Below, piece by piece: positions 1 to 64,000 of a stretch of DNA of 64,000 bases. Each line of letters begins with the position of its first letter. The first letter of the stretch is position 1. The stretch lies in assembly GCA_030141605.1 (NCBI GenBank), contig JAQGDQ010000064.1, forward strand, positions 238,116 through 302,115, given 5' to 3'. The notes under the pieces are model-generated. The model saw nothing but the letters and a program-made list of their open reading frames with translations. It made no database searches and was not told where the DNA came from. The stretch comes from Tubiluchus corallicola (taxonomy: Eukaryota; Priapulida; Priapulimorpha; Priapulimorphida; Tubiluchidae). Made by a program: the position numbers and the translations under genes.

Positions 1-782
1 AGTTAATTTTCTAGTGTTTAACTAGTTCTTAAAATTAAAGTAAAATATTTAATAATAATAAAATCTTCATCAGAAAGGTAACCCTTTCAGCTAGTTTATA
101 TTTTGGGACACTTATCAATATGTGTCTGCTTGGGCTTGGCATTGAGAATTTGATGACTTTTAGATATCACAAGAGTCATCACAAATTTTTTACAAAGTTT
201 TCCCACTTTTCTTTATCCATCCAAATTTTCTTTATTTTCAAGGACTGTACGGTATTCTTACAGTTATTTAATGTGCAATGCCTCACCATCATTATTTGTT
301 GATGTTGTTGTCATAAAGTTAAGAAAATTCGTCGCGAACTTTGATTTGCTATTCGCATCTTATCACCGCTGACTTGATTTTCTTGATTGCAGCTTTCTAA
401 ATTAGCAAGCTGAAGTGCTAATGGAAAGGCAATATACTCTAGGAAGTGAAGTTAGCAAATTTATTGAACGATAATGGAAAGTAGCTTGCTTGGCTTAGTA
501 CCATTTTGAGCGAGCCTGCACGGTGGCGGCATCGTGTGGTCGACTAAAGAAATGCGTAGTTCAATCTCGTTTTTAGTTTCCTTCATTTCAACACAAAATC
601 GTTAAATATTAGTTGATCAAAACATATTAGAAAAATAATTATTGTACTACTTTGATGTTATTGTGCGTTTTACAAAAATCATTAATCCTTTCTTGGCATT
701 ACTTGCATTTGTTTGCTGTACCATAATAGTCTAAACTTGTTTATTTTATTATTGTTTATTTATTTACTTGTTTACTTTTCAG
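1..782. other. Non-coding start of window
   Basis: No exon, RNA gene or recognisable repeat is visible. The short open frames here have no family features. Because the exon beginning at 783 starts in phase 2, this stretch is probably intron of the same gene. Its last 20 bases form a pyrimidine-rich acceptor tract ending in CAG. Confidence 0.5.
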
Positions 783-958
783 ACAACAGCAGGAGTTACA
801 GCAGATCGAGAACAGGGAAGTTGGGCGTCGGTTACTCAGGGAAAAAGCCAAGAAGAGGGAGAGGCGTTCCAGCAGCAAGCGACATAAGAGCTACCGTAGC
901 AAATCCGACCAGAGCGAGGTGACGCCCCTCAACTCTCCCCATTCCCACGATGAAATAG
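783..958 (+). CDS. Exon A of unrecognised gene
   Basis: Acceptor TTTTCAG at 776-782; donor G|GTATAT at 959. Phase 2 start, phase 1 end. It encodes a Gln/Glu-rich heptad-like segment, then a Lys/Arg/Ser-rich segment, and ends with NSPHSHDEI. The same DNA is also open in another frame (Arg-rich), but only this frame joins exon B in phase. Confidence 0.6.
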
Positions 959-3372
959 GTATATAGTTGCCAGTGCGCATACGAGCACTTTTCTTTAATC
1001 GTTGTGAAATTATACTAGCTTGATGAAAAGTTGGTTCTTTTTTCCCCTTATCTTTGCTTTTTTAAATAGTGTGAATTCTTGGTATTCCACTGATTATGTT
1101 AATTTTTCTCATCATGAAGAGAACCCTATAAGCACACATTTACCTCACAAAGTGATAGACACAAAATAAATGGGGGGCAATACTCGCTTTGAACCTTTGT
1201 AGATTTATGAACTCCATTGACCAAACTGCAACTTTGCGAGCTGTTATGAATTTTTCAACAACTTGGGCACCCTGTCGAATGCTGGGGTTTAATACAGAAC
1301 CTACTCGGCCTACCAAATGTAATTAGTTGTGGCTGGACTGGAATCTGTCTCATTTTGAAGTTTTAATCCCTTCAAAATATCTTCTCTAAGTCAGCAGCAA
1401 CATATTGGTTTATTAATGCCTAGACTTGCTTTTCTTAAAACTCAAAACATTCTGATACAATGTGGCATTCATAGCTGAGTGGTCATAGTATGCATTTGAA
1501 TAAAAAGATAGCGTCAAATATGATTAGTTAATGGATGGCTGAGTACCAAGAAGACTATTTCTGGGTAGTTCCGTCTGCCGTTGGTCATAACCTCATCCGG
1601 CTACTTTTTCATTATATTTGGGTTCGAGCATGGCTGCACCGGTTCAATGTCTCATCCCAGAGGACCTTTCCTTTTTCAGTTTTCGCCTTCCTCGCAAAAC
1701 AAAACGAGAATGTGGAAAACATTTAACAAAGAGAATGCGCTTTGTGTATGATTCTGTCAGTTATCAAAACATCCTTTCTACAACAATATCAAGCTTTTTG
1801 CGCCAAACAAACATGTGTGCCAAAAATAATCTGCGTACAATAATAACAAACATCGTTGTTGGTATAACCTTAGACTTGGAGAAAAGTCTAACCTCTAACC
1901 TTAGAGAAAACAGCATTGTGTACGTACTTTTATCCAGGATGTCTGGCAAAGCGTGCATTATTGTTACGCTATGTTTACATGCATTATTATAGGTAGAACA
2001 CTAAATTCATTGAAATTCAGTATCACTTTGACGTAAAAGTGTTCACCTCAGTACATTTTTCTAACATTTTTCTTTGACATAGTATCTTGACTAGCACATG
2101 CTTAGGCAATGCACGAAGCCGCAGGATTTGCCAAATCTGAGCTGAGAAAAGTAAAATATTTTGTGCTTAAGTTGCAAAAACATGACCCACTTTGAAATTT
2201 CCAAGAGTTTTCATTCATATAAGAAATGAAAACGTAGAAAATATTTGTAGCGCATTTTTCAAGAGAAAAACCAAGATTCACGCCGCTCTCACAGTTGGTG
2301 CAAAGACCACTACTAAACTGATAAGGATCTCAGTCTGGAACTAGTAAGTTAGTAAGAAGAAATTTCGTAAGATAGTGCAAAGCTCCCCAAGAAAATGAAC
2401 AAACGGAGGCACTACAGTTGAGGAGGGATCAAGCACAGTTGCAAAAAAATCAAAAAGCACGGATGGTGTTTTAATGCCTGTTTTTGATATTTAGACATCA
2501 AAACTGCAAAATCCACAATCCATTAAAGACATCCTATATACTTTGTTAATAAGCATCTAAAATTAAAGGAGGAAAGAGTATTGTATCACTTAGTTTTAAA
2601 TCACTAGTATCAATGAGCAAAGCACGCGGTATTCACTCCTGGGCTGTATGAGCCTTTTGGTGTAAGTCTTAAATCTTGGGCATGTTAGGTTTAATTAGCG
2701 TTTAGCATTTTGTTGAAATTTTCAAATGATTGTGACTGTTTTCAATTTCGGACCTCAGGAAATCTCGTACTTAAATATCTGTACTGATGTGAAAAACCTA
2801 TAAAAAAGAGCATGATTTTATCTGTATCTGTATCAGTGTCTGTGTCTGTGTCTGTGTCAGTGTCAGTGTCAGTGTCTGTGTCTGTATCTGCATATCTGTA
2901 TCGCATCCGTATCCGTATATGTATCTGTACCTGCATCTGTTCTTTATCTGTGTTTGTAACTGTAACTGCACCTGTATCTGTTTCTATATCTGTATCTGCG
3001 TCTGTGTCTGCGTCTGCGTCTGTATCTGCATCTGCTTCTGCGTCTGCACCTGTATCTGCATTTGTATCGGCATTGTATCCGGCATTTAGAAACCTTGATT
3101 TCTGCAGGTGTTGCGGAGAATGTGGCTCACACCTGGCGACGGACATCTGACCTCACGATGGGTGACCGAGTGGGTGACGTTGCAGGAGAGAGCAACAACT
3201 TGGAGTCGTATGAACGTGATGATAAGAACACTGATGCATCGTTCCTTCCGCCATGTTTGGAACGCAATCGAAGCATGCGAAGTCTTAGTGCCAAAAGTGC
3301 GGTGACGGACATGGAGAAAAGAGGAATTTCTCCAATGTCTCCTCACTCGCCTGTCTTTCTATACGAGGAGAG
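783..3372 (+). CDS. Unrecognised gene, two internal or 3' exons (783..958, 3108..3372)
   Basis: Two exons are inferred from splice signals and reading frame. Exon A follows TTTTCAG and starts in phase 2. It reads QQQELQQIENREVGRRLL, then a Lys/Arg-rich and Ser-rich stretch (REKAKKRERRSSSKRHK), and ends in phase 1 before GTATAT. Exon B follows TTTCTGCAG in matching phase 1. It reads VAENVAHTWRRTSDLTMGDR and continues into a polar, Ser-rich region with SPMSPHSPVFLYEER. The first part looks like a short coiled coil followed by a basic segment; the rest looks disordered, as in the cytoplasmic tail of a membrane or scaffold protein. I do not recognise the family. GC content is clearly higher than in the flanks, and the phases agree, which supports coding. 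Exon B can end at AG|GTGCGT (3372) or run to a TAA at 3394 as a terminal exon. The 5' part lies before the window. Confidence 0.6.
2815..3072 (+). repeat. TCTGTR hexanucleotide array next to a splice acceptor
   Basis: About 43 units of a degenerate hexamer TCTGTA/TCTGTG/TCAGTG, with TCTGCA and TCTGCG variants toward the right. It is open in several frames, giving artificial Val-Ser or Asp-Thr repeat proteins that are not genes. The array ends about 35 bases before the CAG acceptor of the exon at 3108, so it forms the upstream part of that intron's UG/pyrimidine-rich 3' end. Confidence 0.9.
3108..3372 (+). CDS. Exon B of unrecognised gene
   Basis: Acceptor TTTCTGCAG ends at 3107 and the first two bases complete a Gly codon with exon A. 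It contains VAENVAHTWRRTSD, an acidic/polar middle, RSMRSLSAKSAVTDMEKRG and SPMSPHSPVFLYEE. The donor is AG|GTGCGT; without splicing the frame continues RCVGIFR and stops at 3392-3394, so this could also be the last exon. Confidence 0.55.
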
Positions 3373-3679
3373 GTGCGTAGGTATTTTTAGATAAATTCAT
3401 CGATGTCATCGTCGTAGTAGTACATCGTCACAGTCAAATTCAACTCACGTCTTTAGGAAAAGTTAGTTTTGTCGAATTACATTTTTTCTATTTTCTGTGA
3501 TGAACTAAGACTTTAAATTACTAGCACACAAAACAGCTTCAGCTATAGTGTCTAAAAAGAAGTAAAAAAACATATAAATGAAGAAAAGAAACAGTACAAC
3601 AAAAAGATGGGAGAATAACAAACAAATTATATACATACTACTCATCGTTGTCTTTGTTATGTGTAATGAATGTACTCAC

Positions 3680-3760
3680 CACAACAACAACAACAACAAC
3701 AACAATAATAATAATAATAATTATTATTATTATTATTATTATTATTATAATAATAACAAT
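3680..3760. repeat. (CAA)n(TAA)n(TTA)n microsatellite
   Basis: A run of CAA, then AAT, then its inverse ATT units, so the AAT/ATT halves form a perfect palindromic hairpin. It sits exactly at the 3' end of a SINE-like element read on the minus strand and probably grew from that element's tail. Confidence 0.9.
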
Positions 3761-3994
3761 CTTTATTTAAAGTCGGCTTTTAGATACAAAATTAACATAA
3801 GTTCAAAGAGCTTATTGCCTACTGTAAATAACAATTCTTCAACTACGTAACAGAGACTATCATTACCCCGCTTTTACACTATACACCAGGCACAGTACCA
3901 GCGGTACTATAAAGTCTTTGGAACAACCTAGCCGCAGTATCGAACTCACGATCTCCCAGACTTATACCAGTCGAACGTAGCTATTTCGACCCAT
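3761..3994 (-). mobile_element. tRNA-derived SINE (minus strand)
   Basis: Read on the minus strand, the head has an A-box-like TAGCTACGTTCGACTGG (3968-3984) and a B-box-like GAGTTCGATAC (3937-3947), the split polymerase III promoter of tRNA-derived SINEs. The segment between the boxes is too short for a full tRNA. The body runs to GCCGACTTTAAATAAAGATT and then into the ATT microsatellite, a typical SINE 3' tail. Confidence 0.5.
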
Positions 3995-6900
3995 GTCAAC
4001 TAAACAAATTCACTTCACAATTAATTCAATGTGAACCAAACTTCAGAATGTTTTGCAAGCGAAATTAGTCGTATCAGCTGCTGTCCAGAAAGACATAAAC
4101 TATTTTAGTGGTGACGAAGTTTGTGATCTATGAACAGGCCACTGTAACGAAGAGTCATCTGTCATGATGCCTTTCACGCAACCTTCTGTAAATCAAGTCG
4201 AATGATGCTGACACCGTTACTAAATATTATCTAATTTCCATTTATTTTTAGGTTAGAAATTAGGACTAACTCAACTTCGAACATGTACCTCTCATTCAAT
4301 TTAATTCACTTCAAGCATTAAGTGAGAAAAAATAACTTTGATTCTAAACCTGGTCCGGCCTATATAATTTATAAGCTTGTCTATGATGGGTGTGATCGAC
4401 TGCATATAGGCCAGAACAAAAGGTATCTTTATTACAGGTCAAACGAAAACATTTGACACAAACATTGAGCATGGCCGTCACCACATGACCATTGAGCATT
4501 GTGGTAGTCTTTCTTGACGGAAAATTTAGCTTACAGACCTGTGTTGAATTTAAAGTGGAAGCGTTTAAATGTAATCTGATTCTTAAATTACATTATCTGG
4601 TAATTCTATCTGAAAATCTTATTATAATACATACACTGAAGCGTAAATAAGATCTTATTTTTATATATTAACAAAAATAATCGTTATTACTTTTTTGCAC
4701 AAATACAATTTACTGCATATGGGCATATTATTATCTATTTTAGTATATCATATTTGTATTACCCAGGTTTTCCAAATCCCCTAAGCTGTTAGTAAAATGA
4801 TGATAATGGAAAACTGTATATTACTAAATGTTTGAATTATGTCATGCGTAATGAATGATTGAATCATCGTCAACATGTCAAACCGTTTCAAACATATAGC
4901 GGCTCACTGAAGACAACAAAATATTGTGCACAAAACTAGGTAACGATATGTACAGGAAAATATATTTCAAAACTGTAATAATTCATTTCACTTCGCTACT
5001 GCATAATCAAGGTTTCCTAATGTTAAGCTTGCTTACTACGACCTTAGCCTTTGCCTTTATGTAACAACATGAAAATCTTAAACGTTTCAAAAAGTAGACC
5101 TATAGAAAAATTCCGTGCCAGTGTAACACAGTATGCAGAGTGCTAATATCTTAAGCCAACAATAATTCTATACTAAAATGGTTAGTATAGAACTTTATTT
5201 TGTTTATTAAGTGTACTATTATTATTGGACAAGCACGAAATTTTTAAATAAGTGATATAAATGGACACTAAACCACTTCAAGTGGAGTTACTAAAATCAA
5301 GTTTAAAATGCTTAACACAACACGAGATACGAATGTATTTGCTTTGTGCAGACTAAACGAATTGGAATACATACTGGCAATATGTATTCTATATACACAT
5401 TACCAAATATGTACACAGTACTAAATACACATTACCAATACTTACGACTGAAGAATTATTACTAATTTAGTATTCTTAGAACCAGTACATTTTATACGAT
5501 AAACTATACATTGTTGTAATTTTATTGTCCGTTGATATTTCTTAACCGTCAACCAACCAGGCCCAATAAGCTACTTTTTAAGGTTACTAGACAGTTACTA
5601 GTAAACTTAACAAGTACATTATTGACTTGGTTGCTTGACGGTTAAGGAACCATCAACCGACAACAAAATTGCAACAACCTTCAGTTTACATTCGACTAAA
5701 ATAATAAGATGTGTTTGGGATTTCATTTAGTGAGCTCAAAAAGTAGTTACCCAAATTTTATTTTCTCACCAACTCCATACCAGAATTAAGAAACGAATAA
5801 AACAAAACGAGCAACCTGAAGTAAATGTAAATGTATAGTAGTCAAACACAGGCAAGTCAAAATTTTTCATACGTTATGAGATTTTCACTACATTCATCAA
5901 GTCTACATTCACCACAAATTCAACACAGCATTCTACATCTGCACAAAATATACTAACTGACAGAAAGTTTTTCAATTTCATTTAATGTCACTGAAATCAG
6001 ATAAAAACTTAATGAAAATTTTTTTAGAAGAAATGTATTATTATTATTGAAATTTTGCGGTACCTATAACAGCGTTCAACACGGATCAATATTCATCTCA
6101 AACGGCAATCTTTTTTCTTGAATGATGCAACCAAAAGCTGTTGACATATTATATTCTTTAAAATGGAAAAGTCGAAAATGCCAAAGATTTGGTAATTCAG
6201 GAACATTGCACGAACAGCTCCCTCGAATTCGTATCGGCGTCTATATTTCAAAATGTGTGCATTAGGTGGCGCTGGTGTAGTTTCCTCGGTTGATATGCGA
6301 GACAGAAGGGGAATGGTCTCCTGCAGAGTTTGGAAAGGTAAAGCGGATATGGCCTACTGCTTTGAGAGCTATGAAGCTAGCAAGAAAAGATAAACGAACC
6401 ACCAACTGTAACAGCTGCAAACTCACGAAGTTTCCACATATTACAAGATAGTTTAGACTATTTAGAGAGTGGTTCTCGAAACCCTAAACAAAAATAATTG
6501 TCTATAGAGCTAAACCCTGCTTTTCTAAAACAAGTTACCTTCATTCGCATCGCTTAATAGACCTATTAGGAAGAATTTAGGCCTATTTGGCCTATATACT
6601 TTTTACAAAATGATGAAATCACTCTGTTTATTTCCAGTTTCGAAAATTTGACATATCACACATAATTAACTTCTTCTGTCTAATGCCTGTTTCACTCACA
6701 TCTAATACGTATTTCTTTGCTATTTCTTTCGTATTTTCATACCTATCACCTTTTAATAGTTGTTTTGAAAAGAAGTTGATGGGAAATGTAAATGTGGATC
6801 CGAGTAGAATGTTTAGAGCACATTCCTCTGCGCCCTCTTTCTACGAAAATGAAAAATGAATGGTCGTGTATAGGAAGGAGTATCTGATAATGATGGAATA

Positions 6901-8200
6901 GATCGAGTTTTGTTTCAAAATATTGATTGATACGGGTAAAAAATTACTCAGCAATATAACGAAAAAGCGCTGCAAAAAGTTTGTGTACATTTACATGTTC
7001 TATAAAGTGGGAGCAATAATGAAATGAACGCGGAAAGTACGAAACGGAGTAAAAGGTAGCCCAAAGCGGAGCTAAGAAAAGAAGGGAGAAATATAACACA
7101 GCTGAGAAAGCAAGCGCCTATATATAACCATAGCGCAACGAAAATAGATACATTTAACATATACCCCTACTGACCCTAGCGGACGGGCTGGCTCTACAGT
7201 AAGCCTGCTTTTGAGAGGGAAGCCAGCTAGCTAGCTGCAGCGAGCTAGTGAAAATCAATATGCTATTTCATTATTTATGCCCATACTCTCAGCAAAGCAC
7301 CAAAGCGTCAGCTAGTTGCAGCGGTTTTCTCTCTCTCGCGCTCTCTCTGCCTTATCATCAGGAACTGTCATTTGCGGGATGTGGATGCAACACAGACCAC
7401 ATAATAGCTTCGAGCCTGCTTGCTGGAAAGTGTAGTTGATTGTGAATATAACGCGGTAATGGTGGAAGCCAGGCTGATAAGCATCTATTGGAACGATTTG
7501 TTATTTGTCCGAACAAGTGATGTGCTGTGTCATCGATAACAGAGTAGTGTATGAGACGCGCAACGGTGATTTAACCTTGAAAACAATAGCCGCTATTATA
7601 TTATAATGACGTAATTATCAGAATTTTCGTGAACTAACAAAAGTTCGTTATCAGATTAATCGTCACGAACTTTTTCACTGTTTCGCACTTGCGCGGATGT
7701 AATACACATGTCTTTTGGTGGAAGTTAATCATTTTTTATTTAGAAATTAATAGATAATTTCGTTTATAAATGTTTCACAAGAATACTCTGCCTTTGCAGC
7801 GGACTGTAGAACTAGCGGGCTTTGAAATGAATGCGGGATAGAATATAAAGGAAGCCAGCGATTTTGTCTACAGTATTTTATGCTGTTCAGCTGTTACAAC
7901 GAATTTTACTTGCATCTCTCTTAAATGAAGCCATTTGCTCTTGATCTTCAAGAAGCATCTTTAACGCTGTTCTCTGGTACTGCGCAATTAACAGGAGCAG
8001 AAATTCCTGACTAACGGCCTCAGTCCTCATGACTTTTCGTATGCCAACTTCAACTCAGAAATCATGATGACGTCATGGGTGCTACGAAATCGCAGAAGTC
8101 TTCTGCATTTGTAAATGTACCACCTCAATTTATGTCACCAGAATATTAGCAGCTCAATTAACAAGTGATCAGCACTTTCAACATCACCAGCTGGTAATCT
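3995..8200. other. Intergenic region upstream of Kv1
   Basis: No exon of a recognisable family is visible. 3995-6200 is AT-rich. 6200-6400 and 7170-7460 are locally GC-richer and could hold untranslated exons or promoter of the channel gene. A full cAMP-response palindrome lies at 8068. TATA-like strings occur at 7119 (TATATAACC) and 7843 (ATATAAAGG), but neither can be tied to a start site from sequence alone. Confidence 0.4.
8068..8075. promoter_or_regulatory. CRE palindrome TGACGTCA upstream of Kv1 ATG
   Basis: A perfect 8-bp CREB/ATF site centred about 130 bases before the Kv1 start codon, in presumed promoter or 5' UTR. Consistent with cAMP/Ca2+-responsive control, but function is inferred only from motif and position. 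Confidence 0.35.
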
Positions 8201-8313
8201 ATGGAAGCAGCAATGGCTGGAATTGATGGTGGTGGTCACACCGCCTACGAGCAGGCCATGAGGAAATTTCCATGGTTTATGCCTCCTCGCGTCCCCCTGT
8301 ACATGAATCCTAG
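8201..8313 (+). CDS. Kv1: Kv1 exon 1
   Basis: 37 codons plus two bases, encoding [20 protein letters not shown] followed by [18 protein letters not shown]. Donor AG|GTAACG. The N-terminus lacks a clear inactivation ball (no hydrophobic start followed by a basic cluster). Shaker genes often use alternative first exons; none is recognisable here. Confidence 0.9.
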
Positions 8314-11300
8314 GTAACGTTTATTGTTCGAAAGTTTGGCCACGGGGAGTAGGCACAGGCTGTAAAAAAGCTTCAAAAAGTAGAAAAAAAATTATCCTGG
8401 AAATAGATGAGAAGCAGTATTGTATCTGTTGTCTACAATAGAAATACAACATTGTTTCCAATATATTACCATTATTGTTTCTACTTTTTATACCTTTTCA
8501 GACTGTACCTAGCATCCAAGTGGCAACCTCAACACCCCCCCATGCTTATTGCAGATAATATTACTTACTGGTTACAACCTCAATTGCTTTCACATGCAGT
8601 AAATTTACTATAATAGAAAATTAATCATATTATGCTGTTTAGAACACGAATGAATTTTGTGATGTAAAAATTTTAGATAAAAAAATTTTCACTGACGTTT
8701 TGCTTCTATAATTACGACATTACTTTGTAAATAGAACACATCCTTCATCTGCTTGTTGCTTGGGCTTAGTTGAAAATGCTTCAAATGATACAAGTTCATC
8801 TTGCTGTGTTTCTTTGATTTAATGCAATGACTGTTTGGAATCAGTCCCCAGTTGAATAAACAAGGTCCCAAGAATTGAACACACAGCTTTTTAGTTACAT
8901 TCCAGATATTCTAGCCACACCACTGGCTTACCATGCACCAACTGTCTTAAATTTAGTGCTTATCTTTCTCAGTTTGTGTTGCAACAAAAACTTACCAACA
9001 TTCATTAAGGTGAAATAAACGATTAAAAGAAAATTAAAGCTAAAGGAAAATGCTGTTGATACAAGCTGCAACTGACGTAGCTTTGCCCTCCACCTTTCAG
9101 TAGTTTTGTTATTGCATTATTATTCAACTTTCACCAGGTTCCTATTTCTAATTTGTTTTAGGTACAATAGAAATTTCAGTTGCAGATTAGTTTGTTGAAC
9201 AACACAGTTAACTTTAAGTTGTTTGTTTGTTTGCTAGCGTGCTTATTTTTGTTTGTTCGTTTGTTTATGTTTGTTTGTTTTTTTTGTTTGTTTGCTAACC
9301 TTAACCATAAGTGGTATTACCTACTAGCTAACTTAGAAAGAAGACATATTCAGACAAAACCAATTACACTGACCTTGCACACCATATGATACCAGCGCAA
9401 GATATATTTCTACTAGACTTAATATTATTTATTTTGATGTCATTCACAGAAAATGTGCATACAGTTTATATGTCAGGCTGAATAACAGTGAAAATTTTAT
9501 ATGCAAAAACATTTTAAACAGTGATGTAAAATTTTCTTCTGTAATTAGATGTCATTGGCGTAGTTTGTTATATAGTTAATTGTTATTTGTGTTATTGTTG
9601 TGTTTCATGATTTATTGTATTATTTGTATTAATTTGTAATGTGTTTATGAACTTTGCGAAGTTTGAAATAAAGTATTAAATCTAAATCTTGCACAAGGCT
9701 GGACACATGACGATAAGCTATTTATTGCTTCTAGGCACACGAGAAAAATTTCTCGATATTAACGAAATTTTGTTCATGCAGTTAGTTTATTGATCCCATG
9801 TGGGGTAAATTGCTTGAACTCTATGTGGTTTAGAAACGAAATTCCTTATAACATGTCCCAGTCGTAATCGTCCTAATAATTTCTTTAATTACTAATTTAC
9901 CTCATTTTCTCTTCCAGGGCATACAAGTTTCCTGATGAACCAGATGTGGAGAGCAGTCGGCATGCCTGTCGCGCAACAGAATCAGACTGCTGTGAACGCG
10001 TAGTGATAAATGTGAGTGGCATGCGATTCGAAACAAAACTACGAACTCTCAATCTCTTTCCAGATACGCTACTCGGTGATCCTCAAAAACGTATTCGTTA
10101 CTTCGACCCATTGCGCAATGAATACTTTTTTGATCGAAACCGGCCGAGCTTCGATGCAATTCTGTATTATTACCAAAGTGGTGGTAGATTACGCAGACCT
10201 GTAAATGTCCCATTAGATGTGTTTACTGAAGAGATTAGGTTCTATGAACTAGGCGAAGCTGCATTGGAAAAATACCGTGAAGACGAAGGTTTTATAAAAG
10301 AGGAGGAACGACCCCTTCCGGAAGGTGAACTCCAGCGAAAGCTATGGTGCTTATTAGAGTACCCTGAAACGTCTCAATGGGCGAGAATTATAGCTATATT
10401 CTCAGTATTTATAATCTTACTCTCGATCGTGATATTTTGCCTGGAAACACTTCCAGTGTTCAGGCACTATAAAAAAGTAACAGGACCACATAATAAGACT
10501 TCTTTCAAAGATGATACAGTGCCACAAAAGACTGATCCGTTTTTCATTATTGAGACTATATGCATCATCTGGTTCACCACAGAATTAACGCTGAGGTTTG
10601 CTGCCAGTCCAAGTAAACTTCAATTTGCGCGTAGCATTATGAATATCATTGATATGGTGGCTATTATTCCTTACTTTGTCACATTAGGTACTGTATTAGC
10701 CAATGAAGAGAAGAGCAGCAGTCAGGCTATGTCACTGGCTATTCTTCGTGTGATTCGTCTAGTAAGGGTATTTAGGATATTCAAATTATCGCGACATTCA
10801 AAAGGACTGCAAATTCTAGGACAAACGTTAAAAGCAAGTATGCGGGAACTTGGCTTGCTAATATTCTTCCTGTTTATTGGGGTAATATTGTTCTCTAGTG
10901 CTGTGTATTTTGCAGAACAAGATAATAATCAGACACATTTTACCAGTATACCAGATGCCTTCTGGTGGGCTGTTGTCACTATGACAACAGTTGGTTATGG
11001 TGACATGCGACCCGTCAGTTATGGCGGCAAAATAGTTGGTTCACTGTGTGCCATAGCAGGTGTGCTAACCATTGCTTTGCCTGTTCCAGTCATTGTGTCA
11101 AATTTCAACTATTTCTACCACCGAGAAACAGACAATACTGAGCAACAGCTGTGCCTAAGTGAAACAGATGCAGATAACTCGCCTCCAAGTTCTGTGGGTG
11201 ATGACGGACAATATTTATCTGGCTCAATCAAGCGCAAGTCAACTATTAGCAACAGTAGCTCAGATATGGTAGAAATGGAAGAAGGACTCGGAACTAGGAG

Positions 11301-11385
11301 TCAAGAAGTGAGTAAAAATCCAGGACAGCAATGCAATACTAGTCACAATAATGTTAATTCACTCAGCATAGAGACTGATGTATGA
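8201..11385 (+). CDS. Kv1: Shaker-type voltage-gated K+ channel (Kv1), two exons
   Basis: Pore-forming alpha subunit of a tetrameric delayed-rectifier or A-type K+ channel in the plasma membrane. Exons 8201..8313 and 9918..11385 join in phase 2 (AG|G, Arg) to give 526 residues. The ATG at 8201 is preceded by an in-frame TAA at 8195. Visible: N-terminal [11 protein letters not shown]1 tetramerisation domain from about residue 64 (ERVVINVSG...[18 protein letters not shown]) to [19 protein letters not shown]1 near 191-215; S1-S2 loop with glycosylation site NKT (residue 230); S4 near 312-333 ([18 protein letters not shown]); pore filter TVGYGD at 395-400; PVP gate hinge in S6; C-terminal ETDV. 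The T1 sequence and ETDV assign it to Kv1 rather than Kv2-4. The residue after GYGDM is Arg402, the external TEA site. Subunits should interact with MAGUK PDZ domains via ETDV. Confidence 0.97.
8314..9917 (+). other. Kv1 intron 1
   Basis: GTAACG...CTTCCAG intron of 1604 bases. It holds a TTTG-rich microsatellite (about 9221-9292). At 9590-9685 there is a stretch resembling a retroelement 3' end (GTTTGAAATAAAGTATTAAA). The open frames inside are short and without features. Confidence 0.85.
9560..9690 (+). mobile_element. Possible LINE 3' tail
   Basis: T/G-rich sequence ending ...GAAGTTTGAAATAAAGTATT, the style of non-LTR retrotransposon 3' UTRs with a terminal AATAAA and A/T-rich repeat. No coding part is attached. 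It could equally be a cryptic polyadenylation region of the intron. Confidence 0.25.
9918..11385 (+). CDS. Kv1: Kv1 exon 2 (T1 domain to C-terminus)
   Basis: Acceptor TTCTCTTCCAG at 9907-9917. Encodes [16 protein letters not shown]1, S1-S6 and the cytoplasmic tail, ending GTA-TGA (11380-11385) after ETD. A single large exon for the channel core is usual for Kv1 genes. A GTGAGT donor consensus lies inside the tail at 11308. Confidence 0.95.
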
Positions 11386-11652
11386 CTATATGGCAGGACG
11401 GATGATAAGGTCATTCCAGACCAGAAACCCGTTCCTGTTGTACTTATAGAGGCAACGTCAGAACAAGCCATTCCTGCACTTCCTGAAGAAGAAACTGTCC
11501 TTCAAACGGAAGATGACAATGGCCATGATGATGCCGATGAATGTCTTCCTGAAGACACTTGTGAAGTCTCTTCTACTGTGTCTGAACAGCCGCCAAACAA
11601 AGAAGAGGAGAAAACAGAAGAGCATGGAGAGGAAGGATGCCCTCTCCTTTGA
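11386..11652 (+). CDS. Kv1: In-frame 88-codon extension beyond the Kv1 stop
   Basis: Directly after TGA the same frame stays open for 88 codons to a second TGA at 11650-11652. It starts LYGRTDDKVIPDQKPVPVVL, becomes strongly acidic (Glu/Asp/Pro/Thr-rich, for example LPEEETVLQTEDDNGHDDAD), and ends EEHGEEGCPLL. Its base composition is richer in G+C than the following 3' flank and resembles the upstream coding tail. The stop context TGA-CTA matches the known metazoan readthrough context UGA CUA. Alternative route: a 117-nt in-frame intron, 11308-11424. Expected product with readthrough is 615 residues. It could also be fossil coding sequence left behind by a new stop mutation. Confidence 0.5.
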   Translation, partial: LYGRTDDKVIPDQKPVPVVLIEATSEQAIPALPEEETVLQTEDDNGHDDADECLPEDTCEVSSTVSEQPPNKEEEKTEEHGEEGCPLL

Positions 11653-14600
11653 CTAATCTGGGAAGCTACTTACTTGGACTTGACATAATAGCTTTTCTGT
11701 TGATAACTTGCAAGTAAAAAAGGATATTGATATCACCAAATATGTAGAAACTATTGGCGTTGCGGGCACAGTACACTCAGTTTCTAGTCATTGGTGTGTA
11801 CAGGAATCGAAACATGAATCGCTACACCCTTAACCGAGTGAATGTTCTCTCTGTATACTGTGATATGGCAATGTCAGGAAAACGTAAATATAGACTTTTG
11901 CTGGCAGGACAGGTCTGTAAATGTTACTCGATGTGCCAATTTGATAAATCCTCTAAAATTGTTGCTATGTCTCGCCCTTCCATACGGTGTGTGATAAAAA
12001 GAAGCACGCAGATTGCAGTGTGTTGGGTGCACCTTCGCTAACATCAACACTGCTTGACTGTCGCTCAAAGAACTCCGCCTCTTGTGCCCAGATGATATAA
12101 AAGTCAATGACGAAGTGAAATTGGCAACAATCTTGTTTAATCAAATTGAAAGGTTCTCATTTCTAGCTCCATGTGCTTCAGATCTTTTAGACTTTCTGCA
12201 GCAGTTGATATTTAGACTAAAAAAGATGGGTTGGTATAATCCTTAGTTGGTACAATTATTTTCTGGATGAGACTAAGGTATAGCCGAGCTCTGACGGATG
12301 ACACCCCGACATATGACCTTGAGTAATACTGTTATTCCTGTCTGTCAACAGATCTCTAATCTATACAGTTTGCTGAATAGTTCTATCCCTGGTGAAGGCT
12401 GCAAGCTGCAAGAGCCTACCCAATTGTATTAGTAATGTTGCCTGTCCTAATTGACAGTGGATTATGATTCTTTCGGGTGACTACCTTGCCATGATTAAAC
12501 TGTAGTTCTATCAGTCAGAATCCGATATACGATAATTACACACCGTTATGTGTATTCAGGGACAGTATTGCTGCTGGCGGTAATAACGCGTTCCTCCAAA
12601 TACAAACAGTTAAACACGCTTTCCCACTCACATTTTTTGAATACTGGTGATAAATTATTTTCCAAAACAGTCAAAGTTTAATGTTTGAACGCCATCTATT
12701 TAAATGATTGTCTATGAATCAAAAACTAAACGCGTTGTATATATTAGGCTCTTACTGGATAATCGTGAGACATTACGGTGTTTTTTTGGCTTTCTGCTTT
12801 AACTTTTGAAATTTACATTCAGAAAGTTACAAGTATACGTTTCTCTTTCAGTCTCAATTTGTGTTGAAAAGATGTCAGCTTCGGTTCACTCAAACGCTTG
12901 ACAAACAAATGATTGTTATGCAGTTTGTCTTATAAACATGTCAAGTCTCACTTGTTTGTCGTCTAAATCCAAAGCAGAGCACGTGACCTGCATTTGATAG
13001 GCCATATATGGGCAAACTAATTGCCAAACATAACTGCCGCCGTGACTGAATTAGCCAGTATTGTTGGCTTCCCTGCAACTAGGAATGCTCTTCACAATCA
13101 ATACTTGGGAGGCCTCACAAAATGTCGCTCAGTTCCCAGTTCCAATGTAACAAAAGAAAGAGATTTTGTGTTCAGAAATAATTTTAGAAACTACTTCAAT
13201 TAGAAAAGACTTCACGAGAACCAATTTAATTACTGTCTACACTACTTAATCTGTGACCTAGTACCGACTATCTAGTCAGAAATGTTTACCATTCATTTTT
13301 AAAAGTTTGACTGACTGCACACAGACACACGAAAGCTTTTGTATGTTCTTTAATTGCATTAGTATACGACGTGCTAGATTTTAACTGATGAATTCTCTTG
13401 ACGTAATTCTTACTGGACACTTGCAGTTACAACCGACATCCTCCATGATTAATAGGAATCTAAAGCCCCAATTTATCGCTTGTGTTCGTATCGTCTAAAC
13501 GCAGACGTGCCAAATAAACCAACTCGAACACGAAACGATACAAAACGAAGAGTTCTTGAAAGTACATTACCGTCAGTAACAGCAGCTGTAGAAGAAAACG
13601 TCGAAGTTCGGCGTGGTTTTCCTTACTCAAACTAAGCATTGCAAGTATGACTTTTTACAACGCAAACGTTAAGGTGGCGACTGGTGAGCAGAATAGGCTA
13701 TTGAAAGCGAAATAACGAGGCATCAGATCCTGTCGCATGCACCTACCGAGCCGTCTGAAAATTTATAATTGCTACATGTGTCAGAAACTTGAGTTTGGAA
13801 GTGATGGAATTTTGCTCACGTCTATTGATTTTTCGTTGATTCAGTCACGCCGTGAAGATTAATTTTGTGTTTTTTCTCATCTCAATAGCATCTACCTCAA
13901 CCTATACAGATATTAGTATTTACTATTCGAAACTGACCAGATATGAATGAAAGCAACTCCGTAAGCTCGCTAAGCCAAATTCGCCGCAAAATAGAGGGAA
14001 ATCTTCATATCGAGATAAATTCTTGTACTGTTACTCTGCCAAGTCTTCTTCTGAAAGGATACGAGAAGAATCAGGATCACGCGTTCACCACGTGCATCTG
14101 ACGAAGTGGTTTGCAAGGAAACCCTCCGCAAAATGCAGCTGCAGAACTTTCAGAAATGAGGTAAACACTATAAATTCTTTGTTATGTAGCAATATTAATG
14201 AAATTATAGGTCTGAGAAACGTCTAACTGGGATCTTTTGGATCATTTTATGCCTCAATATTTCCAGCAAATGGCATTATTTTGAAATATCGGCCATATTG
14301 TTTTTAAATCTTGCAAGAGGTCACTGCAATCATCAGCCAGCACCATACTTTGTTGTTTCGTGACTTAATTGGATACTCACATGGTACACCAGCAATTGCA
14401 TATTATACCTGCTAATGCTGTACAATGCCTTATTTATCAAGGTCGAAACTCAGTGAAGCATGGCAATTGCTAATAATTACTTGACTTTTGTGATGACATA
14501 TTTTTCAATGAAACTCAAACCACCATGCAGTGCTTAAAATAATTTTAATCCTGCTATCTGTTTGTTTTAATAACTAAAACTATAAAAGGTAGACTTGGCT

Positions 14601-17262
14601 GCAGCACTGAAATGTTATTTTCAAACTCTCTGTTACAGCTTGGACAATGTGTATGAACAATGTTGGCTACACGTCTTTGTGTACTTGCCTATTTCTACAG
14701 TTTAGTCATAATTATAATCAGTATTGTGAATACCAGACATACAGTGAACAATAAGCAAATGGCAAATAAAAATGGAATGACGTGAATAGTACAAGTAGTG
14801 AATGTACTGAGCTACACCTAGAAGACAAAACTTTATAAGATACTACTCAGTTGAATGATGTGTAACCAACTAACTAGTAACTACTAAATCTAAGTGATGA
14901 GTACATGTCGTGTATACTGTAGATAAAGTAAAAAAAACGATTCTCAATTTTTGGAGCCCTCATAGGTCAACTGGACAAGGTCGATCAAAAAAGGTCAACT
15001 GCAGAATAAAGTCTTCTGAGCAACTGTTTTGCTTACTGACGAAAATTTTTCAAATAATTTTGCTCCGTCTTGAGACTTAACTATACCCATACAATCATCC
15101 ATTTTCAATATTCAACTTTTCTATTACCGTTTGCTCTCTTTCCTTCTTTTTATTTCTCATTTTCAATAGTTTTTTATCTTAACTATACATTATGCCCATC
15201 TAAGCAGTTTTTAAACACGCTTTGTCTTCTTTCTGCTGCTCAGTGCATTCATTACTCATATTATTCATGTCATTCCGCTTTTGTTTATTATTTGCCTGTT
15301 GTTTACTGAATGTTTGGTGTTCACAATTTAAAATTGAGAGGACATTACAGGGTAATCTAAAAAGGCTATTAGGTTGCCATTTAGGTCAACCAAATAAACT
15401 GTTAACCCAGTACTTATTATAACTACTGCAACCGCAATTGACCTTCATGTTTTAAATGATTTAGGTTATCGAGGAAGGCCCTAAGATTTGTGCATTGTAC
15501 AGCTAAGTGACTTCTAACAGTTTACAGCTCGTTAATTAAACAGGAAAAGCCTAACTACTTGCTGCAATAGTGAGGTAACAATTTAGATGAAATTGAAATG
15601 AGTTTTAAACGATCGTTGATAAACTTGGTAGACCGTAAAGTAGTAAGCAGTTTAAATGGTTCAGTGTATTTTTTTAAATGCATTATGCGTTTGTTTGATA
15701 AATGCGCACTTGTATGGCAAAATACTGTTAACTTTGTGTAATTATTAATATATGCTCGATTCTTACGCAATTACCCGTTTTTGGCTGCCAGCAGCGTCAG
15801 TCATTGAACATCAGTCGCCCAGCCGACCTTCGATTCGCCGCGATATTTTACTGTTTTATCACTATAGTTTCGGACTGTTCTTATGCAAACTACTTTACAT
15901 TTTACTAACAACTTCCTCGTTTTTTTTTCGTTCACAGTTTTTTCTATGTGCGTACGCGTCAATGCGTGCACTTCTCTGCTTGCATGTTTTCTGCGAGCTT
16001 TCTTCATTTAAAAGGCGGCTTGGTTTTCTTCGATGTAAATCTAAGTTGGACACTACAAAACGCTTTCATGTATGTTATTATAATTGTTTATCAAATCATC
16101 GCAAAAAGGAATTAATAATTTCATTCAATGATATGTGCGTGATGTCAGTGTTTTACGTGAAAGATTAAAGGTTGTTACTGGGCGTCGAAAATCTAGGACT
16201 AGCGCCTACACCTCGGAAACGCGTTGCGCAAAAAAACAGGTGATGTACCTATCAGTTTAGAGGTGTTCGGTTGTGCTGTAGTGCACATGTTCGAGAGCTC
16301 ATACGTGAGTACAACGGCAAACTTGAAATTTGAATTTTAAACTTCAAATTTTCCAAGCCTTTGTATATCACACTAATTGTAGTACAGTAGCAACGTATTT
16401 CAGTTCGCTTCCGCAAACACATGCTACACGTTCATGGAATGTTTGTATTTGTTGAAAATTATGTTCACTTGTGAAACACGAGTTGTCTGTAATTAATTGA
16501 GTTTCCAACCTATTATTTAATTGCTAGACATTATTATAGGTGTTAGAATGTATACTTTTTACCGTACTTCAGAATGGCGTGTGATTTGAAAAATCATCCT
16601 GTATAACCTACATGCATGTTTAGCGTGCTGTTTGTAAGTTTTGAGGCACCGGGCAGCGGGCCTGTTAGAACACCAGCTAGTTGTTTGGTAGTCCCCGATC
16701 TCTCTATTCCAAAATCCAGAGTAAAACTTGTGAGGTTAAAATCAGAAGTCGCTGAAACAATATGACAATTAACGCATCTGAAATGGTGCTCAAGTTACAG
16801 GAATCTAGCTGAAGGTTTTCTAATTTTAAGCAAAACTACACAAAACTCGTTCAGCACGCCACGTGTTCTGAGGCTATGACCTTAACCAATAACGTTTTTG
16901 TCCTAAGATATATCGCAGTGCTAAGACATACACAAGGCAATCCATGTACTACACTTTTGTGTACCCTTCGGCACGCTGCAAGTCTGAATTCGGCACTCAA
17001 CGGAAGATCTCCTTGCGGCAAGACCGCCACCGAGCTCGTTATCAAGAGTAACCCTCCAAGATGACATACAGTTTGCAACTAGACTGCAGTCTGGCTCTTT
17101 TTCAAGGATAATTCTCTAACAATGAGTCATTGAACTGGCTGAAGTGTCTTAGCTACATTGGGATGGTGTGCGTGTATACCTCCCTGAACCAAGATCAATT
17201 TGAAGGACCTTGCCCTGAACGAGGTTAACAGCAAAATCAATGTGGCGAATAAAACTGCCTAT
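11653..17262. other. Kv1 3' flank and gene-free region
   Basis: Presumed 3' UTR of the channel gene followed by AT-rich DNA. No further exons, RNA genes or repeats are recognised. A higher-GC stretch at 14023-14162 ends in GAG|GTAAAC and could be an untranslated exon, but nothing confirms it. Confidence 0.4.
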
Positions 17263-17476
17263 AGTGGCGTTTGTGTAACTTGCAGATGCGGATGCGGATG
17301 CCTGTTATGCGGAACTGTGCTGAATAGCCTGCGGAGAAATATCAATAGGAAATAGCAGCAGAAAAAGAAAACGCATCCGCATTTGCATAAATGGGTGCAT
17401 TGAAAACGATAAACCGATTTTATCTATTCGCACCCCCCAAAACGCGTCCACATCCGCAAGTTATATAAACGCCACT
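17263..17476. mobile_element. Harbinger-like MITE, copy 1
   Basis: 214 bp with terminal inverted repeats of about 35 bp starting AGTGGCGTTT and continuing to a GATGCGGATGCG core, mirrored at the right end by CATCCGCAAGTTATATAAAC then GCCACT. The interior shares long stretches with the element at 33581, including GGAAATAGCAGCAGAAAAAG and TTTTATCTATTC. Flanks TAT/TAA are close to a 3-bp TWA duplication. No coding capacity. Confidence 0.8.
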
Positions 17477-20400
17477 TAAGGCGAGTAGTGAATCATTCGA
17501 TCAAGAATGGTTTATTGACCAGTCTTGGTATTGCTTAAAGGAAGACAGGATGATTTTTCATATACTACCTCACTTTCAAGCACGGTAAAAAGTATACATT
17601 TTAATGCCAATAATACTGCAAAAGCATTCCTGATAATTAAATAATAGATTAAAATTTTAATTAACAGCGAATGAGCCCAACTATTGACGGCATCACAAAC
17701 GAATATAATTTCAACGGCAAAATCATGCCGTGAGCATGTTGCACGTGCTTGCAAAAACAAAAATTGAAGTACAGCACAGCACTAATTCAGCATGTTGTAT
17801 TAAAACTCACCAAATTTTAAGATGAAAATTCGAATTTCAAATTTAAAGCTGTGCTCACACATATATGTGCAGGTACGTCACGAATGAACACCCTTGGACT
17901 GAGAGGTACAGCACCTGCTTTTGTGCATCGCGTTTGCGAAATGCAGGCGCTAGTGCTTGTTTAATTAGCGAATGGCGAAATGTATGTAACGGCAATGAAT
18001 TAGCCGCGCGAACGCGAAATTGCGTTTGTGTGGTAATAAATCTTTTACGTAAGTCATTTCTGAAAAATAGTATGTTTTCGTTCAATGTTTCAAAGAGTAG
18101 ACTGCTTTGACCTACAGTTTAAGATTGCGTCTGGTGTTCCTTTAACGTCGGCTTACGTGTTGTGACCACTCAACTATTCAGTCACCTCTCGGCATTATCG
18201 TCGTTATTTGGTCATATTTTCAGTGTTTATATTCGAAATTATAGAGTTCTTTTCTCTAGAATTCTCTAGAGAATTCTTTTTTACATTCACCATTAACCTC
18301 TCAGTTGCGTGTACATAGCATTTACAGACTATTCCACAAATTATGCCACTACCTACCTTAATTATTATTTCAGAGACTTATTATGGAGATTTGCTTAGAT
18401 TTGCTTAGATAAAATTAAGTCGCTCAATTTAAACGCTGATCAGTCTATGATTTTGAAATTTGACCTTTCAATATCAGTTCTAATTTTCGTCATTTTACAT
18501 CATCTAATTTACGTAATTTTTGTCAATTTGGTATCGTTCAGGTATTTGTTTTCTAGATATACATGCTACGAACAAACTGAGTGACAGGCAGAGAGATAGA
18601 CAAACAAACAAAAAGACAGGCAGACATGTAAACGAATGCAACTGTACATCCCTCTCACTGACAAATGTGTGGATAATGAAGTATTTTCGATAATTTCGAG
18701 GTTACTCTTTGACTGGTGCAGTTATTCACCCGAATCACCCACTATCTTGCTAAGTAATCTCATTTTTTTTGGTTGTGGATATCCCAACTAAAAGGAGAAC
18801 TCGTTACTTGAAATGCACAAGACGCATCCAAGAAGACACGCGTCTCTTCCTCTACAAAATTTGTGGTCTGTTTGTTCAAGCATTTCACTAATCAAATTAC
18901 TGTGATCCAAGCCATTTGCCGCATCAACAGTCTTATCTATTTTGTCCGTTGATGTTGTATTGTCATGTCTTGATAAATAGGTCGTTCGTATATTTTGATT
19001 AACGCCATCAGTTCTTTCTAAACGGCATTGCACTTGAGCAAATGGTGTGCGCTCAGCAGAATCATTCGCAGACGTCAAGGTCATATAATATTATGCAACT
19101 TGCTGTGTCCTGGGATTTATTGTTGAAGTGGCAGGCCGAGAACTAATGAGCTATATAATGTATTTGGAATTTGCTGGCTTTTTTCGCTGTACATGCAATA
19201 GTTGGCCTGATATTGGTAAAAGGAACGGCTTTTTAACATTTTTGATACAAGGATAGCCAAAGTAACGGAGATTCGAACAGTGCTTCCTAGATTAGCATGG
19301 ATTGTCCCTGGTTTACATGTATTCCTTCGGGACATCAGTCTTCATAACTCAACTTCTATAGATGTGTCAACTCATTCTGTTTTGCAGATTCCAAGCACAA
19401 TACTTCATTATCTTAAACTTCTCTCTCCGTGTGTCATATGTAGAATTTGTGTGGAACTTCTAGCCAAAGCAGTTAGAAGAAAGTGAATGTAAATATCTGC
19501 GATCTGTCACAATCACATTTTATCCTTTATAATTATGTTTCCAACAAAATATTCTTAACTGATGGCTATTTTTGGCTATTTTATATTTCCGTTTTTTATA
19601 GATCTTTGTTTAAAGTAACGTGATTTTGTAAAACAGTTTTGTTAAAAAGGGAAGAGTTTAGTTATAAGACTCATTAAAGACTTTCACTGATGATGATCGA
19701 TAACGAATTCCTGATTTAAAAAGTGTAACGAGCTGCGATACTAACAAAATACTTTTAACTTGCAAGCAGCTGGAGGGGCTAAGGCCACCATCATTGCTGT
19801 TTCTTGTTTATTTAAGTTGGAGAACTGGATACAAACAAGACTACAAGAATATAAGGTGCATGTAAGACGAGACTCTCTCATAGAGCTTCCAATGGCAACA
19901 TTCGTTTCTATGTGGTACAGTACAGATTCATCCTGCTGCCCTTGGGTTGTTAGAAGCACGCTTTTCTATAGCTTGGTAACTGTTGTTCAACTTTTCCTGG
20001 TTCACAATTTGCGTTAGGATCTTAGCAGATCTCACATGCCCATATTCAGTGCTCATACTTTCTTAAGAAATGCCTTCGCTTCTGTTTTTCAGACCGGAGA
20101 TCGTTGGTGATCACAATGGTGCATGCGCCCCTGGCTAATTTTACAGTCAGACATAATTGATTTTGTGAAATAATTGTTGTATAACAGTTGTTTAGTATAG
20201 TATAGCTTAATATAATTTATTTATTCCAAAAGCCAAGTACAATTTAACAATATCTTACACAAAAATGCACAATGTAAAAATAACATAAAAATAATAGATA
20301 AAATATAGCCAAACGATTGATTAATTCAGCGCAGTCAGTTATCGGCTCAGATCGGAAGATGAACTTGTAAGGTCTGAGCCGAATAGGTAAAATCGAATAA

Positions 20401-23400
20401 CAAAGTTTCAAGATAAAAGGAAGGAAAGCCTGTAAGGTAATAAGTGTAATGATATGATGAGAAACAATGGAGAATGACAAGATGTAGGGATTAGATTTGC
20501 ATTAAAATTTTAATAATATTAACAAGCCATAGCAACCAAACGGAGCAATGTGCAAAAGGGGCGGCACACTCAAAGGTGTCAAAACGAATTTACTTCTTCT
20601 TACTTAAGCTTTAAGCTGATTGCGACAATACAGTTTTGCGTAGTTGTTGATGTAGCATATGTATACAATTACTTCTTACTGCTTGCGAAAACTGTTTCAT
20701 TTCATCATATCAGACTCAATCAGTGTCATGTTTAACCTACTTGGTAATCTGTCTTGCCAGGTGACGTTAGGCGAGCTTTAACTAAGTTCTGTTAATAATA
20801 AATAATGTAAGCAATTTCAAAAGTGATGTCCACGTTACAATTGCTGTCATGTCATGTTTCTTCCTACACCCTAGGGCATAGCAACAGGAGAACAGCACTT
20901 CCCGAGTTACAAAGTAGCACCTTTTATTTTTCGCGTACTCATGATCCTTTTATCTGAGAAGTACGAAAAAAATAAGTTAGAAGATTTCTTTAATTCAAAA
21001 CAATCTGTGATAAGATCCAACGCGCCCTGCTTGCATGCGATGTGTGGTATAATAATTATGCCATGTGATAATGTGTTAAAATGAGAGACCAGCAGCAATA
21101 TTCAAATGTATGGTTTCAAAAATACATTTCTGTAATTGTCTTTACGAATTTGTACAAATCGCACATATGTAATTACCATTGATTGATTGCAATTATTCTA
21201 ATATTGATTTTAAATCGATGTGCCTCGATGTTCACATCAATAAAACATTAGCCATTATAATGGGCTGTAAAACTTAAAATACAGGTAAAAAAGAAACAGG
21301 TCAGTTTACTAAGTGATCCAAGAAGTGCCGGTTATGCCTCATCGTATGTCTACTATGTCCGGAATTATCTAATAAACTAATTATTTTGTTTGCGATTATT
21401 ATTTTAGTCTCCAACGACAGAAAAGTGAAATAAATGAAAATGGACCCTGAACACAGAGCACGCACTTCTCAAAATTACTAGCGAATTAAGTTCAACAGTC
21501 GTCCAATGACAAATAGCTCGTAATATTTGTTTTAGCACTTGAAATCGCTTTGAAGTTTTTACTTAATTGCTTTCGTGGAAACATTGTTTTACACGGGCGT
21601 CATATGGGATCTACAGTTTGCTAACTTTGCTAAACAGAAATCCCACCTTGAAGCACTAGCCTAGACTAAACTGTAAGAAAAAGAAAATATTGTGGATTGA
21701 CAATCACATTTTTTTCTACAAACCAGCATAATAATAAGTTTTTTGTTTCCTTTCTGACTTTTCGTCTGTGTTATAGTTTGACGTTATTTATTGAGTGTTT
21801 TTACCATTAGAAATTGCCCCATAATAATTCTTCTTTAAAATAAATAACAGTAATTCTGTATTGGATAAAAATGTGATTTTACTTGACTTCTATCAGTCCA
21901 ACACTCCAATTCATAGTAATATTTTCTGGAATAATGACATCGCCGTGTCTTGATTTAAGAGTGCGCAACTTGAACTTCTACAGATGTCTGACACACATCC
22001 TGTAAAATACTTAGTAAGCACTGAGGAGTATGCTAAATTTGTTGCACAGCATGTGAATGATTAGTAAATCAACTGAACTAGCTATAACAATTTACAGAAC
22101 TTTAACTTTTTGTTTGAGTCAAGAAGTTTACTGAAAATACGTTGCTGAAAGCAGTTTACTACCACCCACTATGTGGCTTATTTTTTACGCAGGAACCGCT
22201 CTAACAAATTTAGGAAAATATGGCGAAATTGTATTTAATCAGCCAAGTACTCAAAATTTGGTCGAATGAATCGAAAGTCTTTTTTCAAACTGTTCCATAA
22301 CTTCCCTTTGGATTCACTTGAAAACTTAACATTGTTTTAGTGTTACATCCTAGTCCAACTTTGTGTTGCAAGAAACAACGACTTCAGGCGTCAGTATTAA
22401 GTAAGTTACATAGCGTTCGTCCTAGTTCAGAAATGTATGTGTGGATGGTTCGGCTCCCAAAAGACAGCAATTTACAGTTCACATTCAGGGATGGCAATCA
22501 GATTAAGAGCCTTCTGTCGTAAATTGGCGTATTTAAAATTCTGCATGCAAAGCTGGCGTGTAATGTAGAAGCAGGCTGCTATAATTGTCCATAGAACATT
22601 GATCCAAGGCTTCATTATGAGCAGAACTTTATACGCAGCTGCGAACATGCAACAACGTCTACAATAGAAACCCACTATGACGGACATGCTTACAGGCCTA
22701 ATTGTTAATTGTGATGTCATAAAGTTCTATACGATTTCCATCGTCAATGAAAGTTTAGAATCGACTGATCGACCATTCACATTACGTTAAAACGTAAACC
22801 GATGCAAAATATTCTCAGTCATCACTTTGCAAATCGGCCAGAAATGATACCTCACTGATGATATAAAGTTATAAACCTAATTTTAAGTGTCCTGTTCTTT
22901 TTTGTCCTTATAAGAAGTTGTTCGTTTAGCCTTGCTAGTGAAGTGTTCAATTCCTTGGTACATCAAGGAATGTTCCTTAGTAATCTTAAACACGTATAAT
23001 ACGACTACGTCGTAATTTTGGAATTTAAATTTATTTTCTTATTTTAGATTCACATATATGGATAATAGTACAATAATGTCCTATTAATTTTTATTCAGGA
23101 TATGTAATCTCCTGTAATTTTAGTGTAACGTTTCATTTTTTAACATTTAGTTTTATGTGGCATGGTTTTTTTCGAAAAGAATGATTTCCGATAATGATAT
23201 TATTCGTGATAAAGATGGCTAAAACGCCAAGGCAAATTTAATTCGTAACTCAACTCTTTGAAGTTATTATGTTTTACGCATTAGGCCCATTATTTTACTA
23301 CGTCATCAGAAGAATATTTTTGTGAAGAAAGTCAATTCCACGGTGTCTGAAATCGCGCTTTTTTATTTTTCTCCGAATGATTCCGAGCAAGATGCACTAC

Positions 23401-23546
23401 AATATTATTTGTCCATCATCTACGTACACACATAACCTGGCTTCGTAATCAGGCTGCCATATACGCACAGTGGCTTTCTTTGTACACATGTGTTAAATGA
23501 ATAATTTATAAGTTCATCTGTACCGTTTTCTTGCTAGGTTGTAAAA
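17477..23546. other. Gene-free region
   Basis: AT-rich. It contains a 20-bp perfect palindrome at 18258, a possible LINE tail at 20205-20545 and otherwise nothing recognisable. A 98-codon open frame on the minus strand (18788-19084) has an in-frame stop just before its ATG and no family features. Confidence 0.4.
20205..20545 (-). mobile_element. Possible LINE 3' end (minus strand)
   Basis: Read on the minus strand, the sequence ends ...TTGTACTTGGCTTTTGGAATAA followed by ATAAATTATA-type A/T repeats, the form of a non-LTR retrotransposon 3' terminus. No reverse transcriptase remnant is recognisable next to it. Confidence 0.3.
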
Positions 23547-24873
23547 GTCATTACCTGATTCGAGGCTTTGTACTTGTTGCAATGCAGTCATTATCTGAGC
23601 TGAGATTGTACTTGTTGCACTGCAAAGTAGTTGCCTGTTCAGAAATATTTAAATTTCATAAATTGGCCATTGAATCTAACCGCTATGTATAAACGTTATA
23701 AAATACCATTAGACTTTGTATTTGCTGTTACCTTAACCAAATTAGAGATTAAATGCACTTTGTTCAGAAATGCTCACGTTATCAGGATGATAGATTATCA
23801 GGAGAATAATATTGGATATTTGTTCCCTGCGTTTGTTGCCATACAAAACGGCAATGATAAGTTTGTCTTTATAATGAGTAGTCATGATATCGAATTATGC
23901 AAGATTGTTATAGCTTTTCTGGAATTAGCCTTTCAGAGCAGGAATCAGTTATTGTCGGAATAAAATCTAGATACTACTACGTAAAAACTATGGAGTTATT
24001 AATACTTATTTATGAAACATCGTTGTGATGTTTATTTTTAACACTAAGCCTTGTACGAATTAATTGTTATTTGTTCTGCATGTTTGAGCCACAATATTCC
24101 TTTGTAAAGAGATTTTGTCTCTAGTAAACGTCTCTTTTACTGTTGATTAAATCTGTCTTGTTTATTTGTTGCTCAATAAATAAGCACACATCTATTTACG
24201 TGTTGTATTATGACGTTTCAATACAACGCTACAAACCTCGGATCAGGTAACTACTCTGCAACACAACAACCACAAGTGCTCACACCCAGTAACGAAGATA
24301 AAATGTACCTCACAATGTAACGCCTAAATGGATGTGTGTTTGTTTATTGAACCACTATTGCATACATACAAATGTCAGCAACAAATAAACAAGAAAGATT
24401 TAATCAACAGTAAAAGAGACATCTACTAAAGACAAAATCTCCTTACAAAGGCATATACCTGATATATAGCAAATATATGGCAAATATGTATATATAAATG
24501 ATAGGAATACAGCAAAGTCATTACCTGATTAAAAGCTTTGCACTTGCTGTGTCTTGTACAAAGCCAGTTTATAAACCAATATCTTATGACTAGTGATGGT
24601 TTGAGGATCTGTACACTCTTTACAAAGTATTGTGCAGATTGATTACGCGGATATAAGGCCATCTGCAGTGCACTGCACGTGGTGCAATGCACCACACTGC
24701 ATGCAATACAAAGTCAGCCTACCCTGTATTACAGCGTGTTTGAGAATCTATAGATGCTGTATCATGTAAGGTCATTACCCGATTTGAGATCTTGTACTTG
24801 TTCATTGTAATGTCCAAGCCTTGCACTTTGTACTTATCATCATTACCTGATTTGAGGCTTTTCATACTTGCTA
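23547..24873 (+). repeat. Five dispersed copies of a ~33-bp motif
   Basis: Copies at 23547-23580, 23587-23618, 24517-24550, 24771-24801 and about 24838-24872 share GTCATTACCTGATTYGAGGC followed by TTTGTACTTGTTGC, with a few changes each. They flank the foldback element at 24099 on both sides. Function unknown. Confidence 0.7.
24099..24451. mobile_element. Foldback / MITE-like inverted-repeat element
   Basis: 353 bp. The left arm begins CCTTTGTAAAGAGATTTTGT and the right arm ends with its complement ACAAAATCTCCTTACAAAGG. Both arms carry TTTACTGTTGATTAAATCT and its complement, and the similarity extends inward through CAATAAATAAGCACACATC. Arms are roughly 100-127 bp, with about 126 bp between them. 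No coding capacity. Confidence 0.75.
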
Positions 24874-24936
24874 TTTTAATATTACTTTGTCCTACATGAC
24901 ATGACTAATAAGTATTAGCATCCTTAATCACAGCAT

Positions 24937-25105
24937 CAGCAGCCTCAGCCCCTGTAACCTCAACATCCACAACGTCAGCACTTGCAGTCCCAGCACTAAC
25001 AATCTCAGTACCTACAACACGAGTACCCACAATCTCAGAACCTGCAACCTCAGCGCCTATAACCTCTGTACCACAACCTCAGTACTCCCACCTGCAATGC
25101 CAAAG
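24937..25105 (+). repeat. ~15-bp degenerate minisatellite
   Basis: About eleven units of roughly CCTCAGYACCTACAA with substitutions. The sequence is unusually C-rich for this region. Confidence 0.7.
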
Positions 25106-28100
25106 TTGTGCATTCGTCCAATAGATTTTTAATTTTGATAAGTTTGATAATGTATACTTACACGGCAGTAAATACTCAACACTGAAAATCAAGTGTTTGT
25201 TTAACTGATGATCAACTTCTGCTTATGATAAGAGCTTTTTCGAAGCAAATAACAATATGAGGAGCGAGTAGAAAACAACAATAAAACGCGACCAGCAAAA
25301 TAATGGCTAGATTTCTAAAAGTGAAGATGAAATTTAACTGTGTTCTTTGGCAACCTTAAATTGGTACGTAGCATAGGCAGTCTGGGTCTTGGTACTTAAG
25401 CAGCTCATCAAAACTTGCACTAAAAGTTTTCATTTAGCCGATTTGGGTCAACGCCTTCGGAAATATTTGGTTTTCCCCGATGTGAATGATTGTTGACATT
25501 AACCACAGATATGAAGCTGATAGAAGACCAAAGACGTGAAGTGCGCGGAGGACGACTTGCGAAGGATGTGCGAATCTGTAATGGATTTCCTGTTTGCCAC
25601 AGTTCCAAAAAATACTGAGCAAAACATTGATAAATGACTGAAAAGCACACTAGCAGACGATTTTAGATTTAAGTTTAGGGTTTGACGTTTTACATGCTTG
25701 AGCAAAATTCCTTAGTTTTACGACTAATCTACATCAGTAGTAAGGTAAAATCAAAATCAAATCAGGTCCTTAACTTTTCTTTCAATTTTTTTCTTCTGTT
25801 TAGATATTAATATGGTTGCAAATACCTGTTTGGTACCAGCTTAGTTTTGTACTTCGTAATTGCTAGATCATCAGTGTCTTAAGTCAATTTTGTACGCGTG
25901 ATGCTTTGGAGCTGTGTGCTATAAATGTCAGGTAGTAGTGACCAATGAAATTTTTTTGGAACAATCCACTATTAACAATTTTGAAAACACTTATTTAACA
26001 GAATCTTCACAGAAGTGTGGACATTTACATTACGCAAGGTCAATTAAACGACACTGAAAAAAGTATTTCAACAACTGGTTCCTACTAACTGGGGTCCTCG
26101 TCTCCTTGATCACATATCAACGATGATGCGGTTAGTGAGCGCGTGCGCAGTTAAACTTGTCTGAACTTCATTTGCAATTCACAAGAAGTCAAACAATTAC
26201 ACACATACACGTCGTAAGTTTCGTTGCAAGCATCTTACTCTATTCCCTCATATAAAACAAACATAATTTAAACTTGCTTCCTACTCGTAAAACTCGCCAT
26301 AAATTCCTTCCAAATCTGTTTAAGAGTAATTTGATTGCTTTGGCTCGTTAAATAGTGCACTTAACAGACATTGGCTCCACATAAAATCAGACTATAGCTG
26401 CTACAAAACGACGGAGGCGAAACGGGTGCGAATTTTTAGATGGATTTGAAGGACATCTTTACAGTGGAACATACGTGATCCAGCTCACTGTACGAAGCAC
26501 GTACAGCTTTATCACACGTTATACCACAACACCCATCCCTCGAGAACAATCACTTTCTACTGCTCCCAGGCATATACTTACTCATACTCACACATCACTA
26601 TACTTATCACACAACACTTACCTCTTTTTATTTGTACTCTAGCACATTTTAATTAGTATTCTAGTTAAATGGTAAATTGTTTTTGTTTTTTGTTTTTTAA
26701 AGAAAAGTATTATTCTTTGAAAAAAATTATTGTGAACATTTAAAAAGCATTTCACTATGAAAAAAACCTAAAAGATGATTGGTGAATCTAACCGTAAATG
26801 CTGATTTATGTTGCAGATTTTAATTGAATATGTTTGTTACATTATGTTATATCTGTTCATGGAAATAAAGCATTTATGAGAGTTTACATGTATATTCACT
26901 GGATATAAGTCATCAATTTTGAGAAAAACCTTTGCCTGTCTAAGGTCCCAAAGGGATCGTGTACTTGCTTGGAAAACTTCTCTTGAAGGCCTGCGTACAC
27001 GTACGGTACTGCTTTGAGTTCTACTCTATCAATCACTAGGACTAACATATTCAAAGTACAAAAGCTGTGTTGTGTAGACGCAAACAATGTATGGAATGCT
27101 GATACATAACGAAACATTACTGCCTACTTTTAGGATTGTCCACAGCTAGTTACAAGTTACAACTATTGCAACCACATACTGGTTAAACAAAATGCATAGT
27201 TGCAGTGCCTTGCACTACACTGTGGTGTACTTTTATCTGATGCATTATAACTCAGCAACAGTTACTCAGGATACGTTTTGCTGCTGAGTACATGCCGGCT
27301 AATACACCCTCTAGCCATGTAAGGCTTCAATCTTGGCACAAATTGCTTGCAATATTTTGACAAAGCCTTGGAGAGCCATGTCTCATATAAAATTGCTTGC
27401 AATTCTTAGATCAATTTCATTCGACCCGGCTTCAGTGTCCCACGGCACCTTGACGTTGTCCCTCTGTAGAAAGCACATCGATCGCGGGTGTTAGTCATTG
27501 AAGTGTTAAATACAGATTAGTATATCAAACTTCTAACCCTTCTTTCTCTGTTTAAAGGACTTCGAATTCTCTTGTCTACTGTATCTGCTCTGTAAAATTG
27601 CGGTTCCAATTAAATCTACTATTATAATGTCCAGAAAGAGTAATCTTTAATGAATGATTCATTTACAGGAATAAATTATTAGTAAACCATCTTCTACGAT
27701 ATGTCTTCAAATCATAACACACAATACCACAATACAAGAGAATAATTGAAGAGTATTACATGAAAATATATCATTGAAATTAAGATTTGTTTTCTTGCGC
27801 AAAGTTACTACTTTTACATGAGGCCTAGGTGTATATTAAAGGGATTATTATTGAACCTTTGGTAAAATGGACTAAAGACTTGTCACGTTACAGTTTGGTG
27901 AATTATTACTTACGGATTCAATTTTGCTACAGATAAACAAAGCTTTAGCCTTTATGTAAGATATAAGTGAAATTATTATATCAATTTACGTCAGGGTCAC
28001 CAAGCGCGTCATTGTTGCTATAACAATGCTTCGACGAACGTACATCTGTTGTTAATGTTGCGAGGTTTCGGGCGCCGTGTCAAGTACTGCAACGTTTTTG

Positions 28101-28402
28101 CAAGAAAATATTACTAGAAAAATAGCGCTATGCTGAAGTAAGAGGCTTTTTGACATTTGATTATTAAAAGATGGTCAATGTTAACGCCCTGCACCATCGA
28201 TTCGTAGCAAAAGAATTAAACAGCATAAAAGTTAAAACTACAGTGTATAGTATATAATTGTCAAGCATTTTTATATAAATTATACTGAACTGTCGGCGAT
28301 GGCACCGATTTAATTTCAAAAATCACATAGATCGTGAAATTTAAATCTAAACTGCCAAACTGGTCTTCTTGCGACCTCCGTTACGTCTTCCACGCCACTG
28401 GA
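25106..28402. other. Gene-free region
   Basis: AT-rich DNA with no recognised gene. One short exon-like segment on the minus strand (27383-27463) is listed separately. AATTGCTTGCAAT occurs twice near 27340 and 27400. Confidence 0.4.
27383..27463 (-). CDS. Doubtful terminal exon-like segment
   Basis: On the minus strand an acceptor-like TTTCTACAG is followed by 26 codons (RDNVKVPWDTEAGSNEID... ending NFI) and TGA. It is GC-richer than its surroundings. No partner exon was found and I recognise no family. It may be chance or a gene fragment. Confidence 0.15.
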   Translation of the reverse strand, partial: RDNVKVPWDTEAGSNEIDLRIASNFI

Positions 28403-29400
28403 ACAGATGTTAAAAACGAGTGTAGGTAAAAATGGTTCAGGAAAAAATTGCGCAAATGGAAAAGTAGCTAAAATGTCACAGGAAAAATGGGACGGTAAAA
28501 GTAAAATATGTGTTTAGGGTTAGGGTTACAGTGGGGGTAATTATTTTAGTTATTTTTACCTCTGCCAAAGAAGTTTGCTTGTTTGTCTGTTTGTTTGGTT
28601 GCTTTTGTCTGTTACAGTCTGTTACGCAAAAACTATCTACAGATTTGCAAAAAACTTTGTGAGGAAAGGCGGGTACAGAGTACCAACATAAGAATCTTTT
28701 CGCCGGTTCTATTTGTGTCGAAAAACATTCGTGAAGCACTTCATGGAGATCTCAGAGGGAATGTTTAGTACTTCTTTTTTGGTTATCTCCACCTGGACAA
28801 ACAACTACGGGTTAGTTCCTGTTCTATTTCGCGAAATTCTCGCTTGTAAAACTTTGCAACGCTGTTTATAACTTTTGGTCATTAATGCGTATAGCCTCGT
28901 ATGGTGACTTGGTACGTATATATTTGTTAGCCTATTACCATTTCCAAAATTAATGATTAAAAAGTTAAATAGACGACTATGTGGAACATTCGTGCATTAT
29001 TGATTATAAGTCTATTAAATTTCAATGAACAAATATTTTTTGAACCTTTGCTAGTCCATATAAGACCGATACAGGTATATTTTTGTATGTTTGCTTGTTT
29101 ATCTTTATCTTTATGTTAGTTTTTTAAGCAAAAGAATCAAACGAATAAGTTTAAGTTTTTTCGGCTTTGGCAAAGATCTGCTTCCTAGTGAAAGTATTCT
29201 AGTTTTATTATAGCAATCGAATGCATCAGAATAACATGAGTGCACGTTTTTACTATTTTCGATTTGCGACATTTTTCCTGTGCCATTTTACCTACTTTTC
29301 CATTTGTGCCATTTTTTCTGTGCCATTTTTACCTATGAAATTTTTTCCTGTACCATTTTTACCTGTGCCATTTTTACTGCGCACCATTGAAAACACCTGT
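28403..29400. mobile_element. Composite element with repetitive terminal inverted repeats
   Basis: Left arm (28403 to about 28490) and right arm (about 29260-29400) are inverted copies built from units like GGTAAAAATGGCACAGG and GGAAAAATGG; the ends read ACAGATGTT and AACACCTGT. Inside is a second unit bounded by CCTCTGCCAAAGAAGTTTGC (28559) and TTTGGCAAAGATCTGC (29165), suggesting a nested MITE. A short TTTAGGGTTAGGGTTA lies near 28512. No transposase seen. Confidence 0.55.
29263..29395 (+). repeat. GTGCCATTTTTACCT minisatellite
   Basis: About seven degenerate units of TGTGCCATTTTTACC / TGTGCCATTTTTTCC. This is the right arm of the element at 28403-29400. Confidence 0.75.
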
Positions 29401-30569
29401 TGAACTAGGGGACCTTTACATCCCAACCTACTTAAACGTGCCAGTATGCAATATTGCAATGGCTTATTCACTGAACTATTATGTTGTAGGGATTTGGGGT
29501 AGTAATAAATGACATTTTGTCGTAGTTGCAATGCTAACAAAAGTGTTTTCCATGTCGGCCCAAGAATACTTGCATTGAGAGATGTTCCGGTAGTGAATGC
29601 CAGCTAACTAGTGCTAAAATGCTTGCCGGTATCTGTCTTCCGAAATAACTGACGTCTATGAGACTGCGATTTACTTATATAATCTTGCTCTTTGACATTT
29701 TTCGCCCGACCTGCCCGCCGCGTACAGCAAATGCATCCTGGCTGTAACATAAATGTAAATCTGCATCGAATTAAACGTTAGCTAGGCTAGTTAAGTCCTA
29801 AGACCACAGTAAGCCTTTTATAAGCTTTACTACGCTCAAGATGTCATGCAAGCAGGAAAGGCGCCTGTTCTCCATTCTGCTATTTCAATAAAAATTTGCT
29901 ATTAAATTTCATTAACAGCAAAAAATATACGAGACATAAGGTCTCCGGACGCATTTTGTTGATAACATACGTCTTCAGTGAGCTGATTTTTAAAAATAAG
30001 AGTGCGTTCTAAATTGAAACAAATAGCTAACTTGTGTAACGATGTAAAATATACATGTAAAAATATATGTAAATATTTGTAAATATATATGTAGAAAATA
30101 TGTAAATGATATGTAAACTATACAATGATATAACAATAACAGCACACTGGAGAAATTGTTCTTTGCATACATTTTTTGATGTTAAGTAACCGCTAGTACT
30201 TAGCAAGAGTTTTTTTTTGAAACTTAGAATTTGTTGTGTTCAAAGTACTGTGGTTTCATTGATTTAGATATTATTGGGTGCTGTGATCACTTTTATAAGC
30301 ACATTTCTAATATGGCCACAGATTTTCCTTATTACCAACCATCTTTCTGCTTGCCTACCAGTCTGTCTACTTACAAGCTTGCCATTCAGCATGATGTGTG
30401 AGGCAGTTTGGTTGTGCAAGTTGCGAGTGCAAGCTGAACAGGCTAACAATGATATCAGTGAGCTAAACCATTCAGGCTACAACCGATACATGTACCACAG
30501 CCACTTGTATATACTCATTTTCGTTATGAAACAGTTTAATAAAAAATAAATGCACATTACATAATAATA

Positions 30570-30571
30570 AT

Positions 30572-30614
<43 letters not shown>

Positions 30615-30617
30615 GCG

Positions 30618-30670
<53 letters not shown>

Positions 30671-30676
30671 CACGAC
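30570..30676 (+). repeat. (ACGACA)n / (ACAGCA)n microsatellite
   Basis: An ACGACA hexamer run grades into CAACAG and CAG units. Its open minus-strand frame (poly-Leu/Ser) is a repeat artefact. Confidence 0.9.
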
Positions 30677-31444
30677 GAATTTGCTTACATGCACATCGTT
30701 GCAGAATAGTAAGCGTAAAGCAGTAATCTGAACTTCGCTTAAGTAGTTTTTATAATTATTTATGTAGGCTTATGTGTATCAAGTTTTCTAGTTCTCGGTT
30801 TGTGCGATCTGTGCTGATTTTTTGAGAATGGTCTGTTACCTTTTTTGTAAATTTATCAAAATTAATGATAACCGTTTGTCTATGAGCAGTCGTTTCATAC
30901 TAATTCCATTCCACTCTACTGCTCTACTAATGTTAAAAATTTACTTTAAAAACAGCGTGTGTACCATATTTTTAATGCAGTTTAGCACAGTACATACTAG
31001 CACTAAACACTTAACGCAGGCCTTACTGCTAATGTTTTGATAGTTTAACAAAACTGGGATTTAGTTAATTAACCTGCTGAGAGAGCCACTGAACGAGGCT
31101 AGGCGCCATGACAATATTCGGATTTGTACACACTTTTCTCCAACAAGATAAAGGCCCAGTGTTGCTTAACTTCGGTCGCTAAGCACTCACCCCGAATTCT
31201 CAGCTGTTTTCTCGTCCTAAATGTCTTCTTTCTATATTTAAAACCATTGGCAAATTTCAAATTTTGATATAAAATGAGCCCTCAGCCATCTAGCTGATAA
31301 TGCATTATTTCACATGTGGGGTTCTGTAGCACTTGCCATGTTATCGATCTACCGTGAGTACTGGCAATATTCTTGCAGCAAACATTTGTTAGCTTTTCAC
31401 ATAAATCCTCTTTTGAAACTCAACAAGAAAACGGTTGACTTTAA

Positions 31445-31472
31445 TGACGTCACTAAAGTTACATTGACGTCA
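31445..31472. promoter_or_regulatory. Paired CRE palindromes
   Basis: Two perfect TGACGTCA sites at 31445-31452 and 31465-31472, exactly 20 bp apart centre to centre (two helical turns). They lie in gene-free DNA with no known promoter nearby. Enhancer function is conjecture. Confidence 0.25.
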
Positions 31473-31762
31473 TACTAAATCATGCCAGTGAATTAGTTTT
31501 GTCAACGTTAATGCTGTTCAACCTTGAATGGCTAATGATGGAGTGATATGCATTTAATAATTTTTTGAAAGTGAACTTGACCGCAAGGACATAACCTTTA
31601 AAGCTCTAAATTAATTAATTAGTTAGTAAGATTGATTAAATTGATTAGTATCAATATAGTAATTATTTTAGTGTGAGTAGCCCTATATTGACATTAGAAA
31701 ACGTTAAATAGGTTGAAGAGCTAATAATTAAGATTGAATTATAATCTACCTTGATCACAAAG

Positions 31763-31837
31763 GACTGAAAGGTCTAGTAGTGGTTTGGGCGTCGGATTTG
31801 TAATCCAAAGGTTACTAGTTCAAGTCTAGATTCATTG
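31763..31837 (+). pseudogene. tRNA-Thr(TGT)-like sequence, tRNA pseudogene or SINE head
   Basis: 75 nt folding as a cloverleaf: degenerate acceptor stem (about 5 of 7 pairs), D-arm GTCT..GGGC with G-U pairs, anticodon arm TCGGA-TTTGTAA-TCCAA (anticodon TGT, threonine; one mismatch), five-base variable loop and T-arm ACTAG-TTCAAGT-CTAGA (B-box AGTTCAAGTCT). No CCA. The mismatches make a working tRNA unlikely; a tRNA-derived SINE head or dead gene copy fits better. Confidence 0.55.
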
Positions 31838-33580
31838 ATGACTTTTCACATTGTCTTCTCACTCAGGTTTAGTTTCAAAAATTTAATAATTATTGCTTTA
31901 CTGTATCACTAATCAAAAAATGAAATTAAGATTGAAATTAAAATTATGAATAATTAATGGCAAGATTAATTAATATTTCATACGGTATTATTATGAAGTT
32001 CAAGGCAGTTTGTTGTTGCTTCAAGTAAATAATGAGAATCTGCGCAAAAATTGAAAATGTGTGTTTTTTGCAGGATTTGAAGTGCACATTTAGAACAGCA
32101 TAGAAGCTAGAGTGGAGGTTGGCATGTTGAAAAAGCTGCAATAGAGATCTACTGAAGAATGCATGTTAATTATCTGCGTTGGAAAAAACAACATGAACAA
32201 ATTGAACATAGTCTACAGGTTACTGCTAAACTGTTCATTGCATAGGCAAAAATGTTCTTTTCTCTAACAATTTTTGTTTATCTTATAGGCTCATTACTGT
32301 TAAAATATTTTAGACAATTATTGTTTGAGCTACAGGCCATAACCAGCCGTTTTCCAACACTATATACACGCCAGGATTCCATACCTGGTGTTACAAAATT
32401 AATATTGTTAGTGAAATTAGATAGTTTAGTTGCAAAAAAAGGTTGTTTATACTTGCAATGGGCTGGCCAATTGTGATGGTGCATAAACTTTATAAAACAT
32501 TTGTATTTCATTCTTTAGGGGGTAAATGACTAGATTTCAATTTAAGTGCTGTTTCACGTAAGGTTTGCAGTGGTTTGAAGTTTTGTTTTCTTGTATGCAC
32601 GACGTTTTTACTGTTGCCTTTCCGTTATTGTGTTTACTATAAATTTTAAGCGCCAAAATTTGTTTATTATTACTATCATCATCAAGTACCTACTGTGCCT
32701 GATAGAGGTCACTCTTACTTAAAGTTAACTATTAATCAAAACAAGATGGCGCATAAAATATTAGAGGGTTTACTGTTGGCTTCTTTGAAGAAAAGAGACA
32801 ACGATATACGCCAGTCAACAATCTAACATTGGCACAGGACTGTTGTTCATTAATTTATGCCAGTTGTGATGTATGTACTGTGTTTGTATATAATGATAAC
32901 TTTTGGTCATATAGCTATAATTATGAGAATGACATTCAGTGAACTGTGAATGTCATAAATTAGAGAGACGTGTTGAATTTATTATTGTAATATTATTCTT
33001 ATTATTCTTATTACTTTTATTATGTATATTGGTTGAGATTTTACCTTGCTTATTTGCAGGAATGTTATTATTATTATGTGGAGAGTGATGTTTAACTTTT
33101 CACCTGGGGTTGTTACTAATTAAGCTTATTTATTATTTATTATGTGAGAAGTGAATGAAGCGCCATCTATAACAATGAGTGTTACATGCACAAATCTTAC
33201 AGTTTTAGTTGCAACAAGGACGTGTGGCATTGCTTAATCAGACTAAGTTGCGTTCAGAAACTGATTTATTTTCATTTAGGGTTTTATCACGAAGACAGTG
33301 CTCGTCGACAATATTGAATTTTGAATTCTCAGATCTAATCCTAAAATTTTTTTATAGTGATTCTTGGTGTTGTAGATGGTTCAACGTTCACTGAAGCTCA
33401 GTGTCTTTGTAAACTACTGGTGCACACATTGTCTGAATGTGTACGTGCAAAATGTTATGTGATGTTTTGTAACGAAATGAATTTTTCCGTGATATTTTCA
33501 GCTGTAGCAACGTCTCATGGATTAATTGCTTTTATTGTGTTTTGGAAACTCAGCTAGTTCCTGTATGGTTATTGCGATTA
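31838..33580. other. Gene-free region
   Basis: AT-rich DNA with short ATT runs near 32660 and 32980. No exon or element recognised. Confidence 0.4.
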
Positions 33581-33789
33581 AGTGTCGTTTACGTATTATG
33601 CGGATGCGGATGCAGATGCGTTTTCCACTTGCGGAATAGCCTGTGGAAAAAATCAATAGGAAATAGCTGCAGAAAAAGAATAACGCATACGCGGGCTGCA
33701 TAAACGGGTGCTTTGAAAACAATGTAAACGTATTTTATCTATTCCGCATCCCCAAAACATCCGCATCCGCATTCTACATGAACGCTGCT
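33581..33789. mobile_element. Harbinger-like MITE, copy 2
   Basis: 209 bp, left end AGTGTCGTTTACGTATTATG then CGGATGCGGATG, right end CATCCGCATCCGCATTC... to AACGCTGCT. It shares its interior with the copy at 17263 (AATAGCCTG, CAATAGGAAATAGC, GCAGAAAAAGAA, TTTTATCTATTC). It is flanked on both sides by TTA, the 3-bp duplication characteristic of PIF/Harbinger elements. Confidence 0.8.
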
Positions 33790-35700
33790 TTAGACCAATA
33801 AAGTGGGGGGACACTTGTCTGAGGCGCATGCACACGCGTCAGACTGTACGCCTGAGTCGTACCCTGTTTTACTTGACAAATGAATCTAAAATTTCTCGTT
33901 GCCACAACTCTTTATAGTAAGCACATTGTAGTTTTTACTGAAAATTGTTTCAAGTATCGCGTTTCGAGATTTAACAATATTCCCAGTATCTCATATTTCT
34001 TATTTATTAATTCATACGCGCGCGGGCGGAAAAATAAAACTTAAGTGAATTTATCTTTTTCACGTTCAATCTTCGTTTCTAATTAAAGTACTTTTAATAT
34101 TATTATGTCTTTAATAGTTGCTTATATGTGAACAAGAACATAGCTTACAGATCTGTAAATAATGACGCAAGGACTGAAAATGCAAACTAATGGTAGCGTT
34201 AACCTGTAACAAACAATGAACAATAACTCTAAACAAAATAATTTTAATATTCATTTATTCAACAGATTTTCACCTTGTTCCACACAATTTTATACGTTTC
34301 CAAAATACAAATCCGTAAGAAAACTAAATTAAATTCTCCTAGTAATAAAATGTAATTTTTTTCGAATAAGACTTTTCCAATTCCAAAATAAATGTTTTGA
34401 AGTCATTGAAAATAATTATTAATTCAAAAAATTTTACTTCATCCAATAAACAGAAGAAATAGAACAACCTGGGACATGTAAAGATAAGGTCACTTCAGTT
34501 CGTTAGTTCTAGCTTTTTTGCTTACTTGCCCGTTCAGAATAACCAAAAATTTCTTGAATATCTACAAGTTATTTCACCACTTAAGTTTATGTAAGCTGTG
34601 TTCGTGTTCATAATGTGGCAACAGTCCATTTACTTAAATATGCGCAATAAATTAACTATAGTCAGTAATTATGTACGTTCGTTGCCTTACTTGTATACAT
34701 CATGTTCATCCAGGTGGAAAAACTGCCTGTAGAAACTATTATTGTTAAGAAGATTCTTCTGGTAGTTTGTGCTTCGTTACATGCGTATGTTAATAATTAA
34801 TATGAATTACATTGTTTCAATAATTAAACTTGGCGTTCTTATTGTTGTTTTTAGCGAGCGTGCGTGTCTGAAAATTTACTGGGAATGAACATTAAGACAT
34901 TTGCGAAGAAACAGCCTAAGAATAAGTTAGGTGACCTTACAGAATTCATGCGGATTGTTATTTGCTGATAAAGTTAACTTTCTAAAAAGGAGGTTTAAAG
35001 CTTATTTTGAAAGAAAAAACTTGGGTTGCGTGGTGTATTCTCCTTCTCATTTCTTTTATTAAAATTAATTTACAAACAAAGTGACAGCATAAATTTCACA
35101 ATTATAACAAAAAGTTTAACCTAAACGGAAAACGCAACTTGCTTCTCGTTCTCCACGTTTTATATTAATCCGCCTAAGTAGAAAATAATCCCTACTAATC
35201 ACATTAATTAGGTTCAAAACATTTAAAATTACTAATTATTGGGAAATTGACAACTTAACATTAGCTTATTTTTGAGAAAAAACAAAAAAATAAAATTACG
35301 GTGTCTTTAAACAATAATAAGCCAATTTACCCCTTTCGTAAGAACGTTTCAAGTCGCGGGAAAATTTCTAACACTTGGTACTATTTAAAGGGGCGGGTAG
35401 CATTATTTCAGATGGGTACCACAATCAATAATTATAATCAATTTTATCAATATTTATAATCAACTGCAGAGGTCACATAACACCGTTCGCAACATAAGTA
35501 AGCGATTTTTAGAGCTTACAGTAGAGCCAACTTTGCCAAACAAAATACCTACTGAAACAATACCAAGTCCTAGAATTCAGAAATATTTGCGCGCCGAACA
35601 CTCCTGTTATACTAAGTTTTTGGTGAAATTGAAAATAAGATACTGCAATGGAACAAAGCTTATAATTAGTCATCATAAGGTCGAAGTGGTCGAGCGATTG
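33790..35700. other. Gene-free region
   Basis: AT-rich; no exon or repeat recognised apart from the sequence leading into the long hairpin at 35701. Confidence 0.4.
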
Positions 35701-36064
35701 TATAAATAATTTCAACTTTTGATCATTTCTCTTTAACGCGAACACGTTTCGTTTCGTATAAGTCATTATTTAAAGAAACAGATTTTTTTGAAAAATATGG
35801 CAAATGAGTTTTTCTGACATTCACTTCAGGTTTTCATTTCCTCTTCGATGACGTCCATTTTCGTCCACCGCACACGAGGTCGAGCGAAAATGTGCGGTGA
35901 ACGAAAATGGACGTCATCGAAGAGGAAATGAAAACCTGAAGTGAATGTCAGAAAAACTCATTTGCCACATTTCTCAAAAAAATCTGTTTCTTTAAATAAT
36001 GACTTATACGAAACGAAACGTGTTCGCGTTAAAGAGAAATGATCAAAAGTTGAAATTATTTATA
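35701..36064. repeat. Long near-perfect inverted repeat (174-bp arms, 16-bp loop)
   Basis: Arms 35701-35874 and 35891-36064 are complementary with no indels and only three mismatches (about 98% identity). Loop is CGAGGTCGAGCGAAAA. The motif GGTCGAGCGA occurs both in the loop (35878) and just outside the left arm (35688). Both arms carry the same open frame starting MTYTKRNVFALKRNDQKLKL, which is too short and featureless to call a gene. Could be a foldback MITE or a replication template-switch product. Confidence 0.95.
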
Positions 36065-36853
36065 CAGCGCTTCTCAGATTGGCTGCTGGTCAACGTCCTC
36101 CAGTTTTTGCAAATGCAGTTCCAACTACCAAGTTATCAAGAACATAACTTAATAAGAAACGCCTTCTTGCTAAGTAGTAAAATACTATTCCTCACGAACT
36201 GTTTTCTTTTCTTTACTTTTTTGCTCTTGGAACATATCACTGCGCTGGAATGCCTGCCAGTCTGATCCTTTAGCAGTTTGTTCTCTTCTCCATTGCTAAC
36301 AGCTACCTTTTCTTTCCAGGGAAATTAATAATTTACAATATAGAAAAAACAATATCTTAATTGCACAGGGAGGAATCGTGCGAGGAAGAAAGAATAATTT
36401 CTGAAGTGCAGGTGACTAATTGGCTTGTGAGTGTGCGGATGTGTGTGGGTGCGGCTCTAATTGTTGTGTACAGTTAGGCTGGGAGTCTCAAACCAGTTTT
36501 GCAATGTTTCTCACTTAGATTGTTCTCACTTTTTAAAAATACCTTAAAACAAACAATCACCAAAACACGAAGAACAAAACATGGGCTCTAAATAAGGGTT
36601 TTCGAAGTTCGGGACGGGATCGAAGTTGGGGTCGGGATCGGGGTTGAGAACGATAATTAAATTCGGGGTTTTTGGAGGTTCCGGATAGGGGTTCGCTACC
36701 CCGAACATTTTTGCATAATTAAAAATAAATGGAGATAAGAAAATTACAGCGAAATTAGTTCAGTTAGCCTTTAATTATAGGTGCGTAGAATCATGGATGG
36801 AAAAATATACTTTAGACCATGAGGATGTGACATACACCCACCCACCCACACAG

Positions 36854-36884
<31 letters not shown>

Positions 36885-39800
36885 TTGGCAACGTGCCAGG
36901 TATAAATGCATAATTACCTCGCCATTCTGTGAATGATAAAACACGCAGTTGCTTACTCTCAAGTAGAAATTTATGTATTATTTATTCGGCATTAATATGT
37001 GTACGACATAGTTAAAAAGCATACGTCATCTAAAACATAAATTTACGGTGAAGACGCAAAACGGCGCAATAAGTGTATTCCCTCATTTCCCCTTCGTGAA
37101 CGCGTAATCAAAACTTATTTATATTGAGCGAATGTATACTTCACTATGCTAAGGAAATGTAAAATAAAAGCAACGGAATCTCTTTGCTATGAAGTTAAAT
37201 ATTTGTTGAAAAGAATAATAATGCATACTGACTAAACAGTATTAGGTGCCTCGGCGAATTATAGATAAGAAAGATACTAGTAGCAAAGAGACGAAAATCA
37301 CACAAAAAGAAGACGGTGTCGTTCTTTTATATACTTTTCTCTCCGTGCCGGTGGTAACCAGGCTAAAATTTTAAACTAATTGCAAGACGTTTTTTACTTA
37401 ATATCGTTGACAATCACGCTGTATATGTACTCAACTGTGGTTAATAAAATCCTCATATCTAATATCTTATCACGAAATTTAAGCGACGAACAAGTTGACA
37501 AATGGCTCATTTTTTTTACATGCCTGAAAAATCTGAAGTAAACGCTGTTTTTTTTAAATATTATGAATTTTCAAAGCTAGGTGTCCGGACAGGACAAGAG
37601 GTTCGGGACATAAATTTGACAGTTTATGATTTTAAAAAACTGGGAACATTTAAACGTCCGAGACAACTTCCAACATATTTTATTTAGACATATTTATCAT
37701 ACACTTCAGCATGACAAAAATTTACATTATAATTTAGCTATTACACCAGAACGATTATGTACAATATAACTAGAAAAAACTTACAAATAAACGACACAAT
37801 TGTTCAGCTGCCAGACATAGGTGCAGCATGGCAGTTATGAGGCTTGTAAACCCGCCATAAAAAGTGGAAAAAATTGGTAAATTCTTAAAAGAGAGGAAAT
37901 TTATATAAAAAATAGAGATTAAGAATGACAGATTAATAGAACAAAGATAGATAGCAGAAACATATGATGTAAAGGCATTAAAATAAGTAACCAGTCACGG
38001 GATGTACTGTAAATCTGTAACTATCGCAGTTCATACTTAAACTGAAAAATGCGTTATAAATAGATTTTAATGAGAGATCACATAGGTGGCCTTTTAGATA
38101 CAGAAGGCTAGAGATACAAAACTCGGAAGGCACACTCCTGAGATAAAGGAAAGTACGTATATATGACCCGAGAATGCCAAGTCAAAGATCACGGAGTACG
38201 CGAGTTTTCACTGTTTTCTAACCCCCCCCCTACAGTTTATGAATTGGGCCATAGTTTTTGGTCTGCAGGATCTCTGTATGTGCATATATGTGTGAGAGGG
38301 CACATAAAACTCAAAAATTCAGTGAATATTAACAATTACATTGTGCATATAATAATTTTATTTTTCAATACACCATACACTACTAAATGTGAGAATAAGG
38401 CATCAATATAAAATAAAATAACAAAAATATTAAACAACACGTGTAAAACGTATATGATCTTAAATTAAAAATGGAAACAAGAAAACATGAAAAATGTCTT
38501 GTTCGAAATCAGTTAAATCGGAAAAACAATTTAATTTGTCTCAATTCACTAAAAAATTGCTGACACTAATTTCACATTAACAAAATCATAAATTTAAATG
38601 TAATACAAAATTTCATGGCAGACACCTACCCATATATTACAGCTGTAGTAAACTAGCAAAACATACAGGTCAACTCACTTAAAACACCTGTTGCATACTA
38701 GCTTTAATTACAAAAACCCAGCAAATAGGAAATGAGTTTGGTGCCGAAGAAAAAATTTTATTTTCAGGCCTTCTAATTGCAGTGCAGTGCCGTTTTGTAC
38801 TTTATTAGAAATAGGTATTACACCCTATTAAAGATGATGCAGACTTTCACAGATACAACAGAATATGGCAAATTCAAAAACAGAACAAAAAGCCAATCTA
38901 AAGATTGTCAATGAATCATTCACATTAATTTAATGGTGAATGCAGTGCACAAATATACTATTAGAATACAAAACTGCATTTTTTAGATTATTTTTCTTTT
39001 CCGGAAATCGTTAATTAAAAATTACTAACAAAAACAACAGGTATGAAAGAAATGCACCAATATACTCTAAATTAGTCACCATGGTAGTAACATCCTACCA
39101 CTTGTTCAGTTATTTCTTATATCATTCCTATCTATTTCAAGGTTCCTAGTACTTTATACTCTTAATTATTCTTTTTTTTTATTCTTATCTCTTACAAACA
39201 TAATATAGTTGAAAATCAGTTTCATTACCATAAGATTCTCTGAATGCTATAACCCACTATATTTCTATCTGATTATAAAACCTGTAAAATCCTTAAACTA
39301 CTATGAACTTAACACCTTTTAGGTAAACTCTATAGCCATTTATTTTACATGTGTTAAATATACTAACATATAACTTTCATGGCATGTTACATGCATATAT
39401 CATTTTTAACTCATTTAATTCCAAAAAGAAATTAACTTTTACAAATAAAAATCAGTTTTTTTACTGCTATGCTATAGAATAAGTTCATAATCAGTGATTC
39501 ATACATGCACAGTATAGTTAAACATTAAATATTACATATACACATTCCTCCTGTTCACCTATTATACTATATGCCTGTGAAAACACATCAACCCCCCCCC
39601 CCTTCCATATCATGGGGGTTTAAATTTAAACTAAAACACGTGCTACTGATTGCTAGAATCTAATACATTGCTAATGAATCGTAATTCGTTGGTTGCGTAG
39701 ACAAAATGCAGAATGACTGGTTCTTTAAAAAACTGTCAAAATCCAAATCTGCAAAAGTTGACCAAAAAATCAATTGGCTCAGAGTTTGATGCCAACCCCG

Positions 39801-40123
39801 ACTAGTATTCCAAGTATCAACTTCTTAGATTACTCCAGGATCGAGAAAAGCTGGCGACAGACAGACAGACACACAGTCCAATCCAATAATTCTATAATTC
39901 CCTACTTAGTTATAGTGACTCATAACATTATCATTAGATTTGCTATTTGTTTATACTTGTCAACTGTCATAAGTATCTTTAAATACCCTCTAGTAAATTG
40001 AGTTAACATGACAATTAAACATAATAAATAGTGGTTATTTACAAAAAAACTGTGGTATTTACAAATCATCGTATAAATGCAAAATAAAATGCATAGTTAC
40101 AATTCCTCCAAACAGAGACAGAT
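36065..40123. other. Region downstream of RAD51AP1, gene-free
   Basis: Contains a G-rich repetitive stretch at 36595-36710 (GGGATCGAAGTTGGGGTCGG style), a (CA)n run at 36843-36882, poly-C runs at 38221 and 39592 and an otherwise very AT-rich 38300-40100. Part of the last section is presumably RAD51AP1 3' UTR, but no polyadenylation site can be assigned. Confidence 0.4.
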
Positions 40124-40242
40124 TCAGTGTATGCTTTTAAGAGATGCATGTAGGGGTTTCACATTAGCTTTTCTAGACAGACCTAACCTCAACACTCCTG
40201 ATGATTTCCCAGAATTACTTTGTTTTTCTGTATCCTTGGATC
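40124..40242 (-). CDS. RAD51AP1: RAD51AP1 exon 9 (RAD51-binding C-terminus)
   Basis: Acceptor TATTGTAG, phase 1. Encodes SKDTEKQSNSGKSSGV, LRLGLSRKANVKPLH and ASLKSIH, then TGA at 40126-40124. The LxLGLSRxAxVKPLH block is the most conserved part of the family and fixes the identification. Confidence 0.95.
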
Positions 40243-43200
40243 CTACAATAAAAAACAAAATAAATTTTGAGTTTCTGTTTTTAAATGTATAATGTCAGTA
40301 AATAAAACTTTCAAGCATTATGTTGAGAGGCCAAAACTCAGCATGTTGATACATTACGAAGAAATGTTAAATATTGAAAAGTCAAACCGCACTCCATAAA
40401 TACACAAACAAATAGGTAATTAAATTAATAAATAAATAAAAGTGCCTAGATAAGAAATAAATAAAACTTAACTACGATATTACCTTACTTTTTGTAAATT
40501 TACATATTATTAATAGCAGGTACAACAAAAAAATAAAATAAAACAAATACCACTTTTAACTATAGCCTTCTAGTCTGCCACAGAACATAACAAAAAAACA
40601 TAAATTCCAAATGAAACAGCAGGTTATTGAGGAAGATGTGAAGTGAAGTTAGTTCAATTTTCATATGATACATACCAGATGACAACCAAGAAGGCTTTCG
40701 GATGAACAATGTGCCTCCGCTCGATGGAGAGCGTGAACTTACTGTTATATCAGGCACTAAAGGCTTCATGATTTGTGATTTAGATTTTCCTGGCAACTTG
40801 TTGTCAGATTTACTCAATGCTGGAGGGATAACTGGAATTTCGAGAAAATTGTTAATATCAGTAAACAATGTAAAACTATTGTAGGGAATTTTGCCGAGTA
40901 TCTTGTTGATCACATGACCACAATCACTCACCTATGTATATCTGTCTTTGCCTGGGTAAGACGTTCGGTTGGTAGATGTTAAAAGGCTTTTTTACTTTAA
41001 TAATGATAATAAGTAGTTTTTACAGTGTGACAATGCTACATTTCGTTAGATACATTGACAGCTAGTACATTTGTAAGTAAGCTAGAGACATACAATGTAA
41101 GTAAGTGTATATCATTTTTCATTAATTTGGATCATTATAAACTGATAAATTCCCGCATTTCAGTTTAGTTATGTCAATCTCATTAATTTGATAGACTGTC
41201 ATATAAATTAGTAAATTGCCGAACTAGATTTATTTGTAACTAGATCTTGTGTTCAGTAAAGTTCAGAACTGCAAAATTAACAATGTCAAAATACGAATTA
41301 TTACAGATATGCAGAAGTTTATTAGATTGATTGAGGGCAGTTAATTTGATATTTTAACTTCATATAAAGTGGATTCATTTCTCAAAGGAATGTAATTATA
41401 GTAATTACAGCTTTTAGTTAAATACAAAATTGCAAAATAGCTTTTCCATTTTTAATAGAAATGACGTATAAAACAGCACAAAAGTTAAGTTGGAACACTG
41501 CAGTCACAGATTGGAGCACAACTATTATATCAAATGAACACACACAAGAACGACGGTTTCAGTTACCTGTACCAATGTGGACAAATTACAAAGTAAATTC
41601 TACAAACTAAATTAAAAATTAATTGTTTTGTAATAATTGTTGTGTATACATGTACCTGTGGCAGTGGATCTTGGTCTAGGTTTAGGCGAAGAAATAACTC
41701 TTTTCACTGCTGTTCGACATTTATTTCTTTCCTTCTGCTCACTAAACTCCTCATCAACATCTTCTTCGTCAAATGTCAGATTAACATCATCTTCTTCTAC
41801 AAATAAAAAGCCAACAGTATTCTAAATAAAAGCGTACAAAACTTTACATTAAGACTTAGGATCTAACTTTTCGGTGAACACATGACTGGAAACACACAAA
41901 GCTAAAAATACTGTAGAAAAATAAATAATAAACATAAAGTAATGTAATATGTAAAGTAACGAAAGTAATGAACACATATACAGTGAATATAAATTAAATT
42001 TAAATATTTAACAGCTGTTATGTAATCACTAAAAGGCCAAATTGCTGTTCAGAAAGCTATGAAAAATTAGCCATGGCAGCATATAGGTACATATGAAATG
42101 CAGATAAGTTTTATGTAGGCATGTGATTTAAATAATAAACTATTATTATTACTATTATTATTAAGAAGAACACTATAAAGTTTTTAAACTTCAATGACAG
42201 TTCATCAGATCAAGACGTTATGCTAATGTGCATGAGCAGTGATGGCACCAAACCAGCAAAATGTTGCATAAGCATTAATCCTTTGTTTGTTTAGCATTAT
42301 TCTAGTGCTTAAATTAACATATATATACAGAAATCAAAAGTGGATATGTTCAAAAGTAAAACTCAACTACCACTTATTCTCACAATGCCGGCATTTCATG
42401 CGGTATAGCAATCGTGCATGTGAGGTTAGCTAAAACCAACTCGTAACAAGGACATGAAAATTTAAATATTATGCTGCAAGCAAATAAACGCAGGCTGTAA
42501 GTTCTGCGATGGCACAAAATGTATGTTATGCTTTGCACAATTGCAGTTCACGGAATGAATTTTCAGTAACAGTAAGCAGTTTTAATAATTTTGTAATTGG
42601 ATACTTGATATTGGATTGGATTATGGCAACATATATAAAACATACACTTTCTCTTACATTTATACAAAGGACTGTCTTACATAAACTAAACCTTGCAATA
42701 CAAAATACTGCTTCTTTCCTAACCTAACTTATAGTCAGCTTCTACATCGAAATCATCATCTTCATCCAATCTTTTTAATTTTTTTCTTGTTTGTTGACTT
42801 TTATAACTTGTGAAATCCGTGGCATAATCATCGTCATCTTCTCCAATAGCGTACAGTCTCTGCTTTGCCACTGCTTCAGCTATAACAAAATCAACATAAA
42901 ATAATTATTGACCAGACTAAGCAGCATAGAACAAAGAATGCAGCATGGACGACAAAGAATAATATCCTTTAAAGGTATGCTGCAACAACCAATAAAATAC
43001 AAATTTAATAGCAAAATGATATCAGTTCCATTTTATTACTCAACAAGATTTGGCATTTCATAATTTATACTTAATAGAAACTTATCGTACTCAGCAAGTA
43101 AAACCAGGACATATTAACTTGTGTATAGATTTTATTGAACTACAAAATCAATACAATATTGCACATAAACTCACAACAACAACCCACACCACAATACACA

Positions 43201-46200
43201 ACCATCCACCACCCCACTTGTAATACACCACCCACACCATACCATACCTCCCATATCGTTCCGCAACACAATACCACATGTAAAATCTATAACACTGTAG
43301 AAGGGCGGGTGATAACAATGCCTGGAACAGCAGCAAAATTTCTCAAACTCATGGACAATGGATGTTTCAAATACAGTGCAGCTTAGGGGGCTTGAAAAAG
43401 AACTTTGAGTACACCCTTCCCGTTTCGTCTAGTGGACCTCTCTCCCAACAAAACCTTCAACATTTTATGGACCGTTTCGACCTCTTTCTGCTGGTGTGCT
43501 TATTTTTTCCCAACATGTCCAAACAGTTGCACAACTTGAATTTTTTTGGAGGCCATTTGAGCAGTTTTCTGCCAAATTTGTGTGGTTGGGTCTGTTAAAA
43601 TGCCTGTAGCAGGTATTAGTGGCCCTCCCGCTAAATCTAAATACGAGTATTACACCCACCATCAAATGGGTTATCTAACCATTACTGGCACCGCCTCCAG
43701 CAGGTTCCCGTTCTCTAGAAATAAGAGGCATAAGTTTTGCAAAAAACGGGTAAAAAATGGCCATTATAGAGGTTTTTTGTCTCCCATTCTTCCAATTAAA
43801 AATATGCGAACATCCTACATAGCCCTCATTCATAAAGCAAAGTCAGCAGCAGCTTTTGCTAAAGTTATAAAGGTACAATGGAATGACGTCAAAACAATGC
43901 AAAACGTCAACAGTTTTCCAAGTGAGAATTGCCGAAAATGGAATCTCCAATCAACTCGTTGCAGCTCCTTTTGGTAGAGGCATTCCAAAATGTACCCATA
44001 TCACCTTGTAGCCCAGTTCCTCCTCTTTCTAAAGAGCTAAGTATCTCTTTCTAAGACTCCCACCACGTGCCACTAGAATGATTTTTCTACAGGATGTTTG
44101 GCCAAAAAAAATTGGGAGTTGGGTCCGGGAAAATGCCCGTAGCGGGTATTAGTGGCTCTGCTGCTAAATCTAAATATGACTATTACACCCACCATCGAAT
44201 GGGCTATCTAACCATTATTGGCACAGCCCCCGACAAGTTCCCGTTCTCTAGGAATAAGAGGTATAAGTTTTGCAAAAACGGGCAAAAAACGGCAATTTTT
44301 GGAGGTCTTTTGCTCCCATTCCTCCCGGTGGGCCCGATTCGAAAAATAAAACCTCAAAGACAAATCTGTGGGTCTGGACCTTTCATTTGACATATAGAAC
44401 GTCGAGAATGGTGCCGTCATCGGAGCTGTAGCCTCGTCGGTTATATATATATCACCACATCACACTACCACCCACCACTCCACTCATAACACATTAGCCA
44501 CACCAACTCTCCACACCACTCACAACACACCACACATCCCATACCGCAACACAACACCACACCATACCACCCAAACCATACCACAATACCACACCACCCA
44601 CACCCTATCACCCCCAAACATTATCCACACCACATCATCCAGACCACACCCACCACACCACCATTCTACCAACACCACACACACCCTACCACCCCACCAC
44701 ACCATCCACAGCACAACACCCACTGCACATCATCCACAGCATGATGATGGCGATGATGATGATGATGATAACAACAACGATGACAACGACACTTACAACA
44801 CCAACACTAACAGCATCATAGTAAAACCACCCATGCAAAACAATTTTGTACAAAGTTGAAACAGTGTGCTATAACAAATGCTCTTAGACCCATCCACCAA
44901 TGATCAATACTGAATGGACATTCTACATAGTTTTGCTTACTGCTTCCCAGATGATAATAGGCTCACAGATATAAATTGCACATACAATCTATAACACAGT
45001 AGAACGGCAGGTGAAAGCCATGCCTGGAACAGTCGCGAAATTCCTCAAAGTCAAAGACAATGGATGTCTACCCCTTCCCTTTCGTCCAGTGAAACTACCT
45101 CTCCTAGTGAAACTACCATACCAACACTTCGTAAACCGTTTCCTCCTCTTTCTGTGAGTGTGTTTATTTTTTCTTAACATGCTCAAATAGCTGCATAAAT
45201 CAAGCTCTTCTGGAGGTTGTTCATGCAGTTTTTAAAAAAAATTTTGCATATGGGTCCCGGAAAATACCCATAGCGGGTATTAGTAGCCCTTCTACGAAAT
45301 CTAAATATGACTATAACACCCACCGTCGAACGGGCCATTCAACCATTACCGGCACCACCCCTGACGCGTTCCTGTTCTCTAGAAATAAGAGGTATAAGTT
45401 CTGCAATTTTTTGAGAAAAACGATATATATATATATATGTATATATATACCACCGAAATTAATATATGCGATAATTTATTTACTGTTACTGAATAAGTTA
45501 CTTAGCAACCAACCAGCAGCTCTTCTTCGTTTACGAGGCGATATATAATCAGACTCAGCATCAGTATTGTCGTTTTTAACTTTATCAATTTCTAGCACCT
45601 TGTCATAACTTTCTTCTATTGCATTCTGTTCAGATGAAACTGATTCAGCATTTGACGTATCATCTACAAAATAAAAGTTCTTCATAAACATTTTGTTATC
45701 ATTACACATTGTAATAAACTGAAATTTCGTTAATTTTTGTTAATTTTTTACCAGTGGCAGCTTCTGACGTCTGTCGACTACTTTCTTCTTGCATAGAAAG
45801 CTCTAATGCCTTTGCTAAATCTGAATCTATCTTTTCAGCAGCACCACCATGGTGACTAAAACAAGAACAGACTAAATTGAACAAACTTTTAGCAGTGCGT
45901 TCAAATTTACCATATAATATGTGTTATTGATTGGTTATTTAAATTCATCTTGAAAATCAAATTTATAAATTTCTTTGCAGTACATATTGAAATGTAAATG
46001 AAGAAAGTTATATTAAACATACAGAGGTTAACATTATTTGTTGTAACACAAATAATTACGAGGAAAGGTTACAATTACGGGCATGTGTTTGATTGAAAAG
46101 CTAAGCTGATTGGGCCTGACTAGTAAATGGATGGATGACCCACATCTATTTCTTGATAAAACTATTTTAGGTAGCTCATTTTCCATCAGCTATTTCTTTT

Positions 46201-49200
46201 GGGGAAGAAGGATTTGTAATGTGTATCCTCTGATGGTTCAATACCTAATTTCAGAAGACTGACACTTACAATTCGCATAGTTTCAATCCCAGCCATCTGC
46301 ATTAGCTAGACCATGGCTGCCATTAAATGCTGGATCCCGTTTGCAGTGAGAAAGTACATATTGCAATTTCACCCACTTTGGTAAGCAATGATGGATTTTG
46401 TATGCACACAATTAGATAGTACTGTGGTCACTATTCACTTAACTTACGATTTCTTTTTACTGCAATTATATCTGTCTTGGTTTTTTCTTTTCTGCTTTGT
46501 TTGCTTTTGTTTTACATTTGTGACTTTCCTAGTTGGTGGTGTTGAATCAGCAAAATCATCTGCATAACAAAATTATATACTTACAGTTACAAATTTTTTC
46601 CATAAAATTTTTACAAGAAACAATTTACCAGTCATCTAAATGAATATACATTTCAATTAGGGATGTCACGAATCTGAAATTACCAAATCCGAATCTACAT
46701 CGAATCTCATTTTCATAATCATTTTTGAATCCGAATCTCAGTTTAAAATAATTTTTGAATCCGGATTGAAACCGAATCTCTGACAAAATAATTTTCGAAA
46801 CCGAATCGATTTAGAGTCTCAATTTTTCATATAGTTCTTTCAACTGAATCTACACAGTTTTCAACCAAATTATGGCAGATTGTAAGAGTGCAGTGCTTTT
46901 CATGAAGATTACAGATGACCTGTGAGAGCAGCACATTTGACAGTAATTCTGCAATAATAAAGACTATAGATGATCTAATTATTTTGTAAGCAGATTTTTC
47001 CTGCCGATGACTAGGAATATAAAATGAACTGTTAGTCAAAAAATGCCTTTACCTACACTTCATGAATCTGCGTAATATGGATGACAAAAACCACGTTCAT
47101 CTAAGCCACATCATATGATGTTAGGGAAACCACGTTCTGTCAACATAATACGAGAACTCTTGGCATTTTTGATGAAACTAGCAGTTAAAATCGTAATGCG
47201 ATGAGTGCTTTAGCATAGGATTCCATGAGATGGACATATGCAGAAACTCAATTGCTAAAGTAGTCATCACATTACGATTTTAACTGCTAGTTTCAACAAA
47301 AATGCCAAGATTTCTCGTATTATTTCAAGTAGGGCAAAATTATCAAAAAAAGCAGCGATGTCAGGATTTTGCCAAAAAATTTAAAGGTAAATGAGCGTAT
47401 AATGGTTTTATGATAAAGCACTACCAAATCGCCTCTTTAACAAAACTAAACCTTTTTTCAAAAAAAGTCTCTGTCAAATCGGGTCGGATCTAAAGTAACT
47501 TAGAACTTCAGCAAATCAAATCGGATCAAAGCACCGATTATGATTCGGTTTTGAAGCTCTGGTTCGGTCTGAGCTTCGTAACATCCTTAATTTCAACGTA
47601 GGAAAAAAATATGAAATGTTATGAAGATTATAAGAAACTTTTGTGAACATTAATTATGTACAGATACTAATATCCAAAAATTTAGCAGAAACAGACAGCA
47701 AGAGGTGAAGATAATTTTGAATCTGATAAAACTAGAAATTTAGAACAAATACTTAATTAGATAACATCTTAATGTACAGTGACTTCAAGTAGAATTCAAT
47801 TAAACCAATAAAACAACAAAATAACACTTAATCAAATTAGTATTTAAATAAAAAACTTAATACATACCATCCATATCTTCATTACCAGTCGTACTGAAGG
47901 TTGCATAATTAATCAGTTTCTTACTTCTGCAACAAAAATATAATCTCTTCCAGCATCCAAAGTTGAACAACAACAATAGGCCCTTACTATTTCAATAGTA
48001 TCTTATTATATCAAGTAAACCACAAAAAAATGACACAAAACGTATTAATATAAATTTTGCTTCTTAGCTTTCTATATAAAATTACTCATTTAATTTCAAA
48101 AATTGTTATGACCTGACACAGAAAGGAGCACGTTCATCAGTAGGCCTACCCATACAACTGGAATTTCCTTTGATGCCACCAATAGTGAATAACTTTTGTA
48201 AATGTTATAAGTGCATACTCATCTGTTAAAAGAATCAGTTCAAAGTGTTTAATCATGTCTCGGTGTGCCAGGCTTATAATGGTCCACTTGTAGAAACTAA
48301 ATCTGTGTATTTGTGTACAGAGGCTTAGGAAATATTTTCCCCACAGATAGTGAACAACATTTCATACTGTTAAAAAATGTACCTTTGTATATCCATTTAA
48401 GAATAAGAGTATTAATTGGTACCATAGGCATACGGGCTCCCTGAATTTTGGCCGAATTCTTAGAATTTCACCCGATTTTTTAGGCCCCCATTTCAACAAG
48501 TACAACCTTACTAAGTTCCAGATAGCGAATACAAAAAGGCATCATTTCTGATGACATAAGACTGAACTCATGAAGCTGATCAACATTATTTATTAGCCGT
48601 ATTGAAATGTGATGCACAACACATATTATGACCAATATGGCCAGATATCTTGATAAGCTGTGTTTGTTTGATTATGCACAAGCACCTGGATCTTTAGGTT
48701 TCAAAGATTGTCATTGATTATGGTATAAATAGTATCCTAAGAACCAGAAGTGCGGCGATAACTTCCAGAACAGAACAGTTTACTTCCAGTGAACATTGAA
48801 TGACTGAGATGACAGAGCAATGAACCAGTAAAGAGGAATTATCCATATTTCATGACTGATATAACGAATCGGTTACATAATCTGTCAAATCAGCAATCAC
48901 CACGCAAGATGCAAGAATTAAGAATGCAGCTATGCACAGGCACTTGCCACTTTCTCATGTCAGTCAAATTAGCTCAGAAAAAGAATTTATCACGTTTGTT
49001 ACGGCGGCCGAATATATCAATTATTTGCTCCATCTTATTGGCCATTACGCAGTTGGTCACCTGACGCTCAATGTTCAAAACGGCTAAGTTAGAGAAACGT
49101 GCCTGCCGCATTGTATTTCTCAAGTATGTTTTCAAACGGCGAAGGGTACTGAAGGAGCGTTCGGCGGAACAAGACGTTGCCGAAATAAATGCTAAATTAT

Positions 49201-50102
49201 GATAACCTTCGAAAAAGTTGGAATTATAGACATGATGGAGTGTTCTTACATGTAATCAAATATCTCAGTTGCAGTTTTGAAATCAGTGTGTTCGTTTTTG
49301 AGATAATTAAGAAAAATTGATTTTTCCGACAATACATTACAATACAGGCACACAATACAGGCAGTGAGTCCAGATCCTACATAACTAAAGGACCAGAAAT
49401 CGGAAAGCACAAAATCGGGATTTTGTAAATAATATGAAATAATGGGGAATTTGTATTTGATAATCGCTGGCAAACAATCAATGCGTGCGCACTGAAGACA
49501 GGAAGCGATAAGAGTTTTATAAACAATCTGAGACCTGCAGAGAACCCAGCGACTAGTATATTTTCAATTTTGCGAATGCTAATTGTTTCCAGACTACTCT
49601 CACTGCCGGTCCGGGACCGGGAGTCGGTGCAGACGACTCCTCCTGCGAGATCAAGATTCGGGCATCTAGGTGCACGGCATAATTACTACTCTCTCAAGAT
49701 TCGGGCCATATTTGAATTCCAGGAAAAAATAAGACGAATAAAATCTGAAAAAAAATCAATTTCGAAGTTGAAAAAACTATTTTCTGAAAATATAAAGAGC
49801 AGTTCTGCCCGAATCTGACAGTCAATTTTTGCCTGAATTTTTTTGAAACCCGAAAATTGGGGGGGGGGGGCAGTCTGCCAATGATTGGTACTATGTGAAT
49901 TACAATGTGCATTTTTATATAATTACTGCATTTACAATTATTAGTTAGTTTATTCTCAAAAACTGCTTAAATGCATGCCACAGAGATCTATATATACGTA
50001 GTAACTAATGAACTTTGTATTGCCGATTTTGGAAATAAAATGATTGATAGATACTGAAAATTGAAAATACCTAGAAGATCGTTTCTCATCCATCTCACCC
50101 AT
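40124..50102 (-). CDS. RAD51AP1: RAD51-associated protein 1 (RAD51AP1), nine exons
   Basis: Homologous-recombination factor that binds DNA and RAD51 and stimulates joint-molecule formation in the nucleus. Nine exons on the minus strand (50071-50102, 47868-47926, 46448-46559, 45752-45855, 45514-45663, 42724-42879, 41656-41796, 40676-40831, 40124-40242) join in consistent phase to 342 residues, close to vertebrate length. Landmarks: SKKLINYATF (12-21) matching the conserved N-terminal KKxxNYxxF region; acidic DDDFAD; basic Lys/Arg segment 40-68; UIM/SIM-like helix DLAKALELSMQEE (80-92); basic SPRKRRRAAAEAVAKQR; acidic DEDDDFDVEAD; and the C-terminal RAD51-binding motif LRLGLSRKANVKPLH (321-335). 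The human WVPP motif position reads WLSS (300-303). Exon 8 may instead start at 40819 (338 residues). Introns 1, 2 and 5 are loaded with transposons. Confidence 0.94.
40676..40831 (-). CDS. RAD51AP1: RAD51AP1 exon 8
   Basis: Donor G|GTATGT. Two tandem acceptors in the same phase: AATTCCAG (exon starts 40831) and CCCTCCAG (exon starts 40819), differing by four codons. Encodes ALSKSDNKLPGKSKSQ, SRSPSSGGTLFIRKPSW and LSSG. Confidence 0.85.
41656..41796 (-). CDS. RAD51AP1: RAD51AP1 exon 7
   Basis: Acceptor TTTTTATTTGTAG, donor ACAG|GTACAT. Acidic EDDVNLTFDEEDVDEEFSEQ, then basic KRVISSPKPRPRSTAT. Phase 1 at both ends. Confidence 0.9.
42724..42879 (-). CDS. RAD51AP1: RAD51AP1 exon 6
   Basis: Acceptor TTTTGTTATAG, donor TTAG|GTTAGG. 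Encodes EAVAKQRLYAIGEDDDDYAT, a basic QQTRKKLKRL and acidic DEDDDFDVEADYKL. Aligns with the human AAAQQRKILLEG region. The other possible donor, five bases earlier, would break the frame. Confidence 0.88.
43180..43276 (+). repeat. CCACAC-rich minisatellite
   Basis: Irregular units of CACACCA/CCACCACACA type, immediately left of repeat copy A and matching the larger array at 44453. Confidence 0.7.
43281..43805. repeat. Dispersed repeat family, copy A (RAD51AP1 intron 5)
   Basis: About 525 bp similar to copy C across most of its length and to copy B over its second half. Shared blocks include CTATAACAC..GTAGAA, ATGCCTGGAACAG, GGTATTAGTGGC and AAATAAGAGG.ATAAGTTTTG. Copies A and B keep the same open frame (PVAGISG..AKSKY.YYTHH.MGYLTI, then FPFSRNKR). 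Family unidentified. Confidence 0.75.
44090..44440. repeat. Dispersed repeat family, copy B
   Basis: Corresponds to the second half of copy A with an added tail ending CTTTCATTTGACATATAGAA and running into TATATATATA. About 88% identical to copy A in the shared core by eye. Same direction as A and C. Confidence 0.75.
44453..44740 (+). repeat. CACACCA minisatellite
   Basis: About 290 bp of irregular CCACACCA/ACCACCCACA units, strongly strand-asymmetric (almost no G). It is followed by a short GATGAT run (44744-44770). Confidence 0.85.
44985..45420. repeat. Dispersed repeat family, copy C
   Basis: Starts CTATAACACAGTAGAACGGC and matches copy A through AAATAAGAGGTATAAGTTCT, ending in a TATATATA run at 45423. 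More diverged than A and B. The A and C 5' halves show that B is truncated. Confidence 0.7.
45514..45663 (-). CDS. RAD51AP1: RAD51AP1 exon 5
   Basis: Acceptor TTTTATTTTGTAG, donor GCTG|GTTGGT. Encodes DTSNAESVSSEQNAIEES, KVLEIDKVKNDNTDAESDY and the basic ISPRKRRRAA, equivalent to human GKRKAASKAAAQQR across the exon 5/6 junction. Confidence 0.9.
45752..45855 (-). CDS. RAD51AP1: RAD51AP1 exon 4 (UIM/SIM-like helix)
   Basis: Acceptor CTTGTTTTAG, donor ACTG|GTAAAA. Phase 2 in, phase 1 out. Encodes HHGGAAEKIDS, DLAKALELSMQEE and SSRQTSEAAT. The ALELSMQEE stretch matches the DLEVALALSVKE element of the human protein. Confidence 0.92.
46448..46559 (-). CDS. RAD51AP1: RAD51AP1 exon 3
   Basis: Acceptor TTATGCAG, donor TC|GTAAGT. 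Encodes DFADSTPPTRKV and a Lys/Gln-rich basic stretch (KQKQTKQKRKNQDRY) ending CSKKK, likely part of the N-terminal DNA-binding region. Confidence 0.88.
46658..47589. mobile_element. hAT-type MITE in RAD51AP1 intron 2
   Basis: 932 bp. Left end TAGGGATGTCACGAATC and right end, inverted, TAAGGATGTTACGAAGC match at 14 of 17. Flanked by an 8-bp target duplication ATTTCAAT (46650-46657) / ATTTCAAC (47590-47597), the hAT size. Subterminal sequence has repeated TTTGAATCCGAATCT units. A different inverted-repeat element sits inside at 47145-47323. No coding capacity. Confidence 0.8.
47145..47323. mobile_element. Inverted-repeat element nested in the hAT MITE
   Basis: 179 bp. Left arm from ATAATACGAG through TGGCATTTTTGATGAAACTA and GCAGTTAAAATCGTAATG; the right arm is its complement ending CTCGTATTAT. 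Arms about 71 bp, central spacer about 37 bp. No coding content. Confidence 0.8.
47868..47926 (-). CDS. RAD51AP1: RAD51AP1 exon 2
   Basis: Acceptor TTTTTGTTGCAG, donor G|GTATGT. Encodes SKKLINYATFSTTGNEDMD, which aligns with the N-terminal HKKPVNYSQFDHSDSDDDF region of the vertebrate protein. Confidence 0.9.
48423..49883 (-). mobile_element. Decayed hAT transposon in RAD51AP1 intron 1
   Basis: 1461 bp flanked by a perfect 8-bp target duplication ATTGGTAC (48415-48422 and 49884-49891), diagnostic of hAT. Ends CATAGGCATACGGG... and, inverted, CATTGGCAGACTGCC... form imperfect terminal repeats that include an AATTTT..GG block. The minus strand carries the C-terminal hAT dimerisation domain of a transposase. 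The N-terminal part is missing or frameshifted, so it cannot mobilise itself. A poly-G run at 49859 lies in the right terminal repeat. Confidence 0.88.
48974..49207 (-). pseudogene. hAT transposase C-terminal (hATC) remnant
   Basis: 77 open codons to a TGA at 48976-48974. Contains ISATSCSAERSFSTLRRLKT then YLRNTMRQARFSNLAVLNIE, the hATC dimerisation signature (xERxFSxL+RxKtxLRnxM..RL..Lxxlxi). Resembles the transposase type related to zinc-finger MYM proteins. Another open frame, 49246-49473, lies upstream in a different phase and may be a frameshifted earlier part. Confidence 0.85.
50071..50102 (-). CDS. RAD51AP1: RAD51AP1 exon 1
   Basis: Start ATG at 50102-50100 (MGEMDEKRSS), donor AG|GTATTT, phase 2 into exon 2 (Arg). 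It is short, as first exons of this family often are. ATG4 of the same exon is an alternative start. The call rests on the exact phase match and the basic residues preceding SKKLINY. Confidence 0.7.
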
Positions 50103-51024
50103 GTTTACTCAAACTAACGCCCCATTGCTACTGAAATATAATAATTTAGTAATTTTAATTTATCATAATCATCTGCGATTCAGCCTGTGTAAAACTCATG
50201 TGAAGAACTACCTGGTACATTACATTTTGTCTGAGTGCTCTAGTGCCCCTACCCATGAGCACTCACAGGTGTTCTAGCAAGAAGTAGTATAAAAAAGTTA
50301 ATATAAAAAAGCAAAAGTATAATGATGATCTGCCATAATGCATGTATGTTTGGCATGTATGCATCGAGTTTGGCAATATTGGCCAGCTTGCCTTGAGCTT
50401 TAACATTGGGATAGCTCGGATAGCTCTGTGTTCGCATTCTCGCTTCCTGTGAATGAAGCCTGTGGCTTCAATATGCTCGATCAGACCAAGATGCGAAAAT
50501 GCAGAGACTAAAAAGTGTCACAGCTTCGATCAAACATGTGGCCATGTCAGTAGAAGTAGCAAGCAGGAAATAATAAATAAGGCCAAGTGCTCTGTAAGTA
50601 TTTGTACAATTATGACAAAAATGCTTATTTATCATCATCATCATTATTATTATTATTGATGGCTTACAGGGTAATATTATAAATTTTTTTCAAAACTTTT
50701 GTCAGCCTCAATGTTAAATCAACTATTAAACTCAATAACTTTACTTTACTATTACTATTACTTTAACTCAATGTTAAAAACCGTTGGACTTACAGGGGGG
50801 ACAGCATTCATCACATCTGCAGTACTGGTGGTTTTTGGCAATTGTGCATGAAACAACCAATAGATTTTACGGTGATTAAAACAATAATGTGAAAATTGTG
50901 CCAAGAAACATCCTGGAAGTCTACAATTAAAGACACTAACCTAAAAAAGTGCTAATGCAATTTGCATAGCATGCAATCTGTGATAAATATGTAACATAAG
51001 AAATTAACGCCAGCAAAAGACTAT

Positions 51025-51320
51025 ACCTGTGGTCTTTGACTTACGACCTACATAACTTATGACTGTTCGACTTTACGACCAGGCCACAACTTAATTAATT
51101 AATTATATAAAATCAACTCATATATATAATTCACATTTCTTTCTATTTTTTGAACAAATTAACTTTAAATCACTGTCTGTTTCTTCAAATTAACCATAAG
51201 CACTTCCATACTTAGTGCACGTACATACGTAATGTCTTCTGTGCAGGGATGCACCGAAAGAATATACACCAATTCGTCTTACAACCAATCCACAGGTCCC
51301 AAGTCGATGACTATCTGTAC
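51025..51320. mobile_element. Degenerate mariner-like MITE
   Basis: Left end TACCTGTGGTCTTTGACTTA then CGACC; right end, inverted, TACAGATAGTCATCGACTTG then GGACC. About 17 of 25 positions agree, and the GACTTACGACC-type termini and flanking TA fit Tc1/mariner MITEs. Internal sequence AT-rich, no transposase. Confidence 0.45.
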
Positions 51321-52952
51321 AACTGAATATACTTCAAATTTTTAGAATGACCACAACATTTTACAGCACTGATTTATGCTAAAAACAACACATCAGTTGT
51401 ATTGCAGATTTAAAGTTCTTTCATCCAATCTAAGGCAATCTTTGATTGCAACATCTTACAACATAACTTGGATGAAATTTTAGACTGGTCACACAACAGC
51501 AGTACCAACACAAGATTTTCTTTGCAGTACCGTCATAGCAAAAATAAGTAAGTGCATTTTGTGCATAAATTTGTTAAATATTAATTCTTTACTGTTGTAA
51601 AGAGTTAATATTTTAATAGTTAAATTTAGTTAATAGTTTACTTTAATAGTTGTATGACCACGGTAAATTCAATTCAACAAAGACAGACACAGCATTATTT
51701 TATAATTCATAACCTTAAAGTAAGAATAAAATTTAATAAGTAATGCAAAAACGTTGGCTTGTAAATTGGAGTTAATAATAAAACATCAATGCCGGAGGCA
51801 CGCTCTGCGCACCAAGTCAGTAACCAATATGCAAGTAATCACTGTATCACACATCAACTATTCCTCCTTCGTTTTTTGAAAACACTGAGATAGTACCAGT
51901 TATCAGAATATTGCGCCCTGCAGCTAACGACGTGCCTTCATGTGCTCCTAAAGATAAATTTGGTTGCAGTTCTAAATAACTATAATCATTTATTTTAGCT
52001 ATCAAACTCATGAATCAAAATAATTAACTCATTTCAATATAATAAATCTCACCACTAGCAATATGGGTGATCTGCGTTCTAAGCCATTGGAGCAAAGTTT
52101 GATAGTTGGCGGTTGGCGGGTGCAACGCGCGGGTATAACCCGGCGTGTAGTGCTCCATAATAATATTATTATAATGGGCGTAATCATGATTCATGATGTA
52201 ACATAAAAGCTTTTGCTAAAGAAAGGAAGAGTAAAACACCGATTAATCGTACAGAACAATTTATTTTATCAAAGTATTGCTCAATCAGTTAAGAATCTGT
52301 CATGAGGTCAATACGTTAGTACAGAAGACTTCTGCATCTCGTGCAACCTGCAGCCTTAACTCTTAAGGGATATGATAAGAGCAGATCGAACTGAAAGGCT
52401 TGGAACTGCATTGGATGTCGCCCCGCTGAACACAATGGAGTTATCTTGACTTGAAAAGCAGAGTGGAAGACTGAAAGCTAAGATTATCCAAGAATGTTGT
52501 TCAGTTTTCAAAAGACATATTTGGGGAAGATCTGTAAGGTATGTTGAATCATTGGGATGATCTTTAGTTTACTTTACTGAGTGTGTGTGGTCCTTCTTCC
52601 GCCCCCCCCCAAGGTTTTAGACTGAAGAGACGCGCGAAGCTTGCCATTTTTTAGTATCTCCACACTCAACATCAAGAACGATTTTCAATAAGCCTTTTCA
52701 CATTTACACTGTGCGCACATGCATTTGCTGTAGTCGGGGATTAAGTGTACCACGGCAATTCGTCTTATCTACAACCGCAACGTGACATGTGGGTAAAGCA
52801 AAGCCATCTGCCCCATCAATTCAGCGACTACAGTTTTTTGTGTGGACTTTAAGTAATTATGCATTACTCTGTGCATAGAGTGATTTGCTAGTATGATCTT
52901 GTTTGAAACAATAAACTAGATTACAATAATGTTCTAGCTAGCTTTTTAAACT

Positions 52953-53070
52953 GTTACTGTTACTGTTACTGTTACCGTTACCGTTACCGTTACCGTTACC
53001 GTTACCGTTACCGTTACCATTACCATTACCATTACCATTACCATTACTATTACTATTACCATTACTATTC
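52953..53070 (+). repeat. Variant hexamer array (TGTTAC / CGTTAC / CATTAC)
   Basis: Contiguous blocks of one hexamer variant after another: about three TGTTAC, eight CGTTAC, five CATTAC, then mixed TATTAC. The minus-strand open frame (poly Val-Thr/Met-Val) is an artefact. Confidence 0.9.
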
Positions 53071-53504
53071 GGCTGCGAGGCCTTTTTAAGTGTACACAAA
53101 TGCATTGTCTGGTACACTCATTCTTTGACCTTTTCATGATCATCTTCAATAGCTGGAACTGTGAAAAGGCTTATGGATTACTTTGATGTAAAAAATTGTT
53201 CTGTACTATTCCTCGTTGTTTTTGTACCCCTTATAAATAAAGGTTACACCTTATAGTGCCTATTGAACTACTTAAGGAAAAAGCACTTTCTTAAAAAATA
53301 CTATCTACTTAAAAACACATAGATTTCTTGAGTATATTGTTCACATTCTATGCCACGATAGTAAAATAAATTCTGGTCACTCCAGTATTGCTACTCTGGC
53401 TATTTTGATGGGCAACTTGCACCTGAAGCTGCTGTTGCTGTTTCTGCCGCAACTACTGTCGCTGTCGTTGTCTTTGTTGTTGTCGTGATTGTGGTGGTTG
53501 TCGC

Positions 53505-53506
53505 CG

Positions 53507-53562
<56 letters not shown>
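53505..53562 (+). repeat. (GTT)n trinucleotide run
   Basis: About 19 GTT units, flanked on the right by degenerate GAC/GAT repeats to 53675. Open frames across it are low-complexity. Confidence 0.9.
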
Positions 53563-54095
53563 CCTGCTGTTGCTACTGACAATGATGACGATGTTGACAA
53601 GGATGACAACAACGACGACGAAGATAACGACGACGACAATGACGACGACGACATGATGACGAGCATGATGATGTGATGATGACTGTAATAATACTGTAAT
53701 GTAAACGCCTCTCCTTGCCCCTCTGACGTGCAACCTAGGCCATATCAAAAGCATTATAGGTCCCGGGCTGTGCAACGGGGACCCTACCTACACAACCACT
53801 CACAAGAATACAAATGTAAATGGTCGATAAAATTAAACATATAGGCCTATTTATTGCATTGGTACATCCAACAAAAGCAGCGATTAAACGTTAAAAGACA
53901 TGCTGTACAGCAAAGATTAATCAACATAAACGTTTGAACAATATGACATGAGCCTTGAAAAACTCGGAAATTTCAACATATAATTGATACTCACTTAGTG
54001 AGCCATATTGACTTGATATAATTTTAAATCAAGTGTTCACACATTTGCAAAATTTCTTTGCAAATTAATTCGTGAAGCGGATTAGGATTAAAGCT

Positions 54096-54182
54096 GGGAT
54101 AAGGGTTAGAGTTAGGGTTAGGGTTAGGTTAAGGTTAGAGTTAGGATTTAGGTTAGGGCTAGGGTTAGGGTTAGGGTTAGGG
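54096..54182 (+). repeat. Interstitial TTAGGG-like telomeric repeat
   Basis: About 14 units of GGGTTA with variants GAGTTA, GGTTAA and GGGCTA, with two pure runs of three to four units. TTAGGG is the telomere repeat of most non-arthropod animals. Confidence 0.85.
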
Positions 54183-55078
54183 TATTTAAATTGTATGGGG
54201 ATTGTAAATTCCTTCCTTATTTTCCATACACATGCGTGCAGGTCAAATGCTGCTGCCTCAAAATGCTACGAAGCTGTTTCAGTGTTAAAAATGAACGTCA
54301 TTTTCACAATTTTCATCAAGGGCTATGTAGTGCATACTTGTTCAAAAGCCGGTGTCGAACTGTAACACAATAAGAAATATGTATAGTTTAGTATAGTATT
54401 ATATAGTATTTATTTACTGACAGCAAGTCAAAACATACATAGATGTTGGTTGTTAGCAGGAGAAACCACTGTAAATTTTACCTACACGTTTGTCACCAGA
54501 TCTTAAGTAGGAACCCTAAGAAACACTATAATTATAAAACAGTGGTAAGTTACACAGACCATTCTATATTAAATAAACTTTTTCTTAACAGGAACGCCTA
54601 CGCTAACGAGTTATGACTGTTATGTGTAAGTCAAATGGCGGCTGTTGTCATAGTATAGCTCTGCGATGACACAATGTTTTCCGACGGGCCTTGGTTCAAA
54701 GGTATGTTTATTAAACCTTCGTTCTTGTGTACTTAGGATTAAACAAGTAGATCTGCAAGCTTTGTTTAATATATACCATACAGTTCTTGACTCCACCAGT
54801 GCAGGCTTATATATTTTCAACGTGGGAAAATCGTTTGTTATTGTTGGGAGTTGAAATTATAAAAATTAGACTTGGAGAAATTTTGCACACAACAAAGGTG
54901 ACTGTTTTGTTACGTTTTACGTCTGGTGAGTCTTTTTCTATAAATTTAATTGGAAAAAGAAATAAGATATAGCAATTTTTGGGTGCTTTATGTTTTTGGC
55001 ATAATTAGTTGACGTATAACATGTGGTAGCTCAAGTACATTTTTTTCAGTATTTACGGTTTCGAAATAAACAACAATC

Positions 55079-55144
55079 ATGGCCGCAGGTTGTGGAGCAT
55101 CGTGCGCCAAAATGCTTTTATTCATTTTCAACGCTGTCTTTTTT
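55079..55144 (+). CDS. Tetraspanin exon 1
   Basis: 22 codons, MAAGCGASCAKMLLFIFNAV then FF; donor TTTTTT|GTAAGT, phase 0. Cysteines near the first membrane segment are likely palmitoylation sites, as in the family. Confidence 0.9.
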
Positions 55145-58100
55145 GTAAGTATTGTCAATGGTAGTTTTCCATTTTTAATAACTAGCAATTTTGTTAGCAT
55201 TTCAATTAGTAATCATAAAAATATTTTTCTAAGGTTTAGGTTTTGTTGTCCAGGAATTTCATAGGATAATATAGTTTGTCGTATGCCATTACGCCGATAT
55301 CACAGTGAAGTATAATTAATTTTTAGCTAACTATGATTATTATACATTAACTAACTAGACTGTACATTAACTAATGGCAGTCTTATAATACAAGCGGTTC
55401 GATGGCTTTCCTTAGATAAACTGATAATGAGCGAAAATAGGGAAGTGAGGATATCATTGATATTGAGTCAGGTTCGCGTCGCGCAAACATCGAGTCAGGT
55501 AGGTTCTGAGGATGGATTTCAGCTTGGCGGTTTTGTAGTGTGCCAACCTATATAGAAAACGACAAACAACTTTTTTATAATTTGCTATACATTAATAGTA
55601 GCTAATAACTAAAATTATTATCTCCTCGGTTCTCACTAGTGATTCTGATTTACATATTACGGACGCCATAATAAGCAAAAAGTAATAGTTGAAGAATTCT
55701 ACAAAATTATCCACGAACATGACTAGGCCTGCGCCTAGTTAGCACTCGGAATTAATACAAACATTCATATGCGAAAATATTTCATACCAACACTGTTCTT
55801 TGGCAATATAAAACGCTTAGACCCAGTATTTTTCAGTACGCGCTTCACAGGAAAATTAAATTGCCGGAAAATTAAACTGCCGAATAAGCACACATACATA
55901 GTGCATGGAAAACATAATTATCCATGCGGTAGGCCTGCGGATACCAGAAATAATTAATCCAAAATAGTCGATGTCCGGCTTTCATCACAGTTTTGCGAAT
56001 CATTTTCCATTGCTATTAACATGAAATATGTGTTGCACTTAAAGGGACAAACATGATTCGATCCAGAAACAGACATACTATACATAGGGCCACTAAATGT
56101 CAATCAAATGAGCTAAATATTGATAATTTTATTAATGTTTTTTGTTGTACACAAAGACTATAGTCATTAAAATCTACCTGAATGTTATTGCATCTAGTAC
56201 CTTCACAGTTTCTAACTGATGCTGAAAATTGTGGAATCATTTCACACACATTTTTGTGATGGTGATCTGGCAACAAATATGAAATGAACACGCATATCAC
56301 GTATATATATATATTCGTAATATACTATATACTATAGTATACTATACTGTATACTATATATACTATACCGGTATATTATACCGTTTCTGAAATATAATGC
56401 TTTGTGCACAAATTCCAATAAAAAACAAATACATAGAGTGCTGTACTTAATGTCAGCATTAGATTACTTTACTCCTTAAAATCCGTTTGATCCGTCTGTC
56501 CAGCCATTAGAATTTTGCAAAACTTTGCAGCTTTGTGGTGCAGGTATGTTGGGAATGGGAATATGGTTCATAGTTGCTGAAGAAAATTCATACTTTACCG
56601 AAATTCTAGGGGGATATGACAATTCGGACCCACTTCTCAGGTAATATTCTTTTAAATAGTTATTTTTGTTTAACGGAAATTGTTAATTCAGTGTCAATTT
56701 AAACATAAAAAGATGAAACGACTAGAAAAATGTTAAGTTTTGTTTAGTTATTTTATACATAACTTAATTGATTGCAGGTACTGCTAAACTGCATATACTT
56801 TATGCATGCTCACTAACGTATATAGCTGTACCATTTTAATTTACAGCGAAGCTACAGGCCTTAAAAGGCATGGCTTAAAACGAAAAAGAAGTGAAACTGT
56901 CGTGATGACGTGATGTGTTAGTAACGCTGCAGCCTAAGGATTAGCAAACGACGTATTGACTCTTAGCAAAGTTCAAATTAATATGAAGTCAAACTAATCA
57001 TGAAAATGTTTCAGCTAAAAACTTTTCGTACATGGAAGGTTATACAGAAACTGTATCATTTAGTAATGACTGAAAGACGAACTTCAGATTACATGTATCT
57101 GCTTTTCACGCACCTTAGTTCATTTAAAAGCCAGCCATAGTTCATTAAAAACTAGCATTTGGGTTCTTTATTTTGTCTTTTATTATAGTGTCGCAGCCTA
57201 TGTTGTTATTGGTGTTGGAGGGTTAATATTTATTGTTGGCTTTCTTGGATGCTGTGGAGCGTGTATGGAAAGTAAATGTATGCTAATAATGGTAAGATAA
57301 ATTCCTTATTTTATACTTAATACCTTTAGGTTTGTCACACATACAAGCATACATAATTGTCGCTTGTACAACGAGAGAAGATTAGCCAAATAAACTATAC
57401 CGACTAAAATACACGGAATAATAGAAATAATTAAAAATATGAGCATCACTTAATTCTGTGAATATGAAAAGATTATACGGAGATCAAATGATCAGAAACA
57501 CTAAAACTGATTCACTAAAGAAATGTAGATACAGCGTTATTAAAATAATTAACACAAATTAGCTAGCCCAAGCTGAGCATATTATGTCTCCGTCCATTTG
57601 TTAATTTGCCTCAAGAATTTACCTGACAGAAATTATGTATAAAGTATTATATATAACCAAGAAAACAAAAATTCTCATCTACAAAAGTCTAATATTACCA
57701 CATTATCTATATGGTTGCACTTTACTTCAAAACGTTAAATATGAAAACTTTAGAAAACTAAATACAATGCAAAACTACGCACTTAGATTAATTCATGGCT
57801 ACTCTAACAAAACTGCTAAACAACATGCTGCTTCTGCAACAAGCTCAAGAACGTCCACAAAAATACCAATATTAGAAGCCTATCGAGATTACAAAACACT
57901 GATATTTCTTTATAAATATATAAATAAACTGAGCATTCCATTTATAAACAATCCCTTAGCATTTATTCCTGATACCACATTGAACACTAGAACATACAAT
58001 TTAAAGCAAATTACAGTAAACAATAAATTTGGAAATAACTCTATATCAAAACAGGCCATACATTTATGGAACTTACTACCCAGTGAAATAAAACAAATAG

Positions 58101-60201
58101 AATCTCTCCACCACTTTAAAAAGAAATTAAAAGAATATCAATATAACAGGTTTCAACTTCCACATTGTGCATCTGATACTAATTACACGGACTCCACTTT
58201 CATATACCCCCGCCCCTGACTCCATATAATGATTAAAAATGAAATTTTTTTAAAAAATTATGTAATGTAATACGTGTTATGTTAGTTTCGTGTTTCGTAA
58301 TGTTAAATGTATAAATAGTGTGCACTATGTAATGTAAAACTTAATGTACTTTCCTATAATTGTTTGTAAAAATATTTTAATATGGTATTTGTAAATATGT
58401 TCATTATATTGTATATAGTTTGCACTTTAGTTTTTTTAGTATGCACTGGACGCATTTGTCTTGAACAGTGTTGTTATGTTAACATTACGCTGAGGCTAAC
58501 TCAATTTTATTATAATGAGGGAACCGTTTTTATGACAAATAAAGAATTAATATAATATAAAAAAAAGTAAGCTGATAGCAAAGCCACAATAAGTACCGTT
58601 CGCGGTCAAATTAGTACTTGTATGGAACCTGTAGTTCATGCTACCGTAGACGTATTGCTTTAATAAAACAATCTAGTTACAAGTAACCATAAATGCGACG
58701 TGCTTCAATTCGCAAACTAAACATAAAAATTTTCGAAATGGTCTTTGACCTTACAACAATAATAATAATCGTGGTGACTGTAAGAGTAAGAGGCACCGCC
58801 TATTTACACAAACTTGTGTAGTCATGTTAGTCATTAGTCTAGTTCCTGGTCATGCTTGAGTCACTTCAAGCAAAAATGCATCAAAAATGGAGCTGGTTTT
58901 TGAAGCGTTGCATACTTTCCTGACTTGTAATGTTTTATATAAAAATATTACAAAAACAAGAATACTGTATCGTTTTTGCAAACGCAATGATTTTTTATAA
59001 CCCTCTTTACCACATATAAATGCCTATTTTAATATTTTTAAATGGTAAGGCAAAGAACCGTCTGTTTCTTTTTATTGTCTGCCGCCATAACTGTCAATAC
59101 GGAACTACCACCACCACTACTAATACCAGTAGCACTAGTGCTACCATTATCACCACCACTATTATTACTACTACCACAACCACTGCCACTGCTTCTACCG
59201 ACTATCATGCATTACCCCTCCCACTCGCACTAGCATTACCACTGTTACTGCAGCTGTATTACTGGTATCGCTAACATAGTAATTATATGAATAGCATGAA
59301 TGTAGCGCCAAGCTATTTCTAACACAAGAAAAATCTTAAGAAACTGTGTTAATGGTTTAAACCTGATACGATACATTATGATTTTTTTTCAGTACACAAT
59401 CTTTCTTGTAGTCTTATTGGCAGCAGAAATAACGGCGGCTATTTTAGCGATTGTCTACCAAAGCGAAGTACGTATACATTTTAAGATTTGAAGATTGCAG
59501 TGTAATTCGTAATTTTTACGCTTTGTATTTTTGTCAATAATACAGTGTAGAATCAATAATATAGTATCGCATTCTTACTCTTTACATACAAATACATAAA
59601 TGGGGAGCTGTGTTTTTGAGAGAAATAAGCTAGCGTTTCTCATAAACATGACGGTTAACACCAGCCCCTGTAATCTGAAATAGATACATACTAATAATAA
59701 ATATGGCGACAAATCTATCAAGAATGAACACGTGGAATGACCTACACATTCGGTCAAAAAAGTGAGTAACATATCTAGTTTTAGAACTTCAAAAAGTTAC
59801 ATATAATTATAACAGACCTGTCCACAATGGAGACAAAGTAAATAGCAATGCAGACTCTTCACTATGCCATTCAGGTAAATGAGATTAATTTTTTTTAACC
59901 ACATCAAGTTTTAATTGGTTTTTAAAAGTTAAGGAAATATGTATATCATACAAATTATTATTATGATGTTTTTGTACGTCGTAGGTTTTAATTGGTTGTA
60001 GGTTGTACTGTTATTATGAGTTGAAAAGTATTTTTGATTTCTTTGTGTCATTTGAATTTGTATTATATAATTGTAAGTACTATGCTTGATATAGTTTGTA
60101 ATACGTGTATTTGTATTGTTATTTGTTTTTAACACTATCTCACACACAGAAACACAGAAATTAATTTTAAGTGGTCATCTACTCAACATTGTTTTCGGTG
60201 G

Positions 60202-60246
<45 letters not shown>

Positions 60247-63200
60247 GCGTGCGTGAGTGCGTGAGTGCGTGCGTGAGCGCGTGAGCGCGTGTGTGTGTAT
60301 ATGTGTATGTATATTCATATATATATAAAATGTATGTTTTGCAAAAAACGGGCGAAAAATGGCCAGTTTTCAAGATCTTTCGTTTGATATATAGATATAC
60401 ATATATATATACATATACATATATATATTTTTTTTCCAGAATTGCCATTTCCCAGAAAAATTTCTCTCTGAACAATAATTTCATAGAAAATAAATTTGAT
60501 AGAAAATGCTAAAAAAAATCTTTTTTAAAGAGCAGTTAGATAATACGCAATAAAAGTAGTCTATGTAAACCACAGTATTGATTAATAGGCATCATCTTAT
60601 CAAACAATTTAGCTAACTCGTTAAAGAAAGAAAGAAGAATTTTAACCTCAGAATGATTAGATAGCGAATCATGTTGATCTTTGTGTGTACGCAATAGGTA
60701 ATAATCACAGGCCTGTAATTGGCTACCAAAGTTAAACACTGCAAAGCCTGGCAACTGATTTGTTGGGATACCGCTTAGGAATCCTACTCTCGGGCAGTTA
60801 CTTTTACTGTGATAGCGAATGATTTCTTTCGTTTCTTGGTGTTTACGGAAGATGTGCATGTATCAAAAGGTGACCATGACTCTGCCAGTTCAGTCTTTCA
60901 TCTCAGAGAATTATCTTAATAATGAACTAGAGTCTGGTCTTGCAATAAAAGAATCTGTAAAAAATCATGCGAAGCAGCAGAATTTAATAGAGCTTATAAT
61001 AGAACTACATGAATATTCACAAATCTGTATAAGTTCACAAAGCACCATGGTGTTTTTATTTTTTCATAATTATTACTTGTTAAACTTTATTTCATATCCC
61101 ATGAACATCAATTGAATCTAAAGTGATTATATGCATCAAATTATACAATGAAAATTACTTTGAGAAAGCAATTTCATCCTAAAAACTTGAAATAGCAGAA
61201 ACGAAATTTCAAAACAAAATTAAAAAACAAGGTTGACCCACTTAAACAATGCATCTTTTTAAATTATTCTGATTTTTTATAGTCATTAGTTAAAGCGCTG
61301 TAGATAACTACAGGCGAGCAGAAAGAGCAAAACGAAAGAAAGATAGAGAGAGAGGGAGGATAAGGGAAAGAGAGATAAAGGGAGAGGACAGAGAGAAGAG
61401 AGAGAGAGAGAGCGGGGAAGAGACAAGGACCAAGGGAACGATAGGCAAAGGAAACAAGAGGAAATAGAGAGGGAGGAAAGAGAGAGCAAGAAAGAGACAG
61501 ACAGGGAAGGAGAGAAGGAGAGGGTGACAGGGATAAAAATTTAAAGAAGGAGAAGCAAACAGAGGAAGAGAAATCGAAGGCTTTATCCTACTAAAATAGC
61601 AGATTTAGCAGTTAAAAAGATTCCGTGATTTCTCTGTTGAAAAATCTTTCTGGGAAATGTTCTTTCTGCGAAAAAAATTTCTGGGAAACACTTTTTTGGG
61701 AAACGAGTCTAAACAATGCACAAACACTTACCTATATTATAATGCGTTATTGTTGTTGTAACTTTTTTTAGATCGAAGAGGAACTTGAGACAGCAATTGT
61801 AGATTCTTTACAACACTATGGCAAAGACGATCAACAAGCATTTACTGATGCGTGGGACGAAATGCAGCAGGGTCAAGTATGTACAAATTACATAAAGGCT
61901 ATCGTACAGAAAAAATAGATAAACTTTTAAACTCGAATATATATTGTTCAACTGCTACCTGTCCAAATGTCTACTGGCTTAAGCGACATAAACCGTAAAA
62001 ATGCAAAAAAAACACGCCACGTCTTACGCAGTCCCCTATTCGCCAATCCAACATTCATGACCGAGCTAGGCGATGGTATGCGCGTATTATAATAAAACTG
62101 GAATAGGACTAAGAATAGTTACTGAGAATTAAGCTCAAGATAGACCTTTTACGTACATAACGAAATCCAATGTACTAGTTTTTCAGTGACATGAGGCTGT
62201 GACATTTAAAAGCTTTTACTCGGGAATATGCGCGGACTTGTATCAGTTGCCAAATGTAATAAAACACGTTCTAAAATATATAAGCATTTGATAGCTTATT
62301 ATATACAAATAGCCTTATTTCTTATGCGTGTGATACATCAAAGCGTCCAACGCTTGGGGTTCGCGTCCAGCGTTCCGAAGCGAGAAAGAATATGTATACA
62401 TATATTATCAATAAGTGACGAAACAAACGATTTTGGCAACGGACGATGGAAGCTCTTCTTATTTTCTAGTGCCATGCGTCCAGCGTCTGTTCCTCAAACA
62501 TACAAAGAAGGATGGCCTGCAAATTGCTATACGAATAAATAATGTAAAAAGAAAGCATTGCAAAACTAAATTTGATATAGTCAATTTTGTTTTTCTGCGA
62601 AGCCTGAGATCGAGGACGCTTTGATTTTAGCTTATTACCCAGTGAACCCTATACCCTGGATGCTGAAAGCCAGATGCTAGTCGCTGTACGCTGAAAGCCA
62701 GATGCCAGACACTTGACGCTTTGGTATATCAGAAGATTAAAAGCCGAGTGATTATATTAATAATTAAAACAAACGTTAATAAGACAAATTATACTGTTAT
62801 ACTAGCTAAAAAATAATTAGCCCGACTTAAACTATCTAAACTCGCACAGTATTCATATTACATAACTGGTATGATAGTGAGATTTGATTGCCGTTATCAA
62901 TTTTCTATTAGTAATACTACGAGTACATGCATACTGGGGAAACCGTGGTCGTCCCATGGTCATGTCCCATAGTCCCATGGTCATGCTGCAAGAAACAATT
63001 GTCCGTCGTGTTTTATTTTTCTACGTGTACAGTGGTAGTTCGAAACGTTGTGCACTTACTTTGTTTTTCCTCGCTTTTTTTATTCGTTGTCGCTATTCTT
63101 GCCATTAAAAATTAATCCGTGCTTTATATCTGCTACGCAACTCTTTGACTGCTGCTGTTAATTACATTTTGTATAGGAATGCTGCGGATACAACGGTGTT

Positions 63201-63257
63201 GAGGATTGGTCAACGTATGGAATCCCATGGTCATGCTGTCCAGGAAATCCAGACGAA
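55079..63257 (+). CDS. Tetraspanin, first six coding exons (3' end beyond window)
   Basis: Four-pass membrane scaffold protein of tetraspanin-enriched microdomains. Exons 55079-55144, 56531-56640, 57189-57291, 59393-59467, 61772-61876 and 63177-63257 join in phase to 180 residues. Visible: short cytosolic N-terminus with Cys; TM1 about 12-37; small extracellular loop (EENSYFTEILGGYDNSD); TM2 about 60-82 with the diagnostic GFLGCCGACMESKC; TM3 about 90-113; large extracellular loop starting QSEIEEELETAI, then TDAWDEMQQGQ, ECCG (154-157) and PWSCC (170-174). CCG plus PxSCC marks the tetraspanin large loop. The final loop cysteine(s) and TM4 should lie after 64000. The ATG is the first in a short leader with a good acceptor/donor context. 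Orthology to a named vertebrate member is not resolvable. Introns carry a LINE and microsatellites. Confidence 0.95.
56531..56640 (+). CDS. Tetraspanin exon 2
   Basis: Acceptor AACTTTGCAG, donor CTCAG|GTAATA, phase 2 end. Completes TM1 (LCGAGMLGMGIWFIV) and gives the small loop AEENSYFTEILGGYDNSDPL. Confidence 0.92.
57189..57291 (+). CDS. Tetraspanin exon 3 (TM2 and CCG..C turn)
   Basis: Acceptor TATTATAG, donor ATG|GTAAGA. VAAYVVIGVGGLIFIVGFLG followed by CCGACMESKCMLIM, the hallmark TM2-inner loop of tetraspanins. Confidence 0.95.
57620..58567 (+). mobile_element. 5'-truncated LINE (CR1/L2/jockey-like) in tetraspanin intron 3
   Basis: Coding remnant at 57635-58219 (about 194 codons) is the C-terminal end of a non-LTR reverse transcriptase ORF2: IYKSLILPHYLYG, LNTMQNYALRLIHGY, AYRDYKTLIFLYKYINKL, and the typical closing block KQAIHLWNLLPSEIKQIESL followed by HHFKKKLKEY. 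The 3' UTR runs to GACAAATAAAGAATTAAT and an A run at about 58567. Catalytic YxDD region absent, so dead on arrival. The open frame suggests recent insertion. The left boundary is approximate. Confidence 0.85.
59105..59262 (+). repeat. ACC/ACT trinucleotide-rich repeat
   Basis: Degenerate CCA/CTA/TTA triplets in tetraspanin intron 3. Thr/Leu-rich open frames across it are artefacts. Confidence 0.8.
59393..59467 (+). CDS. Tetraspanin exon 4 (TM3)
   Basis: Acceptor ATTTTTTTTCAG, donor GAA|GTACGT. YTIFLVVLLAAEITAAILAI then VYQSE; the intramembrane Glu in TM3 is a common tetraspanin feature. Confidence 0.95.
60211..60300 (+). repeat. (TG)n with GTGCGTGAG variants
   Basis: Pure TG run grading into GTGCGTGAG units, then TATATA repeats, in tetraspanin intron 4. 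Confidence 0.9.
60331..60394 (+). repeat. Fragment of the 43-45 kb repeat family (copy D)
   Basis: GTTTTGCAAAAAACGGGCGA, then AAAATGGCCAGTTTTCAAGA and CTTTCGTTTGATATATAG, match the end of copy B. Bounded by TA/TG microsatellites on both sides. Confidence 0.6.
61318..61560 (+). repeat. GA-rich low-complexity tract
   Basis: Purine-only GAGA/GGAA/AAAG tract of about 240 bases in tetraspanin intron 4, about 210 bases before the exon 5 acceptor. Strong strand asymmetry could allow triplex DNA. Confidence 0.85.
61772..61876 (+). CDS. Tetraspanin exon 5 (start of large loop)
   Basis: Acceptor ACTTTTTTTAG, donor CAA|GTATGT. 35 codons from IEEELETAIVDSLQHYG to TDAWDEMQQGQ; the W..xQ spacing before CCG is as usual in the family. 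Confidence 0.95.
62338..62624. mobile_element. Possible short inverted-repeat element
   Basis: Perfect 12-bp terminal inverted repeats ATCAAAGCGTCC (62338-62349) / GGACGCTTTGAT (62613-62624), about 290 bp in all, in tetraspanin intron 5. Just to the right, 62660-62715 holds two copies of GCTGAAAGCCAGATGC. No coding content. Confidence 0.4.
63177..63257 (+). CDS. Tetraspanin exon 6 (CCG and PxSCC motifs)
   Basis: Acceptor TTTTGTATAG, donor GAA|GTAAAC. Encodes ECCGYNGVEDWSTYG and IPWSCCPGNPDE: four of the large-loop disulfide cysteines. Confidence 0.95.
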
Positions 63258-64000
63258 GTAAACTATCTTAAAGAAAACATTTTAGTGTTATTGTTGCTTA
63301 CTGTATTGTTACATTTTTCCGAATTAATATTGATAAATTTGCATTAATATTGACAAACTAGCGCCCGACAGTTTTCTAGCTTCTGGCTAGTATGAATTTT
63401 CTGGCTAGCATGAACCCTGCAGCTGCTTTTTTTTTAAAGTGGGGCAATATAGCCAGCTTTATCAATTTGATTTTGCTGAATCTGAAAAAAAACAGTTGCC
63501 AGATCGAAAAATTGGTGGAAAAGGATCAAAAATGCGAAAACTGAAATGTTTTCCTTTTGCACAAATTATATGAATAAAAAGAAAGTCGAAAAAAATTAGT
63601 ATTAAAAGGCGTTTTGGCATCTATTCCAGGGTAGTTGGACAAAAGGATCCCATTTCTATTATTTTAATTCAGAAATGGGCGTCACACAAAACGAAATCTT
63701 GCCGATCATGCAATCATACAGTATTAACTGTTTCACCCAAAGTTTTTTTTCTAAAGACATTTTTATTAACTTGTCCTTATGAATCTAAAAATCTGTTATT
63801 ACACGCCAAAAAGTACGTATAGTGATTTAAACAGCCCAGTAAGCAAAAAAAAACAAATTTCCGTTTTTCTTAAAAGTTATGTAACTTTCCACAATGCTAG
63901 AATCCACCAACGTAATTAATTTTAGACTTTGGATCAATCAAAAGTCCTGCAATATAGCCACCAAGATGGTTGTTGCTAGTATATAAAGGCTTAGTTGTTA
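63258..64000 (+). other. Tetraspanin intron 6, incomplete
   Basis: Presumed intron running off the window. No TM4 exon is visible. An acceptor-like TATTCCAG at 63622-63629 precedes 50 open codons and a TGA, discussed as a doubtful alternative end. Confidence 0.6.

Follow-up and report, generated by a model that had tools for sequence, protein, structure and literature searches.

Does translation of a Shaker-type potassium channel gene end at its first stop codon, or do some ribosomes continue into the long open frame that follows? The gene lies in a stretch of 64,000 nucleotides (G000:C1902:238116-302115; hereafter the window, meaning this whole stretch of DNA as analysed) of a genome that was searched over 343.5 Mb. 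As the initial annotation had described and the sequence confirms, the channel ends in ETDV and a TGA, after which no stop interrupts the frame for 88 codons up to a second TGA, and both stop codons are followed by CTA. From the sequence features described here, readthrough of the UGA at 11383 is the most likely cause of this extension, and we regard it as probable.

The window gene encodes a T1 domain, a six-helix channel domain closest to Kv1 and a C-terminal TDV PDZ ligand, and is a Kv1 (Shaker-type) gene. Its second exon matches the Pfam families BTB_2 and Ion_trans, and the top PDB match of the protein is Drosophila Shaker (E 1.4e-208). Splice sites were scored with a splice matrix; the acceptor at 9917 has a score matched by 0.06% of window AGs and the donor at 3373 a score matched by 0.14% of window GTs, and the putative first coding exon is placed from splice sites and reading frame only. 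The L/ETDV end is described as a conserved Kv1 C-terminal motif and PDZ ligand (PMC12259577). Counted over the genome, the ETDV-TGA pattern is uninformative by itself (33 sites, compared with 71 for a reversed-pattern control), and a search of viral contigs with the Kv1 gene gave no relative. The pore-S6 coding region of the same gene, at 10990-11103, matches the Rfam family RF00485 (K_chan_RES, potassium channel RNA editing signal) with 99 bits against a gathering threshold of 51, a match that may reflect sequence conservation, the protein there being highly conserved. Elsewhere in the window, open frames at 43561-43977, 44082-44390 and 45135-45548 have, by eye, a common motif like KMPVAGISG...KSKYDYYTH...GHSTITGTA and are apparently a dispersed repeat, and a 204-codon open frame at 57605-58219 resembles, also by eye, the C-terminal region of the reverse transcriptase of a non-LTR retrotransposon.

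Table. Features of the Kv1 gene and its 3' extension (positions in the window) and first in-frame stops of the Kv1-class genes
Feature	Position	Strand	Basis or content
First coding exon, Kv1 (putative)	3158..3372	+	ATG 3158; donor GAG|GTGCGT at 3373; in-frame join with exon 2
Second (last) coding exon, Kv1	9918..11385	+	T1 domain, channel domain, C-tail to ETDV, stop TGA
Possible 117-nt intron (alternative reading only)	11308..11424	+	donor GAA|GTGAGT, acceptor GACCAG; ETDV and stop skipped in frame
ETDV, Kv1 C-terminal PDZ ligand	11371..11382	+	translation; codons GAG ACT GAT GTA
Leaky-type stop context UGA-CUA, U at +7	11383..11388	+	sequence; CUA common to L010 and L011/L012 (there UGA-CUAG)
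Extension, 88 codons, acidic, no in-frame ATG	11386..11649	+	codon score, composition, frame
Predicted stem-loop: 13-bp outer stem, one bulge, around a 4-bp hairpin	11389..11442	+	MFE -20.1; +7 to +60 from the stop U
C-terminal CPLL of extension, CaaX-like	11638..11649	+	translation
Second stop TGA, again with CTA after it	11650..11655	+	then 11 further codons to TAA
First in-frame stop, window Kv1 gene			TGA-CTAT
First in-frame stop, L010			TGA-CTAG
First in-frame stop, L011/L012			TGA-CTAG
First in-frame stop, L013-L017			TGA-GATA
First in-frame stop, L018			TGA-TACC
First in-frame stop, L019			TAG-GCTA
First in-frame stop, L020			TGA-TAAC

The TGA at 11383-11385 is followed by CTA TAT GGC and the next in-frame stop, the TGA at 11650-11652, by CTA ATC, with 88 sense codons in between. 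That UGA followed directly by CUA, as found here, is a known leaky context had also been stated, and two published accounts agree: in a reporter assayed in human cells, UGA-CUA alone is reported to give 1.5% readthrough (PMC4132726), and the highest values are reported with G at +7, the UGA-CUA-T context of CACNA2D4 being also high (PMC4359377). The Kv1 stop has U at +7 and lacks the G of the strongest form of the motif; G at this position strengthens UGA-CUA and does not define the readthrough class. The extension is acidic as claimed, containing 26 Asp/Glu and 5 Lys/Arg residues; it lacks Met, and its final residues are EEGCPLL. Because an in-frame ATG is absent, an independent ATG-started open reading frame was ruled out. 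A PDB search with the extension gave nothing at E 1, a whole-genome search found its own locus and no second copy, and a Pfam match to IntS9_C (E 0.026) was sub-threshold, at 15 bits with a cut-off of 27, and was taken as chance. The TGA-CTA at the second stop may be chance; the 30 codons after it carry no coding signal (codon-score P 0.38), and no structure was found 3' of it (80 nt, z -0.62).

The initial annotation had held that so long an open frame is unlikely by chance at this base composition. Nulls based on base composition bear this out (P 0.0016-0.007 for 88 open codons), but 49 of the 8058 stop-to-stop intervals on both strands of the window are at least 88 codons long; the length of the frame is by itself weak to modest evidence, weaker than had been claimed, and composition is the stronger point. 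G makes up 47% of first and 9% of second codon positions in the extension, and the base-by-codon-position information of 0.152 bits compares with a mean of 0.022 bits over 5101 overlapping noncoding windows of 264 nt, of which 1.0% (about 52) attain the observed value, the best 25 of these overlapping tandem repeats. A codon model trained on six other Kv1-class genes of the same genome gives the extension a score of +22.6, where the null stands at -13.5 (sd 7.6), and this score is attained by none of 20000 random noncoding stretches, in which stops were skipped, not excluded, to obtain 88 codons. The extension is a coding-like open frame that ends at the next stop, and the coding-like composition noted earlier holds, with the qualification that RNY codons are not raised (25 of 88, P 0.35). 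The RNY count and the number of equally long intervals would both suit an open noncoding stretch with no translation beyond the first TGA, as would the post hoc selection of the feature from the whole window; we nevertheless find such a chance origin quite improbable, given the codon score, the tandem repeats beneath the best of the periodicity-matching noncoding windows and the presence of the leaky context in paralogues.

The codon-usage signal spans the interval from the first TGA to the second. The codon score has P 0.053 over codons 1-21, 0.010 over codons 1-34, 0.001 over codons 1-55 and 0.0009 over codons 56-88; over codons 1-13 P is 0.018 (about 0.05 with simpler models), the own frame scoring 3.6 and another frame 2.9, which is nearly equal. 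The strongest signal sits in codons 14-88, as would be expected under the main alternative to readthrough, in which the last exon is alternatively spliced so that ETDV and the TGA are lost and the remainder of the extension follows in frame, giving an ordinary splice isoform. The intron in question, of 117 nt, preserves the frame, its donor at 11308 is good (attained by 0.6% of GTs), and the pairing of this donor with the acceptor at 11424 is fifth by score among 831 in-frame pairs. However, the acceptor is weak, its score being attained by 10.7% of AGs (0.06% for the acceptor at 9917), the 13 codons that splicing would remove are already coding-like, and the two top-scoring pairs use a donor at 11060 and would remove S6. 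Splicing also leaves unexplained the presence of TGA-CTA in three Kv1 genes, and we consider it unlikely.

The Kv1-exon search of the genome gave 35 matches, of which 12, with at least 54% identity covering T1 and channel, were taken as Kv1-class; the 23 left out were partial or at most 55% identical, mostly channel-only or T1-only exons. These 12 matches reduce to seven distinct genes, L011 being the same as L012 and L013-L017 forming one gene by their shared tail and stop, a merging based on tails, scores and stop contexts and not on every base. Insects have one Shaker, which makes it improbable that an animal with seven Kv1-class genes is an insect. TGA-CTA is found at the first in-frame stop of three of the seven genes and is missing from the other four. 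Of the 2384 TGAs in the window, 35 (1.5%) have CTA next, which corresponds to a binomial P of 1e-4 for three in seven, in a calculation that treats paralogues as independent, which they are not. As a baseline from the same genome, the first in-frame stops of 50 GPCR matches (the top 30 and a further 20 from those ranked next, of 164 reported, at least two of the 50 resembling copies of one gene) include 16 TGA and no case of CTA, and the comparison with three of seven Kv1-class genes gives a Fisher P of 0.0012 by hand arithmetic.

One of these genes, L010, is the sister gene of the window Kv1 (75%) and likewise has a C-terminus of ETDV followed by TGA, with which a recent nonsense mutation in the window gene does not fit. 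Silent sites between the two are saturated (pS 0.90), and despite this the nine bases GTATGACTA (GTA-TGA-CTA) are identical; local DNA similarity over the stop is 75% over 48 bases and ends exactly at these nine bases. Our tree pairs the window gene with L010 (support 92/96) and groups L012 with L013 and L020 (97/99), and given the placement of L010 and L012 the context must either be ancient and have been lost in some genes or have arisen more than once. Its presence in three of seven paralogues and its identity in L010 suggest, in a comparison confined to paralogues, that the stop context has been kept under selection. The extensions of the two TGA-CTAG paralogues are short, at 21 and 30 codons, and score weakly as coding sequence (P 0.038 and 0.11), and comparison of the window extension with the 3' regions of L010, L011, L013 and L018 gave no convincing similarity (best E 4.2). 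The L010 extension ends in QTDL, which we take to fit a class I PDZ ligand.

Copies of some Kv1-class genes recur within the assembly. L011 and L012 (G000:C416:9193-10341 and 12910-14058) are two copies of one gene that face opposite ways on a contig of 23 kb and agree in score, tail and stop; they represent either a palindromic duplication or an artefact of the assembly. L013-L017 are one gene on five contigs (C1796, C2016, C2136, C2140 and C2209); score, tail and stop context agree in all five, which represent either recent copies or uncollapsed assembly.

A stem-loop is predicted to begin directly 3' of the CTA of the window Kv1 stop, and its significance depends on the length that is folded. 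The folding z-score is -3.17 at 60 nt (6 of 500 shuffles as good) and -3.99 at 150 nt (0 of 500), whereas across 75-100 nt it is weak, about -1.1 to -1.9 (-1.61 with 40 of 500 at 75 nt, -1.72 with 31 of 500 at 80 nt and -1.13 with 70 of 500 at 100 nt). Among 171 background windows, the observed fold value is attained by 12% at 80 nt and by three at 150 nt, and among 22 coding windows of the latter length z reaches no lower than -2.69. L010 and L012 show no clear stem-loop 3' of their stops; the strongest candidate, in L012 with 100 nt folded, has a z of -1.89 (27 of 500 shuffles). Since these two genes have G at +7, we speculate that in the window gene structure takes the place of that G.

The proximity of this stem and the RF00485 match in the same mRNA would also be compatible with A-to-I editing, in which UGA becomes UGI and is read as UGG (Trp), giving the extended form. 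This explanation seems very improbable to us: the predicted stem begins at 11389 and does not include the A at 11385, a G on the 5' side of the A, as in this UGA, is unfavourable to ADAR, and editing does not require CUA. Insertion of selenocysteine would suit the identity of the codon, which is UGA, but the codon comes after a complete Kv1 C-terminal motif and no SECIS family was found at E up to 5 in 9000-16000; this is an extremely improbable reading.

The C-terminus of the extension bears on what a readthrough product might do. CPLL fits the CaaX pattern, taken here as C-{DENQ}-[LIVM]-x, and so do the ends at 44 of 5967 window stops, 11 of them with L, F, I or M as last residue; the C-terminus of RhoC is CPIL. 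The CPLL end may be prenylated, and localisation of the subunit may change with it.

Readthrough, which the initial annotation had proposed, is thus partly supported: the two TGA-CTAG paralogues, the identity of the GTATGACTA bases, the codon signal from TGA to TGA and, with its dependence on folded length, the stem-loop all point to it. We infer that readthrough occurs and that its rate is low. Most ribosomes would stop at UGA 11383 and yield a channel with the terminal PDZ ligand ETDV; in a minority an amino acid would be inserted at the UGA, aided by the CUA after it and probably also by the stem-loop, and translation would continue for 88 more codons to end at UGA 11650. Kv1 channels being tetramers, a low rate would produce mixed channels in which one or two subunits carry the acidic tail. 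If readthrough happens, ETDV is buried, and in the extended subunit, where it is internal, it would be unable to serve as a C-terminal PDZ ligand. The two localisation classes that the initial annotation envisaged may follow from this.

More tentatively, we suggest a model that we hold to be possible although doubtful, in which the leaky stop in several Kv1 channels of this lineage is a translational switch of the C-terminus. Ordinary subunits, with their PDZ ligand, would go to scaffolds; readthrough subunits of the window gene, with an acidic tail and a prenylation-type CPLL, would be membrane-held without scaffolds; and the sister genes would use the same switch with other tails, such as the QTDL of L010. 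Were this so, tuning of termination efficiency would set the scaffolded share of each channel. Readthrough itself, if it occurs, would provide a direct translational handle on channel binding to a PDZ scaffold and would add Kv1 channels to the animal proteins that programmed readthrough alters. The presence of UGA-CUA in three Kv1 genes with saturated silent sites makes the claim of readthrough testable.

Kv1 readthrough would also fall in a lineage that probably lies beyond those arthropod groups in which readthrough is supposedly abundant. A COX1 search gave no match. The genome contains several Hox-class homeodomains, and the sequence that follows six of them, which we examined, includes, after one of the six, KKENQALKEMKEQ, which we take to resemble the protostome UbdA peptide; this UbdA-like peptide suggests a protostome, and the Lox5 motif KLTGP was not seen after those six homeodomains. 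Abundant readthrough has been placed after the divergence from the centipede, with a single lophotrochozoan case proposed in the same source, the EFLGa peptides of the annelid Platynereis (PMC5100048), and an earlier estimate confined it, within animals, to insects and crustacea (PMC4528330, citing Jungreis 2011).

Kv1 readthrough is most likely a further case of an established type, in a gene family for which literature searches gave, among the titles and abstract openings listed, no report of Kv1 readthrough. The vertebrate UGA-CUAG genes (OPRL1, OPRK1, AQP4, MAPK10, and LDHB and MDH1) resemble the window Kv1 in that UGA-CUA comes right after a complete protein, and differ in extension length, that of MAPK10 being 13 residues compared with 88 codons here (PMC4132726). 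Unlike them, the window gene has U at +7 (G in its two paralogues) and encodes a voltage-gated channel with a PDZ ligand. Among tested Drosophila stem-loops is that of Hk, the Shaker beta subunit. In Hk and dfr/vvl the stem-loop lies just 3' of the stop, and the one reported to drive readthrough of fly dfr extends from +9 to +59, close to the +7 to +60 of the Kv1 structure (PMC13170385). The dfr gene has a UAG stop and a deeply conserved stem (PMC13170385), whereas the window Kv1 has UGA-CUA and a predicted stem. Among the Drosophila extensions scanned in one study, one is reported to bear a predicted prenylation signal (PMC3840789), and it is this extension that the CPLL end of the Kv1 extension recalls.
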